Positions 1-52,548 of a DNA stretch of 52,548 nt are shown here, in pieces. Each line of letters starts with the position of its first letter. Position 1 is the stretch's first letter. The stretch is from a virus, in the IMG/VR virus record IMGVR_UViG_3300042691_016209, positions 1-52,548 of that record, one strand, 5' to 3'. The notes below the pieces were generated by a model that saw nothing but the letters and a program-made list of their open reading frames with translations, was not told where the DNA came from and ran no database searches. A program made the position numbers and the translations under genes.

Positions 1-2
1 AG

Positions 3-1121
3 GTCAACATCCTCGACTATGATGTCACGACAAACGAGGTGTATCTTGACTACCATGGTAAGATTGGTCAACCACTTGGCATTAGCAGGGAGGCTGAACT
101 TGCTTTGAACGACCCTACGTGTGCGTTGAGGTTCACTGTCATTTCAGGTCAGACTAAGTATTACACGTTTGCTGATGTCGATGACATCCAATTGGATGGA
201 ATCACTTTGGGTATTACTGATTGGCAGGATATGTTCAATCAGATTGGGTCCTTGCTTTTCACCTACCAAACAGGTGGTGGACCTTGTCCTTCATCGAGTG
301 TACTTGGCATCCACTTTCAGCATAACAAGGCTCACAGGCAATTCTTCCGCTGTCCTGCCGATATGCTTGTCACATCTGTCAGCACTGTGAACATCAGTGC
401 GTACAAAATTTGGGTTAACGATATCCTTGTGACACCCATTGCAGGTATTCTTATTCTGACCCAAGGTGACAGGATTTTTGCTGAGGTTGTGCATTCGGGC
501 ATGGGTAACGGTCAGATAAATTTGACCTGCACAGGCATACTCAATCCGATAACATACAACTCTCAGGACTATTACTACCCACGGACGATGATTCACAAGG
601 AAAATGTGGACACGTACCATGACTATATGCTTTATACCGACCAAGCCATCAAAGGCAAGGGCAACACGACATCTTTCGAGACGAATGCTGTTTGGGGCGA
701 CCCTGTGAAGAATTCGTTCGAGATGATTTATGAGCCGAGTCATTGGAACTTCACAGGTCAATTGACATTCGGTTTGAATGACCTAAGCCTTCCATACAAC
801 ACTGCAAACAGGTATCCGAGGATGCGTTACTGCATCATGCTTTCAGCGAACGATGTCAGGGTGTACGAGTATGGTGGGCTGAAGACAACGGTCACTGTTC
901 CGTATAATCAGATGTTCAGTTGGAGAATCATGTCTAAAGAGAATCCTGCAGGTTCAGGGATATATACCATTGCTTATTGGTATTCCACGAACGATGAGGC
1001 AACATGGACGCTTCTTTATTCTTCCACGTTGAATCAGAATGGATTGGACTTGTATCCCGATTGGGCGACACAACAAGGATACTATTGCAAGCATCACCCA
1101 CCTAAACTATCATATGTCTGA
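3..1121 (+). CDS. Tail appendage/fibre-like structural protein, 5' truncated by window edge
   Basis: The reading frame is open from base 3 and has no stop upstream, so the true start lies outside the window; a GTG at 39 is only an internal codon. The visible 372 residues are rich in beta-forming, aromatic and Asn/Thr/Gly residues and lack any enzymatic motif I recognise. The C-terminal half reads like a beta-sandwich (lectin or SPRY-like) domain, as is common in phage tail appendages. It ends in TGATG, overlapping the next start by one base. Its position ahead of lysis and fibre genes on the late strand supports a virion role. The specific function (adhesin or fibre tip) is inference. Confidence 0.6.
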   Translation, partial: VNILDYDVTTNEVYLDYHGKIGQPLGISREAELALNDPTCALRFTVISGQTKYYTFADVDDIQLDGITLGITDWQDMFNQIGSLLFTYQTGGGPCPSSSVLGIHFQHNKAHRQFFRCPADMLVTSVSTVNISAYKIWVNDILVTPIAGILILTQGDRIFAEVVHSGMGNGQINLTCTGILNPITYNSQDYYYPRTMIHKENVDTYHDYMLYTDQAIKGKGNTTSFETNAVWGDPVKNSFEMIYEPSHWNFTGQLTFGLNDLSLPYNTANRYPRMRYCIMLSANDVRVYEYGGLKTTVTVPYNQMFSWRIMSKENPAGSGIYTIAYWYSTNDEATWTLLYSSTLNQNGLDLYPDWATQQGYYCKHHPPKLSYV

Positions 1122-1396
1122 TGGCACTTGTAAAGATTGAGATAACAGACCTTGAAGGACAGTTTATCACCTATAACGATGATGACAGTTTCGAGTTCTT
1201 CGCTGCGTATGAACTACCTCAGCAGAGGGCATACTACATTCAGGACGGATACACAGGCAGATTGATTGTTCCGTTCGATATCATCGACGAGCCATATACT
1301 TGGCTTGATGCCCACATTAGGCTGATTGATGCTACCATCTTGGTTGCACACGGATTGCCTGAAGGACAACCTAATCCTAACGAATTAACACTGTAG
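1121..1396 (+). CDS. Hypothetical small acidic protein
   Basis: A 91-residue protein starting at the ATG of a TGATG stop/start overlap with the preceding appendage gene. It is acidic, with a DDDSFEFF stretch near residues 20-27 and a predicted mixed beta fold. I recognise no family. Tight coupling to the upstream structural gene suggests it may be an accessory, assembly factor or chaperone of that protein, but nothing in the sequence shows this directly. Confidence 0.7.
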   Translation: MALVKIEITDLEGQFITYNDDDSFEFFAAYELPQQRAYYIQDGYTGRLIVPFDIIDEPYTWLDAHIRLIDATILVAHGLPEGQPNPNELTL

Positions 1397-1398
1397 CC

Positions 1399-1689
1399 AT
1401 GGCAGACAAGTCAAAGATGAAGTGCAACGTGCCACGTTCTTCGGACCGTCCGGGGAAGAAGATGATGGTGAAGGCTTGTGCCAACGGTCAGGAGAAGTTG
1501 CTTCACTTTGGAGCCAAGGGTTACGGTCACAATTATTCGCCTGTTGCGAGGAGGTCTTTCAAGGCTCGTCACAAATGTGATGAGGCTACGGATAAGTTGA
1601 CCCCACGCTATTGGGCGTGCAAGAAACTTTGGGCAGGTCCGGGAGGCTCTACGCAGAGCAGTCCAAAAAGCAGGAAAGGGAAATACTGA
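1399..1689 (+). CDS. Small basic Cys-containing phage protein
   Basis: 96 residues, strongly basic. It contains an HFGAKGYGHNYSPVARRSF segment, a RHKCD motif and a late TPRYWACKKLW motif. This pattern (LHFG...Y..NYSP.A...F.ARH.CD...D..T..YWACK.LW) is one I associate with short conserved proteins of many tailed phages; the function is not established. The Cys/His content is compatible with nucleic-acid or metal binding. It begins two bases after the preceding stop and overlaps the next gene by TGATG, so it belongs to the same cluster of tiny basic proteins. Confidence 0.75.
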   Translation: MADKSKMKCNVPRSSDRPGKKMMVKACANGQEKLLHFGAKGYGHNYSPVARRSFKARHKCDEATDKLTPRYWACKKLWAGPGGSTQSSPKSRKGKY

Positions 1690-1889
1690 TGAAGAAGACT
1701 TCTGACAGTTGGAAGAGCAAGGGTCACTATCTGAAGGATGGGACTGAATGGAAGGGAAACCAACACGCACATAACGGTCAGGTCATGACAGGCAAGACTC
1801 ATACTGCCACAAGCAAGAATCTCTACCATTTCATGGACTTGAATGCTGCTGCTAAAAAGAAAGTTCTTGCGAAAGGGAAGTCGAAATGA
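1689..1889 (+). CDS. Small basic hypothetical protein
   Basis: 66 residues. I chose the ATG at 1689 because it forms a TGATG overlap with the previous stop; a longer in-frame version from 1611 would run deep inside the upstream gene. The protein is Lys-rich with a HAHNGQVMTGKTHT segment and ends in a run of lysines and glycines. It resembles the short basic proteins encoded near tail genes in other phages, without a known role. It overlaps the following gene by ATGA. Confidence 0.7.
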   Translation: MKKTSDSWKSKGHYLKDGTEWKGNQHAHNGQVMTGKTHTATSKNLYHFMDLNAAAKKKVLAKGKSK

Positions 1890-2230
1890 AGGACGCTTGT
1901 TACAAGAAGGTCAAGGCTCAGTACGACATCTTCCCATCTGCACGTGCATCACAGGCTATAGCCAAGTGTAGGAAACAATCAGGCAGTGTACGAAAGGGTG
2001 AAGAGGGTACGAGCCTGAAGAGATGGCAGAGCGAGAAGTGGGTTGATACACGGACAGGCAAGGCGTGTGGTGCGGGTGGAAAGAATGAGTATTGTCGTCC
2101 TACCAAGAGGGTATCTTCGAGCACACCCGTTACGAAATCAGAGATGAGCAGTTCAAAACTTGCCGCCAAGAAGGCTGAAAAGAGCCGTGTTGGCATGGGT
2201 GCAAGGGTTAAAAACGTAACCAAACGATAA
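1886..2230 (+). CDS. DUF5872-like basic protein
   Basis: 114 residues, basic. The central motif EKWVDTRTGKACGAG followed by NEYCRPTKRVSSSTP matches what I remember of the DUF5872 type of domain, found in phages and large eukaryotic viruses and thought to be a small DNA- or virion-associated module; the family name is from memory. The N-terminal part (YDIFPSARASQAIAKCRK) resembles the YDV.PS..A..A..KCR pattern that often accompanies it. It overlaps the previous gene by ATGA. It ends seven bases before a strong hairpin-terminator at 2237. Confidence 0.75.
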   Translation: MKDACYKKVKAQYDIFPSARASQAIAKCRKQSGSVRKGEEGTSLKRWQSEKWVDTRTGKACGAGGKNEYCRPTKRVSSSTPVTKSEMSSSKLAAKKAEKSRVGMGARVKNVTKR

Positions 2231-2236
2231 CCAAAA

Positions 2237-2270
2237 ATGGGAGTGTGTTCGAACACACTCCCATTGTTTT
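2237..2270 (+). terminator. Palindromic hairpin terminator (dispersed hairpin family, copy 1)
   Basis: Perfect 28-base inverted repeat at 2237-2264 (12-bp stem, UCGA loop) whose inner core is GTGTGTTCGAACACAC, followed by a T-rich tract (TTGTTTTTT). It lies between the basic-protein cluster and the next small gene and reads as an intrinsic terminator or attenuator for plus-strand transcription. The outer stem ATGG/CCAT differs from other copies but stays complementary. Confidence 0.8.
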
Positions 2271-2291
2271 TTACACTAAACAGTACAGACT

Positions 2292-2459
2292 ATGCCTAAG
2301 ATGAGCAAATTCGAGAAGTTGAGCAGCGGTATTGCCAAAAAGCAAGGTATCGGTAAAGAGAGAGCCAATGCTATTGCTGCTTCAATTGGTCGTGAGAAGT
2401 ACGGCAAGGAAAAATTCCAACAAATGGCGGCTAAAGGTCGCATGAAAAAAAAGAAATAA
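2292..2459 (+). CDS. Small basic hypothetical protein
   Basis: 55 residues, read directly from the ATG at 2292: starts MPKMSKFEKLSSGIAKKQ and ends in a MKKKK tail. Contains KERANAIAASIGREKYGKEKF, a pattern typical of short Lys-rich proteins in which a helix-turn-helix-like or structural helix pair precedes a basic tail. Many phages encode a K..GI....A..A.....G..KYG.....MA.KG protein of this kind next to virion genes. Function unknown; nucleic-acid binding is plausible from charge only. Confidence 0.65.
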   Translation: MPKMSKFEKLSSGIAKKQGIGKERANAIAASIGREKYGKEKFQQMAAKGRMKKKK

Positions 2460-2472
2460 TTAGATTTGTGGT

Positions 2473-2655
2473 ATGAAGGTCAATGGTATAAGCGGTGCAT
2501 TGAGCAGCATGATTGCTCGTCCCGAAAAAAGCATGAAGTCCATGATGGGCAACAAGAAGGCTTTGTCTGCAAAATCTTCTTGCCGTGGGTTGAACGACCC
2601 ATGTATCATCAATGGAACCGTAGGTAAGCGTTTGAGCGAACTTATCTCCAAGTAA
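2473..2655 (+). CDS. Small hypothetical protein
   Basis: 60 residues, basic, Ser/Lys-rich, with Met clusters (MKSMMGNKK) and two cysteines in a SSCRGLNDPC context. It starts 13 bases after the previous stop and sits in the same run of tiny late genes. I recognise no family. The reading frame is supported by tight packing with neighbours and by the absence of a better competing frame. Confidence 0.6.
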   Translation: MKVNGISGALSSMIARPEKSMKSMMGNKKALSAKSSCRGLNDPCIINGTVGKRLSELISK

Positions 2656-2656
2656 T

Positions 2657-2833
2657 ATGGTTGAGCAGAGCAAAGGTCTTGGTGACACAATCGAAAAGAT
2701 TACTACTGCTACGGGCATAAAGAAGGTAGTTGATACCGTGTCCAAGGCTACAGGTGGTGGTTGTGGCTGTTCTAAGAGGCGTGATGCTTTGAACCGTGCC
2801 TTCCCTTATGGCAATAAACAAGAAAACAAATGA
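2657..2833 (+). CDS. Small Cys-motif protein (GCGCSKRRDxLN)
   Basis: 58 residues from ATG 2657. An amphipathic N-terminal region is followed by a Gly-rich turn and a CGCSKRRDALN motif near residues 36-46. The C-x-C-x-x-R-R-x-x-L-N pattern recurs in short proteins of many phages and may bind metal or nucleic acid. It starts one base after the previous stop and overlaps the next gene by ATGA, consistent with translational coupling. No function can be assigned with confidence. Confidence 0.65.
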   Translation: MVEQSKGLGDTIEKITTATGIKKVVDTVSKATGGGCGCSKRRDALNRAFPYGNKQENK

Positions 2834-3312
2834 ATCAGAACTTTGGCAAGGCGATGTATTGGTATGCATCTGATGACTATAATCTTCCATACACAGGTGG
2901 ATTTGTAGTTTCGGGACTTACTACAGCATTGATTCCATTCCAACTCAAGTCTACAGGCTCTTTCCCGAGTACAATCAACTTTGAGCCGGGTGATATCGTG
3001 GCATCCGATTATGATTGGGCGGTTGCTCAGGTGCTGAAGCGTCAGGATGACGATACTCTTTTGCTTGACAAGGACATCTTCACCACCATCGGTACTGAAT
3101 TCCGTGTTTACAAGAGAAACAACAGTGTTGGTGCGACTATCTATAATATAGCAGGTACCGCAAAAGACTTCACGGTAGAGACTCTTGATGTTGTTCCTAA
3201 ATACTCTGAGCGTCCTATGTTCACAGTAGCATCCAATGCTACGCTTCCTGTCAATGTAATCAAGGTCCTCGATTTGGGAACCACGATGAAGAAATTTTTG
3301 CTTTTGTACTGA
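2830..3312 (+). CDS. Putative structural protein
   Basis: 160 residues, beta-rich and aromatic in the N-terminal half (YWYASDDYNLPYTGGFVVSG), then a GDIVAS...DDDTLLLDKDIF stretch. The same DxDTLLL/D pattern appears in the connector protein at 15845 (NDTLLLSSDIF), which suggests both carry a similar small beta module used in virion proteins. It starts by ATGA overlap with the upstream Cys-motif gene and abuts the holin candidate (stop and start overlap by one base). Assignment as virion component is inference. Confidence 0.6.
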   Translation: MNQNFGKAMYWYASDDYNLPYTGGFVVSGLTTALIPFQLKSTGSFPSTINFEPGDIVASDYDWAVAQVLKRQDDDTLLLDKDIFTTIGTEFRVYKRNNSVGATIYNIAGTAKDFTVETLDVVPKYSERPMFTVASNATLPVNVIKVLDLGTTMKKFLLLY

Positions 3313-3629
3313 TGAAAGAATTTTTCCTCAATATAGGCATCAACATAGGTTTGACAGTTAGTGGGCTGTTGGGTTCGTTGCTGTTAGTCGGAAAGCAAAA
3401 AGGGAAGAGTCTGCGTGAGCAGATTATTTCCGTTTTTGGCGGCACGATGTCTGCAAACTACTTGACTCCCATGGTCATCGACCTGACAGGTGTTGACACT
3501 GCATCAGTCCAATATGGATTTGCATTCATAATTGGATTCAGCGGATTGAAGATTGTCGAGTTTCTCGCTGATAAATACCTCAGCAAAATCAAAACAGATA
3601 AAGATGGAGAAGACGCTGTTAGCAATTAA
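3312..3629 (+). CDS. Holin-like membrane protein
   Basis: 105 residues with two or three hydrophobic segments (about residues 8-27, 45-60 and 70-87) separated by a basic stretch (KQKGKSLREQ) and ending in a charged Lys/Asp-rich tail. This size and topology fit phage holins, which permeabilise the inner membrane at the end of infection. The location just upstream of the amidase endolysin supports it. The start forms TGATG with the upstream stop. A second membrane protein overlaps its end, so which one is holin and which antiholin is open. Confidence 0.65.
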   Translation: MKEFFLNIGINIGLTVSGLLGSLLLVGKQKGKSLREQIISVFGGTMSANYLTPMVIDLTGVDTASVQYGFAFIIGFSGLKIVEFLADKYLSKIKTDKDGEDAVSN

Positions 3630-3918
3630 CATCATCTCCAACGTTATCATGACGGCTTCGGGGACTGTATTCTTCCTGCTTATTTACGGCAATGAGAACT
3701 CGTTGGTGTATAAGTGGAAGTTCCTTCAGCATTGGTCATTGAAGTTCGGACTTGCTTCCATGGTAGTCGGTTCTTTGTTGGGAGTCCTTGTCAGTTGGCA
3801 ACCACCGTTCCATGTTGTTCTGTTGAATGCAGGATTGGGTGCTATTTTTACATGGACATCTATCTTCCATTGGAGGCTTTTCAGAAAGCATAAGGTAAAG
3901 AAAGATGGCAATCAGTAA
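3604..3918 (+). CDS. Small three-TM membrane protein, lysis-associated candidate
   Basis: 104 residues from ATG 3604; a longer in-frame start at 3553 would lie wholly inside the holin candidate. Three hydrophobic helices are visible: about residues 8-27 (INIISNVIMTASGTVFFLLI), 47-63 and 69-86, with a basic C-terminus (RLFRKHKVKKDGNQ) predicted cytoplasmic. It overlaps the preceding gene by 26 bases in a different frame. Likely a second holin or antiholin because it lies inside the lysis cassette; other membrane roles cannot be excluded. Confidence 0.6.
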   Translation: MEKTLLAINIISNVIMTASGTVFFLLIYGNENSLVYKWKFLQHWSLKFGLASMVVGSLLGVLVSWQPPFHVVLLNAGLGAIFTWTSIFHWRLFRKHKVKKDGNQ

Positions 3919-4033
3919 TACATTTATCAAGGCTTCAAGAGTGAAGCGTCGTGGTGTTCACGCCAAGAAGAAAACGAGCAGCAACAAGAGCAGCACGAAT
4001 TACGTCAAACCATATAATAGACAAGGGCGATGA
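3905..4033 (+). CDS. Tiny basic conserved phage protein
   Basis: 42 residues translated from ATG 3905: strongly basic, with the pattern KRRGVHAKKKTSSNKSS and a final YVKPYNRQGR. A K(R/K)KGVH.K...S.NK.S.NY.KPY.GQG peptide of this length recurs in Bacteroidota phages and cyanophages as far as I recall, without assigned function. It overlaps the membrane protein upstream by 14 bases and the endolysin downstream by ATGA, so it is embedded in the lysis operon. Confidence 0.7.
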   Translation: MAISNTFIKASRVKRRGVHAKKKTSSNKSSTNYVKPYNRQGR

Positions 4034-4680
4034 AGATTGTTAATATACCATTCAGTGCGAAGCACTATGTAAATAAAATCACCTCTAAGAAACAAATCTA
4101 CTTGCATCATACGGCAGGTGGTCCGAGCGGTCAGAATGTTTTCAATTGGTGGGCAAGCAATTCCGAGAGGGTTGCAACGTTCGTGGCTATCTCTGCTGAC
4201 GGAACTATCGTTCAAGGCTTTGATTCAAACAAGTGGGCATACCATTTGGGACTGAGCGAAAAGCATTTCAATGCTCAAAAACTCAGGTATTTCAACTTGG
4301 ACCAACTTTCAATCGGAATCGAGATTTGCAATTGGGGTCCTGTTACTGTAAAGGGCACGGGAAGCAAAGCAAAATACTACAACTATGTAGGCAAAGAGTT
4401 GGGCAAAGACGAGGTAATCAAATTGAGCAAGCCGTTCAAGGGGTACCAATATTGGCACAACTACACCGAAGAACAGATTAGTTCCTTGAAGGATTTGTTG
4501 ATTGAACTTAACAAGAAGCATGGTATACCATTGGACTATAACGAAGACATTTGGGGAGTCACACACAGGGCACTTACTGCTGTCCCCGGTGTATACACTC
4601 ACAACTCTGTCAGAAAAGATAAGTCTGACGTATATCCTCATCCAAAATTGATTGAGATGCTCCAATCATTGACAAAATGA
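4030..4680 (+). CDS. N-acetylmuramoyl-L-alanine amidase endolysin (Amidase_2 family)
   Basis: 216 residues, the usual size for a T7-lysozyme/PGRP-type amidase. It cleaves the bond between N-acetylmuramic acid and L-alanine in peptidoglycan and would release progeny once holin opens the membrane. Visible hallmarks are the HHTAG motif at 26-30 (first zinc ligand), AYHLG at 70-74, the strand SIGIEICNWG at 94-103, and a C-terminal THNSVRKDKSD (H191, D200) matching the second and third zinc ligands. No signal peptide and no separate cell-wall-binding domain. Holin candidates lie upstream and a spanin candidate overlaps downstream by ATGA. Confidence 0.9.
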   Translation: MKIVNIPFSAKHYVNKITSKKQIYLHHTAGGPSGQNVFNWWASNSERVATFVAISADGTIVQGFDSNKWAYHLGLSEKHFNAQKLRYFNLDQLSIGIEICNWGPVTVKGTGSKAKYYNYVGKELGKDEVIKLSKPFKGYQYWHNYTEEQISSLKDLLIELNKKHGIPLDYNEDIWGVTHRALTAVPGVYTHNSVRKDKSDVYPHPKLIEMLQSLTK

Positions 4681-5246
4681 AATATGAGCGTATAGCAGCA
4701 GCAGCATTATTAGTTGTCATTGTAGTTTCTTTACTTGTAAGGGGTTGCGATTTAATCGTCAACCCCTTTACAAAATATATACACAAGTATATAAAGGGTG
4801 ATTCCATACCCTATACTGTGTACAAGGATAAGCCTGTCCCGTATGCTGTCCATATTCATGACACGATACCGATTTATGATACGATTTGGACACCGGGAGA
4901 CACCACATACATACTCAAGCCTGTAGATACTGCACGGATACTGCGTGATTATTTCGCACGTGTGCAATATATTGACACGGTCAAGAACGACAGCAGTGCA
5001 TTGATAGTCCTGAATGAGACGATATTCAAGAACAGGATAGAAAATAGGGAGGTAATCTTCCAAAACAGGAGGAGGACTGCAATAATACATGAGAACAATC
5101 ATGCGATTGTGCTTGGTGCAGGTGGAAGTCTCACGGGTATAGATGTTTCAGTAGGCTACAGGAACAAGAGGAACGTGTTCAACGTTACATATTCAAGACT
5201 TGGTGTTGGGTTGCGTTACCAAAGGGAGATAGTTATTGGAAAATAA
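4677..5246 (+). CDS. N-terminally anchored periplasmic protein, spanin candidate
   Basis: 189 residues. One N-terminal hydrophobic helix (about residues 7-24, IAAAALLVVIVVSLLV) followed by RGC and a long periplasmic portion with Tyr/Asp-rich repeats (HDTIPIYDTIWTPGDTTYI), a charged segment and a beta-like C-terminus (VSVGYRNKRNVFNVTYSRLG). Position directly after the endolysin (ATGA overlap) and one membrane anchor fit an i-spanin-like factor that helps disrupt the outer membrane. The cysteine after the hydrophobic stretch is not in a clean lipobox. Spanin function is inferred from context. Confidence 0.5.
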   Translation: MKYERIAAAALLVVIVVSLLVRGCDLIVNPFTKYIHKYIKGDSIPYTVYKDKPVPYAVHIHDTIPIYDTIWTPGDTTYILKPVDTARILRDYFARVQYIDTVKNDSSALIVLNETIFKNRIENREVIFQNRRRTAIIHENNHAIVLGAGGSLTGIDVSVGYRNKRNVFNVTYSRLGVGLRYQREIVIGK

Positions 5247-5279
5247 TTATATTTGCCCTATACAATCCAATCCAATACA

Positions 5280-5519
5280 ATGGCAGAATACATAGCAGAG
5301 GAAGATTTCAAGGCAATCCGTGATTTGCACAGTGAATTCACTAAAATCAATCAGCATATTGGTGATATTGAGTTCCAAAAGCACAAACTTCTGAAGCAAC
5401 TTGAGTTCATCTCCGACGAGTGGGCGATGAAAACAAAAGAAATGACTGCCAAGTATGGTGATTGTACCATAAACGTACATACAGGCGAGATAAACAAGAA
5501 TAGAGATGGCAAAGATTAG
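5280..5519 (+). CDS. Small coiled-coil protein
   Basis: 79 residues from ATG 5280, preferred over an upstream TTG at 5253 because the intervening bases are AT/CA-rich leader. Heptad-like helix covers residues 5-60 (charged, with regular Leu/Ile), then a short YGDCTINVHTGEI strand motif. This layout (long helix followed by YG...INl.TGEI) is common in small phage proteins of unknown role. It overlaps the following fibre-like gene by 14 bases, suggesting coupled expression. Confidence 0.65.
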   Translation: MAEYIAEEDFKAIRDLHSEFTKINQHIGDIEFQKHKLLKQLEFISDEWAMKTKEMTAKYGDCTINVHTGEINKNRDGKD

Positions 5520-6108
5520 CACATATCCAATTGATAGCAACGTAACAGTAAATGACATGGTCATCGGTACTGATGCCGAGGATATGAGCATGACTAAGAA
5601 TTATCCTGTAAAAGACCTTGCTACAACGATAAATTCTTTGAATCAGGCTACACTTCGACTTTATGCAGAGGAGACTGCCAACCAAGGTCTTTCTGTTCTT
5701 GACACCCCATATCAAATCAAGTTCGGACCTGCACAGACAGGGGGGATTGTGGATGTGAGTGCCACAGGTACGATTACGTTCAATCAGGAAGGTGCATTTT
5801 ACGTGAAGTTCTTCGGGAACTTCGATATGAAGACGACAGCCACTCCGGGCAATGGGAATATTTACTTCAGGTCATTGATTAACGGAAATCAAAACGATAA
5901 TGTAGCATTGATTGAATTGGATACGTTCAATCTTGCCACACCATTTGAGAAGTGCTTCTTTGTACAATCATCTATTGGTTCTACTGTGACCTTTGAGATG
6001 TTCCTTTCGAGTATCGGTTCTCAGTCGGGTGGATTGTATGCGGTTACTGTTCCTATACTGTGGAGCAATGTGCCATCTTCGTCCGTTGAAATTTGGCAAA
6101 TCAACTAA
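5506..6108 (+). CDS. Tail fibre / receptor-binding-like protein
   Basis: 200 residues. The N-terminus MAKISTYPIDSNVTVNDMVI followed by GTDAEDM...TKNYPVKDL is the kind of attachment segment seen at the start of Bacteroidota phage fibre proteins. After a short helix, the C-terminal 130 residues are all beta-type (GGIVDVSATGTITFNQEGAF...), reminiscent of a TNF/C1q-like trimeric knob. Such proteins bind cell-surface glycans at the tail tip. Assignment rests on composition and context rather than on a diagnostic motif. Confidence 0.6.
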   Translation: MAKISTYPIDSNVTVNDMVIGTDAEDMSMTKNYPVKDLATTINSLNQATLRLYAEETANQGLSVLDTPYQIKFGPAQTGGIVDVSATGTITFNQEGAFYVKFFGNFDMKTTATPGNGNIYFRSLINGNQNDNVALIELDTFNLATPFEKCFFVQSSIGSTVTFEMFLSSIGSQSGGLYAVTVPILWSNVPSSSVEIWQIN

Positions 6109-6111
6109 GCC

Positions 6112-6342
6112 ATGGTCGATATCAGGAAAATAGCCGTTGGTCCTGATTACAAGTCGGGAGCCATGCATTACATCGTGGGTCAGCGTGTATTAAATGACAC
6201 CCAAGAGATTCATCTCATTAAGAATGACCCTGAAAAAAACTCCATCAAGATATACATCATAAATGATAAGCAGGAAGTAGTCTTATGGAAGGAGTTCAAC
6301 AATACAGTACCTATAGCGATAGAGTACAACATCAACATTTGA
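6112..6342 (+). CDS. Hypothetical small protein
   Basis: 76 residues, starting three bases after the fibre-like gene and overlapping the next start by TGATG-type coupling (stop 6340-6342, ATG 6342). Predicted alternating strands with basic and acidic patches (HLIKNDPEKNSIKIYIIND). It probably works with the fibre-like protein, for instance as a small head-binding or chaperone unit, but I do not recognise a family. Confidence 0.65.
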   Translation: MVDIRKIAVGPDYKSGAMHYIVGQRVLNDTQEIHLIKNDPEKNSIKIYIINDKQEVVLWKEFNNTVPIAIEYNINI

Positions 6343-6905
6343 TGAGGTCTCCACATTACTTCATCACTCGACCTGTGAGTGGTAGTAGGTATAGTAATAC
6401 AAAAAACATAGGCGGTATTGAACTTATCGTCAATTCATCTGAAGAGGACCACAGGTTCTCAAACAGATATGCTGAGGTTCTTGAACTGCCTTTAGGCTAT
6501 GAAGGACCAATCAGTGTTGGTGATACATTGCTTGTTCACCATAACACTTTCAAGTTTTACAACGATATCAAGGGAAACAGGAAGAGTGGTAAAAGTTTTT
6601 TCAAGGAGGATATATTCTTGATTGAGCCTGACCAATTCTTCATGTATAAGCATGAAGGTGAGTGGCACGCTTATGACAGATACTGTTTTGTCAAGCCTAT
6701 CCCACCATTGAAATACTACATAGACAAACCTGTATCGGAAGAACCACTGATGGGGGTTATGAGATATCCGAACAAAAAACTCATGGATATGGGTGTCATG
6801 CCGGGAGATGTAGTTTGCTTTGCTCCTGATAGTGAGTACGAGTTCAACGTAGACGGTGAGAAGTTATACAGGATGTTCGACCACCACATTACTGTCAAGA
6901 TATGA
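6342..6905 (+). CDS. GroES-like co-chaperonin fold protein
   Basis: 187 residues from ATG 6342, the start coupled to the preceding stop; an in-frame ATG at 6285 would lie inside the upstream gene. Two successive segments look like GroES half-barrels: RYAEVLELP...ISVGDTLLVHHN near residues 42-69 and MGVMPGDVVCFAPDSEYEF...YRMFDHHITVKI at the C-terminus (about 150-187). The spacing GD-h-V-hhh...Y-hhh-D-hhhh-I is typical of GroES/gp31 proteins, which cap a GroEL ring and help fold capsid proteins. Its place just upstream of the packaging and capsid genes agrees. The mobile loop is not obvious, so partner binding is uncertain. Confidence 0.6.
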   Translation: MRSPHYFITRPVSGSRYSNTKNIGGIELIVNSSEEDHRFSNRYAEVLELPLGYEGPISVGDTLLVHHNTFKFYNDIKGNRKSGKSFFKEDIFLIEPDQFFMYKHEGEWHAYDRYCFVKPIPPLKYYIDKPVSEEPLMGVMRYPNKKLMDMGVMPGDVVCFAPDSEYEFNVDGEKLYRMFDHHITVKI

Positions 6906-7387
6906 TAATAATCACGATTGATAATGTAATCAAGAATCCCGACAGTTATGTCGATGATATTTTGTCCAAAGACTTCGTTGATTACAATGACAGTGTCAAT
7001 ACGTTCAAGGGTATTCAGCCGAGGAATGATGACGAGTTCGAGAACTTTGTCAAGAATTACTTCAACATAAAACTGTCCATGAAGTTTGATACTGCGTACA
7101 ACTTTGTAAGGCAGTCACCGTTCATGCAGATTGAGCCTAACTTTATCCATACGGATGAAATGATGGGTGATATCACAGCGATACTATACCTCAACAAGTT
7201 CCATCCTGATAACGAGGGCACCATAATATATGACGAAAGTCATAATCCGATGTGCACCGTTCACATGAAGTACAACAGGGCGGTTGTATTTTCGTCCCGT
7301 GTACCGCATTCTCGTGCTGTTTTGGAGAACTTTGGTGAGGGCAGTGACTCGAGGTTAATTCAAGTGTTATTCTTAAAGCATAGATAG
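6902..7387 (+). CDS. 2-oxoglutarate/Fe(II)-dependent oxygenase-like protein
   Basis: 161 residues, overlapping the GroES-like gene by ATGA. The double-stranded beta-helix signature is visible: H83-x-D85 in FIHTDEMMGDITAILYLN, a glycine strand EGTIIYD, H136 in VPHSRAV, and R151 in SRLIQVLF that would bind 2-oxoglutarate. Family members hydroxylate amino-acid side chains or nucleobases using O2 and 2-oxoglutarate. The substrate here is unknown; candidates are a virion protein residue or a modified base. The protein is short and compact, as in phage 2OG-oxygenases that lie beside structural genes. Confidence 0.8.
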   Translation: MIIITIDNVIKNPDSYVDDILSKDFVDYNDSVNTFKGIQPRNDDEFENFVKNYFNIKLSMKFDTAYNFVRQSPFMQIEPNFIHTDEMMGDITAILYLNKFHPDNEGTIIYDESHNPMCTVHMKYNRAVVFSSRVPHSRAVLENFGEGSDSRLIQVLFLKHR

Positions 7388-7390
7388 TGT

Positions 7391-7672
7391 ATGGATGCCA
7401 AGGAAATCAAATTAAATATAATCAAGGCGGGGTATAAGGCAGTTCAGGAATTGATACGTGTAGCCAAAGAAGACATCATCAAGCCTGATGGAGATGATGA
7501 GTTGGCGGCAGACAGACTGAAAAATGCAGCAGCCACCAAAAAGTTGGCAATATTTGACGCTTTTGATATCTTAAATAGAATAGAATCTGAAAAGGCATCA
7601 TTGGAGGAAAATGAAAAAGGACAAGAGAGGGTCGACAGCAAACAAGGATTCGCTGAGAGAAGGTCCAAGTAA
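7391..7672 (+). CDS. Putative small terminase / terminase-associated protein
   Basis: 93 residues, almost entirely helical, with two charged helices (KLNIIKAGYKAVQELIRVAK and LAADRLKNAAATKKLAIFDA). It overlaps the TerL start by 62 bases, the position normally occupied by the small terminase subunit that recognises DNA for packaging. A helix-turn-helix is not obvious, so the assignment depends on location, size and helical content. The C-terminal 20 residues are highly charged. Confidence 0.5.
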   Translation: MDAKEIKLNIIKAGYKAVQELIRVAKEDIIKPDGDDELAADRLKNAAATKKLAIFDAFDILNRIESEKASLEENEKGQERVDSKQGFAERRSK

Positions 7673-9902
7673 CCTATATAAGATAATCAGCAACGGCATA
7701 CCCAAGTCGACACTCCAATCAAGGAATAGGAGCAAGAGTTGGGAATACGGTTATGATGATGAATTCGACATGGTAATCATATCCAAAACGGGTATGATTG
7801 GGGATGTTATTCATATTGAAGGAATAAACATTGCTCTTCCTGCATACAATGAATCAGAGTGTGTTCGAGCACACTCATCACCATCCGAGCAATATTGGAG
7901 GCGTGAAGAACTGCCTAAACCGTTGGCTAACATACAATCCATATTCCAATGGAATGAAATGCCAAAGGAGTTCAAGAGCAAGTGGATTGATTATATTGAA
8001 AGGGAGTTCGATAGGCGCGAGAATGGCTTGTGGTTCATGAACAATGGTGAGCCAACCTACATAACAGGCTCCCACTATATGTATCTCCAATGGTCTAAGA
8101 TTGACGTTGGATATGCTGACTTCAGGGAAGCAAACAGGATATTCTTTATTTTTTGGGAGGCTTGCAAGGCTGACCCGAGATGCTTTGGTATGATATACCT
8201 GAAGATTCGTCGTTCAGGATTCTCATTCATGTCAGCATCTGAGTGTGTGAATATGGCAACGTTGGCTCGAGATTCACGTGTAGGCATTCTATCCAAAACG
8301 GGTGCGGATGCAAAAAAGATGTTCACGGATAAGGTAGTACCAATCAGTTCAAACCTTCCATTCTTTTTCAGACCGATTCAGGACGGTATGGATAAGCCAA
8401 AGACAGAGTTGGCATATCGTGTACCTGCATCGAAGATTACGAAGAAGAATATGTTCGATGCCGACAATCAAATGATTGATGGTCTTGATACCACGATAGA
8501 TTGGAAGAATACAGAAGACAACTCCTATGACGGTGAGAAGTTGTTGTTGCTTGCACACGACGAGAGTGGCAAATGGATAAAACCAAACAACATCCTGAAC
8601 AATTGGCGTGTTACAAAGACCTGTCTTAGGTTGGGGTCAAAGATAATTGGCAAGTGTTTGATGGGTTCAACATCCAATGCATTGTCCAAGGGTGGGTCGA
8701 ACTTCAAGAGTTTATACGAGGACTCAGATGCAACTAAAAGGAATGCCAACGGTCAAACAAAGAGCGGTATGTACTCCTTGTTCATTCCCATGGAGTGGAA
8801 CATGGAAGGATTCATCGACCAATATGGTATGCCTGTCCTGCGTAAGCCAAGCAAGCCATTGAAGGGTGTTGATGGTGGGAAGATTACGAATGGTGCTATA
8901 GATTATTGGGAGGCTGAGGTTGACTCTTTGAAGGGTGACCCTGATGCTCTGAACGAATACTACAGGCAGTTCCCAAGGACAGAGAGCCATGCATTCAGGG
9001 ACGAAAGCAAATCGTCTTTGTTCAATCTCACCAAGATATATCAGCAGATAGACTACAATGATTCGAGGATTGAGAAACACATTGTCACAAGGGGTTCATT
9101 CAGTTGGAAAGATGGGATAAAGGATACATCCGTAATATTCAATCCTGACCAACGTGGTAGGTTCCTTGTATCATGGACCCCCAACAAAAACTTGCAGAAC
9201 AGGTTTGTCGAGAGGAATGGCATAAAATATCCTGCAAATGAGCACATGGGTGCGTTCGGATGCGACTCATATGACATATCGGGTGTTGTTGTAGGTCGTG
9301 GCTCTAATGGTGCCCTCCATGGTCTTACAGGATTCCATATGGATGAAGGTCCTGTGAACCAATTTTTCCTCGAGTATATAGCAAGACCGCAGACTGCTGA
9401 AATATTTTTTGAAGAAGTATTGATGGCTTGCGTATTTTACGGTATGCCGATTCTAATCGAAAATAATAAACCGAGGTTATTGTACCACTTCAAGAATAGA
9501 GGATATAGGGGTTTCTGTATGAACAGACCCGATAAACACTATTCAAAATTGTCTAAAACAGAGTTGGAACTTGGTGGTATACCCAACACTTCGGAGGATG
9601 TCAAGCAAGCACACGCTGCTGCGATTGAATCGTATATTGAAAAACATATTGGGTTCGATTTAGAGGGAAGATATAGGAATTCTGATGTTATTGGGACGAT
9701 GCCATTCACGAGAACACTTGAAGATTGGGCAAAATTTGATATTTCTAACAGAACATTCCATGATGCCACAATCAGTTCAGGTCTTGCAATCATGGCAACA
9801 CAAAAACATCTGTATCAACCTGAAAGAACACAATCAAAAAAAATAAGCATTAACTTTGCTACATACAATAACTCGGGCAAGACAAGCCAAATGAATAGAT
9901 GA
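7611..9902 (+). CDS. terL: Terminase large subunit (TerL)
   Basis: 763 residues. TerL is the ATPase motor and nuclease that pumps DNA into the prohead and cuts concatemers. A Walker-A-like segment (KIRRSGFSFMSAS, about residues 197-209) has the K-R-R-x-G-x-S form seen in Bacteroidota phage terminases, and the Walker B strand LLLLAHDES ends in the Asp-Glu pair near 316-319. A C-terminal RNase-H-like nuclease starts with GAFGCDSYDISG (about 545-556) and continues with PILIENNK. The length matches crAss-like and related TerL proteins. It overlaps the portal gene by ATGA. A copy of the dispersed hairpin core lies within its codons at 7857. Confidence 0.88.
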   Translation: MKKDKRGSTANKDSLREGPSNLYKIISNGIPKSTLQSRNRSKSWEYGYDDEFDMVIISKTGMIGDVIHIEGINIALPAYNESECVRAHSSPSEQYWRREELPKPLANIQSIFQWNEMPKEFKSKWIDYIEREFDRRENGLWFMNNGEPTYITGSHYMYLQWSKIDVGYADFREANRIFFIFWEACKADPRCFGMIYLKIRRSGFSFMSASECVNMATLARDSRVGILSKTGADAKKMFTDKVVPISSNLPFFFRPIQDGMDKPKTELAYRVPASKITKKNMFDADNQMIDGLDTTIDWKNTEDNSYDGEKLLLLAHDESGKWIKPNNILNNWRVTKTCLRLGSKIIGKCLMGSTSNALSKGGSNFKSLYEDSDATKRNANGQTKSGMYSLFIPMEWNMEGFIDQYGMPVLRKPSKPLKGVDGGKITNGAIDYWEAEVDSLKGDPDALNEYYRQFPRTESHAFRDESKSSLFNLTKIYQQIDYNDSRIEKHIVTRGSFSWKDGIKDTSVIFNPDQRGRFLVSWTPNKNLQNRFVERNGIKYPANEHMGAFGCDSYDISGVVVGRGSNGALHGLTGFHMDEGPVNQFFLEYIARPQTAEIFFEEVLMACVFYGMPILIENNKPRLLYHFKNRGYRGFCMNRPDKHYSKLSKTELELGGIPNTSEDVKQAHAAAIESYIEKHIGFDLEGRYRNSDVIGTMPFTRTLEDWAKFDISNRTFHDATISSGLAIMATQKHLYQPERTQSKKISINFATYNNSGKTSQMNR
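7857..7876 (+). repeat. Dispersed hairpin core inside terL (copy 2)
   Basis: GAGTGTGTTCGAGCACACTC: a 7-bp stem, then a T/G pair closing a UCGA loop. In the plus-strand RNA the T/G is a U-G wobble; on the minus strand it would be a C-A mismatch. It encodes ECVRAHS in TerL, a region without conserved terminase motifs, so the nucleotide signal may have been accommodated by a tolerant loop. Confidence 0.7.
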
Positions 9903-12334
9903 AAGATGTTAAGATTAACATATCATCCACTGCATTTCCAAGTCAGTTTGTAACAGACAAAGAAAAAGAGTCAGAGCAGTTTGGACTTCAGGTTGGACAA
10001 GCCATTCAATACGAATGGTTCAGGAAAGATGGGAACCAATGTAGGTTTTATAGTCAATGGAGGGATTTCCATAGACTTAGACTTTATGCACGTGGAGAGC
10101 AATCTGTTCAAAAATATAAAAACGAGTTAGCCATTGATGGTGATTTGTCATACATGAACTTGGATTGGACACCTGTTCCAATTATACCCAAGTTTGTTGA
10201 CATTGTAGTGAATGGAATGGGCGACAGACTTTTCAAAGTAAAGGCTTACGCTCAGGATGCTATGTCCCAAGCAAAAAGGACAAAGTATCAGGACATGATT
10301 GAGGGGCAGATGGTTGCCAAGGACTTTCTTGAAAACCTTCAGAAAAAAACAGGCGTCGACCCATTTGTAATGGACCCCGAGCAACTTCCTGCGGATGATG
10401 AAGAGTTGTCATTGTATATGCAACTCAACTACAAACCCGCAATTGAGATTGCAGAGGAGGAAGCCATCAATACTATTCTTGAAGAGAATAACTACCAATA
10501 TGTCAGGAAGCGTTGTGATTACGACCTGACGGTGTTGGGCATTGGTGTTGCAAAGCATGAGTTCCTGCCCGGTGCGGGTGTTGAGATTCAATATGTAGAC
10601 CCTGCAAATGTGGTTTACAGTTATACTGAAGACCCATACTTCAGGGATTGTTTCTATTGGGGTGAAATCAAGACGGTTCCGATTACCGAATTGATGAAGA
10701 TAGACCAATCGTTGACACGTGAGGACTTGGAGGAAATCTCAAAGTACAGCCAAAGTTGGTACGACTACTACAACGTGGCTCAGTTCTATGAGAATAGCAT
10801 CTTCTACAGGGATACTTGCACGTTGTTGTACTTCAACTACAAGACAACCAAGAAGATTGTATACAAAAAGAAATTGCTCGAGAGTGGTGGAAGCAGGATG
10901 ATTGAGAAGGATGATACCTTCAATCCACCATTGGAAATGATGGACGAGGGCAAGTTCGAAAAAATTGAGAAGACAATCGATGTTTGGTATGAAGGTATCA
11001 TGGTAATGGGTACCAACATCCTGTTGAAGTGGCAGATGGCTGAGAACATGGTTCGTCCAAAATCTGCATCTCAACACGCAATCCCGAACTATGTGGCTTG
11101 TGCTCCTCGTATGTACAAGGGAGTCATTGAGTCATTGGTACGCAGGATGATTCCGTTTGCCGACTTGATTCAGATTACACACCTGAAACTGCAACAAGTG
11201 ATTGCACGTGTCGTGCCTGATGGTGTGTTCATCGATGCAGATGGTCTGAATGAGGTTGACTTGGGTACAGGCAACGCATACAACCCCGAGGATGCGTTGA
11301 GGTTGTACTTCCAAACGGGTAGTGTCATCGGTAGGTCTTTCACTCAGGAAGGAGACTTCAATAATGCAAGAGTTCCAATCCAAGAGTTGTCTTCAAACTC
11401 AGGAGCGGCAAAAGCACAAATGTTGATATACAACTACAACCACTACCTTGATATGATTCGTTCAGTAACGGGTCTCAACGAGGCACGTGATGGTTCCGAC
11501 CCTGACCCGAACGCATTGGTTGGTGTTCAGAAGTTGGCAGCATTGAACTCAAATACAGCAACGAGACACATCCTCGAAGGTGGTCTGTACATATACAAGA
11601 CAATCAGCGAGGCTATGACATACAGGATTGCAGATATTCTTGAGTATGCAGATTTCAAGGATGACTTTGCAAACAAAATCGGCAAATATAATGTCAGCAT
11701 CCTGAATGAAATCAAGGATTTGTACGTGTACGACTTTGGTATTTTCATTGAAGTGTCTCCCGACGAAGAGCAGAAGCAGCAGTTGGAGGCTAACATCTCG
11801 ATTGCACTTCAGAAGGGTGATATCAATCTTGAGGATGCAATTGATATTCGTGAGATTAAGAATATCAAACTTGCCAATCAACTTCTCAAGATGAAGCGCA
11901 CCAAGAAGGCTGAGCGTGAAGAGAAGATGCAAATGCAGCAGCAAGCGATGCAAGCACAGCAGCAATTGAAGTCTCAGGAGATGTCGTCTCAACTTGCTAT
12001 TCAAAAATTGCAAATGGAGACTCAGAAAGCCATGCAAATCAAACAGGCTGAGGTTGCATTCGAAATCGAAAAGATGAAGAATGAGGCTGTCCTGAAAAAG
12101 GATTTGATGGCTGAAGAATTCAAGTACACGATGCAGATTGCTGAGATGAATGCAAATAATTTGTCACAAAGGGAGAAGGAAAGGGAAGTGGCAAAGGGTA
12201 AGAGAATCAGTCAGCAGAACACTCAACAAAGCAATCTGATAAACCAACGTAAGTTGAATTTGCCACCGTTGAACTTCGAATCGAATGAAGATTCATTGGA
12301 TGGTTTCGACATGGCTGAATTTTCACCACGATGA
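9899..12334 (+). CDS. Portal protein
   Basis: 811 residues, starting with ATGA overlap after TerL. Portal proteins form the dodecameric ring at the packaging vertex. Support comes from position between terminase and scaffold, the large size typical of podovirus and crAss-like portals, a conserved-looking NLDWTPVPIIPKFVDIVVNG segment near residues 84-103, the long central mixed domain, and a C-terminal helical barrel that becomes Gln/Met-rich coiled coil (QMQQQAMQAQQQLKSQ, about residues 680-770). The extreme C-terminus is acidic. No frameshift or truncation is seen. Confidence 0.82.
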   Translation: MKDVKINISSTAFPSQFVTDKEKESEQFGLQVGQAIQYEWFRKDGNQCRFYSQWRDFHRLRLYARGEQSVQKYKNELAIDGDLSYMNLDWTPVPIIPKFVDIVVNGMGDRLFKVKAYAQDAMSQAKRTKYQDMIEGQMVAKDFLENLQKKTGVDPFVMDPEQLPADDEELSLYMQLNYKPAIEIAEEEAINTILEENNYQYVRKRCDYDLTVLGIGVAKHEFLPGAGVEIQYVDPANVVYSYTEDPYFRDCFYWGEIKTVPITELMKIDQSLTREDLEEISKYSQSWYDYYNVAQFYENSIFYRDTCTLLYFNYKTTKKIVYKKKLLESGGSRMIEKDDTFNPPLEMMDEGKFEKIEKTIDVWYEGIMVMGTNILLKWQMAENMVRPKSASQHAIPNYVACAPRMYKGVIESLVRRMIPFADLIQITHLKLQQVIARVVPDGVFIDADGLNEVDLGTGNAYNPEDALRLYFQTGSVIGRSFTQEGDFNNARVPIQELSSNSGAAKAQMLIYNYNHYLDMIRSVTGLNEARDGSDPDPNALVGVQKLAALNSNTATRHILEGGLYIYKTISEAMTYRIADILEYADFKDDFANKIGKYNVSILNEIKDLYVYDFGIFIEVSPDEEQKQQLEANISIALQKGDINLEDAIDIREIKNIKLANQLLKMKRTKKAEREEKMQMQQQAMQAQQQLKSQEMSSQLAIQKLQMETQKAMQIKQAEVAFEIEKMKNEAVLKKDLMAEEFKYTMQIAEMNANNLSQREKEREVAKGKRISQQNTQQSNLINQRKLNLPPLNFESNEDSLDGFDMAEFSPR

Positions 12335-12353
12335 TGTTAATGATTTTTTTGTA

Positions 12354-12361
12354 TAACTTTG
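12354..12361 (+). promoter_or_regulatory. Bacteroidota-type -7 box (TAACTTTG)
   Basis: TAACTTTG matches the TAnnTTTG -7 element of Bacteroidota sigma-ABfr promoters and lies 16 bases upstream of the scaffold ATG in an AT-rich intergenic gap. A clear -33 TTTG is not visible at the expected distance. It could give the scaffold-capsid pair its own transcript. Confidence 0.45.
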
Positions 12362-12377
12362 AATAAAATATAATCCA

Positions 12378-13454
12378 ATGGAAATTACAGTACGTGAAGT
12401 ATCCAATACACCTGAAAAGAGTGTAGCGGAAAGAGAGCAGGAATTACTCAACGCGCATGAGCAGACTTTGTCTGAGCCTCAGAACGACACACCTGTCGTT
12501 GCTGAACAGACTTCTTCTGCCCCTGAATTCAAAGAGGAAGAAATCTTGTCTTATATCAGTCAAAGGTATAACAAGACAATCAATTCTTTCGATGAGTTGG
12601 TTTCTGAGCGTCAGCAGTCAGAGCAACTGCCTGAAGATGTATCAGCGTATCTGCAATACAAAAAAGAAACAGGGCGTGGCATCAAAGACTTCTTGAAAAT
12701 TCAGGAAGACTTTGAAACTATGGACCCTGATAATATGCTGAAGAGGTACTTCGCTGAAACCGAACAGGGATTGGACGAAGATGATATCGAGGCAATGGTC
12801 GATGAGTTCAGATATGATGAAGACCTCGACGACCCGTCTGATGTCAAAAAAGCCAAATTGGCAAAGAAGAAGGCTATCGCTAAGGCTAAGTCCTACTTCA
12901 CCGAACAAAAGGAAAAATACAAGGTGCCACTTGAGTCAAGTTCGGCATCAGTTCCTAATGAAGAGCGTGAAGAGTACGAAGCGTATAAGCAATATATGCA
13001 AAACGCCAAGACCCTTCAAGAGGAGAATGACCGTAAGCGTCAGTGGTTCACTAAGAAGACTGACGAAGTTTTCAGTCAGGATTTCAAAGGTTTTGATTTC
13101 CAAGTAAATGACAAGAAAATAACGTTCACTCCGGGAAGTCCATCTGAATTGAAAAATCTTCAGTCCAATCCATCCAACTTTATCAGTAGATATTTGGATG
13201 AGAATGGCTTGATTAAAGATGCAGTTGGATATCACAAGGCATTGGCAATCGCGATGAATCCCGAAAAGTTTGCAAAGTTTTTTTACGAGCAAGGTTTGTC
13301 GGATGCCACGGAGGATGTTACGCGCAAGATTAAAAATATCAATATGTCTGAGCGTAAAGCACCTGAGGCAATCAACAGGGGAGGAACGCAAATCCGAGAA
13401 GTAAACCCATCCACAGGGAGAGGGTTGAAAATCAAGAGTGCTAAACGATTGTAA
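12378..13454 (+). CDS. Capsid scaffolding protein
   Basis: 358 residues, Glu/Asp/Lys/Gln-rich and almost fully helical, located between portal and major capsid protein. These are the marks of scaffolding proteins, which template prohead assembly and are then lost. The N-terminal third is acidic and disordered-like (KSVAEREQELLNAHEQ), the centre has long charged helices, and the C-terminus is basic (GRGLKIKSAKRL), as in scaffolds that contact the capsid inner surface. There is no protease motif, so removal by exit rather than self-cleavage is likely. Confidence 0.8.
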   Translation: MEITVREVSNTPEKSVAEREQELLNAHEQTLSEPQNDTPVVAEQTSSAPEFKEEEILSYISQRYNKTINSFDELVSERQQSEQLPEDVSAYLQYKKETGRGIKDFLKIQEDFETMDPDNMLKRYFAETEQGLDEDDIEAMVDEFRYDEDLDDPSDVKKAKLAKKKAIAKAKSYFTEQKEKYKVPLESSSASVPNEEREEYEAYKQYMQNAKTLQEENDRKRQWFTKKTDEVFSQDFKGFDFQVNDKKITFTPGSPSELKNLQSNPSNFISRYLDENGLIKDAVGYHKALAIAMNPEKFAKFFYEQGLSDATEDVTRKIKNINMSERKAPEAINRGGTQIREVNPSTGRGLKIKSAKRL

Positions 13455-13477
13455 AACTTATTTAACAACCTAAGAAA

Positions 13478-14923
13478 ATGGCAGTATTACCTGTACCCGG
13501 TTGGCAACTTCAGCCAAGTGCTGAACAAATTCCGTTGTCCACCAACTATATCACAAACTTCAACTTCTTGAACCAATACCTTCCCGATACCTACGAGAAG
13601 GAGTTCGAGCGTTATGGCAACCGTACCGTTGCTTCTTTCCTTCGTATGGTCGGTGCAGAAATGCCTTCGAATTCTGACCAAGTACGTTGGGCAGAGCAAG
13701 GTCGTCTTCACACCAAGTACGTTGATTGTACCACTGCTGCTGCATTGGCTGCGAACACTGCTACTTTCACTGTGAACGACCCTAACGTTACAGCCATTGC
13801 TATCCGTCCCGGTCAGACCGTAATGGTTTCTGATAACGCTACGGGTGCTGCAAACAAGGCTATCGTTACGGCTATCGACGTTGCTCTTGGAACTTTCGAT
13901 GTCGCTTACTACGAAGCAGCAGGTCAGTCCGTTGCAGGTGCAGGTGCTACCTTCACTGTGTGGATTTACGGTTCTGAATTCCGTAAGGGCACCAACGGTA
14001 TGCAAGGCTCTTTGGAGGCTGAAGACGAATTCTTCGAAAACTCCCCAATCATCATCAAAGACCGTTACGCTGTTAGCGGTTCTGACATGGCTCAGATTGG
14101 TTGGGTTGAAGTGACGACTGAAAATGGTGCTACGGGTTACCTGTGGTATCTGAAGTCCGAGCACGAAACTCGTCTGCGTTTCGAAGACTACCTTGAGACC
14201 GCTATGTTGGAAGCAGTTCCTGCTGAAGCAGGTTCGGGTGCTGCAACTCAGGTTGTTAACACTCAGGTTGGTGACAAAGGTTCCGAAGGCGTATTCCACG
14301 TTGTGAACAACCGTGGTAACGTTTGGGGCGCAGGTTTCCCAACCCTCTTGGCTGACTTCGACACCATCGTTGCTCGTCTTGACCGTCAAGGTGCTATCGA
14401 AGAGAACGTGTTGTTCGTCAACCGTGACTTCTCTTTCGCAATCGACGATATGTTGGCTACCTTGAACGGTTACGTTGCGGGTGGTTCTGCCAACTCTGCT
14501 TCTTTCGGTTTGTTCGATAACGACACCGAGATGGCTTTGAACCTTGGCTTCAGCGGTTTCCGTCGTGGCTATGACTTCTACAAGTCTGATTGGAAATACT
14601 TGAACGACCCAACGATGCGTGGCGGTCTGTCCCCATGGGCAGCAGGTGCAACCACTGCTAACGTTATCACGGGTATGCTTGTCCCCGCAGGTTCTACCAC
14701 CGTGTATGACCAAATCTTGGGCAAGAATGCCAAGCGTCCTTTCCTCCACGTTCGTTACCGTGCTTCTGAAACTGAAGACCGTCGTTACAAGACTTGGATT
14801 ACGGGTTCCGCAGGTGGTGCTGCCACGAGCGACCTCGATGCTATGGAGGTGAACTTCCTCTCCGAGCGTTGCGTGTGCACCTTGGGAGCAAACAACTTCT
14901 TCTTGTTCCGCGAAGGAATCTAA
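13478..14923 (+). CDS. Major capsid protein (HK97-type)
   Basis: 481 residues, following the scaffold gene by 23 bases. The N-terminal arm and first helix (FLNQYLPDTYEKEFERYGNR, residues 30-49) lead into VASFLRMVGAEMPS and DQVRWAEQGRLHTKY, which look like an E-loop region. Residues about 82-165 are an inserted Ala/Thr/Val-rich beta domain (TATFTVNDPN...VMVSDN...FTVWIYG), likely an Ig-like insertion exposed on the shell. The rest matches a P- and A-domain with a long central helix. Codons are much more uniform (many C-ending) than in neighbours, as expected for the most highly expressed protein. A terminator follows directly. Confidence 0.85.
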   Translation: MAVLPVPGWQLQPSAEQIPLSTNYITNFNFLNQYLPDTYEKEFERYGNRTVASFLRMVGAEMPSNSDQVRWAEQGRLHTKYVDCTTAAALAANTATFTVNDPNVTAIAIRPGQTVMVSDNATGAANKAIVTAIDVALGTFDVAYYEAAGQSVAGAGATFTVWIYGSEFRKGTNGMQGSLEAEDEFFENSPIIIKDRYAVSGSDMAQIGWVEVTTENGATGYLWYLKSEHETRLRFEDYLETAMLEAVPAEAGSGAATQVVNTQVGDKGSEGVFHVVNNRGNVWGAGFPTLLADFDTIVARLDRQGAIEENVLFVNRDFSFAIDDMLATLNGYVAGGSANSASFGLFDNDTEMALNLGFSGFRRGYDFYKSDWKYLNDPTMRGGLSPWAAGATTANVITGMLVPAGSTTVYDQILGKNAKRPFLHVRYRASETEDRRYKTWITGSAGGAATSDLDAMEVNFLSERCVCTLGANNFFLFREGI

Positions 14924-14950
14924 TGAAGACTTTTGAATTGTGACATCAAC

Positions 14951-14985
14951 GGCAGGGTGTGTTCGCGCACACTCTGCCAATTTTT
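14951..14985 (+). terminator. Hairpin terminator after capsid gene (dispersed hairpin family, copy 3)
   Basis: GGCAG and CTGCC (outer stem) enclose the core GTGTGTTCGCGCACAC at 14957-14972; the stem spans 14951-14978 and is followed by AATTTTT. The core T/G and a further G/T pair are U-G wobbles in plus-strand RNA. It fits an intrinsic terminator that isolates high capsid expression from downstream genes. Confidence 0.8.
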
Positions 14986-15003
14986 AACTCTAAATTTTAT
15001 CAT

Positions 15004-15768
15004 ATGAAATCAACATCAGCACATTCTAAGCCTACCGATAAGATATACAGGCTCAGAAATAAGCGTTCACCTCTTTCATATACGATTGCCACAAGGAACA
15101 CACGTTCCTTCCCACTGATGTGGTATGATGAAGAGCGCAATGTCAATAGGGCATTGAGGTATGCGCGGAACCAAAAATCACCATTCGAAGACGAACAGGA
15201 TGGGAATGCCATCATTGAACCAATCGTATTTGAGAATGGGTTTTTGTTTGTACCCAAAAACAATCCTGTATTGCAGTCATTCTTGTATTACCATCCACAG
15301 AATGGAGTTTTGTTCGAGGAGGTAAATGAAGAGCGTGATGCAGAGAAGGTTCTTCAGATTCTTGCAATTGAAGTTGACGCATTGAGCCGTGCACGTGAAC
15401 TTACTATTGACCAATTGGAAACCATTGGTCGTGTGTTGTTCAATAAGGATACCACGAGGATAACAACGGCAGAACTGAAGCGTGATATTTATATCTATGC
15501 TCGTAATTATCCACGCGAGTTTTTGGAATCATTGGATGACCCAATGCTTGCATTGCGTTCCGAGATTCATGTGTTCTTCGACAAGGGATTGCTTACGTTC
15601 AGAAACAATAATAAAGAGGTTTGGTATAACACTCCGACCAACAAAAAGAAAATGCTCGTTGTCCCCTATGGGGAAGACCCACACCTTCTTGTCTCAATGT
15701 TCCTGAAGTCTGATGAGGGAATTGAGTCGCTGAAGATGTTGAAGTTCCATCTTGAAAAGAGTGAGTGA
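15004..15768 (+). CDS. Hypothetical virion/head protein
   Basis: 254 residues from ATG 15004, preceded by an AT-rich leader (CTAAATTTTATCAT) typical of start sites in this genome; an in-frame ATG at 14959 would read through the terminator hairpin. The N-terminal half is basic with many Arg; the middle contains a helix ILAIEVDALSRARELTIDQL and then TTAELKRDIYIYARNYPREF. It sits alone between two terminators, directly after the capsid gene, which suggests a head-associated or head-completion role. I recognise no named family. Confidence 0.65.
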   Translation: MKSTSAHSKPTDKIYRLRNKRSPLSYTIATRNTRSFPLMWYDEERNVNRALRYARNQKSPFEDEQDGNAIIEPIVFENGFLFVPKNNPVLQSFLYYHPQNGVLFEEVNEERDAEKVLQILAIEVDALSRARELTIDQLETIGRVLFNKDTTRITTAELKRDIYIYARNYPREFLESLDDPMLALRSEIHVFFDKGLLTFRNNNKEVWYNTPTNKKKMLVVPYGEDPHLLVSMFLKSDEGIESLKMLKFHLEKSE

Positions 15769-15787
15769 TTGACTTTTTTTGCGATTT

Positions 15788-15818
15788 GAGGGGTTAGAGA
15801 TAACCCCTCTTTTTTTTT
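15788..15818 (+). terminator. Rho-independent terminator
   Basis: Nine-base-pair stem GAGGGGTTA/TAACCCCTC with a GAGA loop (15788-15809) followed by nine T residues. It lies about 20 bases after the preceding stop codon. This hairpin has a different sequence from the dispersed family and is a conventional intrinsic terminator. Confidence 0.9.
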
Positions 15819-15820
15819 AT

Positions 15821-15828
15821 TATCTTTG
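15821..15828 (+). promoter_or_regulatory. -7 box TATCTTTG upstream of connector-tail operon
   Basis: TATCTTTG matches the Bacteroidota -7 consensus TAnnTTTG and sits immediately after a strong terminator and 16 bases before the ATG at 15845. Terminator-then-promoter order indicates a new transcription unit for the connector and tail genes. No convincing -33 TTG is seen because the terminator occupies that position. Confidence 0.6.
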
Positions 15829-15844
15829 TCAAAAATGCACCGGG

Positions 15845-16795
15845 ATGATAAACTCAGTTCGTAATACTGTACTGTCAGTTCTTAACAAGAACAACTACGG
15901 ATACATATCTCCATCTGATTTCAACTTGTTTGCAAAGCAAGCGCAGTTGGAAATTTTTGACAATTATATGGCTAAGTATAACCAAGCCATAAACATGGAG
16001 AATGGTCTCTCTTCGAGATTCGGAACTCGTGAATCAGGTGTTGATTATGCCAATCTAAGGAAGTCTGTTGAAGAAGCAATTGACGTATTTTCTGTTACTA
16101 AGTTCCTTCAGCATAATGCAGGTAATACTTTCTACTTGCCAAGTATGCTCACGACTAATGATGACTACTACCTCATCAACAAGGTTTTATGCTACACTAC
16201 GCTTCTTGCAAGCGGTAATACATCAAATACTGTCCTGAACGCACTGTTTGACTCCACTGCTTCATTTATTTCCGATGGCATTGCATTTGGTGATATCGTT
16301 GTGAATATGTCGACAGGCTTACAGGCTACAGTGGTATCTGTTATATCGAACGATACACTGTTGCTCTCAAGCGACATATTCCTTGCATTCCCTGAAGGTT
16401 ACAGGGTCTACGACAGAAGTGTTGTGACTGAAGCCGAGAAGGTTACCCATGGCAAGATAACGATGCTGAATAACTCGCTTCTTACTAAACCAAACAATAT
16501 ATATCCTGCGTACACGCAAGAGTTTGAATTGATGTCTCTGTTTCCTGTCACAATCGACACACAAGGGCAGGTAGAGGCTCAGTATCTCAGATATCCAAAA
16601 GACCCAAAATGGACATATGTCACCATTCTTGGTGGTGAGCCATCTTTCGACCAATCTCAACCTGACTATCAGGATTTTGAATTGCCAATCGAAGATGAGG
16701 TTGCATTGGTGCAGAAGATTTTGCAATACGCAGGTGTTTCAATCAGAGAGATGGATATATATACCGTTTCAAAGACTGAAGAAAGGGAAGAATAA
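15845..16795 (+). CDS. Head-tail connector / ring-like structural protein
   Basis: 316 residues from ATG 15845, chosen because it lies just downstream of the TATCTTTG box; an in-frame upstream ATG at 15779 is inside the terminator. The N-terminal third is helical (VRNTVLSVLNKNNYGYISPS, then FNLFAKQAQLEIFDNYMAKY), the middle is beta-rich with a NDTLLLSSDIF element, and the C-terminus returns to helix (EVALVQKILQYAGVSIREMD). Such a layout and position suggest an adaptor or ring protein between portal and tail. Exact equivalence to known connectors is not provable here. Confidence 0.6.
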   Translation: MINSVRNTVLSVLNKNNYGYISPSDFNLFAKQAQLEIFDNYMAKYNQAINMENGLSSRFGTRESGVDYANLRKSVEEAIDVFSVTKFLQHNAGNTFYLPSMLTTNDDYYLINKVLCYTTLLASGNTSNTVLNALFDSTASFISDGIAFGDIVVNMSTGLQATVVSVISNDTLLLSSDIFLAFPEGYRVYDRSVVTEAEKVTHGKITMLNNSLLTKPNNIYPAYTQEFELMSLFPVTIDTQGQVEAQYLRYPKDPKWTYVTILGGEPSFDQSQPDYQDFELPIEDEVALVQKILQYAGVSIREMDIYTVSKTEEREE

Positions 16796-16810
16796 TAAAC
16801 GTAGCAACAG

Positions 16811-17716
16811 ATGGCATACCTATCTCAGTTTGAATATTACAACAACCAAGACAATTGGGGGTCTTACCAATACGTTAGTCTTCAGGACATAGTCAACAAC
16901 TTCATGTTGATGTATGCGGGGAACAGTTCCCTTGTCAACAATGAGGAAAGGTTCAAGGTATTGTTCCATGCAAAAAGGGCAATTCAGGAACTGAACTATG
17001 ATGCCTTCAAAGAAGTGAAGGTATTGGAACTGAGCGTGTGCGATACGTTGCGTTTTGTGCTTCCACCTGACTTCGTGAATTGGGTAAGGATTTCATTGTA
17101 CAAGGATGGTTACCTGAGACCACTGAGTGAGAACATTCAGACTTTGTCATCGAATGCATATCTGCAAGACCAAAATTGCAATATCCTGTTCGACCAAAAT
17201 GGCAACATCCTTCAGCCTCAGTTTTCAAATATCGACTACGAGCGTATCAAGGGAACGAAGAAAAGTATCTACTTGAACCCGGGTCACCAATTCAACAACC
17301 AAAGTGGATGGTGTGTGGATGGTGATTGGTATTTTGATTATGCCGTTGGTGCCCGTTATGGATTGAACACAGAGACTGCTAATTTCAATCCTACGTTCAA
17401 CATTGACAAGAAAGCAGGTGTAATCAACTTTAGTTCCGATATGGCAAATGAGTTGTGCATCCTTGAGTATATTTCAGACGGCATGGAGAACGGTGACGAT
17501 TCACGTGTGTCCGTCAACAAACTATTCGAGAAATACGTGTATGCATATATCGAGTATGAAATCCTGAACCATAAGATTGGCATTCAGGAGTATGTGGTTG
17601 CACGTGCAAGGAAAGAAAAGGCAGCACTGCTCAGGAACGCAAAGATTCGTATCAGTAACATACATCCGGGAAGGTTGCTGATGAACCTTCGTGGTCGTGA
17701 CAAGTTCATAAAATAA
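16811..17716 (+). CDS. Tail hub / tubular-protein-A-like adaptor
   Basis: 301 residues. An N-terminal helical segment (LQDIVNNFMLMYAG... RFKVLFHAKRAIQELNYDA) is followed by VLELSVCDTLRFVLPPDFVNWVRISLYKDG and a long beta region, ending in a two-helix tail (YAYIEYEILNHKIGIQEYVV and RARKEKAALLRNAKIRIS). This helix-barrel-helix layout and location directly before the giant nozzle-like gene match the role of tail tubular protein A or gp11-like adaptors in podoviruses. Assignment is by analogy of size, order and fold-like pattern. Confidence 0.6.
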   Translation: MAYLSQFEYYNNQDNWGSYQYVSLQDIVNNFMLMYAGNSSLVNNEERFKVLFHAKRAIQELNYDAFKEVKVLELSVCDTLRFVLPPDFVNWVRISLYKDGYLRPLSENIQTLSSNAYLQDQNCNILFDQNGNILQPQFSNIDYERIKGTKKSIYLNPGHQFNNQSGWCVDGDWYFDYAVGARYGLNTETANFNPTFNIDKKAGVINFSSDMANELCILEYISDGMENGDDSRVSVNKLFEKYVYAYIEYEILNHKIGIQEYVVARARKEKAALLRNAKIRISNIHPGRLLMNLRGRDKFIK

Positions 17717-17717
17717 T

Positions 17718-20700
17718 ATGGCAAACTTCTCAAGGAACTTCACATCGGGTAGGATGAACAAAGCGTTCGATGAACGTGTCATCCCGAATGGTGAATATAT
17801 TGATGCCCTTAACTGTAGGTTAGGGTCTACTGAAGAGAGTGAGATTGGTTCCCTTGAAAATTCAAAGGGGAACATAAAACTGACCACGCTTCAGTACATC
17901 GATGGCACTCCATTGAGTGCCAATGCAAGGGCAATCGGTGCATATGAGGATGGAGCCAACGAGACCATTTATTGGTTTGTACATGACCCAACCTTCACTC
18001 TTGGTGCTACAGGTAAGTTGGATTTGATTGTGTCATACAACGTGCAGACAACAGTTCTGACATACCACGTTGTAAGTATCGATGATGGCAGCACAATCAA
18101 TACGACGCTTAACTTCAATCCTCTGTACCTGATTACAGGTGTGAACCTTGTCGATTCAGATTCTGAAGGATTGTTGTTTTGGACGGATGACTACAATCAG
18201 CCGAGGTTCATCAACATAACAAGGAACTACAATACTCCTGTTGCGTTTATTGACCAATTCTCTGCTGAGTCTTTGCTTGTAATCAAGAAGCCACCGATTG
18301 AAGCACCGACGATTTCGTTCTTGACTTCTTCAAACCAAGAAAACTTCTTGGAAGAGAGATTCATCTGTTTTGCATATAGGTATAAATATGCAGACAACGA
18401 ATACTCTGCCACATCCCAATTCTCAGAACCTGCATTCATTCCAAAACCGTTCAATTTTGAAGTGAACAGTTTCTTGAACGAAGGGATGGTGAACATTTAC
18501 AATACTGTCCAAATATCTTTCAATACAGGTGGACCGCTTGTCGTTGGTATAGACTTGTTGTTCAAGGAAGCAGCGAACAATACAATCAAGGTAATCGAGA
18601 AACTTGATAAGACTATACTTGGATGGGGTAACAATACGATTCAGAACTATACCTTCAACAACTCAAAGATATTCACCGTTCTTCCTGAAGCGGAGTTGCT
18701 GAGGTTGTATGATAATGTCCCAAGGCTTGCAAAGGCTCAGACTATAATGGGCAATAGGCTTGTGTATGGTAACTATGTCGAGGGTTATGACTTGATTGAT
18801 AAGTTTGACAGTCCGTTGAGGCTAACATACTATACAGACCTTCAGACAGAAATAATCAACAATTTTGACCTTTCAGATAATACTGATAATGGTGTATACA
18901 ATTGGGGTAGTTTTGAGGTAGTACCAAATGCAATGCTTGTTGTTGACTTCACAAATGTTGCAAACAACTTAAATGCAGGGGCACAGATTACTATTGATGT
19001 AGAACTAACACATAACAGGTTTACAGGGTATTCTCCTTCACCACCTTCACAAATAACACAATCAGCACAATTCAATTGGACATTCACATTGCCGACTAAC
19101 TATGCAAGTGTGGCTGCAATGGCTTCGTCAGTTCAGTTCCAAGATGCTGTTGGTACTGTTGCAAATATCAAACCTGTATATGACCCAAATCCATTGAATC
19201 CAACATCATGCGATGGATTTACGTTTACAGATGTATTTAACTGTTCTATCCCAAATACATTAAGTCTTGGATTCTCAACAATTCCACTTGGTAATACTTT
19301 TGTATCAAAATCACAAAGTGGAATAACAGGTCCGGGACAGCCAATATTTATTTCACCTGTATATCTTGGTGATATCAATAAAGTTGGGTTCACATTTCCT
19401 GCAATGAAATTTCAGGAAGACCGCAATAACCCAACATCCCCACAGTATAGCGTCTATGAATTCTTTGAAATAGATAATGCTCGTGTTTCTTTCACGGATG
19501 TTGGAGCGATGAAGAGCCTTCACAGCAATCGTGGATATGATGTCGGGATTGTGTACATGGACGAGTTTAACCGTGCAAGCACTGCATTGGTTAGTGAGAA
19601 TAATACAGTACACGTTCCATGTGGTAATTGTGACAGCAGGAATTGGATTAAGGTAACCATACCGACTACACAACGTGCCCCATATTGGGCAAAGCGTTAC
19701 AAGTTTGTAATCAAGGCAGACAGGGAAAATTATGAGACAATATATGCAAGCATATTCTTCATAGACCCTGCTACGAACAATGCTTATATCCTTTTGGATG
19801 GTGAGAATGCACGTAAGGTTGAGTCAGGTGACAGATTGATTGTGAAGGCTGATTCTACAGGTCCTGCTCAAACTTGTCAATACGTTACTGTTCTTGAGAA
19901 AGAGGCGAAGCCTGATGACTTCCTTCAGATACCAAGTGTTTTAGACCCAAGTACAAATATCCATGTGCCCGGTGGTGTATACATGAAAGTGAATCCAAAC
20001 AATTTGAGTTTGGTATACGATGAAGAGTCTTATATAACATATGGCACAATAAATAGAGTTGCTTCAGGAGCAGGTTTATATCCTGTTGTTTATTATCCTG
20101 TAAATAGATATGATACTGTAACATCACAGTGGTCAGACTATGATATACCCGCAGGTAGTAGAATAGTATTTGATTTTGAATTTGAAAGAAGGGGTTCAGC
20201 AAGTAGTAATAATTGTGAAAAAAGATACTATAAACTAACAAAGACACTAATATCATCATCTAACTATATAAATTTCAAGGCTTGGTTTGATGGTGATAAT
20301 GTAGAAAATATACTTAATGATGGGTTCCAAGAAGTAGGAGGGGTTGGACAGTGTTCAATTGGTAATGTATATAACAATACTTTATTAAATGGTACAATAC
20401 CATATTCTAATACTGATTATACATTTTCACCACCCGGAGATTTATGCAATAATCAATATCAGTTCATACAAGACCCTTCTACACTAAAGACAGCATTGAG
20501 GATAATCGGTACTCGTGCTTGTGGTACTAATAAAAACAACAGGTCTACATTAAAGGTCAATATCCAAGTATTCAGGGCAGAAGACCTTCTGATATTTGAG
20601 ACCGAGCCGAGCGATACATTGCCTGATGTGTTCTACGAGAACAATATGTCATTTGGTGTAGGACCTAATGGTGAACACTTGGGCAATATCCAAGACCAAG

Positions 20701-22448
20701 ACTTTGGAACATCAACATCAGGGATAGTAGACACTCAGTTCTTCAATTGCTTTGCATATGGCAACGGAGCAGAGTCATACAAGGTAAGGGATTCCGTTGT
20801 CGGAAGGACATTCAACTTGGGCAACAGGATTACTACAGTTGCCGCACAAGACTACAAAGAAGCAGACAGGTTTGCAGACCTCACGTATTCGGGTGTATAC
20901 AACGACGAGAGCAACGTGAACAGGCTGAACGCATTCAATATGGGTCTGCTGAACTTCAAAGCGTTGGAGGACTCCTTTGGACCCATTACGTTGATTGATG
21001 CACGTGAGACTGATATACTTGTTCTTCAGGAAGACAAAATCTCTTATGTACTTGCAGGTAAAAACCTTTTGTCTGATGCTGCCGCAGGTGGTGCAATCAC
21101 ATCTGTTCCTGAAGTATTGGGGACTCAGATTGCTCGTATCGAAAAATACGGCAACAGTTTCAACCCTGAATCATTTGCAAAGTGGGGGTCAGACAAGTTC
21201 TTCACGGATGCAAAACGTGGTGCTGTAATCCAATTGCAGGGTGACTCGTACAACAATGAAAGGCTTGCTGTAATTTCTGAAGCCAATATGCGTCCTTGGT
21301 TCAGGGACGTATTCATCGACACATTGGGCAAGCAGAAGTTGGGTGGATACGACCCATACATGACCGAGTACGTGTTGTCAACCAACAACATACCAATCCC
21401 TACACCTTCGGATTGCATTGGCTGTGGTTTCAAGCAGACATTCACAATCCTTGGTCCTGAGAATCCTCAAATCTATTGCGTGGATTTGGGCATTCTTGTG
21501 GGGGACTTTACTATCACTTGGGAAATTACGAGCCTTACACCGGGTGCTACAGTATCCGTTGATGCGACATACGATGGTGTTACGACATCTTCGGGACCTG
21601 TTGTTTCAGGTGGGTCATTATCAATCACAAAGGGAGGTGTTTCACCTACCACAGTTGACATAGACATATCATCCACAGGTCTTGCATCAGTGAAGGTTAC
21701 CGTGTCCTGCCCTGAGGTTACCGAGATAACAATCATCGAGGTAGTTCTTACGGATGATGTTGACAGTGGCAAGTACATCCACGCTGAGTACAAGTACGTG
21801 AACGGTCCGTACATCAGTCCGACCACATCGAACTTGGTTACGTTCCAATCCTCAATGACAGTGCCCTTGGTTTCGAGGTACAATTCCTCTACAGGGGCAC
21901 AAGGATTTGGAAGTTTCCCACTTGATGGTTCTGTTGTGACACTTATCTCCAACAAGATAGGGTTCGATGATTTCGACTTCAATCCTGCAACGAACAACTT
22001 CAGGTGGTTGAGGTCTAACACACTGTACAACAACACGAGCGTTGATATCAATGCTCTATTGGTTGCTGCAAACGTCGCTGCTCCAATCATGGGGTCAGCA
22101 CCAACGTATTACGCAGACTTCGTGATGCCGACATCTACAGACCAATACCTGTACTTGATTTGGGACTTGCGTTCTCCTGTCGAGACTGTGTTGTGTTACG
22201 ACGAGTTGTCCCTGATTTCTGCTTGCTGTGGTTGTGGTGGATGTCTTGAGTTGTGTTCGTACTATGAACTGACCAACAGCACTGAAGGAGCGAATGTTCA
22301 ATACACCGACTGTTCTTCAGGCGAGACATTCATTGTGAGCGTACCACTTGGGGTATCATACCTATGCTCAAGCACATTGCCTGTACCAATCAGGGGTGCT
22401 GAGGTTGATGTTGTATTTTCGGAATGTGGATGTCCATCAATAACGTAA
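17718..22448 (+). CDS. Large tail nozzle/muzzle-like protein with Cys-rich C-terminal module
   Basis: 1576 residues. The opening (FTSGRMNKAFDERVIPNGEY, then IDALNCRLGSTEESEIGSLEN) resembles the start of T7 gp12-like nozzle proteins and related large podovirus tail proteins, which form the distal tube. Most of the chain is beta-rich. Residues about 770-950 (bases 20030-20560) are visibly more AT-rich, with ATA, AAT and AGT codons, than the flanks, suggesting a replaced or inserted domain. A later block carries Ig-like strands. The last 65 residues (about 1510-1574) form a Cys module (YELTN...YTDC...G..Y.C...F.ECGC) that recurs in the next gene. A host-contact role is likely but inferred. Confidence 0.7.
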   Translation: MANFSRNFTSGRMNKAFDERVIPNGEYIDALNCRLGSTEESEIGSLENSKGNIKLTTLQYIDGTPLSANARAIGAYEDGANETIYWFVHDPTFTLGATGKLDLIVSYNVQTTVLTYHVVSIDDGSTINTTLNFNPLYLITGVNLVDSDSEGLLFWTDDYNQPRFINITRNYNTPVAFIDQFSAESLLVIKKPPIEAPTISFLTSSNQENFLEERFICFAYRYKYADNEYSATSQFSEPAFIPKPFNFEVNSFLNEGMVNIYNTVQISFNTGGPLVVGIDLLFKEAANNTIKVIEKLDKTILGWGNNTIQNYTFNNSKIFTVLPEAELLRLYDNVPRLAKAQTIMGNRLVYGNYVEGYDLIDKFDSPLRLTYYTDLQTEIINNFDLSDNTDNGVYNWGSFEVVPNAMLVVDFTNVANNLNAGAQITIDVELTHNRFTGYSPSPPSQITQSAQFNWTFTLPTNYASVAAMASSVQFQDAVGTVANIKPVYDPNPLNPTSCDGFTFTDVFNCSIPNTLSLGFSTIPLGNTFVSKSQSGITGPGQPIFISPVYLGDINKVGFTFPAMKFQEDRNNPTSPQYSVYEFFEIDNARVSFTDVGAMKSLHSNRGYDVGIVYMDEFNRASTALVSENNTVHVPCGNCDSRNWIKVTIPTTQRAPYWAKRYKFVIKADRENYETIYASIFFIDPATNNAYILLDGENARKVESGDRLIVKADSTGPAQTCQYVTVLEKEAKPDDFLQIPSVLDPSTNIHVPGGVYMKVNPNNLSLVYDEESYITYGTINRVASGAGLYPVVYYPVNRYDTVTSQWSDYDIPAGSRIVFDFEFERRGSASSNNCEKRYYKLTKTLISSSNYINFKAWFDGDNVENILNDGFQEVGGVGQCSIGNVYNNTLLNGTIPYSNTDYTFSPPGDLCNNQYQFIQDPSTLKTALRIIGTRACGTNKNNRSTLKVNIQVFRAEDLLIFETEPSDTLPDVFYENNMSFGVGPNGEHLGNIQDQDFGTSTSGIVDTQFFNCFAYGNGAESYKVRDSVVGRTFNLGNRITTVAAQDYKEADRFADLTYSGVYNDESNVNRLNAFNMGLLNFKALEDSFGPITLIDARETDILVLQEDKISYVLAGKNLLSDAAAGGAITSVPEVLGTQIARIEKYGNSFNPESFAKWGSDKFFTDAKRGAVIQLQGDSYNNERLAVISEANMRPWFRDVFIDTLGKQKLGGYDPYMTEYVLSTNNIPIPTPSDCIGCGFKQTFTILGPENPQIYCVDLGILVGDFTITWEITSLTPGATVSVDATYDGVTTSSGPVVSGGSLSITKGGVSPTTVDIDISSTGLASVKVTVSCPEVTEITIIEVVLTDDVDSGKYIHAEYKYVNGPYISPTTSNLVTFQSSMTVPLVSRYNSSTGAQGFGSFPLDGSVVTLISNKIGFDDFDFNPATNNFRWLRSNTLYNNTSVDINALLVAANVAAPIMGSAPTYYADFVMPTSTDQYLYLIWDLRSPVETVLCYDELSLISACCGCGGCLELCSYYELTNSTEGANVQYTDCSSGETFIVSVPLGVSYLCSSTLPVPIRGAEVDVVFSECGCPSIT

Positions 22449-22457
22449 ATTTGAATC

Positions 22458-24161
22458 ATGCCATCATCAACATTTTATATAAACGGACCTACACTGTCAC
22501 TGGCAACAGCCGTATTCACGGATGCTGCCATGACAACCTGTGCTGCTGATGGATACTATTCGGATGGCTCCGTAGTCAGATATCAATCTGCGTGTTCGCT
22601 TCTTCCTGAGGCGATGTGCCCTGAATGTATTCCGTTGTGCGGTGACAACAACATCGTGTACAACGTGACACCGGGGATTGGATTGGTTCACGTGTACATC
22701 GACACAGGTTCAGCACTTGGTGCGATTGTAATCAGGTTCAACCCTTATACCATCCCGATTGGTTTCCTGTCTCAGTTCGGGACTTTGAGTTACAACGGAT
22801 TCTCATCCAACCTTCATGGGTGGCTTCAGGGGACTGCGAACCTTCCTACATTCGTTGGTGAGACCGCATTGGATTGTGGTATCGTTGCAGGTTCTCCGTA
22901 CACGCTTGACGAGTATGCATACCAAGGGGCAGGATTCGTACCGTTGATGACCACGGTATCTGTTTCGGTAGGTGCAGGTCAGATGCAGACCACCACTGTC
23001 GCTCCAACAGAGTGCGTGATGGTCATCCCTAAGTTGGATAATACGTTCACAGTAGTGAACAATATGTTCTATTCAATCTGTGGAAGTCCCGGTCAGTTCG
23101 ATATCGAGGTTGCCTGTCCTGCTCCTTTGAATGATTGGAAGGGTGGCAAAATAAAAGGTACTGCAACAGAGGCTTGTTTGACACCTGCTGACAAGACATA
23201 TTACTATGTCCATGTGAACGGCAGCGGTGGTGTACTTGGGTTGTACGATATTGTATTCTCAGACCCGAATGGTCAATCACCATTGTCGGCAGGATACTAC
23301 AGCACAGGCTCAATGAGTGGCTCATGGTCTTGGGTTCAGGTGGATGCAAACGGTGTGGTCATTGCATTCGGTTCATGTGAGCCGACATCTTTCTATGAAG
23401 TCACAAAATGCTACGACTACCTGTCTACTGAAATCATAGGCGTACCTGCTACTTTGTTAATCGGTGACTTTGTAGAATTGGTTGAATATCCGGGGTGCGT
23501 ATGGTATGTTACAGGAACTGCTGTCGCTCCTGCTACTGCCACATTCTTTCAAATGGGAGTTGATTGTGCGTCTCAGTGCAGCAAGTATTATTTGAAGAAT
23601 TTGTCTGCATCTCCTGCTGAACTGATTTATACTGACTGTGATGGCAATGCTGTTTCAGGTATTTATATGGCAGGTGGTGACAAGATATTCATATGTGCAA
23701 GAACAATAGACCCTGTTGTTTTGCCACCTGCAATAGAGTTTGCATTACAGGGGTGCGTCTGCGATTATACATTTGTATATAAAGTGGCACTCTGCGGAGA
23801 CTCTTCCGTTGAGTTCATCGTATCCTCAACATATGCTGTAGACCCTGCATTCTTGGTTAAGATTACCGTTACTGAATACCAAGATTGTTGGTTTGAGATT
23901 GTCGAGGAATCCACGGCATATCCTACTGCCAACATTGTTTCCGACAATGCAGGTGCATTCGACTGTGATTCTGTTTGTTTCAGGTATAAAATCACAAACA
24001 CGGATGTAGTAAGCGTTCAGGTGAATTACACCACTTGTGACTTCACACCATCGAATATCATAGTCCCTGTCGGAGGCATTGCATACATTTGTGCCATCTC
24101 CAATACACCAACCACGATGGGTAGTGCTTTGATTGAGTTTGACCAATGCAATTGCTCTTAA
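22458..24161 (+). CDS. Cys-rich repeat-bearing tail protein
   Basis: 567 residues with many cysteines. Two copies of the same Cys module found at the end of the preceding protein occur here (about residues 373-436 and 505-567: YYLKN...YTDC...IYMAGG..FICA...GCVC and FRYKITN...YTTC...IIVPVGG.AYICA...QCNC). Between and before them is a second repeat type (CYDYLS...GDFVELVEYPGCVWYV...VDCASQC and its partner around 440-500). Such modules are known from large phage and bacterial adhesive proteins. It follows the nozzle-like gene by nine bases; a receptor-binding or tail-tip role is inferred. Confidence 0.6.
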   Translation: MPSSTFYINGPTLSLATAVFTDAAMTTCAADGYYSDGSVVRYQSACSLLPEAMCPECIPLCGDNNIVYNVTPGIGLVHVYIDTGSALGAIVIRFNPYTIPIGFLSQFGTLSYNGFSSNLHGWLQGTANLPTFVGETALDCGIVAGSPYTLDEYAYQGAGFVPLMTTVSVSVGAGQMQTTTVAPTECVMVIPKLDNTFTVVNNMFYSICGSPGQFDIEVACPAPLNDWKGGKIKGTATEACLTPADKTYYYVHVNGSGGVLGLYDIVFSDPNGQSPLSAGYYSTGSMSGSWSWVQVDANGVVIAFGSCEPTSFYEVTKCYDYLSTEIIGVPATLLIGDFVELVEYPGCVWYVTGTAVAPATATFFQMGVDCASQCSKYYLKNLSASPAELIYTDCDGNAVSGIYMAGGDKIFICARTIDPVVLPPAIEFALQGCVCDYTFVYKVALCGDSSVEFIVSSTYAVDPAFLVKITVTEYQDCWFEIVEESTAYPTANIVSDNAGAFDCDSVCFRYKITNTDVVSVQVNYTTCDFTPSNIIVPVGGIAYICAISNTPTTMGSALIEFDQCNCS

Positions 24162-24162
24162 T

Positions 24163-24984
24163 ATGGCTGCTATTACTTACGACTATACGCTTTCTTATGA
24201 TGATGGGGTTGAGGGGTGGACTTCATTCTTCTCCTACAAACCCGATTGGATGATTGGGATGAATCAGTTCTTCTACACGTTTAATGGTGGGAATCTGTAT
24301 CAGCACAACGTGAACAACACGAGGAACAATTTCTATGGTGTTCAATACCAATCAATAGTACAGAGTGTATTCAATGATGCACCACTTGAGAACAAGATAT
24401 TCAAGACATTGAACTTGGAGGGTGACCATCCATGGGACACCACGATGGTTACTGACATACAGAACACAGGGTTCATGAGTGCAAGTTGGTATGAGCAGAA
24501 AGAGGGGTCTTGGTATGCGTTTGTGCGTAACTCAGGCACGACACCTGCCGACCCTACTCAGAACTACCCATTGAGGTCACTGAATGGTATCGGAAGAAGC
24601 GTTACAGTGGATACGACCAACCCTGCTGCCGTGGTGATAAACTTCCCGATATCTCCATTGGTACAGATTGGAAATATCATCAGCATAGGTGACAATCTGT
24701 ACATAGCCTATGCACCTTTGTTCAACGTGCCCATATTCATCGGTAAGGTAACCAACATCGTGGTGAACTATCCATCGGGTAACAACTATCTTGTTGTTGA
24801 CACCACAGTGCCATCGGGTTCGTTGCCTACTGCTCCTGACGCATACTATCTTTTCATTAAGAACTCAATTGCTGAATCCCATGGGGTGCTTGGTCACTAC
24901 TGTGTGTTCACTTTGATAAACTCCCAAACTGTCAAGACTGAATTGTTTGCCGTAAACTCAGAGGTGATGAAGAGTTTTCCGTGA
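24163..24984 (+). CDS. Tail-associated structural protein
   Basis: 273 residues from ATG 24163, which lies one base after the upstream stop; an in-frame ATG at 24133 is inside the previous gene. The opening (TYDYTLSYDDGVEGWTSFFS, then YKPDWMIGMNQFFYTFNGGN) is of the type found in tail or stabilisation proteins of Bacteroidota podoviruses as far as I recall. The chain is beta-rich with a Pro/Asn/Gly-rich second half. Nothing enzymatic is visible. It ends seven bases before a TATCTTTG box. Confidence 0.6.
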   Translation: MAAITYDYTLSYDDGVEGWTSFFSYKPDWMIGMNQFFYTFNGGNLYQHNVNNTRNNFYGVQYQSIVQSVFNDAPLENKIFKTLNLEGDHPWDTTMVTDIQNTGFMSASWYEQKEGSWYAFVRNSGTTPADPTQNYPLRSLNGIGRSVTVDTTNPAAVVINFPISPLVQIGNIISIGDNLYIAYAPLFNVPIFIGKVTNIVVNYPSGNNYLVVDTTVPSGSLPTAPDAYYLFIKNSIAESHGVLGHYCVFTLINSQTVKTELFAVNSEVMKSFP

Positions 24985-24990
24985 AACTTG

Positions 24991-24998
24991 TATCTTTG
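24991..24998 (+). promoter_or_regulatory. -7 box TATCTTTG upstream of GNAT gene
   Basis: TATCTTTG, the same octamer as at 15821, lies directly after the preceding stop and 32 bases before the ATG at 25030. The predicted start of transcription falls at about 25003-25006, so the palindrome at 25004-25021 would form the extreme 5' end of the mRNA. Confidence 0.55.
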
Positions 24999-25003
24999 TA
25001 GTG

Positions 25004-25021
25004 AGTGTGTTCGAACACACT
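25004..25021 (+). repeat. Dispersed palindrome at predicted mRNA 5' end (copy 4)
   Basis: Perfect 18-base palindrome AGTGTGTTCGAACACACT. It is not followed by a T-tract and lies between a promoter box and the GNAT start codon, so it is not a terminator for the preceding gene. As RNA it would be a 5'-terminal stem-loop; as DNA it could be an operator overlapping the transcription start. Confidence 0.75.
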
Positions 25022-25029
25022 GATGACCA

Positions 25030-25437
25030 ATGTACAGTATCATTCCGTTACAATACTCTGATTATGATGAATTCCTGATTGGATGGTGGGATGAATGGGG
25101 TTGGGTGCCTCCAACCCGTGATTTTTTACCTGACGACGGAAAGGGTGGTATCTTGGTTTCGTATGACGGGATACCTGTGTGTGCAGGGTTCCTTTATACC
25201 ACGAACAGCAAGGTGGCATGGGTTGATTGGATTATATCCGATAGGTCATTCAGGAAGGAAGAGGAAAGGAAGGAGTGTATTAGGCTTCTTGTTTCAACTC
25301 TTACTAATATTGCAAAGAAGACAGGTCATAAGTTTGCATATGCCTTGATTAAACACAAGGGATTGATAGAAGCATATGAGAGTCTTGGGTATATTAGTGG
25401 CGACAATTATACAAGTGAGATGATTAAATCTCTATAA
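25030..25437 (+). CDS. GNAT-family N-acetyltransferase
   Basis: 135 residues. The pattern fits a compact GNAT domain: N-terminal strand and helix (IIPLQYSDYDEFLIGWWDEW), a central strand pair GGILVSYDGIPVCAGFLY, the strand VAWVDWIISDRSFR, a helix ECIRLLVSTLTNIAK, and the closing YALIKHKGLIEAYESLGYI segment that in GNATs covers acetyl-CoA. It would transfer an acetyl group from acetyl-CoA to an amine; the substrate is unknown. It has its own promoter-like box and a palindrome in the leader, unlike its virion-gene neighbours. A second GNAT-like domain is embedded in the giant protein downstream. Confidence 0.75.
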   Translation: MYSIIPLQYSDYDEFLIGWWDEWGWVPPTRDFLPDDGKGGILVSYDGIPVCAGFLYTTNSKVAWVDWIISDRSFRKEEERKECIRLLVSTLTNIAKKTGHKFAYALIKHKGLIEAYESLGYISGDNYTSEMIKSL

Positions 25438-25440
25438 ACT

Positions 25441-26292
25441 ATGGCAGTAACAACAGCAGCGGTTGTAGGTATAGCGGCAACAGCAGCCACAACAGGCTTT
25501 TCGTTTGCACAGGCAAACAAACAGCGTAAACTTCAGCGTGAAGCGGAAAGCCAAGCAAAAGAAATGATGGCTGAGGCACGCAAGAAACTTGATGTGAATT
25601 TTTACGAGCAACTTGCGATTCAGAAAGAGCCATACGAATTGGAGCGCGAAGCAATGATTGCAGCAGGGGCACAGGCTATCGAGGCAGGTGTTGAGAGTGA
25701 GCGTGGTGCTGCTGCTACGGCAGGTCGTATTCAGATGGCTCAACAGGCAGGTCAGCGTGATATTGCCACTGCAATGGGTCAGGAACTCCTTGGTCTTGAG
25801 AAGTTGACTGCTGAAGAAGAGTCAAGACTTCGCGATGTCAAGACTCAGATTGACCTTGAGGAAGCGGCAGGTGCACAGATGGCTGCTGCATCTGCTGAAG
25901 AGCGTGCGAATCTTGCAACCATGCAGGGTGTTGAAGGATTGATAAACACGGGTCAACAGGCTGCACAAATGGTTCCTTTGTTTGCTCGTAACAGGGGTGC
26001 AGAGATGGCTGCATTGTCTCAGATGCAATTGACACCTGAGTTAGAAGCAAAATTAGGAACAATCAAACAATACGAAGGGTCTCCGTTTCAGGATGGTAAA
26101 CTTGACTTCAGCAAATTTGCTGATATGTCAAAGTCACAATACAACCAATTCATGAAACAAGGGTTAACCCGTCAGCAGAGGAATATGCTTTTGTTCAATC
26201 CTCAGTACACAAACCTATATAACCAATACAGTGGTCTTGATGCGTTCAACTACTTGAATAACCCAAATCGCAACCAAGCAGCAGGACAATAA
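25441..26292 (+). CDS. Internal virion protein, gp14-like candidate
   Basis: 283 residues. The N-terminus is Ala/Thr-rich and hydrophobic (AAVVGIAATAATTGFSFAQA), followed by a long Ala/Gln/Glu-rich helical region (about residues 25-170) and an Asn/Gln-rich tail. This design (short membrane-seeking N-terminus plus coiled coil, placed just before two large ejection-type proteins) matches the smallest internal virion protein of T7-like phages, which inserts into the outer membrane on ejection. Homology is not demonstrable from the sequence alone. Confidence 0.55.
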   Translation: MAVTTAAVVGIAATAATTGFSFAQANKQRKLQREAESQAKEMMAEARKKLDVNFYEQLAIQKEPYELEREAMIAAGAQAIEAGVESERGAAATAGRIQMAQQAGQRDIATAMGQELLGLEKLTAEEESRLRDVKTQIDLEEAAGAQMAAASAEERANLATMQGVEGLINTGQQAAQMVPLFARNRGAEMAALSQMQLTPELEAKLGTIKQYEGSPFQDGKLDFSKFADMSKSQYNQFMKQGLTRQQRNMLLFNPQYTNLYNQYSGLDAFNYLNNPNRNQAAGQ

Positions 26293-26295
26293 GCC

Positions 26296-28233
26296 ATGGC
26301 AAGTACATTCTATAAATATGCGGAACGCAGTGCCGACTCCCAAATAAATTGGGCAGAGGTAGGCAGGAACGTAACTGATATGCTCCGCGAGGAGGTTCAG
26401 ATACGTGAAGAGAAAAAAACTGCTATTGATGAAGCGTCACGTGAGATGCTTCAAACATTACAGAACTCTCCGCAGGGTAGTAATGTTGAACTTGGAACAT
26501 GGACCATAGGATTTGCAGACAATGCCATACAAACACTCCTGATGCAGGATAGGTTGTTGAAGTCGGGTCAATTGAAGTTGAAGGACTATTTGACCGTCAG
26601 GCAGAACCTCAACGACAACTCCAACCAAATGTTTGATATTGCTGCAAACTTGCAGAGCATATATAAAACACAGATGGACAAGGTGGATAGCGGTGAGGCA
26701 TCCATTGCTGTCTTGAGATTGATGGAAGACTTTGAAAGTGTCGCGAAGTTTCAAGGAACTGCGCCAATCATCAATCCTGTAACAGGTCAGGTCAATATTG
26801 CCAAGAAAAAAATGAAGGTGGGACCTGATGGGAAGGAAGTTGAATATGTTGACGAGAACGACATCATGTCAATTCAACAGTTGAGAAACATAGCGAACAG
26901 CACAATCAATATGTTCAAGACTGAGGAGAGGATTGCTAAACTGACGAGCAATCTTGGAACAGATGTTCAGTCAATGGTAACGGGCAAAATCGGGCGTGGT
27001 CTTTATCAGATTTCAAAAGAGACCAACATTACTCTCAGGGAGATGGCTGATGGAGTACCAATCCCGGGTGCATCTGCTGAAGAGCAGAAGATGGTAAATA
27101 CATATTTTAAGTGGGAAGAAACATCAGTTGAGAGTGCCGTAACAAACCAAAAGGATAGGGCAAGCATACTCGTTGACAAGTTAGGATATGATGCACAGAA
27201 GGCTACTCCTGAGAATATTGAGAGAGCCAAGACGGACAGCAATATACTTCTGTATGAATATGATGGAGCGGGCAATCCTATATTCAAATTCACTGAGGAG
27301 CAAGATAATGCCGCGAGGGATTATATCCGTAATGAAATCCGTATGAGCCTTGACATCAAGAAGGAAATCGATACTGCTGTCGAGCAAGCACCACAGCAAC
27401 CAAATGTCGACTACCTTAAATGGATGAAGGGACAGGGTGATGAAAAACGGCAGTTGAATGATTTCGGAAATATGCTTGGCAAACTTTACAGTGGCGATAA
27501 TGATGAGGTTGAAGCAGCACTTCAATACTTGGGTGGTATGCCCGGTATTTCAGATGTAGATAGAACAGGTGACGGTGGTGTTGTCGTTACTGATGATGAA
27601 GGGAATACCAAGAAGTTCAGTTTCAAAGCGCAAGACGGCAAAACGGTGATGTCGTTTGATGACTTCGTCAAGAGTATAAGCAATTATTTCTTCGGGAAGA
27701 ATGTTAGCCTAAAAGATATTGCTGAAGGCGCAGAACAAGGCAGGGGTGGAAGAGAATTCCAACCATATTCATTTGGGGAATTCACAACCCAAAAACAAGT
27801 GATATCTTCTGAATTTGCAAATGCAGTACGTTCAAAATTGCCACAGAATTTGATTGTCCCCGGTGATGAGACTACTACAGTTAGAAACTTGAATTTGGCT
27901 ATTTCGTCTATCCCGGGAATGAAAGGATATACTGCGGTAGAAGCATGGTATGGTAAAGATGCTTTTACAATAAAAGATGCAGATGACAATATTATACTTC
28001 AAGATATACTTATACCCGCAGGTATGGATGATGCTGAAAAGAATGATGTAATCGATGCAATCATCGGTGCAGCGGCAAAAACCACAGCGATTGGTGAAAA
28101 GGCACTTGCAGGTCAAGAGCCATATCAGGCAAGACTTGCTACAGAAAGGGCGACAAGGTTGGATGTTGCAAAACAACAGCGTAAGGCAGCAGAAGATACA
28201 GGTGCATTTAAGGGGCAAAAGCCAAGACAATAA
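26296..28233 (+). CDS. Internal virion / ejection protein candidate, gp15-like position
   Basis: 645 residues, charged and mainly helical, starting MASTFYKYAERSADSQINWA, with no membrane helix or enzyme motif I recognise. A short beta-like GDGGVVVTDDEGNTKKFSFK stretch lies near residues 422-441. It lies between a gp14-like protein and the giant polyvalent protein, the place of gp15 in T7-type order. A role in the internal core or DNA-ejection conduit is inferred from order and composition. Confidence 0.5.
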   Translation: MASTFYKYAERSADSQINWAEVGRNVTDMLREEVQIREEKKTAIDEASREMLQTLQNSPQGSNVELGTWTIGFADNAIQTLLMQDRLLKSGQLKLKDYLTVRQNLNDNSNQMFDIAANLQSIYKTQMDKVDSGEASIAVLRLMEDFESVAKFQGTAPIINPVTGQVNIAKKKMKVGPDGKEVEYVDENDIMSIQQLRNIANSTINMFKTEERIAKLTSNLGTDVQSMVTGKIGRGLYQISKETNITLREMADGVPIPGASAEEQKMVNTYFKWEETSVESAVTNQKDRASILVDKLGYDAQKATPENIERAKTDSNILLYEYDGAGNPIFKFTEEQDNAARDYIRNEIRMSLDIKKEIDTAVEQAPQQPNVDYLKWMKGQGDEKRQLNDFGNMLGKLYSGDNDEVEAALQYLGGMPGISDVDRTGDGGVVVTDDEGNTKKFSFKAQDGKTVMSFDDFVKSISNYFFGKNVSLKDIAEGAEQGRGGREFQPYSFGEFTTQKQVISSEFANAVRSKLPQNLIVPGDETTTVRNLNLAISSIPGMKGYTAVEAWYGKDAFTIKDADDNIILQDILIPAGMDDAEKNDVIDAIIGAAAKTTAIGEKALAGQEPYQARLATERATRLDVAKQQRKAAEDTGAFKGQKPRQ

Positions 28234-28239
28234 TTAACA

Positions 28240-31200
28240 ATGGATAAGGAAACACTTAAAAAGGTTCTTGCAGAATTTGTTGCTACAGTAAATAGCAATA
28301 CATCTCAAACTGAAGACGAGATACTGTCTAAGTTCCCTGAATTGAAAGGTTATGACAAAAATGTCCTTGGAGAATTTGTTGCTACAGTAAATAGCAATAA
28401 ATCTCAAACTGAGGACGAGATATTGTCTAAGTTTCCTGAACTTACAGCGAACATGGCTAAGCCAATCAACGAACCTCAAAAAAAAAAGGTTGGTCCCATC
28501 GCTATGGAATCGTCCTTGGGCGGTGGTTTATTGGCATCCACAGGTACTGAGCAACCTGTAAAGTCTGTAACAGAAACAGTTGCACCCGTAATCGGGTTGA
28601 TGAAGCCTCAACAACAAGAGGTTCAGGCACCTTTAGTGCCTCAAACTCCCGTTCAAAAAATGACAGAATACTTCCAAGAACAACCTGTTCAAGGAGAGGG
28701 AGAAAGAGAAAGACAAGAGATTTCAAAGAGGATATCGGAGTATTCAGAGAAGTTGAAGCGTGGTGAAATCTCAGCAGCACAGTTCGTGCAGTTGGTGAAT
28801 TATGAGAAGGGTCAAAAAATATCGAGTTATACCGATGAAGAAATAATTGCTGCATACCAAAAAGCACAAAAAGAAAAAGACCCGGGGTTGTTTTTTTCAT
28901 CCACTCCTTCACAATACCTGCATGGAACGTATTCAACTCCTGAAGGTGTACCTCAAGAAATACAAGAAGCACTCAGGCAAAGGCAAGAAAAACTAAAGAA
29001 GGGAGACATCACTTCTGAGGAGATTCTTAAAAAAATAAAGGCTGATGAGGAGAAAGAGTTCAAGTTGAGTAACCAAGCAGCACTTCAGAATCCTGAGTTT
29101 GCACAATTGCTTAACATCATAGATGATAAGTACATTCAGAAAGGTGAAGAGGATGCAGTAAAAGAACTCAATGAAAAGTTTAGCAAATATGGTCTTCATT
29201 TCGCTCAATCAGGAGCGGGTAGTTATGTAACCGTCAGGACTGCTGATGGTCTCAATGAAATGGAGTTCAAGTTTGGGGATAGGAATAGAGATTATTCAAG
29301 TTATGCTGATGCTTATCCTGACATCTCTTCGAACAGGGCAGCACTCAAAAGGTTCATTGTAGAAAACGCACGCAATCCTGAAGAATTAAAAATAGAAAAT
29401 GAAGATTATCTCACCAAGGCTCTGAAGGCTCGTGAACTCAGGAGGGTGCCGATGATTTCTGAGGATGGAGAGAGGTCAACTGTCAGGTTCACATCCGTTG
29501 AGGTTGATGGTAAAAACTATGTGATACCAACGCTGTTCCCCAAAAATCCTACATCATACACATCCAACCCACAAGATTGGATGGAGATATTGGATGTAGA
29601 GGATGCATTTGCAGAAGCAAAAAAACGTGGGGAGGTATTTCAGTTTGATAACAAAGAAGATGCCAATCGATTTGCAGAAGGCGAGTGGAAGGATATTGGC
29701 ATCCACGACTTGGAGGGGAAGAAATTTTATGAGGCGCGTGGTCTCGACTACATGGCAGAGAAGAGGAAGTGGGATGAGTACAATAAGGTACAGGATGAGT
29801 TGGATGTAATGAATGCCATGTTGAATGGAAAGTTTGAAGACATATCACCTGCTGAAAGGATGAGATATCCTCATCTTTTTGGCTCTGATGGTAAGCCATT
29901 GTACATATATGGTACAGGAAGCAAATCATTCAATCAAAGATATAATGAACTGAAAGGCAGAAGAAATTCACTCATAGAGCAGACCCATGATGAGGCATTT
30001 GATGCCATGTACAACATGGGATTATCAAGCAAATCAGATTCAGGTCCTGTACAAAAGGCAAGGGAAGATTTTGACTTGTTCCTTGAAAAGAGGAGAAGTG
30101 AAGAAGTAGCAAACGCTGTCAAAACAAACTTGTTTGCTAAGGAGCAATATGACTTAGTAAATGGTATCTCACAAAACTCATTTGGTGTTCCACTGTCTGA
30201 GATTGATAATGTTGTTCCAAAAACTGAAGACGAGGCAAATGCTATTGACCAAATCCGTAGGGAGAAGGTCAGGATTGAATACATGAGGGACATTGCATCT
30301 ACAAATTATGAAAATGCAAGCCTGTACTATGACAGAAAATGGAATAAAAAAGTATCTGAGGATTATGCTGAAAACGTTTCAGCATTCATCAACTCAGCGA
30401 AACAAGGATGGTATCGTGGTAAGGCAGCAGATGCCATTTGGTGGGCAGCACTTGGTGTGTATGATGTAGAGGAACAAGGGTCAAGGGAGGAATTGTCTCA
30501 GAAGATATCCGAGTATTTTAAGTTGTCACAAGAGGGACCTGAGTCACGTGTTTGGGCAAGATATGAGACAGGAAGAGAAGGAACGGGAATGAAGACTTTC
30601 CTTACCGACCCATTTGAGTTTATATCTACTGTTGCTGTGACATCATTTGCTCAGATGCTCCCACTTGGTTTTAAGATTGTCCCCGCAACAACAACAACAG
30701 GAGCGGCAACAGGAGCAGCAATTGGTGGAGTCACAGGTGGTCCTATTGGAGCAGGTGCAGGATTCATTACAGGTGGGGGTTATGGTTTTGGCACAGGTGT
30801 GGCTGCGACATCATTTGCACTTGAATATAGCAATGCAATTTTTGATGTCATGGGTCAAAAAATAAATCCTGCAACAGGATACCCATATGACATAACGAAT
30901 CCAAAGGATGTTGAGGCTGCACTGATGAATCAGGAGGTATGGGATGAAGGGCATGACCGTGGATTGAAGAGAGGTATACCTATTGCCATAGTTGATTTCT
31001 TGGGCGGTAGACTTGCGGGTCGTGTATTCAATGTAGCAAAAACTGCACCCATTACAATGAGGACAGGTGCTCTTATTGCAGAACGATTTGTTGTTGACCC
31101 GATTGCTGAAGGATTGGGAGAATATGCAGCACAAGTTGTGTCAGGTGATGATGTCAACATGAACGAGGTGATTCTTGAAATGATTGGTGGTCCCGGTCAG

Positions 31201-34200
31201 CAAGCACCCATGATGTCATTGAACTTGTTGAAAAAGTCATACAACAATGAACTGACTGCACACGCATACAATCTTACTGACATAAACAACTTAGCCATGG
31301 AGACCACGAGTGATGAGAGAATCACATCGTGGGTTAACAACATGAAGCGTTTGGGTAAGATTGACGATGATGTTTCCCAACGTGTTCTTGAGAATGTTGG
31401 TCTTAGAAGAGAAGCACGTGAACTGCTTGGTACCACCAAAAGCACTCTTGGTATCAAGTCAAATGCTACACGTGAAGTAGAGTCAAGGGTAATGCAATTG
31501 CTTGCAGCCAAAAAAGAGATGTCTTCTACAGATAGCAGGAAGGCTATTTTTGGAGAAAAAATAAAGGCTGTCAATAACGAATTGGCAACGATTGCAGAAA
31601 CAGGAAAAATGGTTCCTGAGTCTGAGCGTTCTAATTTTGAAGTATTCAGTGCATTTACACAAAGAGAAGGTGTATCAAACTATAAAATAGATGGTCGTAC
31701 ACTTACTAAGAAGCAATTCGATACGTGGATGGAAAATGCAACCAAAAGAAGGTTGCTCAAGTCGCGTGTCCAAGTATTGAACGACGAGGATACAAAACAA
31801 AAATACGAGGAGAAAGTATATGCCATTCTCAAGCAAAAAACAGGTCAAGTACCTGTACTCTCAGAAACCGGAATTAGCGAAACGGTGGAGGGCAGAGCAC
31901 CCGAAGCAGAATTTGAAGGCGTTACCCGAGAAGGTGTACAAGCGGAAGAAACGCTGACAGAGGCTACTCCTGAGCAAAACGAAACAGAGGCAATCAGTCA
32001 GGACATCGAATCTTCAAGAACGAGACTTGAAGAACTCAATGACTTGATTCCTCAGCCTTTATCACAGATTGGCAAGAGTGTAACTGACAGGTTTCAGCAG
32101 GGTCAGATGAACGAGCAGGAGACACAATCCCTGTTCTCTACATTGGCAGACAGGCTCAATAACAAGAAGAAACTGACCGATGCACAACAGGCTGTTTATG
32201 ATGCCAACAAAGAAAGGGTTGATGAGATTCGGGGTCTTGTATCCGAGCGCAACGACTTGAATACAGAGGTATCTGAACTCGAATCAATTATTGAAAGTAG
32301 GGAATCAAAACAATCATTCAAGCCTACTGAAGCGGCTGATTTCACTGTCGAAGAGGCTTTGGACGAGGATGGTGAAGTTGATTATGAAGCGGAGCAACAA
32401 GTTCGTGCGATTGCAAGGGAAAGAAACCTTGGAATCACGAGTGACAGGGAGATTGCATTTGTTGCCCGTAATGAAAATGGGGATGTGATTGGAGGTGCAT
32501 TCCGTTCATTTGACCCTCAGACCAAGAAGTATACCTTTGATGTTGTGGTATCACAAGAGGCAGAAGGTCGTGGTGCAGGTTCGAGACTTCTTGACGCAGT
32601 TCGTCAGGTCCCCATGGATGTGCGTGAGGCTGTACCGGGTACCAAGGTTGAGGTTGATGTTGTCAATCCTGCAATGCAGGAAATGCTCAGGAGAAGAGGC
32701 TATGTCGTCACCAAGCGTCTTGGTGGGGACAGGGTATTGATGGCTCCAAGGAAAGCCAAAAAGGCTGCAAAACCTACAAAGCCAAAACAAACTGTATCTG
32801 CAAAAAGCCAAACAGATGTTGAAAGCCTATCGTTGAGGTCTACTCAAAACAAAAGGAGGATAATATCACAGGCTGTACGTGCAATAAATGTATTAAGCAA
32901 AATACTTCCTGACTTGGAAATATTCATACATGAAACACGTGAGGAATATAATGACACTGTGAGTAAACTGAATGGGAGGGAGAACTCAGCAGGTAACTTT
33001 GCAATCATAGGAAGGGGTCCTAATCAAAAACTTAGGATTGATATAAACCTGAGCGTCGCAAACGAGAATACTGTTGCACACGAGGTTGCCCATGCCGTGA
33101 TGATGAAGGCATTTGGCGAGAATGTGAAACTGTTCAAGTCCTTCAGGAATCAGATATCCAAGATACTTAGTGATTCAACCAACGAACAGTTGAATCAATT
33201 TGCTTCACGATATTCTGAAGCGGAGAGCCACGAGGAGTTTTTGGTTGAGTTTGCAGCATTACTGTCGAACAATCCTAAAGCACTTGGTCAGAGCCTTGTT
33301 CAAAAGATAGCGAATGCAATCAATGATGTTGTATCCAAAATAACAGGAGGAAGATTTGTCCCATTCAAGGGTGCTGTTAATGCAAGGCAAATCATTGACT
33401 TCATGAACACGTTTGCTACTGCAATGGCAGAGGGCATTGAAATATCAGAATCTGACATTCAAGCAATAGCACAAAACCTTTCTGTTCCAATAGGTAACCC
33501 TGTTGTAATCAGCAGAAGTGCTATTGGCAACCCTGTATCATTCCCTAAAACACCAAGTTCTCTTTCTTTTGTAACTGATAAATACAAATTTGATTTTCAG
33601 TCTTTCCTTCAAGATGTAATTGACACCAAGAAGAAAGTTTGGTTTTGGATGGCAGACCAACTTGGAAGGGGGTACTATTTTGATGAGGCTATTGGCAAGG
33701 AGCACTATCTTGATGCGGGTCCGAGTTTTGCTTTGGACCCTGATAATATCAATAAAAAGGTTCTTTGGGCAAGTGGATTATCTAAGAAGACACTCGAAAA
33801 GAAGATAAAAAATTCTGACTATATATTCTTTATCAGTGGTTCTCCGCAAAAGGCGAAACTGTTCAACAAAAGCGTTCTGAACTTTATTGCTCAGAGGATA
33901 AACAAGAAATCTGACTTCAACTCATTCAGAGATGCTTTGAACAATTTTGATGGAGGAAGAACCAAAACACTTGAAAAAATAGTAGACATACTGTCGAATG
34001 TAAACTCTTTTCAAGAGTTACAAGACAGTCCAAAAAGAAAAGAATTTCTTATCGCAATCGATGATATAAATAAACTGAAGACTGCTAAAAAAGGCTCACT
34101 GAAGGCTTTGCTAAGTGATTTTGATGTATTCATTGATTTGAACGAGTTCCGTGATGGATTTTATAGAGAAAACGGATTTGACCAAAACGACATCATGCTT

Positions 34201-37200
34201 GTTGGTAAACCAACGGGTGTTGGAGGTAAGGCAAAACACTCAACATACGAGTACGAAATACTTGGTGAGGTGATTGGTGTCCCTGATGTCAAGGTTAATT
34301 CTTGGGACATAATGCCTAAAGAAATCAAGGATAAATATCCAAGTTTCAAGGGCAGGGAGTCTGAGACAAAATCTCAGCAAATGAAAGTCATCGCAGCAGA
34401 AACGGGCAAGGTGCGGAAGTTAGAACAGATTCAAGGATTAGAAGTTGTATCCAAGTCTCAGTTGCCTGTTGATGAGCAGGTGAAATCAATGAGCAGCCTG
34501 TTGCCTGATGAGATTAGAACAATGCAATCAATCATCAACATTGGTAGGGAGAATGGTTTCTCAGACTCCGCAATCAAAGAGGTATTGAAAAGCAGAGGGT
34601 ACAAGGTGCGCGATATCGAAGCCGAAATGCGCGTGAACATTGACCCATTCACAGAACTGCCTACAGCATTCACAAACGTTGAAGGTGGTGTCAATGAAGG
34701 TCTGAAATTGTTCAGGGAGGTCAGGGCACAACTCGCCACTTGGATTGCATCCCAAACCCGTAAACCAAGTGATGCGAAAGTAAGAGCCATGGGTGTAGAG
34801 TTCATGAAGAACAACCCAATCTACAAGGCTCAGAAACAAACCACTCAGATGGAGTTGACATATGCCTTCGACAAAAGTCTTGGAAGACCCGGAGGAGTCA
34901 GGATTCAACGTGTGATGGATAATATCGTCAATAACCTGAAGAGCAGGGTTGGCGGTATAAAAGCCAAGGAACTACAGGCTGCAAAGATTAAACTCAAGAA
35001 CGTAATCAACGAATTGTTGATGAGCGTTGATGTGGTTAAATCCAAGAACGCTCAGAAGATATTGGATATCCTCGCCAACTCCAAGGAGAATACAATTCTC
35101 AGGGATTTGGAGAGAATCATGCCAATGATTGAACAGGAGCGTGAGCGCATGATGAAGGCATCCATTAAAGAAATGGTTTCCTTGATAAACGAAAAGGCTA
35201 AAAAAGCACGTACAAGCACAGGGAAGGTCAGGAGCAAGGGAATCGATTCAATAGGTCAATCATTCTTTGCATCTGCAAAATCTGTTTTGGATGCCGTCCT
35301 GAAGAATGATGAGAAAAAAATTGCTGAGTTGCAATCACTTGTTGACGATGCAATTGCGGATGGGAGACTTGCTGATGTTTTGGAGAAGCAAGAAGCGGGT
35401 GCTGAACTTACATCAAAAGAAGAAAGCATTGCCAATATTGCTTTGGCATTGGATATGTTCCAAGACATACAAAGTCTTGATGTCGAACAGGTCAAAGACT
35501 TGATTGAATCACTCAAGATGATGAGGTCTGAGTCAATCAAAAGGCTGAAGGTAAATAAGCAAATCCAAGCATCTCAGTATGAATTCTTGAGGAGACAAGG
35601 TGAAAATCAGGCACGTGAGACAATGCCTGTCCTGTTCAATCCCGACGGCACCCCAAAGACATCCGACAGGTTGGCTCAGGAGCAAGCGCAGATATGGGAA
35701 TCTTTCAGCAAACTCAAACTGTTTGATGCTGTCAAAAAATTACACGCTCGTTGGAAAGCACAAAGGGGAACAGGTGTAAAAGATTTCTTCATGAATAATC
35801 TTGCACACCTTGCCACCATTTGTAGTTCACTTGATAATCCTGCGAAAGGAAGGACATTCTTTACTGATAATATCTACAAGCCTCTCAACAGGGCGAAAGA
35901 ATTGTCTTTGCGCGGGTATTACAAGCAGATGAGCATACTCGACTCCATGGCTAATACAATTCCTAACGTTACCAAAGGCTATAAGCAGATAAAGCAAATG
36001 CTTAGCAAGTTGGGTATGCAGGAAATTGAAATAAATGGAGTCAAGGAGAAATACAGTGCTGACAAATTGCTCAGGATATATGCTTTGTCACTGAATGATG
36101 TCCAACGTAAGAAACTCGAAAACATGGGTTGGAATCAGGACAAGATTGATGAAGTCAAAAAAATATTAGGTCCTGAGTTGATATCTTTTTCAGAAAGACT
36201 TGTTGAGTACCTGAGCAATGACTATTTCAATTCAGTCAATGATGTGTACAGGTTCGTCAACAATGTCAATTTGGGATATGTCACGAACTACTTCCCGACG
36301 AGAACTGAACCTACGAAGGTAAGTGCAGAACTGTTGAGGGATGGAAATTTCAATGGCATATTCAATGCTGAAGTTGCTCCTGCCCTCAAAGAGCGTAAGG
36401 ATGTGAGTGGTGATGTACAGTTGAATTTTGACTTCACCGATGTTGTCGAAGACCACTTCAAATCGATGGAGAGGTATAAGGCATACGCTTGGGAAGTGAA
36501 GAAAATATCTGCAATCTTCAAAAACAAATCTGTAGATACATTCATCACACAGGCGAGGATTAAGCCAATCATGAGCCAATTGGTTAACTACGCAATCACA
36601 CCGTCTGCGGGTAAAGCCAACATGAGGACTATCCTATCAGACATAATCAATAGGTATACGGGATATGCTTTGTTCGGTAAACTGATGCAGATACCTAAAC
36701 AGGCTATCTCTTCGTTCGTCAACGCATATGAGGACTATAGTTATTTCCCTGAAGGCTCAAAAGTCCCGGGTGTAATCAAATCACCCGTCGACCTTATGAT
36801 GTTTGCGCTCGACTCTGCCGTTGTGATGGCTACTCTGCCAAAATGGTCAAAGATGGCGTACAAAGAATCTGCGACATTCAGGGAGAGATGGGAAAAAGGT
36901 GTTGAAGGTGATGTGTATGGTCTTGAAGGTGGTGGTAACATATACATACCGATAGACAAAAGGGGTACAAAATATGCAATGGCAAGGCGTGCTGCAAAGA
37001 AAGCAGGTGCCGCTCCTACAATGATTGGTGATGCCCTTGGTGTGATGGGATACATGGTCAATCTGAGAAGGAATATGATTAACGGTATGCCACTCGAGAA
37101 GGCTGTAGAAGTATTCAACGATTACAACGCAACAGCACAAACGAGAAGGGAGACCGAGAAGAATATTCTTCAAGTGGATAACAGTGACACATCACGTGCG

Positions 37201-37959
37201 TTCACGATGTTTGGTAGCACCACGTTCCTTCAGATGAACAAGGTTTTCCAATCTATTGATAATGTATTGAAATATGTTGGGGCAGGTAAGGTTCCTCGCA
37301 GGAAAGATATGCGTGCCCTTGCATTGAACTTGGGAATCTCGAACGCACTGTTCATCGCTACATCCAACATATTCAGGTTGATGTCAGGCGACAAGGAAGA
37401 CGAGGAAGAAGTGTTGCAAAGAATTGAAGCATCTTTGCTTGGAGCGGAATTGTTATATCAAATACCATTCTTTGGATGGGGATTTGAATATGCCATGAAT
37501 TATGTCAATGGAGACAAACGCAAGCCAATATCCGATATCGTGAATCCTTTGCAACCCGTCATCAAGGATGCTGTCAAGGTTTATGAATCAGGAGAACCAA
37601 TCAAAGCAGTGATTCCGATTATTGAACTTGCAATCGGTGCACAAATAGACCCCGTGATTGGATTGTACAATGCATTCAGCGACGGGTTCAATGAGGACTC
37701 CATGTATGATATGTTGGGTGTGTCCAAGTCGTACAGACCGGGATTCGGTCAGCAGAAGAGAGAGAAGAAAGAAGATACTGAAGAACTTACCAAGGAAGAG
37801 ATGAAAAGATACTTCCCTGATGAGTACAACATAATCTATCGGAACCCTGCCGTGATGAAAGCAGAGGAATTTGAAAAGGGTTATGAAAAGCAAGTCGAGG
37901 AAATCGAAAGAAATGCAATGGACGCTGCATTTGGATACAAGCCGAAGGAAAAAGAATAG
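28240..37959 (+). CDS. Giant polyvalent virion protein (3239 aa) with peptidase-like and GNAT-like domains
   Basis: A single uninterrupted 3239-residue frame. Visible parts in order: two near-identical 26-residue repeats (residues 10-35 and 43-68); charged helices; a domain near 405-480 (RRVPMISEDGERSTVRFTSV, IPTLFP); a Gly/Ala-rich hydrophobic stretch at about 790-870 (GAATGAAIGGVTGGPIGAGA) that could insert in a membrane; a GNAT-like domain around 1387-1505 with EGRGAGSRLL; a zincin-like HEVAH at 1614-1618 with a downstream ESHEEFLVEF; long coiled coils; and a C-terminal domain (about 2930-3060) of a type seen in polyvalent phage proteins. The position matches T7 gp16. It is probably packaged and ejected with DNA, delivering enzymes into the host. 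I found no RNA-polymerase DxDGD motif. Confidence 0.7.
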   Translation: MDKETLKKVLAEFVATVNSNTSQTEDEILSKFPELKGYDKNVLGEFVATVNSNKSQTEDEILSKFPELTANMAKPINEPQKKKVGPIAMESSLGGGLLASTGTEQPVKSVTETVAPVIGLMKPQQQEVQAPLVPQTPVQKMTEYFQEQPVQGEGERERQEISKRISEYSEKLKRGEISAAQFVQLVNYEKGQKISSYTDEEIIAAYQKAQKEKDPGLFFSSTPSQYLHGTYSTPEGVPQEIQEALRQRQEKLKKGDITSEEILKKIKADEEKEFKLSNQAALQNPEFAQLLNIIDDKYIQKGEEDAVKELNEKFSKYGLHFAQSGAGSYVTVRTADGLNEMEFKFGDRNRDYSSYADAYPDISSNRAALKRFIVENARNPEELKIENEDYLTKALKARELRRVPMISEDGERSTVRFTSVEVDGKNYVIPTLFPKNPTSYTSNPQDWMEILDVEDAFAEAKKRGEVFQFDNKEDANRFAEGEWKDIGIHDLEGKKFYEARGLDYMAEKRKWDEYNKVQDELDVMNAMLNGKFEDISPAERMRYPHLFGSDGKPLYIYGTGSKSFNQRYNELKGRRNSLIEQTHDEAFDAMYNMGLSSKSDSGPVQKAREDFDLFLEKRRSEEVANAVKTNLFAKEQYDLVNGISQNSFGVPLSEIDNVVPKTEDEANAIDQIRREKVRIEYMRDIASTNYENASLYYDRKWNKKVSEDYAENVSAFINSAKQGWYRGKAADAIWWAALGVYDVEEQGSREELSQKISEYFKLSQEGPESRVWARYETGREGTGMKTFLTDPFEFISTVAVTSFAQMLPLGFKIVPATTTTGAATGAAIGGVTGGPIGAGAGFITGGGYGFGTGVAATSFALEYSNAIFDVMGQKINPATGYPYDITNPKDVEAALMNQEVWDEGHDRGLKRGIPIAIVDFLGGRLAGRVFNVAKTAPITMRTGALIAERFVVDPIAEGLGEYAAQVVSGDDVNMNEVILEMIGGPGQQAPMMSLNLLKKSYNNELTAHAYNLTDINNLAMETTSDERITSWVNNMKRLGKIDDDVSQRVLENVGLRREARELLGTTKSTLGIKSNATREVESRVMQLLAAKKEMSSTDSRKAIFGEKIKAVNNELATIAETGKMVPESERSNFEVFSAFTQREGVSNYKIDGRTLTKKQFDTWMENATKRRLLKSRVQVLNDEDTKQKYEEKVYAILKQKTGQVPVLSETGISETVEGRAPEAEFEGVTREGVQAEETLTEATPEQNETEAISQDIESSRTRLEELNDLIPQPLSQIGKSVTDRFQQGQMNEQETQSLFSTLADRLNNKKKLTDAQQAVYDANKERVDEIRGLVSERNDLNTEVSELESIIESRESKQSFKPTEAADFTVEEALDEDGEVDYEAEQQVRAIARERNLGITSDREIAFVARNENGDVIGGAFRSFDPQTKKYTFDVVVSQEAEGRGAGSRLLDAVRQVPMDVREAVPGTKVEVDVVNPAMQEMLRRRGYVVTKRLGGDRVLMAPRKAKKAAKPTKPKQTVSAKSQTDVESLSLRSTQNKRRIISQAVRAINVLSKILPDLEIFIHETREEYNDTVSKLNGRENSAGNFAIIGRGPNQKLRIDINLSVANENTVAHEVAHAVMMKAFGENVKLFKSFRNQISKILSDSTNEQLNQFASRYSEAESHEEFLVEFAALLSNNPKALGQSLVQKIANAINDVVSKITGGRFVPFKGAVNARQIIDFMNTFATAMAEGIEISESDIQAIAQNLSVPIGNPVVISRSAIGNPVSFPKTPSSLSFVTDKYKFDFQSFLQDVIDTKKKVWFWMADQLGRGYYFDEAIGKEHYLDAGPSFALDPDNINKKVLWASGLSKKTLEKKIKNSDYIFFISGSPQKAKLFNKSVLNFIAQRINKKSDFNSFRDALNNFDGGRTKTLEKIVDILSNVNSFQELQDSPKRKEFLIAIDDINKLKTAKKGSLKALLSDFDVFIDLNEFRDGFYRENGFDQNDIMLVGKPTGVGGKAKHSTYEYEILGEVIGVPDVKVNSWDIMPKEIKDKYPSFKGRESETKSQQMKVIAAETGKVRKLEQIQGLEVVSKSQLPVDEQVKSMSSLLPDEIRTMQSIINIGRENGFSDSAIKEVLKSRGYKVRDIEAEMRVNIDPFTELPTAFTNVEGGVNEGLKLFREVRAQLATWIASQTRKPSDAKVRAMGVEFMKNNPIYKAQKQTTQMELTYAFDKSLGRPGGVRIQRVMDNIVNNLKSRVGGIKAKELQAAKIKLKNVINELLMSVDVVKSKNAQKILDILANSKENTILRDLERIMPMIEQERERMMKASIKEMVSLINEKAKKARTSTGKVRSKGIDSIGQSFFASAKSVLDAVLKNDEKKIAELQSLVDDAIADGRLADVLEKQEAGAELTSKEESIANIALALDMFQDIQSLDVEQVKDLIESLKMMRSESIKRLKVNKQIQASQYEFLRRQGENQARETMPVLFNPDGTPKTSDRLAQEQAQIWESFSKLKLFDAVKKLHARWKAQRGTGVKDFFMNNLAHLATICSSLDNPAKGRTFFTDNIYKPLNRAKELSLRGYYKQMSILDSMANTIPNVTKGYKQIKQMLSKLGMQEIEINGVKEKYSADKLLRIYALSLNDVQRKKLENMGWNQDKIDEVKKILGPELISFSERLVEYLSNDYFNSVNDVYRFVNNVNLGYVTNYFPTRTEPTKVSAELLRDGNFNGIFNAEVAPALKERKDVSGDVQLNFDFTDVVEDHFKSMERYKAYAWEVKKISAIFKNKSVDTFITQARIKPIMSQLVNYAITPSAGKANMRTILSDIINRYTGYALFGKLMQIPKQAISSFVNAYEDYSYFPEGSKVPGVIKSPVDLMMFALDSAVVMATLPKWSKMAYKESATFRERWEKGVEGDVYGLEGGGNIYIPIDKRGTKYAMARRAAKKAGAAPTMIGDALGVMGYMVNLRRNMINGMPLEKAVEVFNDYNATAQTRRETEKNILQVDNSDTSRAFTMFGSTTFLQMNKVFQSIDNVLKYVGAGKVPRRKDMRALALNLGISNALFIATSNIFRLMSGDKEDEEEVLQRIEASLLGAELLYQIPFFGWGFEYAMNYVNGDKRKPISDIVNPLQPVIKDAVKVYESGEPIKAVIPIIELAIGAQIDPVIGLYNAFSDGFNEDSMYDMLGVSKSYRPGFGQQKREKKEDTEELTKEEMKRYFPDEYNIIYRNPAVMKAEEFEKGYEKQVEEIERNAMDAAFGYKPKEKE
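28267..28443 (+). repeat. Tandem duplication at the start of the giant gene
   Basis: Two 78-base copies (28267-28344 and 28366-28443) encode almost the same 26 residues, L-x-EFVATVNSNxSQTEDE followed by ILSKFPEL. DNA identity is also high, with only scattered substitutions, so the duplication looks recent or kept homogenised. The unit resembles a short three-helix or UBA-like docking element; the function is unknown. Confidence 0.9.
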
Positions 37960-37981
37960 GAGTGTGCTCGAACACACTCCT
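37958..37981 (-). terminator. Convergent-junction hairpin terminator (dispersed family, copy 5)
   Basis: AGGAGTGTG...CACACTCCT with core TCGA. On the minus strand the non-Watson-Crick pair is U-G and the hairpin is followed by ATTCTTTTTCC; on the plus strand it is a C-A mismatch. It starts within the stop codon of the giant gene and lies eight bases from the tRNA 3' end, so it most likely terminates the leftward early operon after the tRNA, and may also act on the rightward late operon. Confidence 0.75.
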
Positions 37982-37988
37982 GTTCTTG

Positions 37989-38061
37989 TGGGAGAGGTGG
38001 GACTCGAACCCACAACTTACTGATTATGAGTCAGGCACTCTGACCTTTGAGTTACACTCCC
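37989..38061 (-). tRNA. tRNA with CAT anticodon (Met or Ile2)
   Basis: 73-base cloverleaf on the minus strand: acceptor GGGAGTG/CTCTCCC (one T-T mismatch), D stem ACTC/GAGT, anticodon loop CTCATAA, T arm GTGGG-TTCGAGT-CCCAC, discriminator A. The CAT anticodon means elongator Met or lysidine-modified Ile. Initiator features are lacking (the first pair is G-C). The 3' CCA is not encoded. The 5' end overlaps the end of the neighbouring small gene by 10 bases. Confidence 0.9.
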
Positions 38062-38321
38062 GATGACTTTTTGAGGATATCAATCAGTTGTTGGAGGGTA
38101 TCAAGGTCGTCGAATACAAAGTTATTGTAGTCGAGTATCTTGATAATCCACTTATCATCCTGAACTTCGTCAGATGCGGATGATATTAGTTGCATCGAAC
38201 GCTGACCAAAGTCATAGTAGTAGTACCTGAATTTTGAATCACCACTTTCTTTTTTGGATACGTTTACGACTTTGAATCCAAGTCTTTTTAGGTCTTTTTC
38301 GGATATATCTATTTTTTCCAT
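38052..38321 (-). CDS. Hypothetical protein
   Basis: 89 residues from the ATG at 38321 (MEKIDISEKDLKRLGFKVVN). An upstream in-frame ATG would overlap the peptidase gene heavily, whereas this one follows an AT-rich leader with a TAATTTTG box. The protein is acidic, with a beta-hairpin-like FRYYYYDF strand, and ends in a helix (DLDTLQQLIDILKKS). The pattern (helix, strands, acidic Asp-Asn-Phe loop, C-terminal helix) is common in small phage proteins of unknown role. It is the last protein gene of the leftward operon. Confidence 0.65.
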   Translation of the reverse strand: MEKIDISEKDLKRLGFKVVNVSKKESGDSKFRYYYYDFGQRSMQLISSASDEVQDDKWIIKILDYNNFVFDDLDTLQQLIDILKKSSGV

Positions 38322-38326
38322 ATCTG

Positions 38327-38334
38327 CAAAATTA
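38327..38334 (-). promoter_or_regulatory. Possible -7 box (TAATTTTG)
   Basis: On the minus strand TAATTTTG matches TAnnTTTG and ends five bases before the ATG at 38321. If used, the transcript would be nearly leaderless. AT-rich sequence makes chance matches likely, so this is a weak call. Confidence 0.25.
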
Positions 38335-38386
38335 CAGGATGCAAGACCGCACACCCAACATCCACCATCTTTTGAGGGGAAGCAAA

Positions 38387-38779
38387 TCATAGAAGAGGCT
38401 TGATAATCTTCACAATCTCGGCAGTTTCGTAATCTGCCCATGTGATAATCTCTTCCTCTTTGTTGATATCGTAGTGATGCAGGTCAATTGAATGATGCAG
38501 GAGTTCATGGAATACAACCCTTGTTGTCTCGACATCGTCGTTGCATCTGCTGAGGTTGATGTATACGAACCTCCTGTCGCCCCACGTGTACCTGTTGGTA
38601 TCCTTCGGGTAGTAGTTGCTCCACCCTGCTATGTATGATGACTCGGATGTGTTTGGGTGTTTGCGACAATCGTCTGCGTTCAGACCATGCAAATCACTGA
38701 CACCGAAGTAGTCGAACATCTCGCATGGGCATTTGGACAGCATCAGGTCGTATGTGTTCCTTTCTATTACTATCATCAT
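38387..38779 (-). CDS. Small zinc-metallopeptidase-like protein (HELLHH)
   Basis: 130 residues. The motif VVFHELLHHSIDLHH (residues 88-102) is a zincin HExxH site with H91, E92 and H95; acidic residues at 108-120 could supply the third ligand. The N-terminal part has a Cys/His-containing stretch (KCPCEMF, GLNADDCRKH). Compact phage zincins like this are seen as minimal peptidases, some related to ImmA/IrrE, but no repressor partner is apparent. It overlaps its upstream neighbour by four bases (ATGA). Actual catalysis is unproven. Confidence 0.6.
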   Translation of the reverse strand: MMIVIERNTYDLMLSKCPCEMFDYFGVSDLHGLNADDCRKHPNTSESSYIAGWSNYYPKDTNRYTWGDRRFVYINLSRCNDDVETTRVVFHELLHHSIDLHHYDINKEEEIITWADYETAEIVKIIKPLL

Positions 38780-39072
38780 CGCTTTGTAGATTTTCCGCTC
38801 TTGCCATTCCTTGCACGGTTGGTGGAACGCTTTTCGGTTGTCAGTTTACCGCCACGTGTATGCGATGCGTCCATTCCATCACCGTATCCTTCTGTCTGCC
38901 TGTTGAACTTGTTCAACTCTTCCCTGTAATTCTTCCTCTCCTCAGTGGAGTGGTACTTCTTGTTGTACTCGTTTTTCTTTTTCCTTGCTTCGGGGTTTGA
39001 AGCAAAGTATTTGGCAGATTGTGATTTGCCTGTGCTTTTACCTGCCAGTGAGTTTCTCTTCTTGGTATCCAT
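38776..39072 (-). CDS. Small basic protein (SHTRGG...NRARNG)
   Basis: 98 residues, highly basic and probably unfolded in isolation. The C-terminal motif DASHTRGGKLTTEKRSTNRA followed by RNG resembles a short conserved motif in many phage proteins (D.SH...G.l....k..NR.RNG) that I know without a proven function; it also recalls the end of HNH-type fragments. Centrally there is a KKKNEYNKKYHSTEERKNYR helix. It overlaps the peptidase gene by ATGA. Confidence 0.65.
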   Translation of the reverse strand: MDTKKRNSLAGKSTGKSQSAKYFASNPEARKKKNEYNKKYHSTEERKNYREELNKFNRQTEGYGDGMDASHTRGGKLTTEKRSTNRARNGKSGKSTKR

Positions 39073-39096
39073 GCCACTAAGATATCAAATTTCTTG

Positions 39097-39184
39097 CAGT
39101 CGGTGAGGGACTCGAACCCTCATCCCCTCGCCAAGCGAGGTTGCTACCCAAGGTGGTATTCATTCCCACTTACACCAACCGACC
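39097..39184 (-). tRNA. Type II tRNA-like gene, anticodon not resolvable
   Basis: 88 bases on the minus strand. The acceptor pairs fully (GGTCGGT with ACCGACT, one G-T), the T arm is canonical (GAGGG-TTCGAGT-CCCTC), and a variable-arm hairpin CCTCGC-TTG-GCGAGG is present, giving the size of a Leu/Ser/Tyr tRNA. The D and anticodon region (36 bases) does not fold into a standard 5-bp/7-nt anticodon arm with U33: the best hairpins are TACC/GGTA and GTGG/CCAC. It may be a degenerate or unusual tRNA. Confidence 0.5.
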
Positions 39185-39222
39185 TGATGGATTAACGTAG
39201 TTTTTATGCAGTAAACCTGAAG

Positions 39223-39456
39223 TTATGTGATATTTGGCAGACACACATCGCCAGTCCAATCACCTCCGACATTTGGGAACGTTGAGCCAGTACACCATTT
39301 AAACCCTCGTTCAACTCTTATCCAATATCCACCCATTAAGGCTTTAAATTTCGTTCCCAAAGGATATTCCCGAACAGGCTTATCTGCTCGAACCCAAACA
39401 TCACATAACAGCACATTGGCGTTATTGCTTTGTTCTTCGTTTGATACTTTTGTCAT
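39223..39456 (-). CDS. Hypothetical protein
   Basis: 77 residues, starting from ATG 39456 after an AT-rich leader (CTAAACTTTAATATT). Predicted small beta-barrel: ANVLLCDVWVRADKP, then YPLGTKFKALMGGYWIRVER, then a Trp/Cys/Gly-rich end (FKWCTGSTFPNVGGDW). The aromatic, Gly-rich second half suggests a compact domain, but I do not recognise a family. It lies downstream of a cluster of short genes linked by repeats. Confidence 0.6.
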   Translation of the reverse strand: MTKVSNEEQSNNANVLLCDVWVRADKPVREYPLGTKFKALMGGYWIRVERGFKWCTGSTFPNVGGDWTGDVCLPNIT

Positions 39457-39499
39457 AATATTAAAGTTTAGTATTTCTAATTAAATTTTGTAGCAACAA

Positions 39500-39818
39500 C
39501 GCCAATCTGCAAACCGTTAGCGGTAAGTTTGCTAATAACCTTCACGAAAGTTACTTTCTATTTCATAACACTTATCACATATCGAAGGCTTGCCATTACC
39601 ACAATTATCGCAAACCTCACCGCTAACAGGCGGTTGGCGCAATGCTAATTCACGGTACTTTGACAACGCTTGGCAAAATGCCCAGTGTTCTCTTTGAAGG
39701 TCTTTGTCCTCTAAACAAACCTCTATCTTGCTTTCAAGCCATTTAATGTATTCTTCCATTCTATTAAAATTTAGTTGTTAATAATACGCACTGCGCCAAC
39801 CGCCCAAACGTTAGTGGT
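39500..39818. repeat. Three copies of a 25-bp element around a small gene
   Basis: Copies: 39500-39524 (CGCCAATCTGCAAACCGTTA GCGGT), 39619-39641 in inverted orientation (ACCGCTAACAGGCGGTTGGC GCA) and 39792-39818 (starting TGCGCCAACCGCCCAAACGT). The shared parts are GCGCCAACCGCC and AACGTTAGYGGT. One lies on each side of the 39532-39759 gene and one inside it. Similar repeats are familiar from environmental Bacteroidota chromosomes, so this may be an imported segment. Confidence 0.6.
39532..39759 (-). CDS. Small zinc-ribbon-like protein
   Basis: 75 residues. The N-terminal helix (EEYIKWLESKIEVCLEDKDL) reads like a short coiled coil, followed by a CDNCGNGKPSICDKC motif near residues 50-64, four cysteines in two CxxC pairs suited to a single zinc ion. 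Helix-plus-zinc-knuckle proteins of this size are common in phage accessory regions; the target is unknown. Part of the coding sequence (39619-39641) is one copy of a dispersed 25-bp element that flanks the gene. Confidence 0.6.
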   Translation of the reverse strand: MEEYIKWLESKIEVCLEDKDLQREHWAFCQALSKYRELALRQPPVSGEVCDNCGNGKPSICDKCYEIESNFREGY

Positions 39819-39996
39819 AATTACTCAACTCACTTAATAAGTCTTGCAATGTTACCACATATCCAAGTCCTCTATTTTCTTTACATCTTGTCCATGCAGC
39901 AATTATTTCACCACTCGTGTAACTACTACTAACATCAGATATATGTAATTTTTTATCTGTGTCATTAAGTTCTGTGTTCATATTATCTTTTTTCAT
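39811..39996 (-). CDS. Hypothetical small protein
   Basis: 61 residues, ATG at 39996 preceded by an AT-rich leader (AAACTTAAATAAT). The N-terminal 20 residues are polar and Lys/Asp/Asn-rich, followed by SSSYTSGEIIAAWTRCKENR and a helix VTLQDLLSELSN. No family recognised. Its 3' end runs into the third copy of the 25-bp repeat at 39792-39818, so the last codons derive from that element. Confidence 0.5.
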   Translation of the reverse strand: MKKDNMNTELNDTDKKLHISDVSSSYTSGEIIAAWTRCKENRGLGYVVTLQDLLSELSNYH

Positions 39997-40051
39997 ATTA
40001 TTTAAGTTTATTGTTTCAATTTAAGAAAAAACTACATATATCTGAGAAACG

Positions 40052-40198
40052 TTACTTACGTTCCTCCACCCTAATTTGTATTTCGTTTCCTTTCTCACGT
40101 TCTATTTTATTTACTGCTTCTGTCAGTATCTTTTCAAGTTCTTCCTTTGAGTAGCCTATCCAATGTGAAACTACTTCTACTTTGTAAACTGTTGCCAT
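40052..40198 (-). CDS. Small hypothetical protein
   Basis: 48 residues read from ATG 40198: starts MATVYKVEVVSHWIGYSKEE, continues with a helix of mixed charge and ends IQIRVEERK. The start is preceded by CAATCAATCAATCAC, a leader shared with other genes of this operon, which supports it. A strand-helix-strand fold is likely (a ferredoxin-like half). Too short for a functional claim. Confidence 0.6.
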   Translation of the reverse strand: MATVYKVEVVSHWIGYSKEELEKILTEAVNKIEREKGNEIQIRVEERK

Positions 40199-40223
40199 TG
40201 TGATTGATTGATTGAAAACCTAA

Positions 40224-40250
40224 CCCCCATTGCCGGGGTGGCAACGGGGG
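40224..40250 (-). other. G/C-rich RNA hairpin between early genes
   Basis: On the minus strand CCCCCGTTGCC pairs with GGCAATGGGGG around an ACCCC loop: 11 bp with one G-U. On the plus strand the same position would be an A-C mismatch, so the fold fits the transcribed strand. No T-tract follows, so it is more likely an mRNA stability or processing element than a terminator. Confidence 0.55.
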
Positions 40251-40284
40251 AAGGATGTTGACTAAAAAAATAAAACACTGAGTA

Positions 40285-40656
40285 TTATGAGAAATCGGTA
40301 TAGCGAATATACTTAAATCCATCTTGCTTGTCGTAATAAACCATGACTTCATCTTTGAAAAATACCTCACCTTTTTTGTTCGCCACTTTGGTATAGATGA
40401 TGCCATCATCGCAAGACCAAATGATGATTGGGTTAAGTCTCTTGTCGACGAGTTTGATTAACGACTTGCCATCGATGGGCAAAGGATATGCTTGACTTAT
40501 GTTCTTGTATCGTTGAACTACTTTGACATATGCAATTGGTTCCCCATTTGATAGAATCTTGTAGTCAACGTCACTTGGAGACAGTTTCTGAAAGGAGCAT
40601 TTGTATATTGATACGAACCTTTCTATAGCCTTGTGTTCACGTTCATCACCTGTCAT
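40285..40656 (-). CDS. Hypothetical protein
   Basis: 123 residues. It begins MTGDEREHKAIERFVSIYKC and has a VDYKILSNGEPIAYVKVVQR segment that looks like a nuclease-type beta-hairpin core (strand, turn, strand with Glu and Lys), followed by IDGKSLIKLVDKRLNPIIIW. The D/E...G...Y-x-K layout is reminiscent of a holiday-junction or VRR-like PD-(D/E)XK fold, but the residues are not decisive. The start overlaps the end of the DnaA-like gene by 11 bases. Confidence 0.6.
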   Translation of the reverse strand: MTGDEREHKAIERFVSIYKCSFQKLSPSDVDYKILSNGEPIAYVKVVQRYKNISQAYPLPIDGKSLIKLVDKRLNPIIIWSCDDGIIYTKVANKKGEVFFKDEVMVYYDKQDGFKYIRYTDFS

Positions 40657-41062
40657 AAAGATTATTGATAATCTCGTGGTGAACTTTGAACGTGCGGAGT
40701 TGGTCCAATTCCTCCTCCATGGCTTTGATTCTCATGATGAGTTGCCTTCTCGTGAAGTCTCCATTCTCGGGGAGTTCCAATCCGATGAACTTTGACTTGA
40801 CGATGTTGTATTTGTGGTTCAGTTCCCTGATGTTGTTCAGCGCGAAGTCGCTTTGCTCCATGTAGTGGATGATTGTCGAGTGATGTTTTTTCAAACCATT
40901 GGCAACAGACACAAGAGTATATCCTTCATCAAGCATGATTTTTGCGTAAACATATCGAGCATCAACGATATCCCTCTTCCTCGATTTGTCCATGATATCG
41001 ACATTGAATGTCTCGTTGATAATGCTTTTAAGCATTTGTGATTGCACTTCGAACGTTTTCAT
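40646..41062 (-). CDS. DnaA domain IV-like DNA-binding protein
   Basis: 138 residues from ATG 41062; a longer in-frame TTG start is less likely. The core DIVDARYVYAKIMLDEGYTL followed by VSVANGLKKHHSTIIHYM matches the C-terminal DNA-binding domain of DnaA (basic loop plus helix-turn-helix; the HHSTIIHY part mirrors the DnaA signature HsTV.ha). It lacks the ATPase domain, so it would bind DnaA-box-like sites without acting as an initiator ATPase. The C-terminal half is a charged coiled coil. Candidate roles are phage origin binding or interference with host DnaA. A second such gene lies at 47341. Confidence 0.75.
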   Translation of the reverse strand: MKTFEVQSQMLKSIINETFNVDIMDKSRKRDIVDARYVYAKIMLDEGYTLVSVANGLKKHHSTIIHYMEQSDFALNNIRELNHKYNIVKSKFIGLELPENGDFTRRQLIMRIKAMEEELDQLRTFKVHHEIINNLYDR

Positions 41063-41366
41063 AATTGAATGATTGATTTGAGTTAATTGCGTCAAGAAAT
41101 TCGTCTACTTCGATAAGTTCAAAATCCGTGAAAACATGGATGTCGTCATCGTATTTGATGTATGTCAACTTGAAGAAAATGTCACCTGACTTCCCGCAAA
41201 CAGTGGATGTCCCGTTGACACTTGGCATCGTCGAAATGTTTTCGACAATCTGAGTTACTACATCATCTATTACCGACACCTCATACTTTTGAATCTTGTA
41301 TTGGAAGAACTCGTCGATTTCGAACAGGTCTTCTTCATCCTCTGTGTATGTCAGTTTTGATACCAT
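41028..41366 (-). CDS. Hypothetical acidic protein
   Basis: 112 residues from ATG 41366 (MVSKLTYTEDEEDLFEIDEF); the longer 136-residue version would overlap the nuclease gene by about 100 bases. Strongly acidic, with strands around SVIDDVVTQIVENIS and DIFFKLTYIKYDDDIHVFTD. No family recognised. It overlaps both neighbours in different frames (32 bases with the VRR-NUC gene, 35 with the DnaA-like gene), which shows tight packing. Confidence 0.6.
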   Translation of the reverse strand: MVSKLTYTEDEEDLFEIDEFFQYKIQKYEVSVIDDVVTQIVENISTMPSVNGTSTVCGKSGDIFFKLTYIKYDDDIHVFTDFELIEVDEFLDAINSNQSFNYENVRSAITNA

Positions 41367-41574
41367 ATGATTGAAGTTCTTTAATCCTAAAATCTTGTAG
41401 TGGAGAAACCTTACCTGTTTTGGTTTTAACCTCAACAAATATCACGTCTGAATCTCTTGGAATTGCAATCAGGTCGGGTATCCCATTCTTGTTGGTCTTC
41501 ATCAATTTGATGACATAATACCCTTGTTCCTCCAATTCCTTAATCTTCTTAGATTGTATCTGAGACTCAGTCAT
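41335..41574 (-). CDS. VRR-NUC domain nuclease
   Basis: 79 residues, a stand-alone VRR-NUC domain of usual minimal size. The PD-(D/E)XK core is visible as GIPDLIAI (D34) followed by VIFVEVKTKTGKVSPLQ (E48, K50) and a terminal YGIKTDIHRG strand. Such phage proteins are structure-specific endonucleases likely to act on branched DNA during replication or packaging. It precedes the helicase in gene-order terms (helicase, then this gene, in transcription), consistent with a replication-repair role. Confidence 0.85.
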   Translation of the reverse strand: MTESQIQSKKIKELEEQGYYVIKLMKTNKNGIPDLIAIPRDSDVIFVEVKTKTGKVSPLQDFRIKELQSYGIKTDIHRG

Positions 41575-41588
41575 TGTGGATTATTTAT

Positions 41589-43037
41589 TCACAATGTTAG
41601 CAAATCTTTCTTGAAATGTGAAACCGTATAGTCCCTTTTTTTGATGACTGCATCATAAATTAGGTCCTCGATTCCACCTTGTGAAAACACCCAATAGACT
41701 TTGTTTTCGACCCTGTCCCTTGTAGTCATCCTGTCACGTGACTGCCAATAACTCGTCGCACTGAAGTCGATGTTGTAGTACACCAAACACTCGGCTTGCT
41801 TCAAGGATATGCCTTCCCGCCCTGAGACAATCTGCAATGCGATGTTCTTGTCAGTGTGTTCGAACACACTCAGTTCAGTCGTCAGCATATCACCGAATAC
41901 TTTCGTCAAGGCATTCAACTCTTCTTTGAATTTGTAGAAGATTGCAATCTTCTTGCCATTGAAATGTTCTTTGATGAACTCAGCCTTTGAGTAGTCCAAT
42001 ACCATGGAGTTACCACTCTCAAACTTGACAGTTCCGCTGTACAGTTGGTGAAGTTTCTGCATGAGTTTGACGCTCGTGTCTGCAAGTATCGTTTCAGACT
42101 TGCCTTCAAACACCAAGTTCTTCTTCAGTCTGTCAATTATCATGTAGGTAGCATCTTTAAGTTTTACCTTCAAGATTTCTTCTTTGGTCCTAACAACGAA
42201 CCCTGCCTCCTGTTGGCTGAACCTGATTGTGTACGGAACCATCGCATCCAACACAGTGGCTTTGGCTCCTGAGTAATCCTTAATCATCACACCGTTAATC
42301 AACCTGCTCGATATGTTGACATAGTCGTCGCTCCACCTGTAGAAGTTCTTGTATGATGCGAACGGACTGTTCTTGATGCCATACAGTTGGTGGTACATCT
42401 GAGAGTACGATTCGGGAGTTGGTGTGCCTGACAGTAGGATGACCCTGCTGTTGTATCTTTCCACCAATTCCTTCACCATCTTTGCCCTGATGCTTGGCTT
42501 AGGGAAGGCACCAAGCGTATGCGCTTCGTCACACACGATGACATCCCATTTGATTTTCGGGAGTTTATGGATGGACTCATAGTTCTTTACGAACATCACA
42601 TAGTTCGGACACAACTTGTTGAGGTCATCCGTGATTGATGAAATGGCTTTCTTCTTTGTCAGGAACAAAACGTTCTCGACATTCGGCAGGTTGTCACAGA
42701 TGCTCAGGCTCGTCAATGTCTTGCCTGTCCTGACCTCCATGGCAAGGTAGACGAACCCATGCTTGTTGATGAGTGGGACAGCCTTGTCCACTATCTCTTG
42801 CTGATAGTCCCTGAGTTCAATAAGATTATTCATTTCTTGCGATTGTAAATGTTTGTAGTAAGTGATTGAGTCCGACAGTTTTTCCAAGTATCCGTCGGGC
42901 ATTTTGTACTTTGGAAGGTATAGTGGCTTACCCTTCCTGACTGTATTTGTCGGGACCGTTTTAGTCGCAACCCTGTACAGCCGTTCACAGTATTCCACCA
43001 TACCTCCGTATGAGTAACCCGCAATACGCTCGACCAT
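41589..43037 (-). CDS. SNF2-like superfamily 2 helicase
   Basis: 482 residues from ATG 43037, two bases after the primase stop; an upstream in-frame ATG at 43097 would overlap that gene by 58 bases. Motifs in order: LRDYQQEIVDKA (Q-motif-like), Walker A EVRTGKT (101-107), DEAH (170-173), SGTP (203-206), and a motif V/VI region with REGISLKQAECLVYYNIDFS and YWQSRDRMTTRDR. This set is typical of phage SNF2/type-III-restriction-like helicases that act in replication or recombination. It uses ATP to translocate on DNA. A hairpin-core copy lies within its codons at 41853. Confidence 0.85.
   Translation of the reverse strand: MVERIAGYSYGGMVEYCERLYRVATKTVPTNTVRKGKPLYLPKYKMPDGYLEKLSDSITYYKHLQSQEMNNLIELRDYQQEIVDKAVPLINKHGFVYLAMEVRTGKTLTSLSICDNLPNVENVLFLTKKKAISSITDDLNKLCPNYVMFVKNYESIHKLPKIKWDVIVCDEAHTLGAFPKPSIRAKMVKELVERYNSRVILLSGTPTPESYSQMYHQLYGIKNSPFASYKNFYRWSDDYVNISSRLINGVMIKDYSGAKATVLDAMVPYTIRFSQQEAGFVVRTKEEILKVKLKDATYMIIDRLKKNLVFEGKSETILADTSVKLMQKLHQLYSGTVKFESGNSMVLDYSKAEFIKEHFNGKKIAIFYKFKEELNALTKVFGDMLTTELSVFEHTDKNIALQIVSGREGISLKQAECLVYYNIDFSATSYWQSRDRMTTRDRVENKVYWVFSQGGIEDLIYDAVIKKRDYTVSHFKKDLLTL
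41853..41870 (-). repeat. Dispersed palindrome inside helicase gene (copy 6)
   Basis: AGTGTGTTCGAACACACT, identical to the copy at 25004. In the helicase frame it encodes LSVFEHTD. Perfect palindrome, so no strand bias. It lies between motifs III and V, where the sequence is not conserved in the family. Confidence 0.65.
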
Positions 43038-43039
43038 TG

Positions 43040-45460
43040 TCAGTCCTCCTCGTGTGAACCGTAATCGAGTTCGTTCTTGCGCCTGATTCGTATCCACCTG
43101 CCAAGTTGGTCACGACCTTCCTCGGGCATGACACCTTCCTTGAACATACAGTATGACACGAGCCACTTGTAGAATTTAGTCCTCGAGATTGTCAACTTGC
43201 TCTTCGGACCATAGTCGGGATATTCAGCGATGAACTCAAGGTATAGGTCCTGTTTGTACATCCGCATCCCGGGGTCGAGTGAGCGGTTAGGCTCCGATGT
43301 ATCGACCAACCCACACCATTCGATGAAGTCATGGCAGGTCTCGGCAGACAGTTGGCGAATCTTCAGGTTCACGAACTTGCTCTTTACAAGACCTGTGTTG
43401 AGGTACCCTTGAAGGCATCCAATCATGTAGTTGTCGAACTCGCACCAATCGTCATCGTCCCAATCACCGAACATGAGTTTTCCGAACTCGTCGAGCGGTG
43501 TGAAAGACTTTGAGTAGTATTGGTGAAGTTCAAGTTCCCACTTGCGCCTTGCGAATGAGTTCCCTGCACCCTTGATGGCATAGTTGGTCGTGATTGCAAT
43601 CTTGGGTGACTTGGAGAAAGGAATCTTGATGGCATCCTTGTTCTTCTTCTCCAATGTCAAACCCTCGGTCACGACACTGAACAGCCTCTCGAAGTCGAAG
43701 TTCTTCTTGACATCATCGAACACAAGTATCTGCGTGTCGGCAGAGACAAGTTGGTATGCGAAGGAACGCTCGAACGTGAAAGACTTTCCGTCAATCGTCA
43801 CGACCTTCTTCATGTGCCCAAGGGCATTCATGAACAGACCCTTTCCTGTGCCACCCTCAGGGTTGTCGCTGATGACCTCATCGTTCAGGATGACAGCAGG
43901 ACAATATGACAAGTTCTTGTATGCGTGCATCAAGAACCCAATCGTTGATTCCATGGACTCAATCCTGCTCAGGTCCGAACCACAGATGTTGCCGACAAAC
44001 CTCTTGAAGTAGCAGGTATGGTTCACGTTGCACATCACGAAGTTCCTGTCGATGACATGGTCTTTCCAAACGTACCCGCCAAGGTCGAGGTAGTCAATCG
44101 TTGAAACCTCATCCTTGGTAATCTTGACCGCACAGTTGCGGTAGTACAGGTACGCTGCTGTCTTGCTGTCCTCGATGAAGTAAATGTCGATGGTGCTGAG
44201 CATTGACAGGAACTCTTCCTTGAAGAACCTCGTTTGGTCAGCGAAGTAATTGTACACCGTCATGTCTTCCAAGTCAAGCAAGTGGTTCAGGACGAAGTCC
44301 TTGATTTCCTTCTCGCTTGTGTGGTCGATGAGGTTGTTGGTCACCCTGACGAACACGTAGTTCTTACCACCCTCGGGACAGTATTTGTAGAAACCATTAT
44401 CCTCGAGGAAGTTCTTGAACAGCACATGGACAATCTTCACGGCACCTTTGTCCGTTTTGGTCCAAAAGGTCTGCTTTGCATTCTCGGACTCGACTTTTGC
44501 GATTACTGAATCGACTGTTTCGGAATCAAGGTTCGAGCCTATCAACTGACTCCTGATTTCGTTTTTTGGTACGCCCCTCCTCAACTTTTCTCGGATGTTG
44601 TTGATGCGCTCCTCGTCCTCGTAATACTTTGTGCCAAAGTTCTGAGTCTTTGAGTATGCGCTGTCGATGGTGCGTGAAATCTCGGAGACATTGAAGTCTT
44701 CGCTTGCGTATTGGTTCAGGATGTACGATGCCAATGACTTGTTGACACCGAACTCATTGAACGCGGAAGCAAGAATGAACACGTTTTGGTTGCGTTGACC
44801 CTCAACCATGGGGTACTTTTTGGTCCACCACTTGACAAGGATTTCGACAATCTTGTTCTCGTCAGTGATTGGGATGGTACGTGAGTCCCTATTCCTGTTC
44901 ACCTCCGTGTACTCGGGTTCTTCAATCTTGTCCCATACGCTGCTGTTCTCGTTGATGAAGATGAGCGGGTCGTATGACTCGTAACAGACTCGGCTGATGT
45001 TCTTGCTCGTCCTGTCAAAGTAAGGAGAGTTGAAGTGTTTCTCGAGCGAGTTGAAGTAATTGATATGGTTGTCGGGGTCGGCAGGAATCTTGACCAACAC
45101 CTTGAGACCATTACCTGAAGGTGAGACGAACACACTGAACACGTATTTGTTCTTGCTCATCTGCTCCTTGTCCGACAGCATATCCTTGGTCCTCTCGTAC
45201 CCGTCGAAATCGAGGCAGATTAGACCGCTGTGTTGTACAAGTGCACTGTCCTGACGCTTGGTGAACTCACCGCTGAAACAGATGGCGGGAAGGAGTTGTT
45301 TGAGTTCGTTACGCTCTGTCTTGGACTTGCATGACCGAATCCTTTTGACTGTCTCTTTTGACTTGCCTTCCTTGATTCGCTCGAGGATTTTGAAGACACT
45401 GCGATGGAACGGAGCGGAGGTATCCTTGATACTTCCGAAGATTGTGACATTACTCAGCAT
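43040..45460 (-). CDS. PrimPol-helicase (VirE-N/BT4734-type primase with D5-like helicase)
   Basis: 806 residues. The N-terminal 200 residues match the BT4734/VirE-N domain that acts as an archaeo-eukaryotic primase core: LICLDFDGYER (D84 and D86) and FSVFVSPSGNGLKVLVKI (residues 108-125) supply the catalytic strands. A middle PriCT-like helical region has YASEDFNVSEISRTIDSAYS. The C-terminal half is a superfamily-3 type helicase with Walker A PEGGTGKGLFMNALG (about 528-542) and Walker B TQILVFDDVKK (about 578-588), followed by IAITTNYAIKGAGNSFARRK. It would prime and unwind at the replication fork. An AT-rich gap with a promoter-like box precedes it. Confidence 0.88.
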   Translation of the reverse strand: MLSNVTIFGSIKDTSAPFHRSVFKILERIKEGKSKETVKRIRSCKSKTERNELKQLLPAICFSGEFTKRQDSALVQHSGLICLDFDGYERTKDMLSDKEQMSKNKYVFSVFVSPSGNGLKVLVKIPADPDNHINYFNSLEKHFNSPYFDRTSKNISRVCYESYDPLIFINENSSVWDKIEEPEYTEVNRNRDSRTIPITDENKIVEILVKWWTKKYPMVEGQRNQNVFILASAFNEFGVNKSLASYILNQYASEDFNVSEISRTIDSAYSKTQNFGTKYYEDEERINNIREKLRRGVPKNEIRSQLIGSNLDSETVDSVIAKVESENAKQTFWTKTDKGAVKIVHVLFKNFLEDNGFYKYCPEGGKNYVFVRVTNNLIDHTSEKEIKDFVLNHLLDLEDMTVYNYFADQTRFFKEEFLSMLSTIDIYFIEDSKTAAYLYYRNCAVKITKDEVSTIDYLDLGGYVWKDHVIDRNFVMCNVNHTCYFKRFVGNICGSDLSRIESMESTIGFLMHAYKNLSYCPAVILNDEVISDNPEGGTGKGLFMNALGHMKKVVTIDGKSFTFERSFAYQLVSADTQILVFDDVKKNFDFERLFSVVTEGLTLEKKNKDAIKIPFSKSPKIAITTNYAIKGAGNSFARRKWELELHQYYSKSFTPLDEFGKLMFGDWDDDDWCEFDNYMIGCLQGYLNTGLVKSKFVNLKIRQLSAETCHDFIEWCGLVDTSEPNRSLDPGMRMYKQDLYLEFIAEYPDYGPKSKLTISRTKFYKWLVSYCMFKEGVMPEEGRDQLGRWIRIRRKNELDYGSHEED

Positions 45461-45509
45461 TTTAATGACGGTTTTGGTGACGAAAAAACCTACCTGTAGA
45501 TAGGGAGGA

Positions 45510-45517
45510 CAAAGATA
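45510..45517 (-). promoter_or_regulatory. -7 box TATCTTTG upstream of PrimPol-helicase
   Basis: On the minus strand TATCTTTG lies 49 bases upstream of the ATG at 45460, just downstream of a strongly AT-rich stretch (45530-45600). It is the same octamer as at 15821, 24991 and 49784. It could drive a separate transcript of primase, helicase and the genes after them. Confidence 0.55.
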
Positions 45518-45630
45518 TGTCGATTATGTCAATTATTTTTCCCAATTGAATTTAAAAAATAATAAAAAGAATATAGTAAATATATAGAGAGAGTAGGGAA
45601 GAAGAATTTTGACATTTCGACAGAAAGGTA

Positions 45631-45657
45631 GGGGGATGGTTTCACCAACCACCCCCC
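45631..45657 (-). other. G-rich RNA hairpin between SSB-like and primase genes
   Basis: On the minus strand GGGGGGTGGTT pairs with AACCATCCCCC around a GGTGA loop, 11 bp with one G-U pair; the plus strand would have an A-C mismatch. The same design (five G/C pairs, G-U, five more pairs, five-base loop) is seen at 40224. No T-tract follows. It lies in the 214-base gap whose remaining sequence is AT-rich. Confidence 0.6.
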
Positions 45658-45674
45658 ACTCTCAAAGCACATTG

Positions 45675-45950
45675 TCAAAAATCCAAAGGGAAGTCTTCGT
45701 TCTTATCGGCAACCGATGTCTGCTTGGTCTCCTTCTGAGCACCACCCTTCGGCTCGTAGGTATCGAGTTCAACATAGTGGTTGCCCGACCTTCCCGTCTT
45801 TACATCGAGGGACACCCAACCGTTCTTTACGTTGGCTTTGAGGAATGCGATTGCCTCGTCAACCTTCACGGTCAATCTGCCCACCACGAAGTCGGGAGCG
45901 TTCTCGTTGCGCTTGAAGGAAAACCCTTCTGCAAAAATCTTTTCTTTCAT
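45675..45950 (-). CDS. Single-stranded-DNA-binding-like protein
   Basis: 91 residues. Strand-rich N-terminal domain (FAEGFSFKRNENAPDFVVGR, then AIAFLKANVKNGWVSLDVK and GNHYVELDTYEP) followed by a Gly/Lys/Gln linker and an acidic C-terminal tip NEDFPLDF. An OB-like body plus an acidic, Phe-ended tip is the design of SSB proteins, whose tip recruits replication enzymes. It neighbours the exonuclease, annealing protein and primase. OB-fold identity is inferred, not proven. The start follows the AT-rich leader TTAAATTTTATCAACT. Confidence 0.65.
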   Translation of the reverse strand: MKEKIFAEGFSFKRNENAPDFVVGRLTVKVDEAIAFLKANVKNGWVSLDVKTGRSGNHYVELDTYEPKGGAQKETKQTSVADKNEDFPLDF

Positions 45951-45977
45951 AGTTGATAAAATTTAACAATGGTAAAT

Positions 45978-45995
45978 AGTGTGCTCGAACACACT
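45978..45995 (-). repeat. Dispersed hairpin after exonuclease gene (copy 7)
   Basis: On the minus strand AGTGTGTTCGAGCACACT forms a hairpin with one U-G pair next to the loop; the plus strand would have C-A. It starts at the last base of the exonuclease stop codon. The bases after it (ATTTACC) are not a T-tract, so it may cap or attenuate rather than fully terminate. Confidence 0.7.
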
Positions 45996-46729
45996 CAGTC
46001 GAGTGTCTCGTCAATGTAATGGTTCAAGATGTCCTCGGGAGCATCATCTGAGAAGTATCTTCTGTACACCTCGATGGCACGCTCGACCTTGGATTCACCT
46101 GACTTGATGAAGTTCTCCCCCGGTCTGAACACCCCAAGTTGTCCCGTGACTTTGTCAATCACGTAGAACACCAATGGTTTGCCGAACAACTGTTGGTAGA
46201 TGTAGCACTGCGAATCGTAGTTGTATTTCTTCGCAGACCACTTGAATCCGTTGATGTCGCTCGTTGTCTTTAGGTCGATGAGGTAGTCAGTACCCACGAT
46301 GTCTGCCTTGCCCTTGAACATCTGACCCTTGATTTCACCAATGGCAGGAACCTCTACTTGGTTTCCTGTGGCATAGATGGCATCGAAGAATGCGATATTT
46401 GCCGTCATTCGTGCCCTCAGGGACATTATCTCCTCCACCTCCTTGGTAAGTAACGCAAACGGAACGTTATGCGTTTCTACGAAGTCTTTGTAGGCTTTGG
46501 TGGTTCTTGTGCTGACATCCACGTGCAACACATCCTGAGCCTTCTCAGGCTCGAGCATGAGTTGGTGGAACAACCTACCCTCGGCAAGTGCCTTGTCATC
46601 CTCACGCTTCTTACCGAAGTCGGCAGGGTTGTTGAGCAATGTCCCGATATCGGAGTTGCTCAGGAAGGAACGCCCGAACTCACCGTAGTAGTTCGAGTCG
46701 TCCTTCAGCATTTCAATGATACTGCTCAT
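45995..46729 (-). CDS. PD-(D/E)XK exonuclease (RecE/exonuclease VIII-like)
   Basis: 244 residues. The nuclease core reads MFKGKADIVGTDYLIDLKTT (D143, D152, K154), with an upstream helix GRLFHQLMLEPE (H55) and a downstream YNYDSQCYIYQQLFG helix that completes the RecB/Cas4/YqaJ-like fold. Enzymes of this type degrade one strand of double-stranded DNA to create tails for annealing. It overlaps the DUF1071-type annealing gene by ATGA, forming a RecET-like pair. Confidence 0.85.
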   Translation of the reverse strand: MSSIIEMLKDDSNYYGEFGRSFLSNSDIGTLLNNPADFGKKREDDKALAEGRLFHQLMLEPEKAQDVLHVDVSTRTTKAYKDFVETHNVPFALLTKEVEEIMSLRARMTANIAFFDAIYATGNQVEVPAIGEIKGQMFKGKADIVGTDYLIDLKTTSDINGFKWSAKKYNYDSQCYIYQQLFGKPLVFYVIDKVTGQLGVFRPGENFIKSGESKVERAIEVYRRYFSDDAPEDILNHYIDETLD

Positions 46730-47328
46730 GACTTCGTGATTTTAGAAAGTTCCTTGAGAGCAATCTTGCTGATTGCATACTTGCGTTCGAGTTGCTTGAC
46801 AATCGATGCGATGCCCTGAGACTTGTTGGCTTCAGCATACTTGACAACCTTATCCCAATTCTCGTCACCCACGTTCAACTCGATTGTTGAGGAGGATGCG
46901 TCTACCTTCTCGGGAGTGGCTGATGCGACCAATGTCGGCAGGTCCTCGCCCGTCCACAACTGCAACCCCAACCCATGCATGGCAATAGCCTTGGCAGTGG
47001 AGCGTTGGATGGATTTGTTGACCTCGAACTGATTGACCTTGTCCACAGGAATTGCCTGATTGCGGAAGTCCATGATTGGCAGATAGTCGATGTGCTCCTG
47101 CCCTTCTACTATCACCCCGACCTTTACCCAACAGGTCCTGCCGTCCGTGAAGTAATTCCAACCCGTCTGCGGGTCTTCATACACAACACGCTGTGCATTC
47201 GGGAAGTGATGCTTCAGCATGGACCATGCATACGCCCATGACAGGTAATCGATGTTGCCCTTGCGCTCGACCTTATCCTTGATAGGAACCTCGCTAAGGG
47301 TCTTGAAAACTGATTTCTCTTGTGACAT
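46726..47328 (-). CDS. Single-strand annealing protein (DUF1071/Sak-like)
   Basis: 200 residues. The segment NIDYLSWAYAWSMLKHHFPN (residues 25-44), the strands CWVKVGVIVEGQEHIDYLPI, and the block NKSIQRSTAKAIAMHGLGLQ are the hallmarks of DUF1071-type recombinases, part of the Rad52-like annealing superfamily. The protein would anneal complementary single strands produced by the neighbouring exonuclease. The C-terminal third is a charged helical linker and tail that may contact SSB. It begins after the leader AATCAAATCAAGTT. Confidence 0.82.
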   Translation of the reverse strand: MSQEKSVFKTLSEVPIKDKVERKGNIDYLSWAYAWSMLKHHFPNAQRVVYEDPQTGWNYFTDGRTCWVKVGVIVEGQEHIDYLPIMDFRNQAIPVDKVNQFEVNKSIQRSTAKAIAMHGLGLQLWTGEDLPTLVASATPEKVDASSSTIELNVGDENWDKVVKYAEANKSQGIASIVKQLERKYAISKIALKELSKITKS

Positions 47329-47340
47329 AACTTGATTTGA

Positions 47341-47640
47341 TTAGATTTTAGACTTGATACCTTCGATGACTTTCCTGTACTCCTTGTCGGTCTTCATGGC
47401 TTCAACACCAACCTTGATAGACTTGGATACAGTTGAATGTGGGCATTCCCAATTCTTGTTTTCCCTGAGATAATCCCTGATGTAAATCTGCGGGATATTC
47501 AACTCATGGCATACCAAGAAGAACATCTTGCGTGCATCCACGAACTTGTAACGTTTGTTCGAACTGAACAACTCGTCATCGCTCATCTCGAACATGGAGA
47601 TGATAATCTCCCTTGCCTTGTCAATTTTTTCCTTGTACAT
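47341..47640 (-). CDS. Second DnaA domain IV-like protein
   Basis: 99 residues from ATG 47640; an in-frame TTG further upstream is less likely. KRYKFVDARKMFFLVCHELN, then IPQIYIRDYLRENKNWECPH and STVSKSIKVG follow the layout of the DnaA C-terminal DNA-binding domain (first helix, basic loop, helix-turn-helix with the HSTV motif). It differs substantially from the copy at 40646, so this is not a recent duplication. No ATPase domain. A role in origin recognition or early transcription control is inferred. Confidence 0.68.
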   Translation of the reverse strand: MYKEKIDKAREIIISMFEMSDDELFSSNKRYKFVDARKMFFLVCHELNIPQIYIRDYLRENKNWECPHSTVSKSIKVGVEAMKTDKEYRKVIEGIKSKI

Positions 47641-47645
47641 AGTTT

Positions 47646-47987
47646 TCACATTATTTCGTTTTCCCAAATCAAAACTTCAACCTCCTGCAAATCAGGAGAC
47701 ATGATTCGAAAGTATTTGTTGGGTGCATAGATGAACAGTTTGCTGCTGTCCTTATACATCACGACAAATCCTCCCATATACCTGAACACATCGTCCGTAT
47801 CGTCATCCACCTCAGCATCCGCTTCATGGTAGTCGTACATGAACTGATTCAGACCCATCATCCTTTTTGTGGACCTCCACTGCTCGAACGTGGGTTCTTC
47901 ATCGAACGTTTGCAATTGCCTGAGATAGTCAGGGTCCTTGAACCTGCGTTGGCTTTGCAACCCCATCTCGTAATCAACCATGCTCAT
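47646..47987 (-). CDS. Hypothetical acidic protein
   Basis: 113 residues, start ATG 47987 coupled by ATGA to the upstream membrane-protein gene. The middle is very acidic (DYHEADAEVDDDTDDVFRYM) and the C-terminal half forms strands (GGFVVMYKDSSKLFIYAPNK). No family recognised. It belongs to the run of small early genes with unknown function between the recombination module and the ribozyme cassettes. Confidence 0.6.
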   Translation of the reverse strand: MSMVDYEMGLQSQRRFKDPDYLRQLQTFDEEPTFEQWRSTKRMMGLNQFMYDYHEADAEVDDDTDDVFRYMGGFVVMYKDSSKLFIYAPNKYFRIMSPDLQEVEVLIWENEIM

Positions 47988-48163
47988 CTCATCATCTCCC
48001 TGATTATGAACCCGAACACGATGAACGTAACCGACAGCATGAGCATGGGTATGAACGCATCGACCAAGCCTTGCTCCTCGGCAATCCTAATCAGGTAGAT
48101 GAATGAGTGGCACATCATCAATATGAATGCACCACCCACCAAAATCCTAAATGCTTTTTTCAT
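47984..48163 (-). CDS. Small two-TM membrane protein
   Basis: 59 residues from ATG 48163, chosen for the shorter overlap with the upstream gene (17 bases); a start at 48181 is also possible. Two hydrophobic helices are clear: FRILVGGAFILMMCHSFIYL and AFIPMLMLSVTFIVFGFII, with a short acidic loop (RIAEEQGLVD) between. Early-operon membrane proteins of this size can act in superinfection exclusion or host takeover, but no specific evidence exists here. Confidence 0.6.
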   Translation of the reverse strand: MKKAFRILVGGAFILMMCHSFIYLIRIAEEQGLVDAFIPMLMLSVTFIVFGFIIREMMR

Positions 48164-48368
48164 GTTGAATCTCCTCGTCATTGATGTTCAATGAAAATTT
48201 CAAAATGTGTGCACACGTGATGTATTCGAGACTCAGCATCTCACTCTTGAGTCTGTACTCCCAAGGGTCTGAATCCTTGACCACATCACGCTCACGCTTG
48301 AGTTTGTCAATGTTCTTGAGCAGTTCGACAATGAACTTCCTGTCGATGTACACCTGCTTGATATCCAT
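48147..48368 (-). CDS. Hypothetical coiled-coil protein
   Basis: 73 residues from ATG 48368, directly after the upstream stop; longer in-frame starts (48377, 48446) would extend into that gene. Highly charged and helical (IVELLKNIDKLKRERDVVKD), then a second helix with aliphatic spacing. Resembles a small coiled-coil or DNA-associated protein; no family recognised. Confidence 0.5.
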   Translation of the reverse strand: MDIKQVYIDRKFIVELLKNIDKLKRERDVVKDSDPWEYRLKSEMLSLEYITCAHILKFSLNINDEEIQHEKSI

Positions 48369-48369
48369 G

Positions 48370-48762
48370 CTATCCATAAACGTATTCCCCCATGACCATG
48401 AATTGAAACACCACATCGGATGACTCGCCATCCCCATTGCCTTCAATCTCAGACATCAGGAACTTCTGCATAACCTCGTCATCCATAATCTTCTGAAGAC
48501 CTGTCCTGATTGACTCGGAAGACAGCACTCCAATGCACTCACCATCCGTGTCCTCGATGTCATGCACAGGAATCTCAGCACCGTTTTTGACGGCATCCAA
48601 TATCCTTACGGAGAATGGCTTGCCACCCTCTGAATTTGAATGGATAATGTCGCACGCATCTTCGTTTAAGAAGTACCAATAGTTGGATGCACCTTCTATT
48701 GCTGTCGTTATGATGTCGCTCAGGACCTCGTCCTTCACAACAATGTCCAACTTAATTTCCAT
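48370..48762 (-). CDS. Hypothetical acidic protein
   Basis: 130 residues, acidic. MEIKLDIVVKDEVLSDIITT is followed by AIEGASNYWYFLNEDACDII, a pattern (D-E-x-h-x-x-h-h-x-x-A-h-E-G-x-x-x-Y-W) that I associate with short conserved phage proteins of unknown role. A C-terminal helix carries DDEVMQKFLMSEIEG. The end overlaps nothing; the start overlaps the upstream gene by 11 bases. Function unknown. Confidence 0.6.
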   Translation of the reverse strand: MEIKLDIVVKDEVLSDIITTAIEGASNYWYFLNEDACDIIHSNSEGGKPFSVRILDAVKNGAEIPVHDIEDTDGECIGVLSSESIRTGLQKIMDDEVMQKFLMSEIEGNGDGESSDVVFQFMVMGEYVYG

Positions 48763-49003
48763 AGGTGGTGATTGTTACAAGACCCCAAAAAAACTTCTTG
48801 ACCTTCATGACCTTGGGCACGCTCACCTTGGAAGACTTGTACGCCTCGGGATGCTTGGCTTTGAAGATAGCCATCTTCTGTACCACTGTCCTCGCATTGG
48901 CATAGTCACCCTTCGAACCTTGGTGGTAAATCTTGATGAACTCGTTGACCAAGTTGTTGGTCCACACGAAGTTGTCGTCATGAATAAAATCTTCTCTTTT
49001 CAT
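48752..49003 (-). CDS. Hypothetical protein downstream of hammerhead A
   Basis: 83 residues; ATG at 49003 lies 28 bases after the end of the first hammerhead. MKREDFIHDDNFVWTNNLVN, then a helix EFIKIYHQGSKGDYANARTV and a basic region (FKAKHPEAYKSSKVSVPKVM). The acidic-then-basic layout suggests a small globular helical domain. No family recognised. If the hammerhead cleaves, its mRNA would begin with a 5'-OH and the rest of the ribozyme. Confidence 0.6.
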   Translation of the reverse strand: MKREDFIHDDNFVWTNNLVNEFIKIYHQGSKGDYANARTVVQKMAIFKAKHPEAYKSSKVSVPKVMKVKKFFWGLVTITTYGN

Positions 49004-49031
49004 AATACAAAATGTTAGTGATGTTTGACAA

Positions 49032-49082
49032 TCCGTTTCGTCCTTTTGGACTCATCGGCATGGGCACCCACCCATGGACGGA
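49032..49082 (-). ncRNA. Type III hammerhead ribozyme A (one core deviation)
   Basis: Minus-strand fold: stem III TCCGT/ACGGA, cleavage-site C at 49077, stem I CATGGG-TGGGTG-CCCATG, core CCGATGA (49058-49052), stem II GTCC-AAAA-GGAC, then GAA (49039-49037). All parts follow the hammerhead plan except that the core base equivalent to U4 is C (base 49057). The equivalent U is present in copy B. Cleavage would fall between 49077 and 49076. The U4C change probably lowers activity, so this copy may be weak or evolving. Confidence 0.8.
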
Positions 49083-49105
49083 AGAGTGTGTTCGCACACA
49101 CTCTT
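49082..49105 (-). repeat. Hairpin abutting hammerhead A (dispersed family, copy 8)
   Basis: On the minus strand AAGAGTGTGT pairs perfectly with ACACACTCTT around a GCGA loop (GNRA type). It begins nine bases after the amidotransferase stop codon and touches ribozyme stem III. After cleavage it would remain near the 3' end of the upstream mRNA. Confidence 0.85.
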
Positions 49106-49114
49106 GCCAAACTA

Positions 49115-49753
49115 TCAGTATTCAGTATAAACCTCGCCACAATCCTTGCAGGTGAACACACCGAAACCAATGTTCCTGATGTCACCACCCATGCAAGCAG
49201 TACACCTGTTGCCAATGGTATCGGCATACACCCTGTCCTGTTTGCGATAGTTGTAGTTGAAGTCCTGAACCATGTACGGGTTTGAATACAGCACACCACC
49301 CTTGGATGCCCACAGGTTGCTGTTGTAAACCTCGACATGACCCGACTTGGTGTTCACAGTGGCGAACTTGACACCTGAGAAACGCTCCAACTCGCGCTTC
49401 CAATCCTTCCTCGGAACATCACCAAGCAAGGATGCCAAGTGCCTTGTGTCACTGCACTCGGCACTGCCCAACCCACTGATTGTGCCGTTCATGACAAGTT
49501 GCTCATGCGTGCCGTCAACCCTGTTAGGGTGCGTGTTCTCATGACAAACCTTGCCGACAGTGGCATACCTGAAGTGGGCGACATACGGTCTGTTGCAGAC
49601 CAACCTATGCCACATGGATGAATCCATCTTCTCAACCTGCAAAGTGTCCAACCAAATGATACCCAAACCATCAGGGTTGCTGTATGCAGAACGGGAGATG
49701 ATAGACTCGGGCACGGACATGGTGCCCTCACGCTTAACGATAATAATGCACAT
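49115..49753 (-). CDS. Class-II glutamine amidotransferase-like protein with C-terminal zinc ribbon
   Basis: 212 residues from ATG 49753. This start places Cys at residue 2, the N-terminal nucleophile of class-II (Ntn) amidotransferases after Met removal; upstream in-frame starts would destroy this. Supporting features: NPDGLGIIWLD near residues 27-37, the strand YVAHFRYATVGKV with a conserved Arg, and VMNGTISG (the HNG/NG region). Such domains hydrolyse glutamine to supply ammonia. The C-terminus carries CTAC...CKDC (184-187 and 202-205), a zinc ribbon, which is unusual. No synthetase domain is attached, so the acceptor is unknown. A TATCTTTG box lies 30 bases upstream. Confidence 0.78.
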   Translation of the reverse strand: MCIIIVKREGTMSVPESIISRSAYSNPDGLGIIWLDTLQVEKMDSSMWHRLVCNRPYVAHFRYATVGKVCHENTHPNRVDGTHEQLVMNGTISGLGSAECSDTRHLASLLGDVPRKDWKRELERFSGVKFATVNTKSGHVEVYNSNLWASKGGVLYSNPYMVQDFNYNYRKQDRVYADTIGNRCTACMGGDIRNIGFGVFTCKDCGEVYTEY

Positions 49754-49783
49754 AAAAAGAACAGTTAGTGATGAATGATTTGA

Positions 49784-49791
49784 CAAAGATA
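49784..49791 (-). promoter_or_regulatory. -7 box TATCTTTG upstream of amidotransferase gene
   Basis: On the minus strand TATCTTTG lies 30 bases before the ATG at 49753, with a TTG 20 bases further upstream, the spacing expected of a Bacteroidota -33/-7 promoter. This is the best promoter match in the window. Transcription from here would cross hammerhead A. Confidence 0.6.
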
Positions 49792-49800
49792 CAACAATTA

Positions 49801-49959
49801 TTACACAAGAACAACTCTTGCGTGGAAATATTTCCTATCCAACATGAAGTCAGTCAACGACATAGCCTTCTCAATGGCTTCCCACTTGCTACTTGCAAGC
49901 ACATTGCCGATGAACACACCCCTGTGGAATACCTTCCATGGGACATACCTTTCTTTCAT
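49801..49959 (-). CDS. Small hypothetical protein
   Basis: 52 residues from ATG 49959, read directly: starts MKERYVPWKVFHRGVFIGNV, then an amphipathic helix SSKWEAIEKAMSLT and a basic end (DRKYFHARVV). The W-x-V-...-G-x-x-I-G-x-h...A-I-E-K-A pattern is common in small phage proteins that form a strand-strand-helix fold. It overlaps the end of the transglycosylase gene by 71 bases in another frame. Confidence 0.6.
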   Translation of the reverse strand: MKERYVPWKVFHRGVFIGNVLASSKWEAIEKAMSLTDFMLDRKYFHARVVLV

Positions 49960-50383
49960 ATAGCCTCCGTTTTACTTTAGTCCAATAAATTTCAGTACCA
50001 TCCTTGCCCATGCCACGAGGACCACCGTTCCACGTGCGTGCCACGGACTCATGGCTTCCGTCAACACCGATGCCGTGACGCTCATGTATCCTGAACATGG
50101 CAAGGGACTTGCATACATTCCACCTGTCATCGAGCGTGAAACCTCCACCTCCAATCCTGTTCACCTCACGCACCATCACAGGTCTTATTTGCAGGATGCC
50201 GACAGCATCCTCACGCTCATTGCATATGCTCGGGTCACCGCCCGATTCCACCATGGCAACAGCACACACGAAGTGGTCCACAGGTATGGACCCGCACCCG
50301 ACATATCCAATGACGGGCACAAGTCCATCACCAAAAACACTGTGCATGAGAACCATTGATATCACAATCGACAACCTCATCAC
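49889..50383 (-). CDS. Lytic transglycosylase-like protein (SLT domain) with signal peptide
   Basis: 164 residues. The N-terminus (MMRLSIVISMVLMHSVFGDG) looks like a Sec signal peptide. The catalytic region reads HFVCAVAMVESGGDPSICNE (E46 in ESGG), then GILQIRPVMVREVNRIGG and VARTWNGG, the three landmark segments of SLT/goose-type transglycosylases that cleave the glycan backbone of peptidoglycan. Such enzymes are normally virion-borne or late; here it sits in the early operon and is predicted to be exported to the periplasm. The last 24 residues overlap another small gene. The overlap with its upstream neighbour is ATGA. Confidence 0.78.
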   Translation of the reverse strand: MMRLSIVISMVLMHSVFGDGLVPVIGYVGCGSIPVDHFVCAVAMVESGGDPSICNEREDAVGILQIRPVMVREVNRIGGGGFTLDDRWNVCKSLAMFRIHERHGIGVDGSHESVARTWNGGPRGMGKDGTEIYWTKVKRRLYERKVCPMEGIPQGCVHRQCACK

Positions 50384-50721
50384 AATTGAATCAGGTTGTC
50401 ATACTTGCAATGCTCAATGTTGCCGAGGTGGAATTTGCTGACATAGTCAGGGACTCGGACGACCTTAACCTCGCACATATCGTGGTAGTCATGGTATCTG
50501 ATGACCGTGCACCCATGTATGTTGCTGTCAGGTGCGTTAACCAAGTACACAGGAGCCACCGAATCCACCATACAAAGCATACGCTCACCTACGGTGAACA
50601 CCGAGCCTTGTGGGACTGTTATCAGCATGATTTCGTAATGGTCGTGACCTGCATCGCGCAGAACCTTCACATAGCACCCGTATAGTGGGTCATTCTTGTC
50701 TGTTACAATGTTAATTCCCAT
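50380..50721 (-). CDS. Hypothetical protein downstream of hammerhead B
   Basis: 113 residues, ATG 50721 lying 27 bases after hammerhead B. Predicted beta-barrel-like: KNDPLYGCYVKVLRDAGHDH, then YEIMLITVPQGSVFTVGERM and NIHGCTVIRYHDYHDMCEVK. The strand pattern with turn glycines resembles a KOW- or SH3-like small barrel, which would suit RNA or protein binding, but no family is recognised. The stop overlaps the transglycosylase start by ATGA. Confidence 0.6.
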   Translation of the reverse strand: MGINIVTDKNDPLYGCYVKVLRDAGHDHYEIMLITVPQGSVFTVGERMLCMVDSVAPVYLVNAPDSNIHGCTVIRYHDYHDMCEVKVVRVPDYVSKFHLGNIEHCKYDNLIQL

Positions 50722-50748
50722 AGTCGTGATTGATTATAGATTTGAATT

Positions 50749-50801
50749 TCCCGTTTCGTCCTGTCGGACTCATCAGCATGGGCGAATACCCATGGACGGG
50801 A
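50749..50801 (-). ncRNA. Type III hammerhead ribozyme B (complete core)
   Basis: Minus-strand fold: stem III TCCCGT/ACGGGA, cleavage-site C at 50795, stem I CATGGG-TATTCG-CCCATG, core CTGATGA (50776-50770), stem II GTCC-GACA-GGAC, then GAA (50757-50755). Every conserved hammerhead core base is present (C3 U4 G5 A6 N7 G8 A9, G12 A13 A14, H17). Both ends lie in stem III, so it is type III. Cleavage would fall between 50795 and 50794. Compared with copy A, stems I-III are the same or covary and loops differ. Confidence 0.92.
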
Positions 50802-50825
50802 GGGAGTGTGCGCGAACACACTCCC
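50802..50825 (-). repeat. Hairpin abutting hammerhead B (dispersed family, copy 9)
   Basis: On the minus strand GGGAGTGTG pairs with CACACTCCC; a further T/G (U-G) pair closes a TCGC loop. On the plus strand that pair would be C-A. It starts eight bases after the stop of the upstream gene and directly abuts ribozyme stem III, as in cassette A. Confidence 0.85.
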
Positions 50826-50833
50826 CGCTCCAA

Positions 50834-51163
50834 TCACTCACCTTCAACAACCTCAACCCAAAATGGGACATGACACCCACTCCTGAGAAAGTGTGAGTCA
50901 ATCATCTCCTGAGCCTCGTCAGGTGAACACACGATGTACGTTGTCACATCATGCATACCCCTGCTGTCAGCCTTGCGAACGTAACGGTCGTGACCCTTAC
51001 GTGCCCCGTTGAGTTCGTTAACGTGGTTAGCCATTGCAATCTGACCATCCCTGCGCGTGCGGAATGTTTCTTCCCATCCGCACCACGAAGGACGATACCC
51101 TTTGAACTTGTCATACCTGAACTCAAGTACCAAGTACCCGCGCGTCTTTACTTTGTAATTCAT
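50834..51163 (-). CDS. Hypothetical protein upstream of hammerhead B
   Basis: 109 residues, basic N-terminus and acidic C-terminus. It opens MNYKVKTRGYLVLEFRYDKF, has a conserved-looking WCGWEETFRTRRDGQIAMAN core and ends FWVEVVEGE. Four cysteines/histidines are scattered rather than paired. No family recognised. It is coupled to the gene before it by ATGA and its stop is eight bases from the hairpin of ribozyme cassette B. Confidence 0.6.
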   Translation of the reverse strand: MNYKVKTRGYLVLEFRYDKFKGYRPSWCGWEETFRTRRDGQIAMANHVNELNGARKGHDRYVRKADSRGMHDVTTYIVCSPDEAQEMIDSHFLRSGCHVPFWVEVVEGE

Positions 51164-51468
51164 GACACCTCCTGTAATTTTTCAAACCCTACAAGGATTA
51201 AATCATCCGCACTGATATGTCCGTGCAGATATTCGATTGCATCCAAAATGAATACCATCAACAATGTCTTGGCATCAGGTCTGTGAATCTCACCATCCCA
51301 ATACCTGATGACTGAGGTCCTTGCCTCGTCAGGGTGAACTACCCTCCAATCATCCTTGTAGTATTGCGTTCTCCAACACCCATCCTCGTAGTAGATGTTG
51401 GCATACCCCCCCAACTCAGTGTAGAGGCTGAACGAATCACTTGCGTGCATCAGTATTGTGTATTTCAT
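51160..51468 (-). CDS. Hypothetical protein
   Basis: 102 residues, acidic and aromatic: GGYANIYYEDGCWRTQYYKD followed by DWRVVHPDEARTSVIRYWDG, then a hydrophobic helix LLMVFILDAIEYLHGH. Both ends overlap neighbours by ATGA, so it is translated within a coupled run of at least five genes. Fold suggestion: small alpha/beta domain. Function unknown. Confidence 0.6.
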   Translation of the reverse strand: MKYTILMHASDSFSLYTELGGYANIYYEDGCWRTQYYKDDWRVVHPDEARTSVIRYWDGEIHRPDAKTLLMVFILDAIEYLHGHISADDLILVGFEKLQEVS

Positions 51469-51773
51469 ATGTTTTGCGTTACTGTTGTCGTTGTGGTGGT
51501 CACCGTGGTCACAGTCTCGATGTCGACAATCTCCATGTTTGAGTGAATGGGAAAGTCCACGTAGTGCCTCGAGCCGAACATCTCAATGTCCTCCTGCTCA
51601 ATCTCCATCGTGATTTTGTACCTGCCACTGAACATACCAACCAAAATATTCAGGTCGTACTGAACGTGCCCGAGTTCGTTGGATGTGTTACCCTGTGCAA
51701 GGATGTTCACTGTCTGAAGATAAGATGTCAATGCCTGTTTGACCAACAGGCTGTCGATTGTTACTCTTTTCAT
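51465..51773 (-). CDS. Hypothetical protein with Thr/Val-rich tail
   Basis: 102 residues. Residues 1-80 form a mixed alpha/beta domain (TIDSLLVKQALTSYLQTVNI, then DLNILVGMFSGRYKITMEIE). The last 15 residues are a low-complexity TVTTVTTTTTTVTQNI tail, encoded by an ACN/GTN repeat, which may arise from replication slippage or act as a flexible or glycosylatable tail. It is coupled by ATGA on both sides. Confidence 0.6.
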   Translation of the reverse strand: MKRVTIDSLLVKQALTSYLQTVNILAQGNTSNELGHVQYDLNILVGMFSGRYKITMEIEQEDIEMFGSRHYVDFPIHSNMEIVDIETVTTVTTTTTTVTQNI

Positions 51774-52060
51774 TGGGTTATAGATTGATTGATTGTGACT
51801 CCGTTAAACTCTACGATGGTGACCACGTTCACCATCCTGTACTCGCGCTTGTCCAAGTCGAACACCACATGGTATCCCATGCTCTTGGCATCGTACTTCA
51901 TGCCCTTGCCCGTCAACTCCCGCACAATCCCATCCTTGGTCTTGTACCTGCGAACACCCGCACGCCCACGTAACGTTCTAAGCGTGCCGTCCTGTTTGAC
52001 GAACTTGCAGGAGAAAAACCTCCCGCTCTTGATTGCCTTCAAAATCTCTGTCTTTGTCAT
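51770..52060 (-). CDS. SH3 beta-barrel-like phage protein
   Basis: 96 residues from ATG 52060, coupled by ATGA to the upstream LRR gene; a longer in-frame start at 52138 would overlap it by over 80 bases. ILKAIKSGRFFSCKFVKQDG, then TLRTLRGRAGVRRYKT and GYHVVFDLDKREYRMVNVVT with a final IVEFNGVTI follow the layout of the short SH3-barrel phage family (G.FF...F.K.DG..R...gR.GV...v.D....R.in...I..I.i.G). Thought to bind nucleic acid; role in phage biology is not known. Confidence 0.7.
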   Translation of the reverse strand: MTKTEILKAIKSGRFFSCKFVKQDGTLRTLRGRAGVRRYKTKDGIVRELTGKGMKYDAKSMGYHVVFDLDKREYRMVNVVTIVEFNGVTINQSITQ

Positions 52061-52524
52061 ATACTCAGTGAATTTAATTTGATAACCTTGCCAACATGAA
52101 TGCTGTCCCAATGCAATCGGGATTGTGACATGATGCACTCGATGACAATGTCATCTCCATGCACCACCTCAATCTTCTCACACAGATGCCATGAGACACC
52201 CATGTAATCGATTGACCTGCTCTGTACATCAACATACCTCAACTTCCTGCACCCGTAGAATGCCCTGTCGTGGACCACACGCAAACCCTCAGGCAAAACA
52301 ATGCGCTCCAACAGACCGCAGTCCATGAACGCCTCACGCATGATGTGGGTGAGGGTCACAGGTAGCACAACCCTCCTCAGGATTGTGCGAACGTTCTCAA
52401 ATGCACACGCATCAATCACCCGCGTGCCATGTGGCACCACGAACAAACCACCACGTGCCGTGAGGTCAGAAGGGAAGACCCGCTCGATTGCGAACCCCCC
52501 TCCGCTCAGCACACGCATCCGCAT
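52057..52524 (-). CDS. BspA-type leucine-rich-repeat protein
   Basis: 155 residues from ATG 52524; a TTG at 52527 is adjacent but less likely. Repeats of the LRR_5/BspA kind are visible: FVVPHGTRVIDACAFENVRT, VVLPVTLTHIMREAFMDCGL, IVLPEGLRVVHDRAFYGCRK, each with the pattern h.hP..h..I...AF..C. BspA repeats usually mediate protein-protein contact; they are common in Bacteroidota and unusual in a phage early operon. No signal peptide is seen, so it likely works inside the cell. Confidence 0.72.
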   Translation of the reverse strand: MRMRVLSGGGFAIERVFPSDLTARGGLFVVPHGTRVIDACAFENVRTILRRVVLPVTLTHIMREAFMDCGLLERIVLPEGLRVVHDRAFYGCRKLRYVDVQSRSIDYMGVSWHLCEKIEVVHGDDIVIECIMSQSRLHWDSIHVGKVIKLNSLSI

Positions 52525-52548
52525 CAATTGGAGCCAATCAATTCGCGG

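Follow-up and report, generated by a model that had tools for sequence, protein, structure and literature searches.

Hairpin–hammerhead cassettes between the genes of a bacterial virus and a topology difference in the hairpins upstream of phage hammerheads

Introduction

Why would a phage place a self-cleaving RNA between two protein genes, directly behind a hairpin, and which of the two cleavage products would it serve? Phage hammerheads, their clusters and the idea that they process polycistronic mRNA were published in 2011 (Perreault et al., 2011; PMC3088659). Cleavage in vitro is on record for clustered phage hammerheads, as is cleavage in E. coli for one Agrobacterium arrangement (PMC3088659). 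The role of prokaryotic hammerheads was called an open question in a 2017 review (PMC6155905). We address it here with the genome of a virus of bacteria, IMG/VR record IMGVR_UViG_3300042691_016209, whose 52,548 bases were analysed as a whole (the window). The gene set includes a large terminase, a portal protein, a single-strand annealing protein, an exonuclease, a primase/helicase and a helicase, and no DNA similarity to sequenced phages was found. Most of the leftward genes overlap or are almost contiguous. Two of the gaps between them, 50833–50722 (112 nt) and 49114–49004 (111 nt), are nearly filled by a hairpin, a ribozyme and a leader.

Results

A reading of the window from its sequence only had described a complete type III hammerhead on the minus strand, and the Rfam match, the fold and the covariation within its family bear this out at 50748–50801. 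The model RF00008 (Hammerhead_3) matches the minus strand from 50802 to 50748 over its full length with 48.1 bits, which corresponds to E = 1.4e-7 when the window is compared with 4227 Rfam families. That reading had looked to the Rfam models for support: the full-length match provides it, at a score that is 0.4 bit below the gathering cut-off of 48.5. A default Rfam scan of the window lists a tRNA alone, copy 1 being absent because its score is below gathering. Stem III pairs 50801–50796 with 50754–50749 and leads into the GUC cleavage triplet, with U16.1 at 50796 and C17 at 50795. Stem I (50794–50789 with 50782–50777) is closed by the six-nucleotide loop UAUUCG, the core CUGAUGA follows at 50776–50770, and stem II (50769–50766 with 50761–50758) carries the loop GACA and is followed by GAAA at 50757–50754. 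The motif thus contains CUGANGA, GAAA and an NUH triplet, and the covariance-model alignment and the fold both give three helices, of which stem III is open while loops cap stems I and II. The core, the three stems and the GTC site had all been read correctly, and our predicted cleavage site, 50795/50794, is the one given previously.

The hairpin GGGAGUGUGUUCGCGCACACUCCC (50825–50802, minus strand) begins 8 nt past the upstream gene's stop and abuts stem III with zero gap, so that the ribozyme does lie right behind a hairpin, as had been claimed. Folded together, hairpin and ribozyme take the expected structure as their minimum-energy fold (−30.8 kcal/mol, z −2.8). There is one occurrence of the pattern CTGATGAG-N4-20-CGAAAC in the window against 0.02 expected. 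A chance origin is rejected on the E-value and the covariation. Loops I and II are UGNGUG with NAAA in relatives, where they are conserved, and UAUUCG with GACA in copy 1. Upstream lies a gene for 109 amino acids (50834–51163, minus strand, from the list of open reading frames; TGA stop at 50836–50834) that has no PHROG or Pfam match. An A/U-rich leader (50748–50722, minus strand) runs from the ribozyme to the ATG at 50721 of a 113-amino-acid gene (50380–50721, minus strand). The ribozyme had been placed between two early genes; two co-directional genes do flank it, and ‘early’ is our inference from gene content, since replication and recombination genes share this strand in the leftward operon.

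The window also holds a second type III hammerhead, at 49030–49084 on the minus strand (RF00008, 38.4 bits, E = 8.1e-5; gathering cut-off 48.5), with predicted cleavage at 49077/49076. The sequence-only reading, right about copy 1, had overlooked both this copy and the spread of the hairpin through the genome. RF00163, tried as a better model for copy 2, gave a weaker match of 23.3 bits. Copy 2 likewise sits between genes, namely one at 49115–49786 (minus strand; stop at 49117–49115, start codon uncertain) and one for 83 amino acids at 48752–49003 (minus strand; ATG at 49003), and behind its own hairpin, AAGAGUGUGUGCGAACACACUCUU (49082–49105, minus strand). Hairpin and ribozyme seem to have been copied as one unit, because the 81% identity between the copies extends over 72 nt that span both. 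Copy 2 folds best with the hairpin and with stems I and II in place, but with stem III rearranged. Its core, CCGAUGA, departs from the CUGANGA consensus by U4C, and among 38 gap-free ribozymes of the family U4 is changed only here. A U4C viroid variant has lowered activity in vitro and yet supports infection (PMC3088659). Copy 2 probably cuts more slowly because of its U4C. The RNA expected between the two predicted cleavage sites (50794–49077) is 1718 nt long and includes a gene with a transglycosylase SLT domain (49889–50383, minus strand; Pfam PF01464, E = 1.1e-5).

We then looked at the cassette in relatives. Neither a search of viral contigs with a pattern that fits the window ribozyme exactly nor the small protein adjacent to the ribozyme retrieved any, and it was a primase scan that reached 80 related viral loci. 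RF00008 matches at E ≤ 0.001 in 25 of the 80 records, with 1–4 matches each, and record MW202828, outside the 80, has no RF00008 match. Many of the 80 records are fragments; with this reservation, the matching share suggests that the element is dispensable or replaceable. The family set comprises 50 distinct hammerheads, the window's two included, and all 50 are on the sense strand. Their common layout is a stop codon, a hairpin, the ribozyme, a leader of usually 19–33 nt and an ATG: an annotated stop codon lies 19–67 nt upstream in 49 of them, and the ATG follows at 19–33 nt in 42 and at 43–50 nt in four more. When a hairpin is counted strictly (five or more base pairs, three or more of them G–C, and an end within 8 nt of the ribozyme), 45 of the 50 have one, and it lies 5–13 nt from the cleavage site; three of the remaining five have a more distant hairpin. 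No single gene goes with the cassette, because the neighbouring proteins fall into many groups (27 among 46 downstream and 18 among 50 upstream). Stem pairs in the 38 gap-free ribozymes are standard in 98.4% of cases, compared with 30–39% over the slides of the partners that were computed, and up to six pair types occur per position. In the family members L226, L228, L229, L231, L232, L233, L250 and L252, stem II opens with a U10.1–U11.1 mismatch (CUGANGAUUC...GAUGAAA), a tolerated variant (PMC3088659).

The two hairpins belong to a set of near-identical 16-nt palindromes, GTGTG-N6-CACAC, of which the window holds nine (at 2243, 7859, 14957, 25005, 37962, 41854, 45979, 49086 and 50806) against 0.05 expected in shuffles. 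Only two are linked to ribozymes, the seven further copies lying elsewhere in the genome. Seven of the nine fall 0–33 nt past a stop codon, in rightward and leftward operons alike, and two have T-runs behind them and are terminator-like. Among the relatives, 35 have two or more palindromes of this kind, and these are exclusively GTGTC-N6-GACAC; all copies seem to have been switched together in the window phage. The palindrome at 41854–41869 is inside the helicase gene, which is odd for a 3′-end element; the relatives L123, L126, L134 and L150 have palindromes in a similar sequence context. At 45979–45994 the same hairpin comes right after the stop codon of the exonuclease and before the next gene, as a hairpin-only junction devoid of a ribozyme. 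A terminator scan gave no intrinsic terminator at the ribozyme hairpins, which are followed by stem III and not by a U-tract. A sigma-70 promoter downstream of the ribozymes was likewise considered and rejected, promoter-like sites in the region being at chance level (21 found, 23 expected). Strand-specific wobble pairs in the palindromes, considered as a sign of RNA-level selection, were dropped because the numbers are too small.

Is the hairpin a general companion of intergenic hammerheads? A discovery scan for the core and stem II, blind to type, covered at least 120 viral stretches and found an adjacent upstream hairpin in 23 of 31 type III but three of 66 type I ribozymes. The topology idea was set at this point and then tried on newly made scans, for which one record was kept per group of related flanks; these scans again sampled at least 120 stretches with a fixed stem II sequence, so that the rates that follow are those of a sample. 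Made non-redundant, the discovery set (viral GTCC) gives 18/25 for type III against 2/58 for type I. The viral GTTC set gives 24/36 against 0/10, which brings the two viral sets to 42/61 and 2/68. The set with a CTGACGA core gives 8/13 against 4/57 (p = 5e-5). In bacterial genomes the difference is weaker, with 25/69 (36%) against 0/12. It was thus upheld in all three scans made after the idea was formed, with types assigned by pairing score and ties and weak cases (5–10 per set) left out. In the bacterial set only 21 of the 69 type III sites have a detected gene on either side. Many bacterial matches are in Patescibacteria (CPR) assemblies, and 69 of the 81 that were classified, non-redundant, are type III.

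Type II behaves differently from type III: 13 of 83 viral cases have an upstream hairpin, against 6.4 expected from shuffles, and these hairpins are scattered 1–8 nt away. Ordinary intergenic sites of the same loci have a hairpin in 32 of 225 cases (Fisher p = 4e-16 against type III); this control answers only in part the point that type I abuts the stop codon, where the sequence in front is mostly coding and hairpins may be rarer. The rule is stable to thresholds and still gives 29/48 for type III once the GTGTC hairpin of the window-phage family is removed. Hairpin sequences before type III differ widely between phages, and hairpins just 3′ of type III are rare (4/25 in the GTCC set, 1/36 in the GTTC set and 0/69 in bacteria). 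Viral ribozymes of types I and II begin directly at the stop codon (medians of 2 and 1.5 nt in the larger sets), whereas viral type III starts about 26–32 nt past it, which leaves room for the hairpin; the latter ends 5–14 nt from the cleavage site (median 7). In L008 and other viral loci stem I of type I often overlaps the upstream stop codon (about −2 to 3 nt), and the terminating ribosome and ribozyme folding should therefore compete.

The three layouts can be brought together. Cleavage by types I and II leaves the ribozyme's own stem III, which is a closed hairpin, with the upstream product. In type III this stem is open and the ribozyme departs with the downstream RNA, for which reason, we propose, a separate hairpin is required. 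With all three layouts the upstream mRNA would thus finish in a hairpin. Whether this amounts to a design rule, by which intergenic hammerheads of phages, and partly of bacteria, always yield a hairpin-ended upstream mRNA, with protected 3′ ends made without a terminator and with transcription continuing as the selected function, is in our judgement evenly balanced.

Discussion

We consider it fairly probable, from the layout and its conservation, that the two cassettes divide the leftward, presumably early, transcript by self-cleavage and that the upstream mRNA gains a protected hairpin end. Each cassette of the window consists of a stop codon, a hairpin, a ribozyme, a leader of ∼28 nt and an ATG. 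After transcription the ribozyme would cut past C17. The upstream mRNA would then end in the hairpin and a tail of ∼5–8 nt with a 2′,3′-cyclic phosphate. Given the general properties of PNPase and RNase R, such an end, with a short tail that carries a cyclic phosphate, would be expected to resist 3′–5′ exonucleases. The downstream mRNA would begin with a 5′-OH directly at the stem I hairpin, would keep the ribozyme in its leader and would gain a short, fixed leader, and the long early transcript would be split into units with separate lifetimes. In other phages types I and II would make the same upstream end from their own stem III, with type III using the hairpin added in front. A hairpin-capped upstream 3′ end and a downstream 5′-OH had already been proposed for copy 1; they follow from the anatomy, and the comparative test speaks for them. 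What the analysis shows is the presence of the ribozymes, their layout, their covariation and the difference between topologies; cleavage in the cell, stabilization, exonuclease protection and the effect on expression are what we infer.

The ribozyme might instead serve the downstream gene, trimming upstream sequence and setting a standard 5′ end and leader in the manner of the synthetic insulator RiboJ, with the upstream hairpin only preventing the two parts from misfolding. The stretch from ribozyme to ATG is indeed short and varies little (median about 20–25 nt for types I–III in the viral sets), type II and III products begin with the stem I hairpin, and the family members L205, L240 and L247 carry a hairpin after the ribozyme and before the ATG, as RiboJ does. 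However, type I leaves the downstream RNA free of 5′ structure and is yet common at such sites, and the restriction of the upstream hairpin to type III is not explained; we regard this possibility as unlikely, if worth keeping in mind. It is improbable that the hairpin is an aid to folding, by coaxial stacking on a short open stem III or by insulation from upstream sequence and terminating ribosomes: its presence is independent of stem III length, type I and II ribozymes with short open stems right at a stop codon lack it, and hairpins are rare 3′ of the same open stem, even though stem III of type III is just 3–6 bp long and the hairpin most often abuts it with zero gap (24/45 in the family; 12/18 and 13/24 in the viral sets).

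A further reading makes the palindrome of this phage group a binding site (an operator, a stoperator-like site or an RNA–protein site) that a phage factor recognizes by its sequence, its place before ribozymes being secondary. This would suit the coordinated switch between the nine near-identical copies and the GTGTC-N6-GACAC of the 35 relatives, and also the copy within the helicase gene. We nevertheless think it quite improbable, since outside this group type III hairpins are of unrelated sequence, which points to RNA structure over one DNA site, and seven of the nine copies in the window come after a stop codon. The same-strand pair flanking a three-gene segment, together with the ability of hammerheads to ligate, could suggest that the 1718-nt segment is excised and ligated into a circular RNA, but spliced or circular products of phage hammerheads were sought and none found (Perreault et al., 2011; PMC3088659), and with a family copy number of 1–4 pairs are not required; the prospect is very faint. 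Almost negligible is the idea of a chance motif or a decayed copy devoid of function: the core substitution in copy 2 and the many related records with no match would fit it, against the E-value of copy 1, the strong covariation and the constant layout across 50 family hammerheads.

The topology rule points to the upstream mRNA's 3′ end as the product held constant by selection, and it turns the question of the role of hammerheads into simple tests of upstream mRNA half-life. If this is true, phages make a stable mid-operon 3′ end from a ribozyme and a hairpin while transcription is not stopped, and the combination could also be put to use in constructs that express several genes.

Comparison with known systems

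The window copies share with RF00008 the core, the three stems, the GUC triplet, the open stem III and the sizes of loops I and II, and they differ from it in their short stems, their closed 6-nt loop I, their scores (48.1 and 38.4 bits against 48.5) and, for copy 2, the U4C change in the core. The hammerhead family is known; the stereotyped cassette and the hairpin rule are apparently new, as we did not find them in the accessible literature, where an earlier description in a subscription journal is possible. The main text of PMC3088659, searched for hairpin, stop codon and terminator, mentions neither a paired upstream hairpin nor a topology rule. As in the clusters of that study (Perreault et al., 2011; PMC3088659), several hammerheads lie between genes of one operon, two of them in the window, both on the sense strand and between phage genes; here, unlike there, one stereotyped cassette recurs across a phage group. 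The HHphage hammerhead of the haloviruses HF1 and HF2 is similarly placed shortly upstream of an early-gene start codon, and an mRNA 5′ end maps within 3 nt of its cleavage site, but it has a variant core that needs high salt and belongs to an archaeal virus (PMC3088659).

Among cultured phages, Bcep176 gave nothing with RF00008 or RF00163, though a core-variant hammerhead has been published there, and PaP3 gave a weak RF00008 match of 17 bits that by eye reads as a type I hammerhead right at a stop codon. Cellulophaga phage phi18:3 has a candidate that RF00008 missed (L563, 2494–2550; about 21929–21952 of the record), by eye a canonical type I hammerhead with the core CUGAAGA between two small genes. 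The closest engineered counterpart is RiboJ, a synthetic insulator with a hammerhead in the 5′ leader and an added hairpin between ribozyme and ATG. The RiboJ hairpin is downstream of the ribozyme, whereas the regular hairpin of the window is upstream and would go with the other product.
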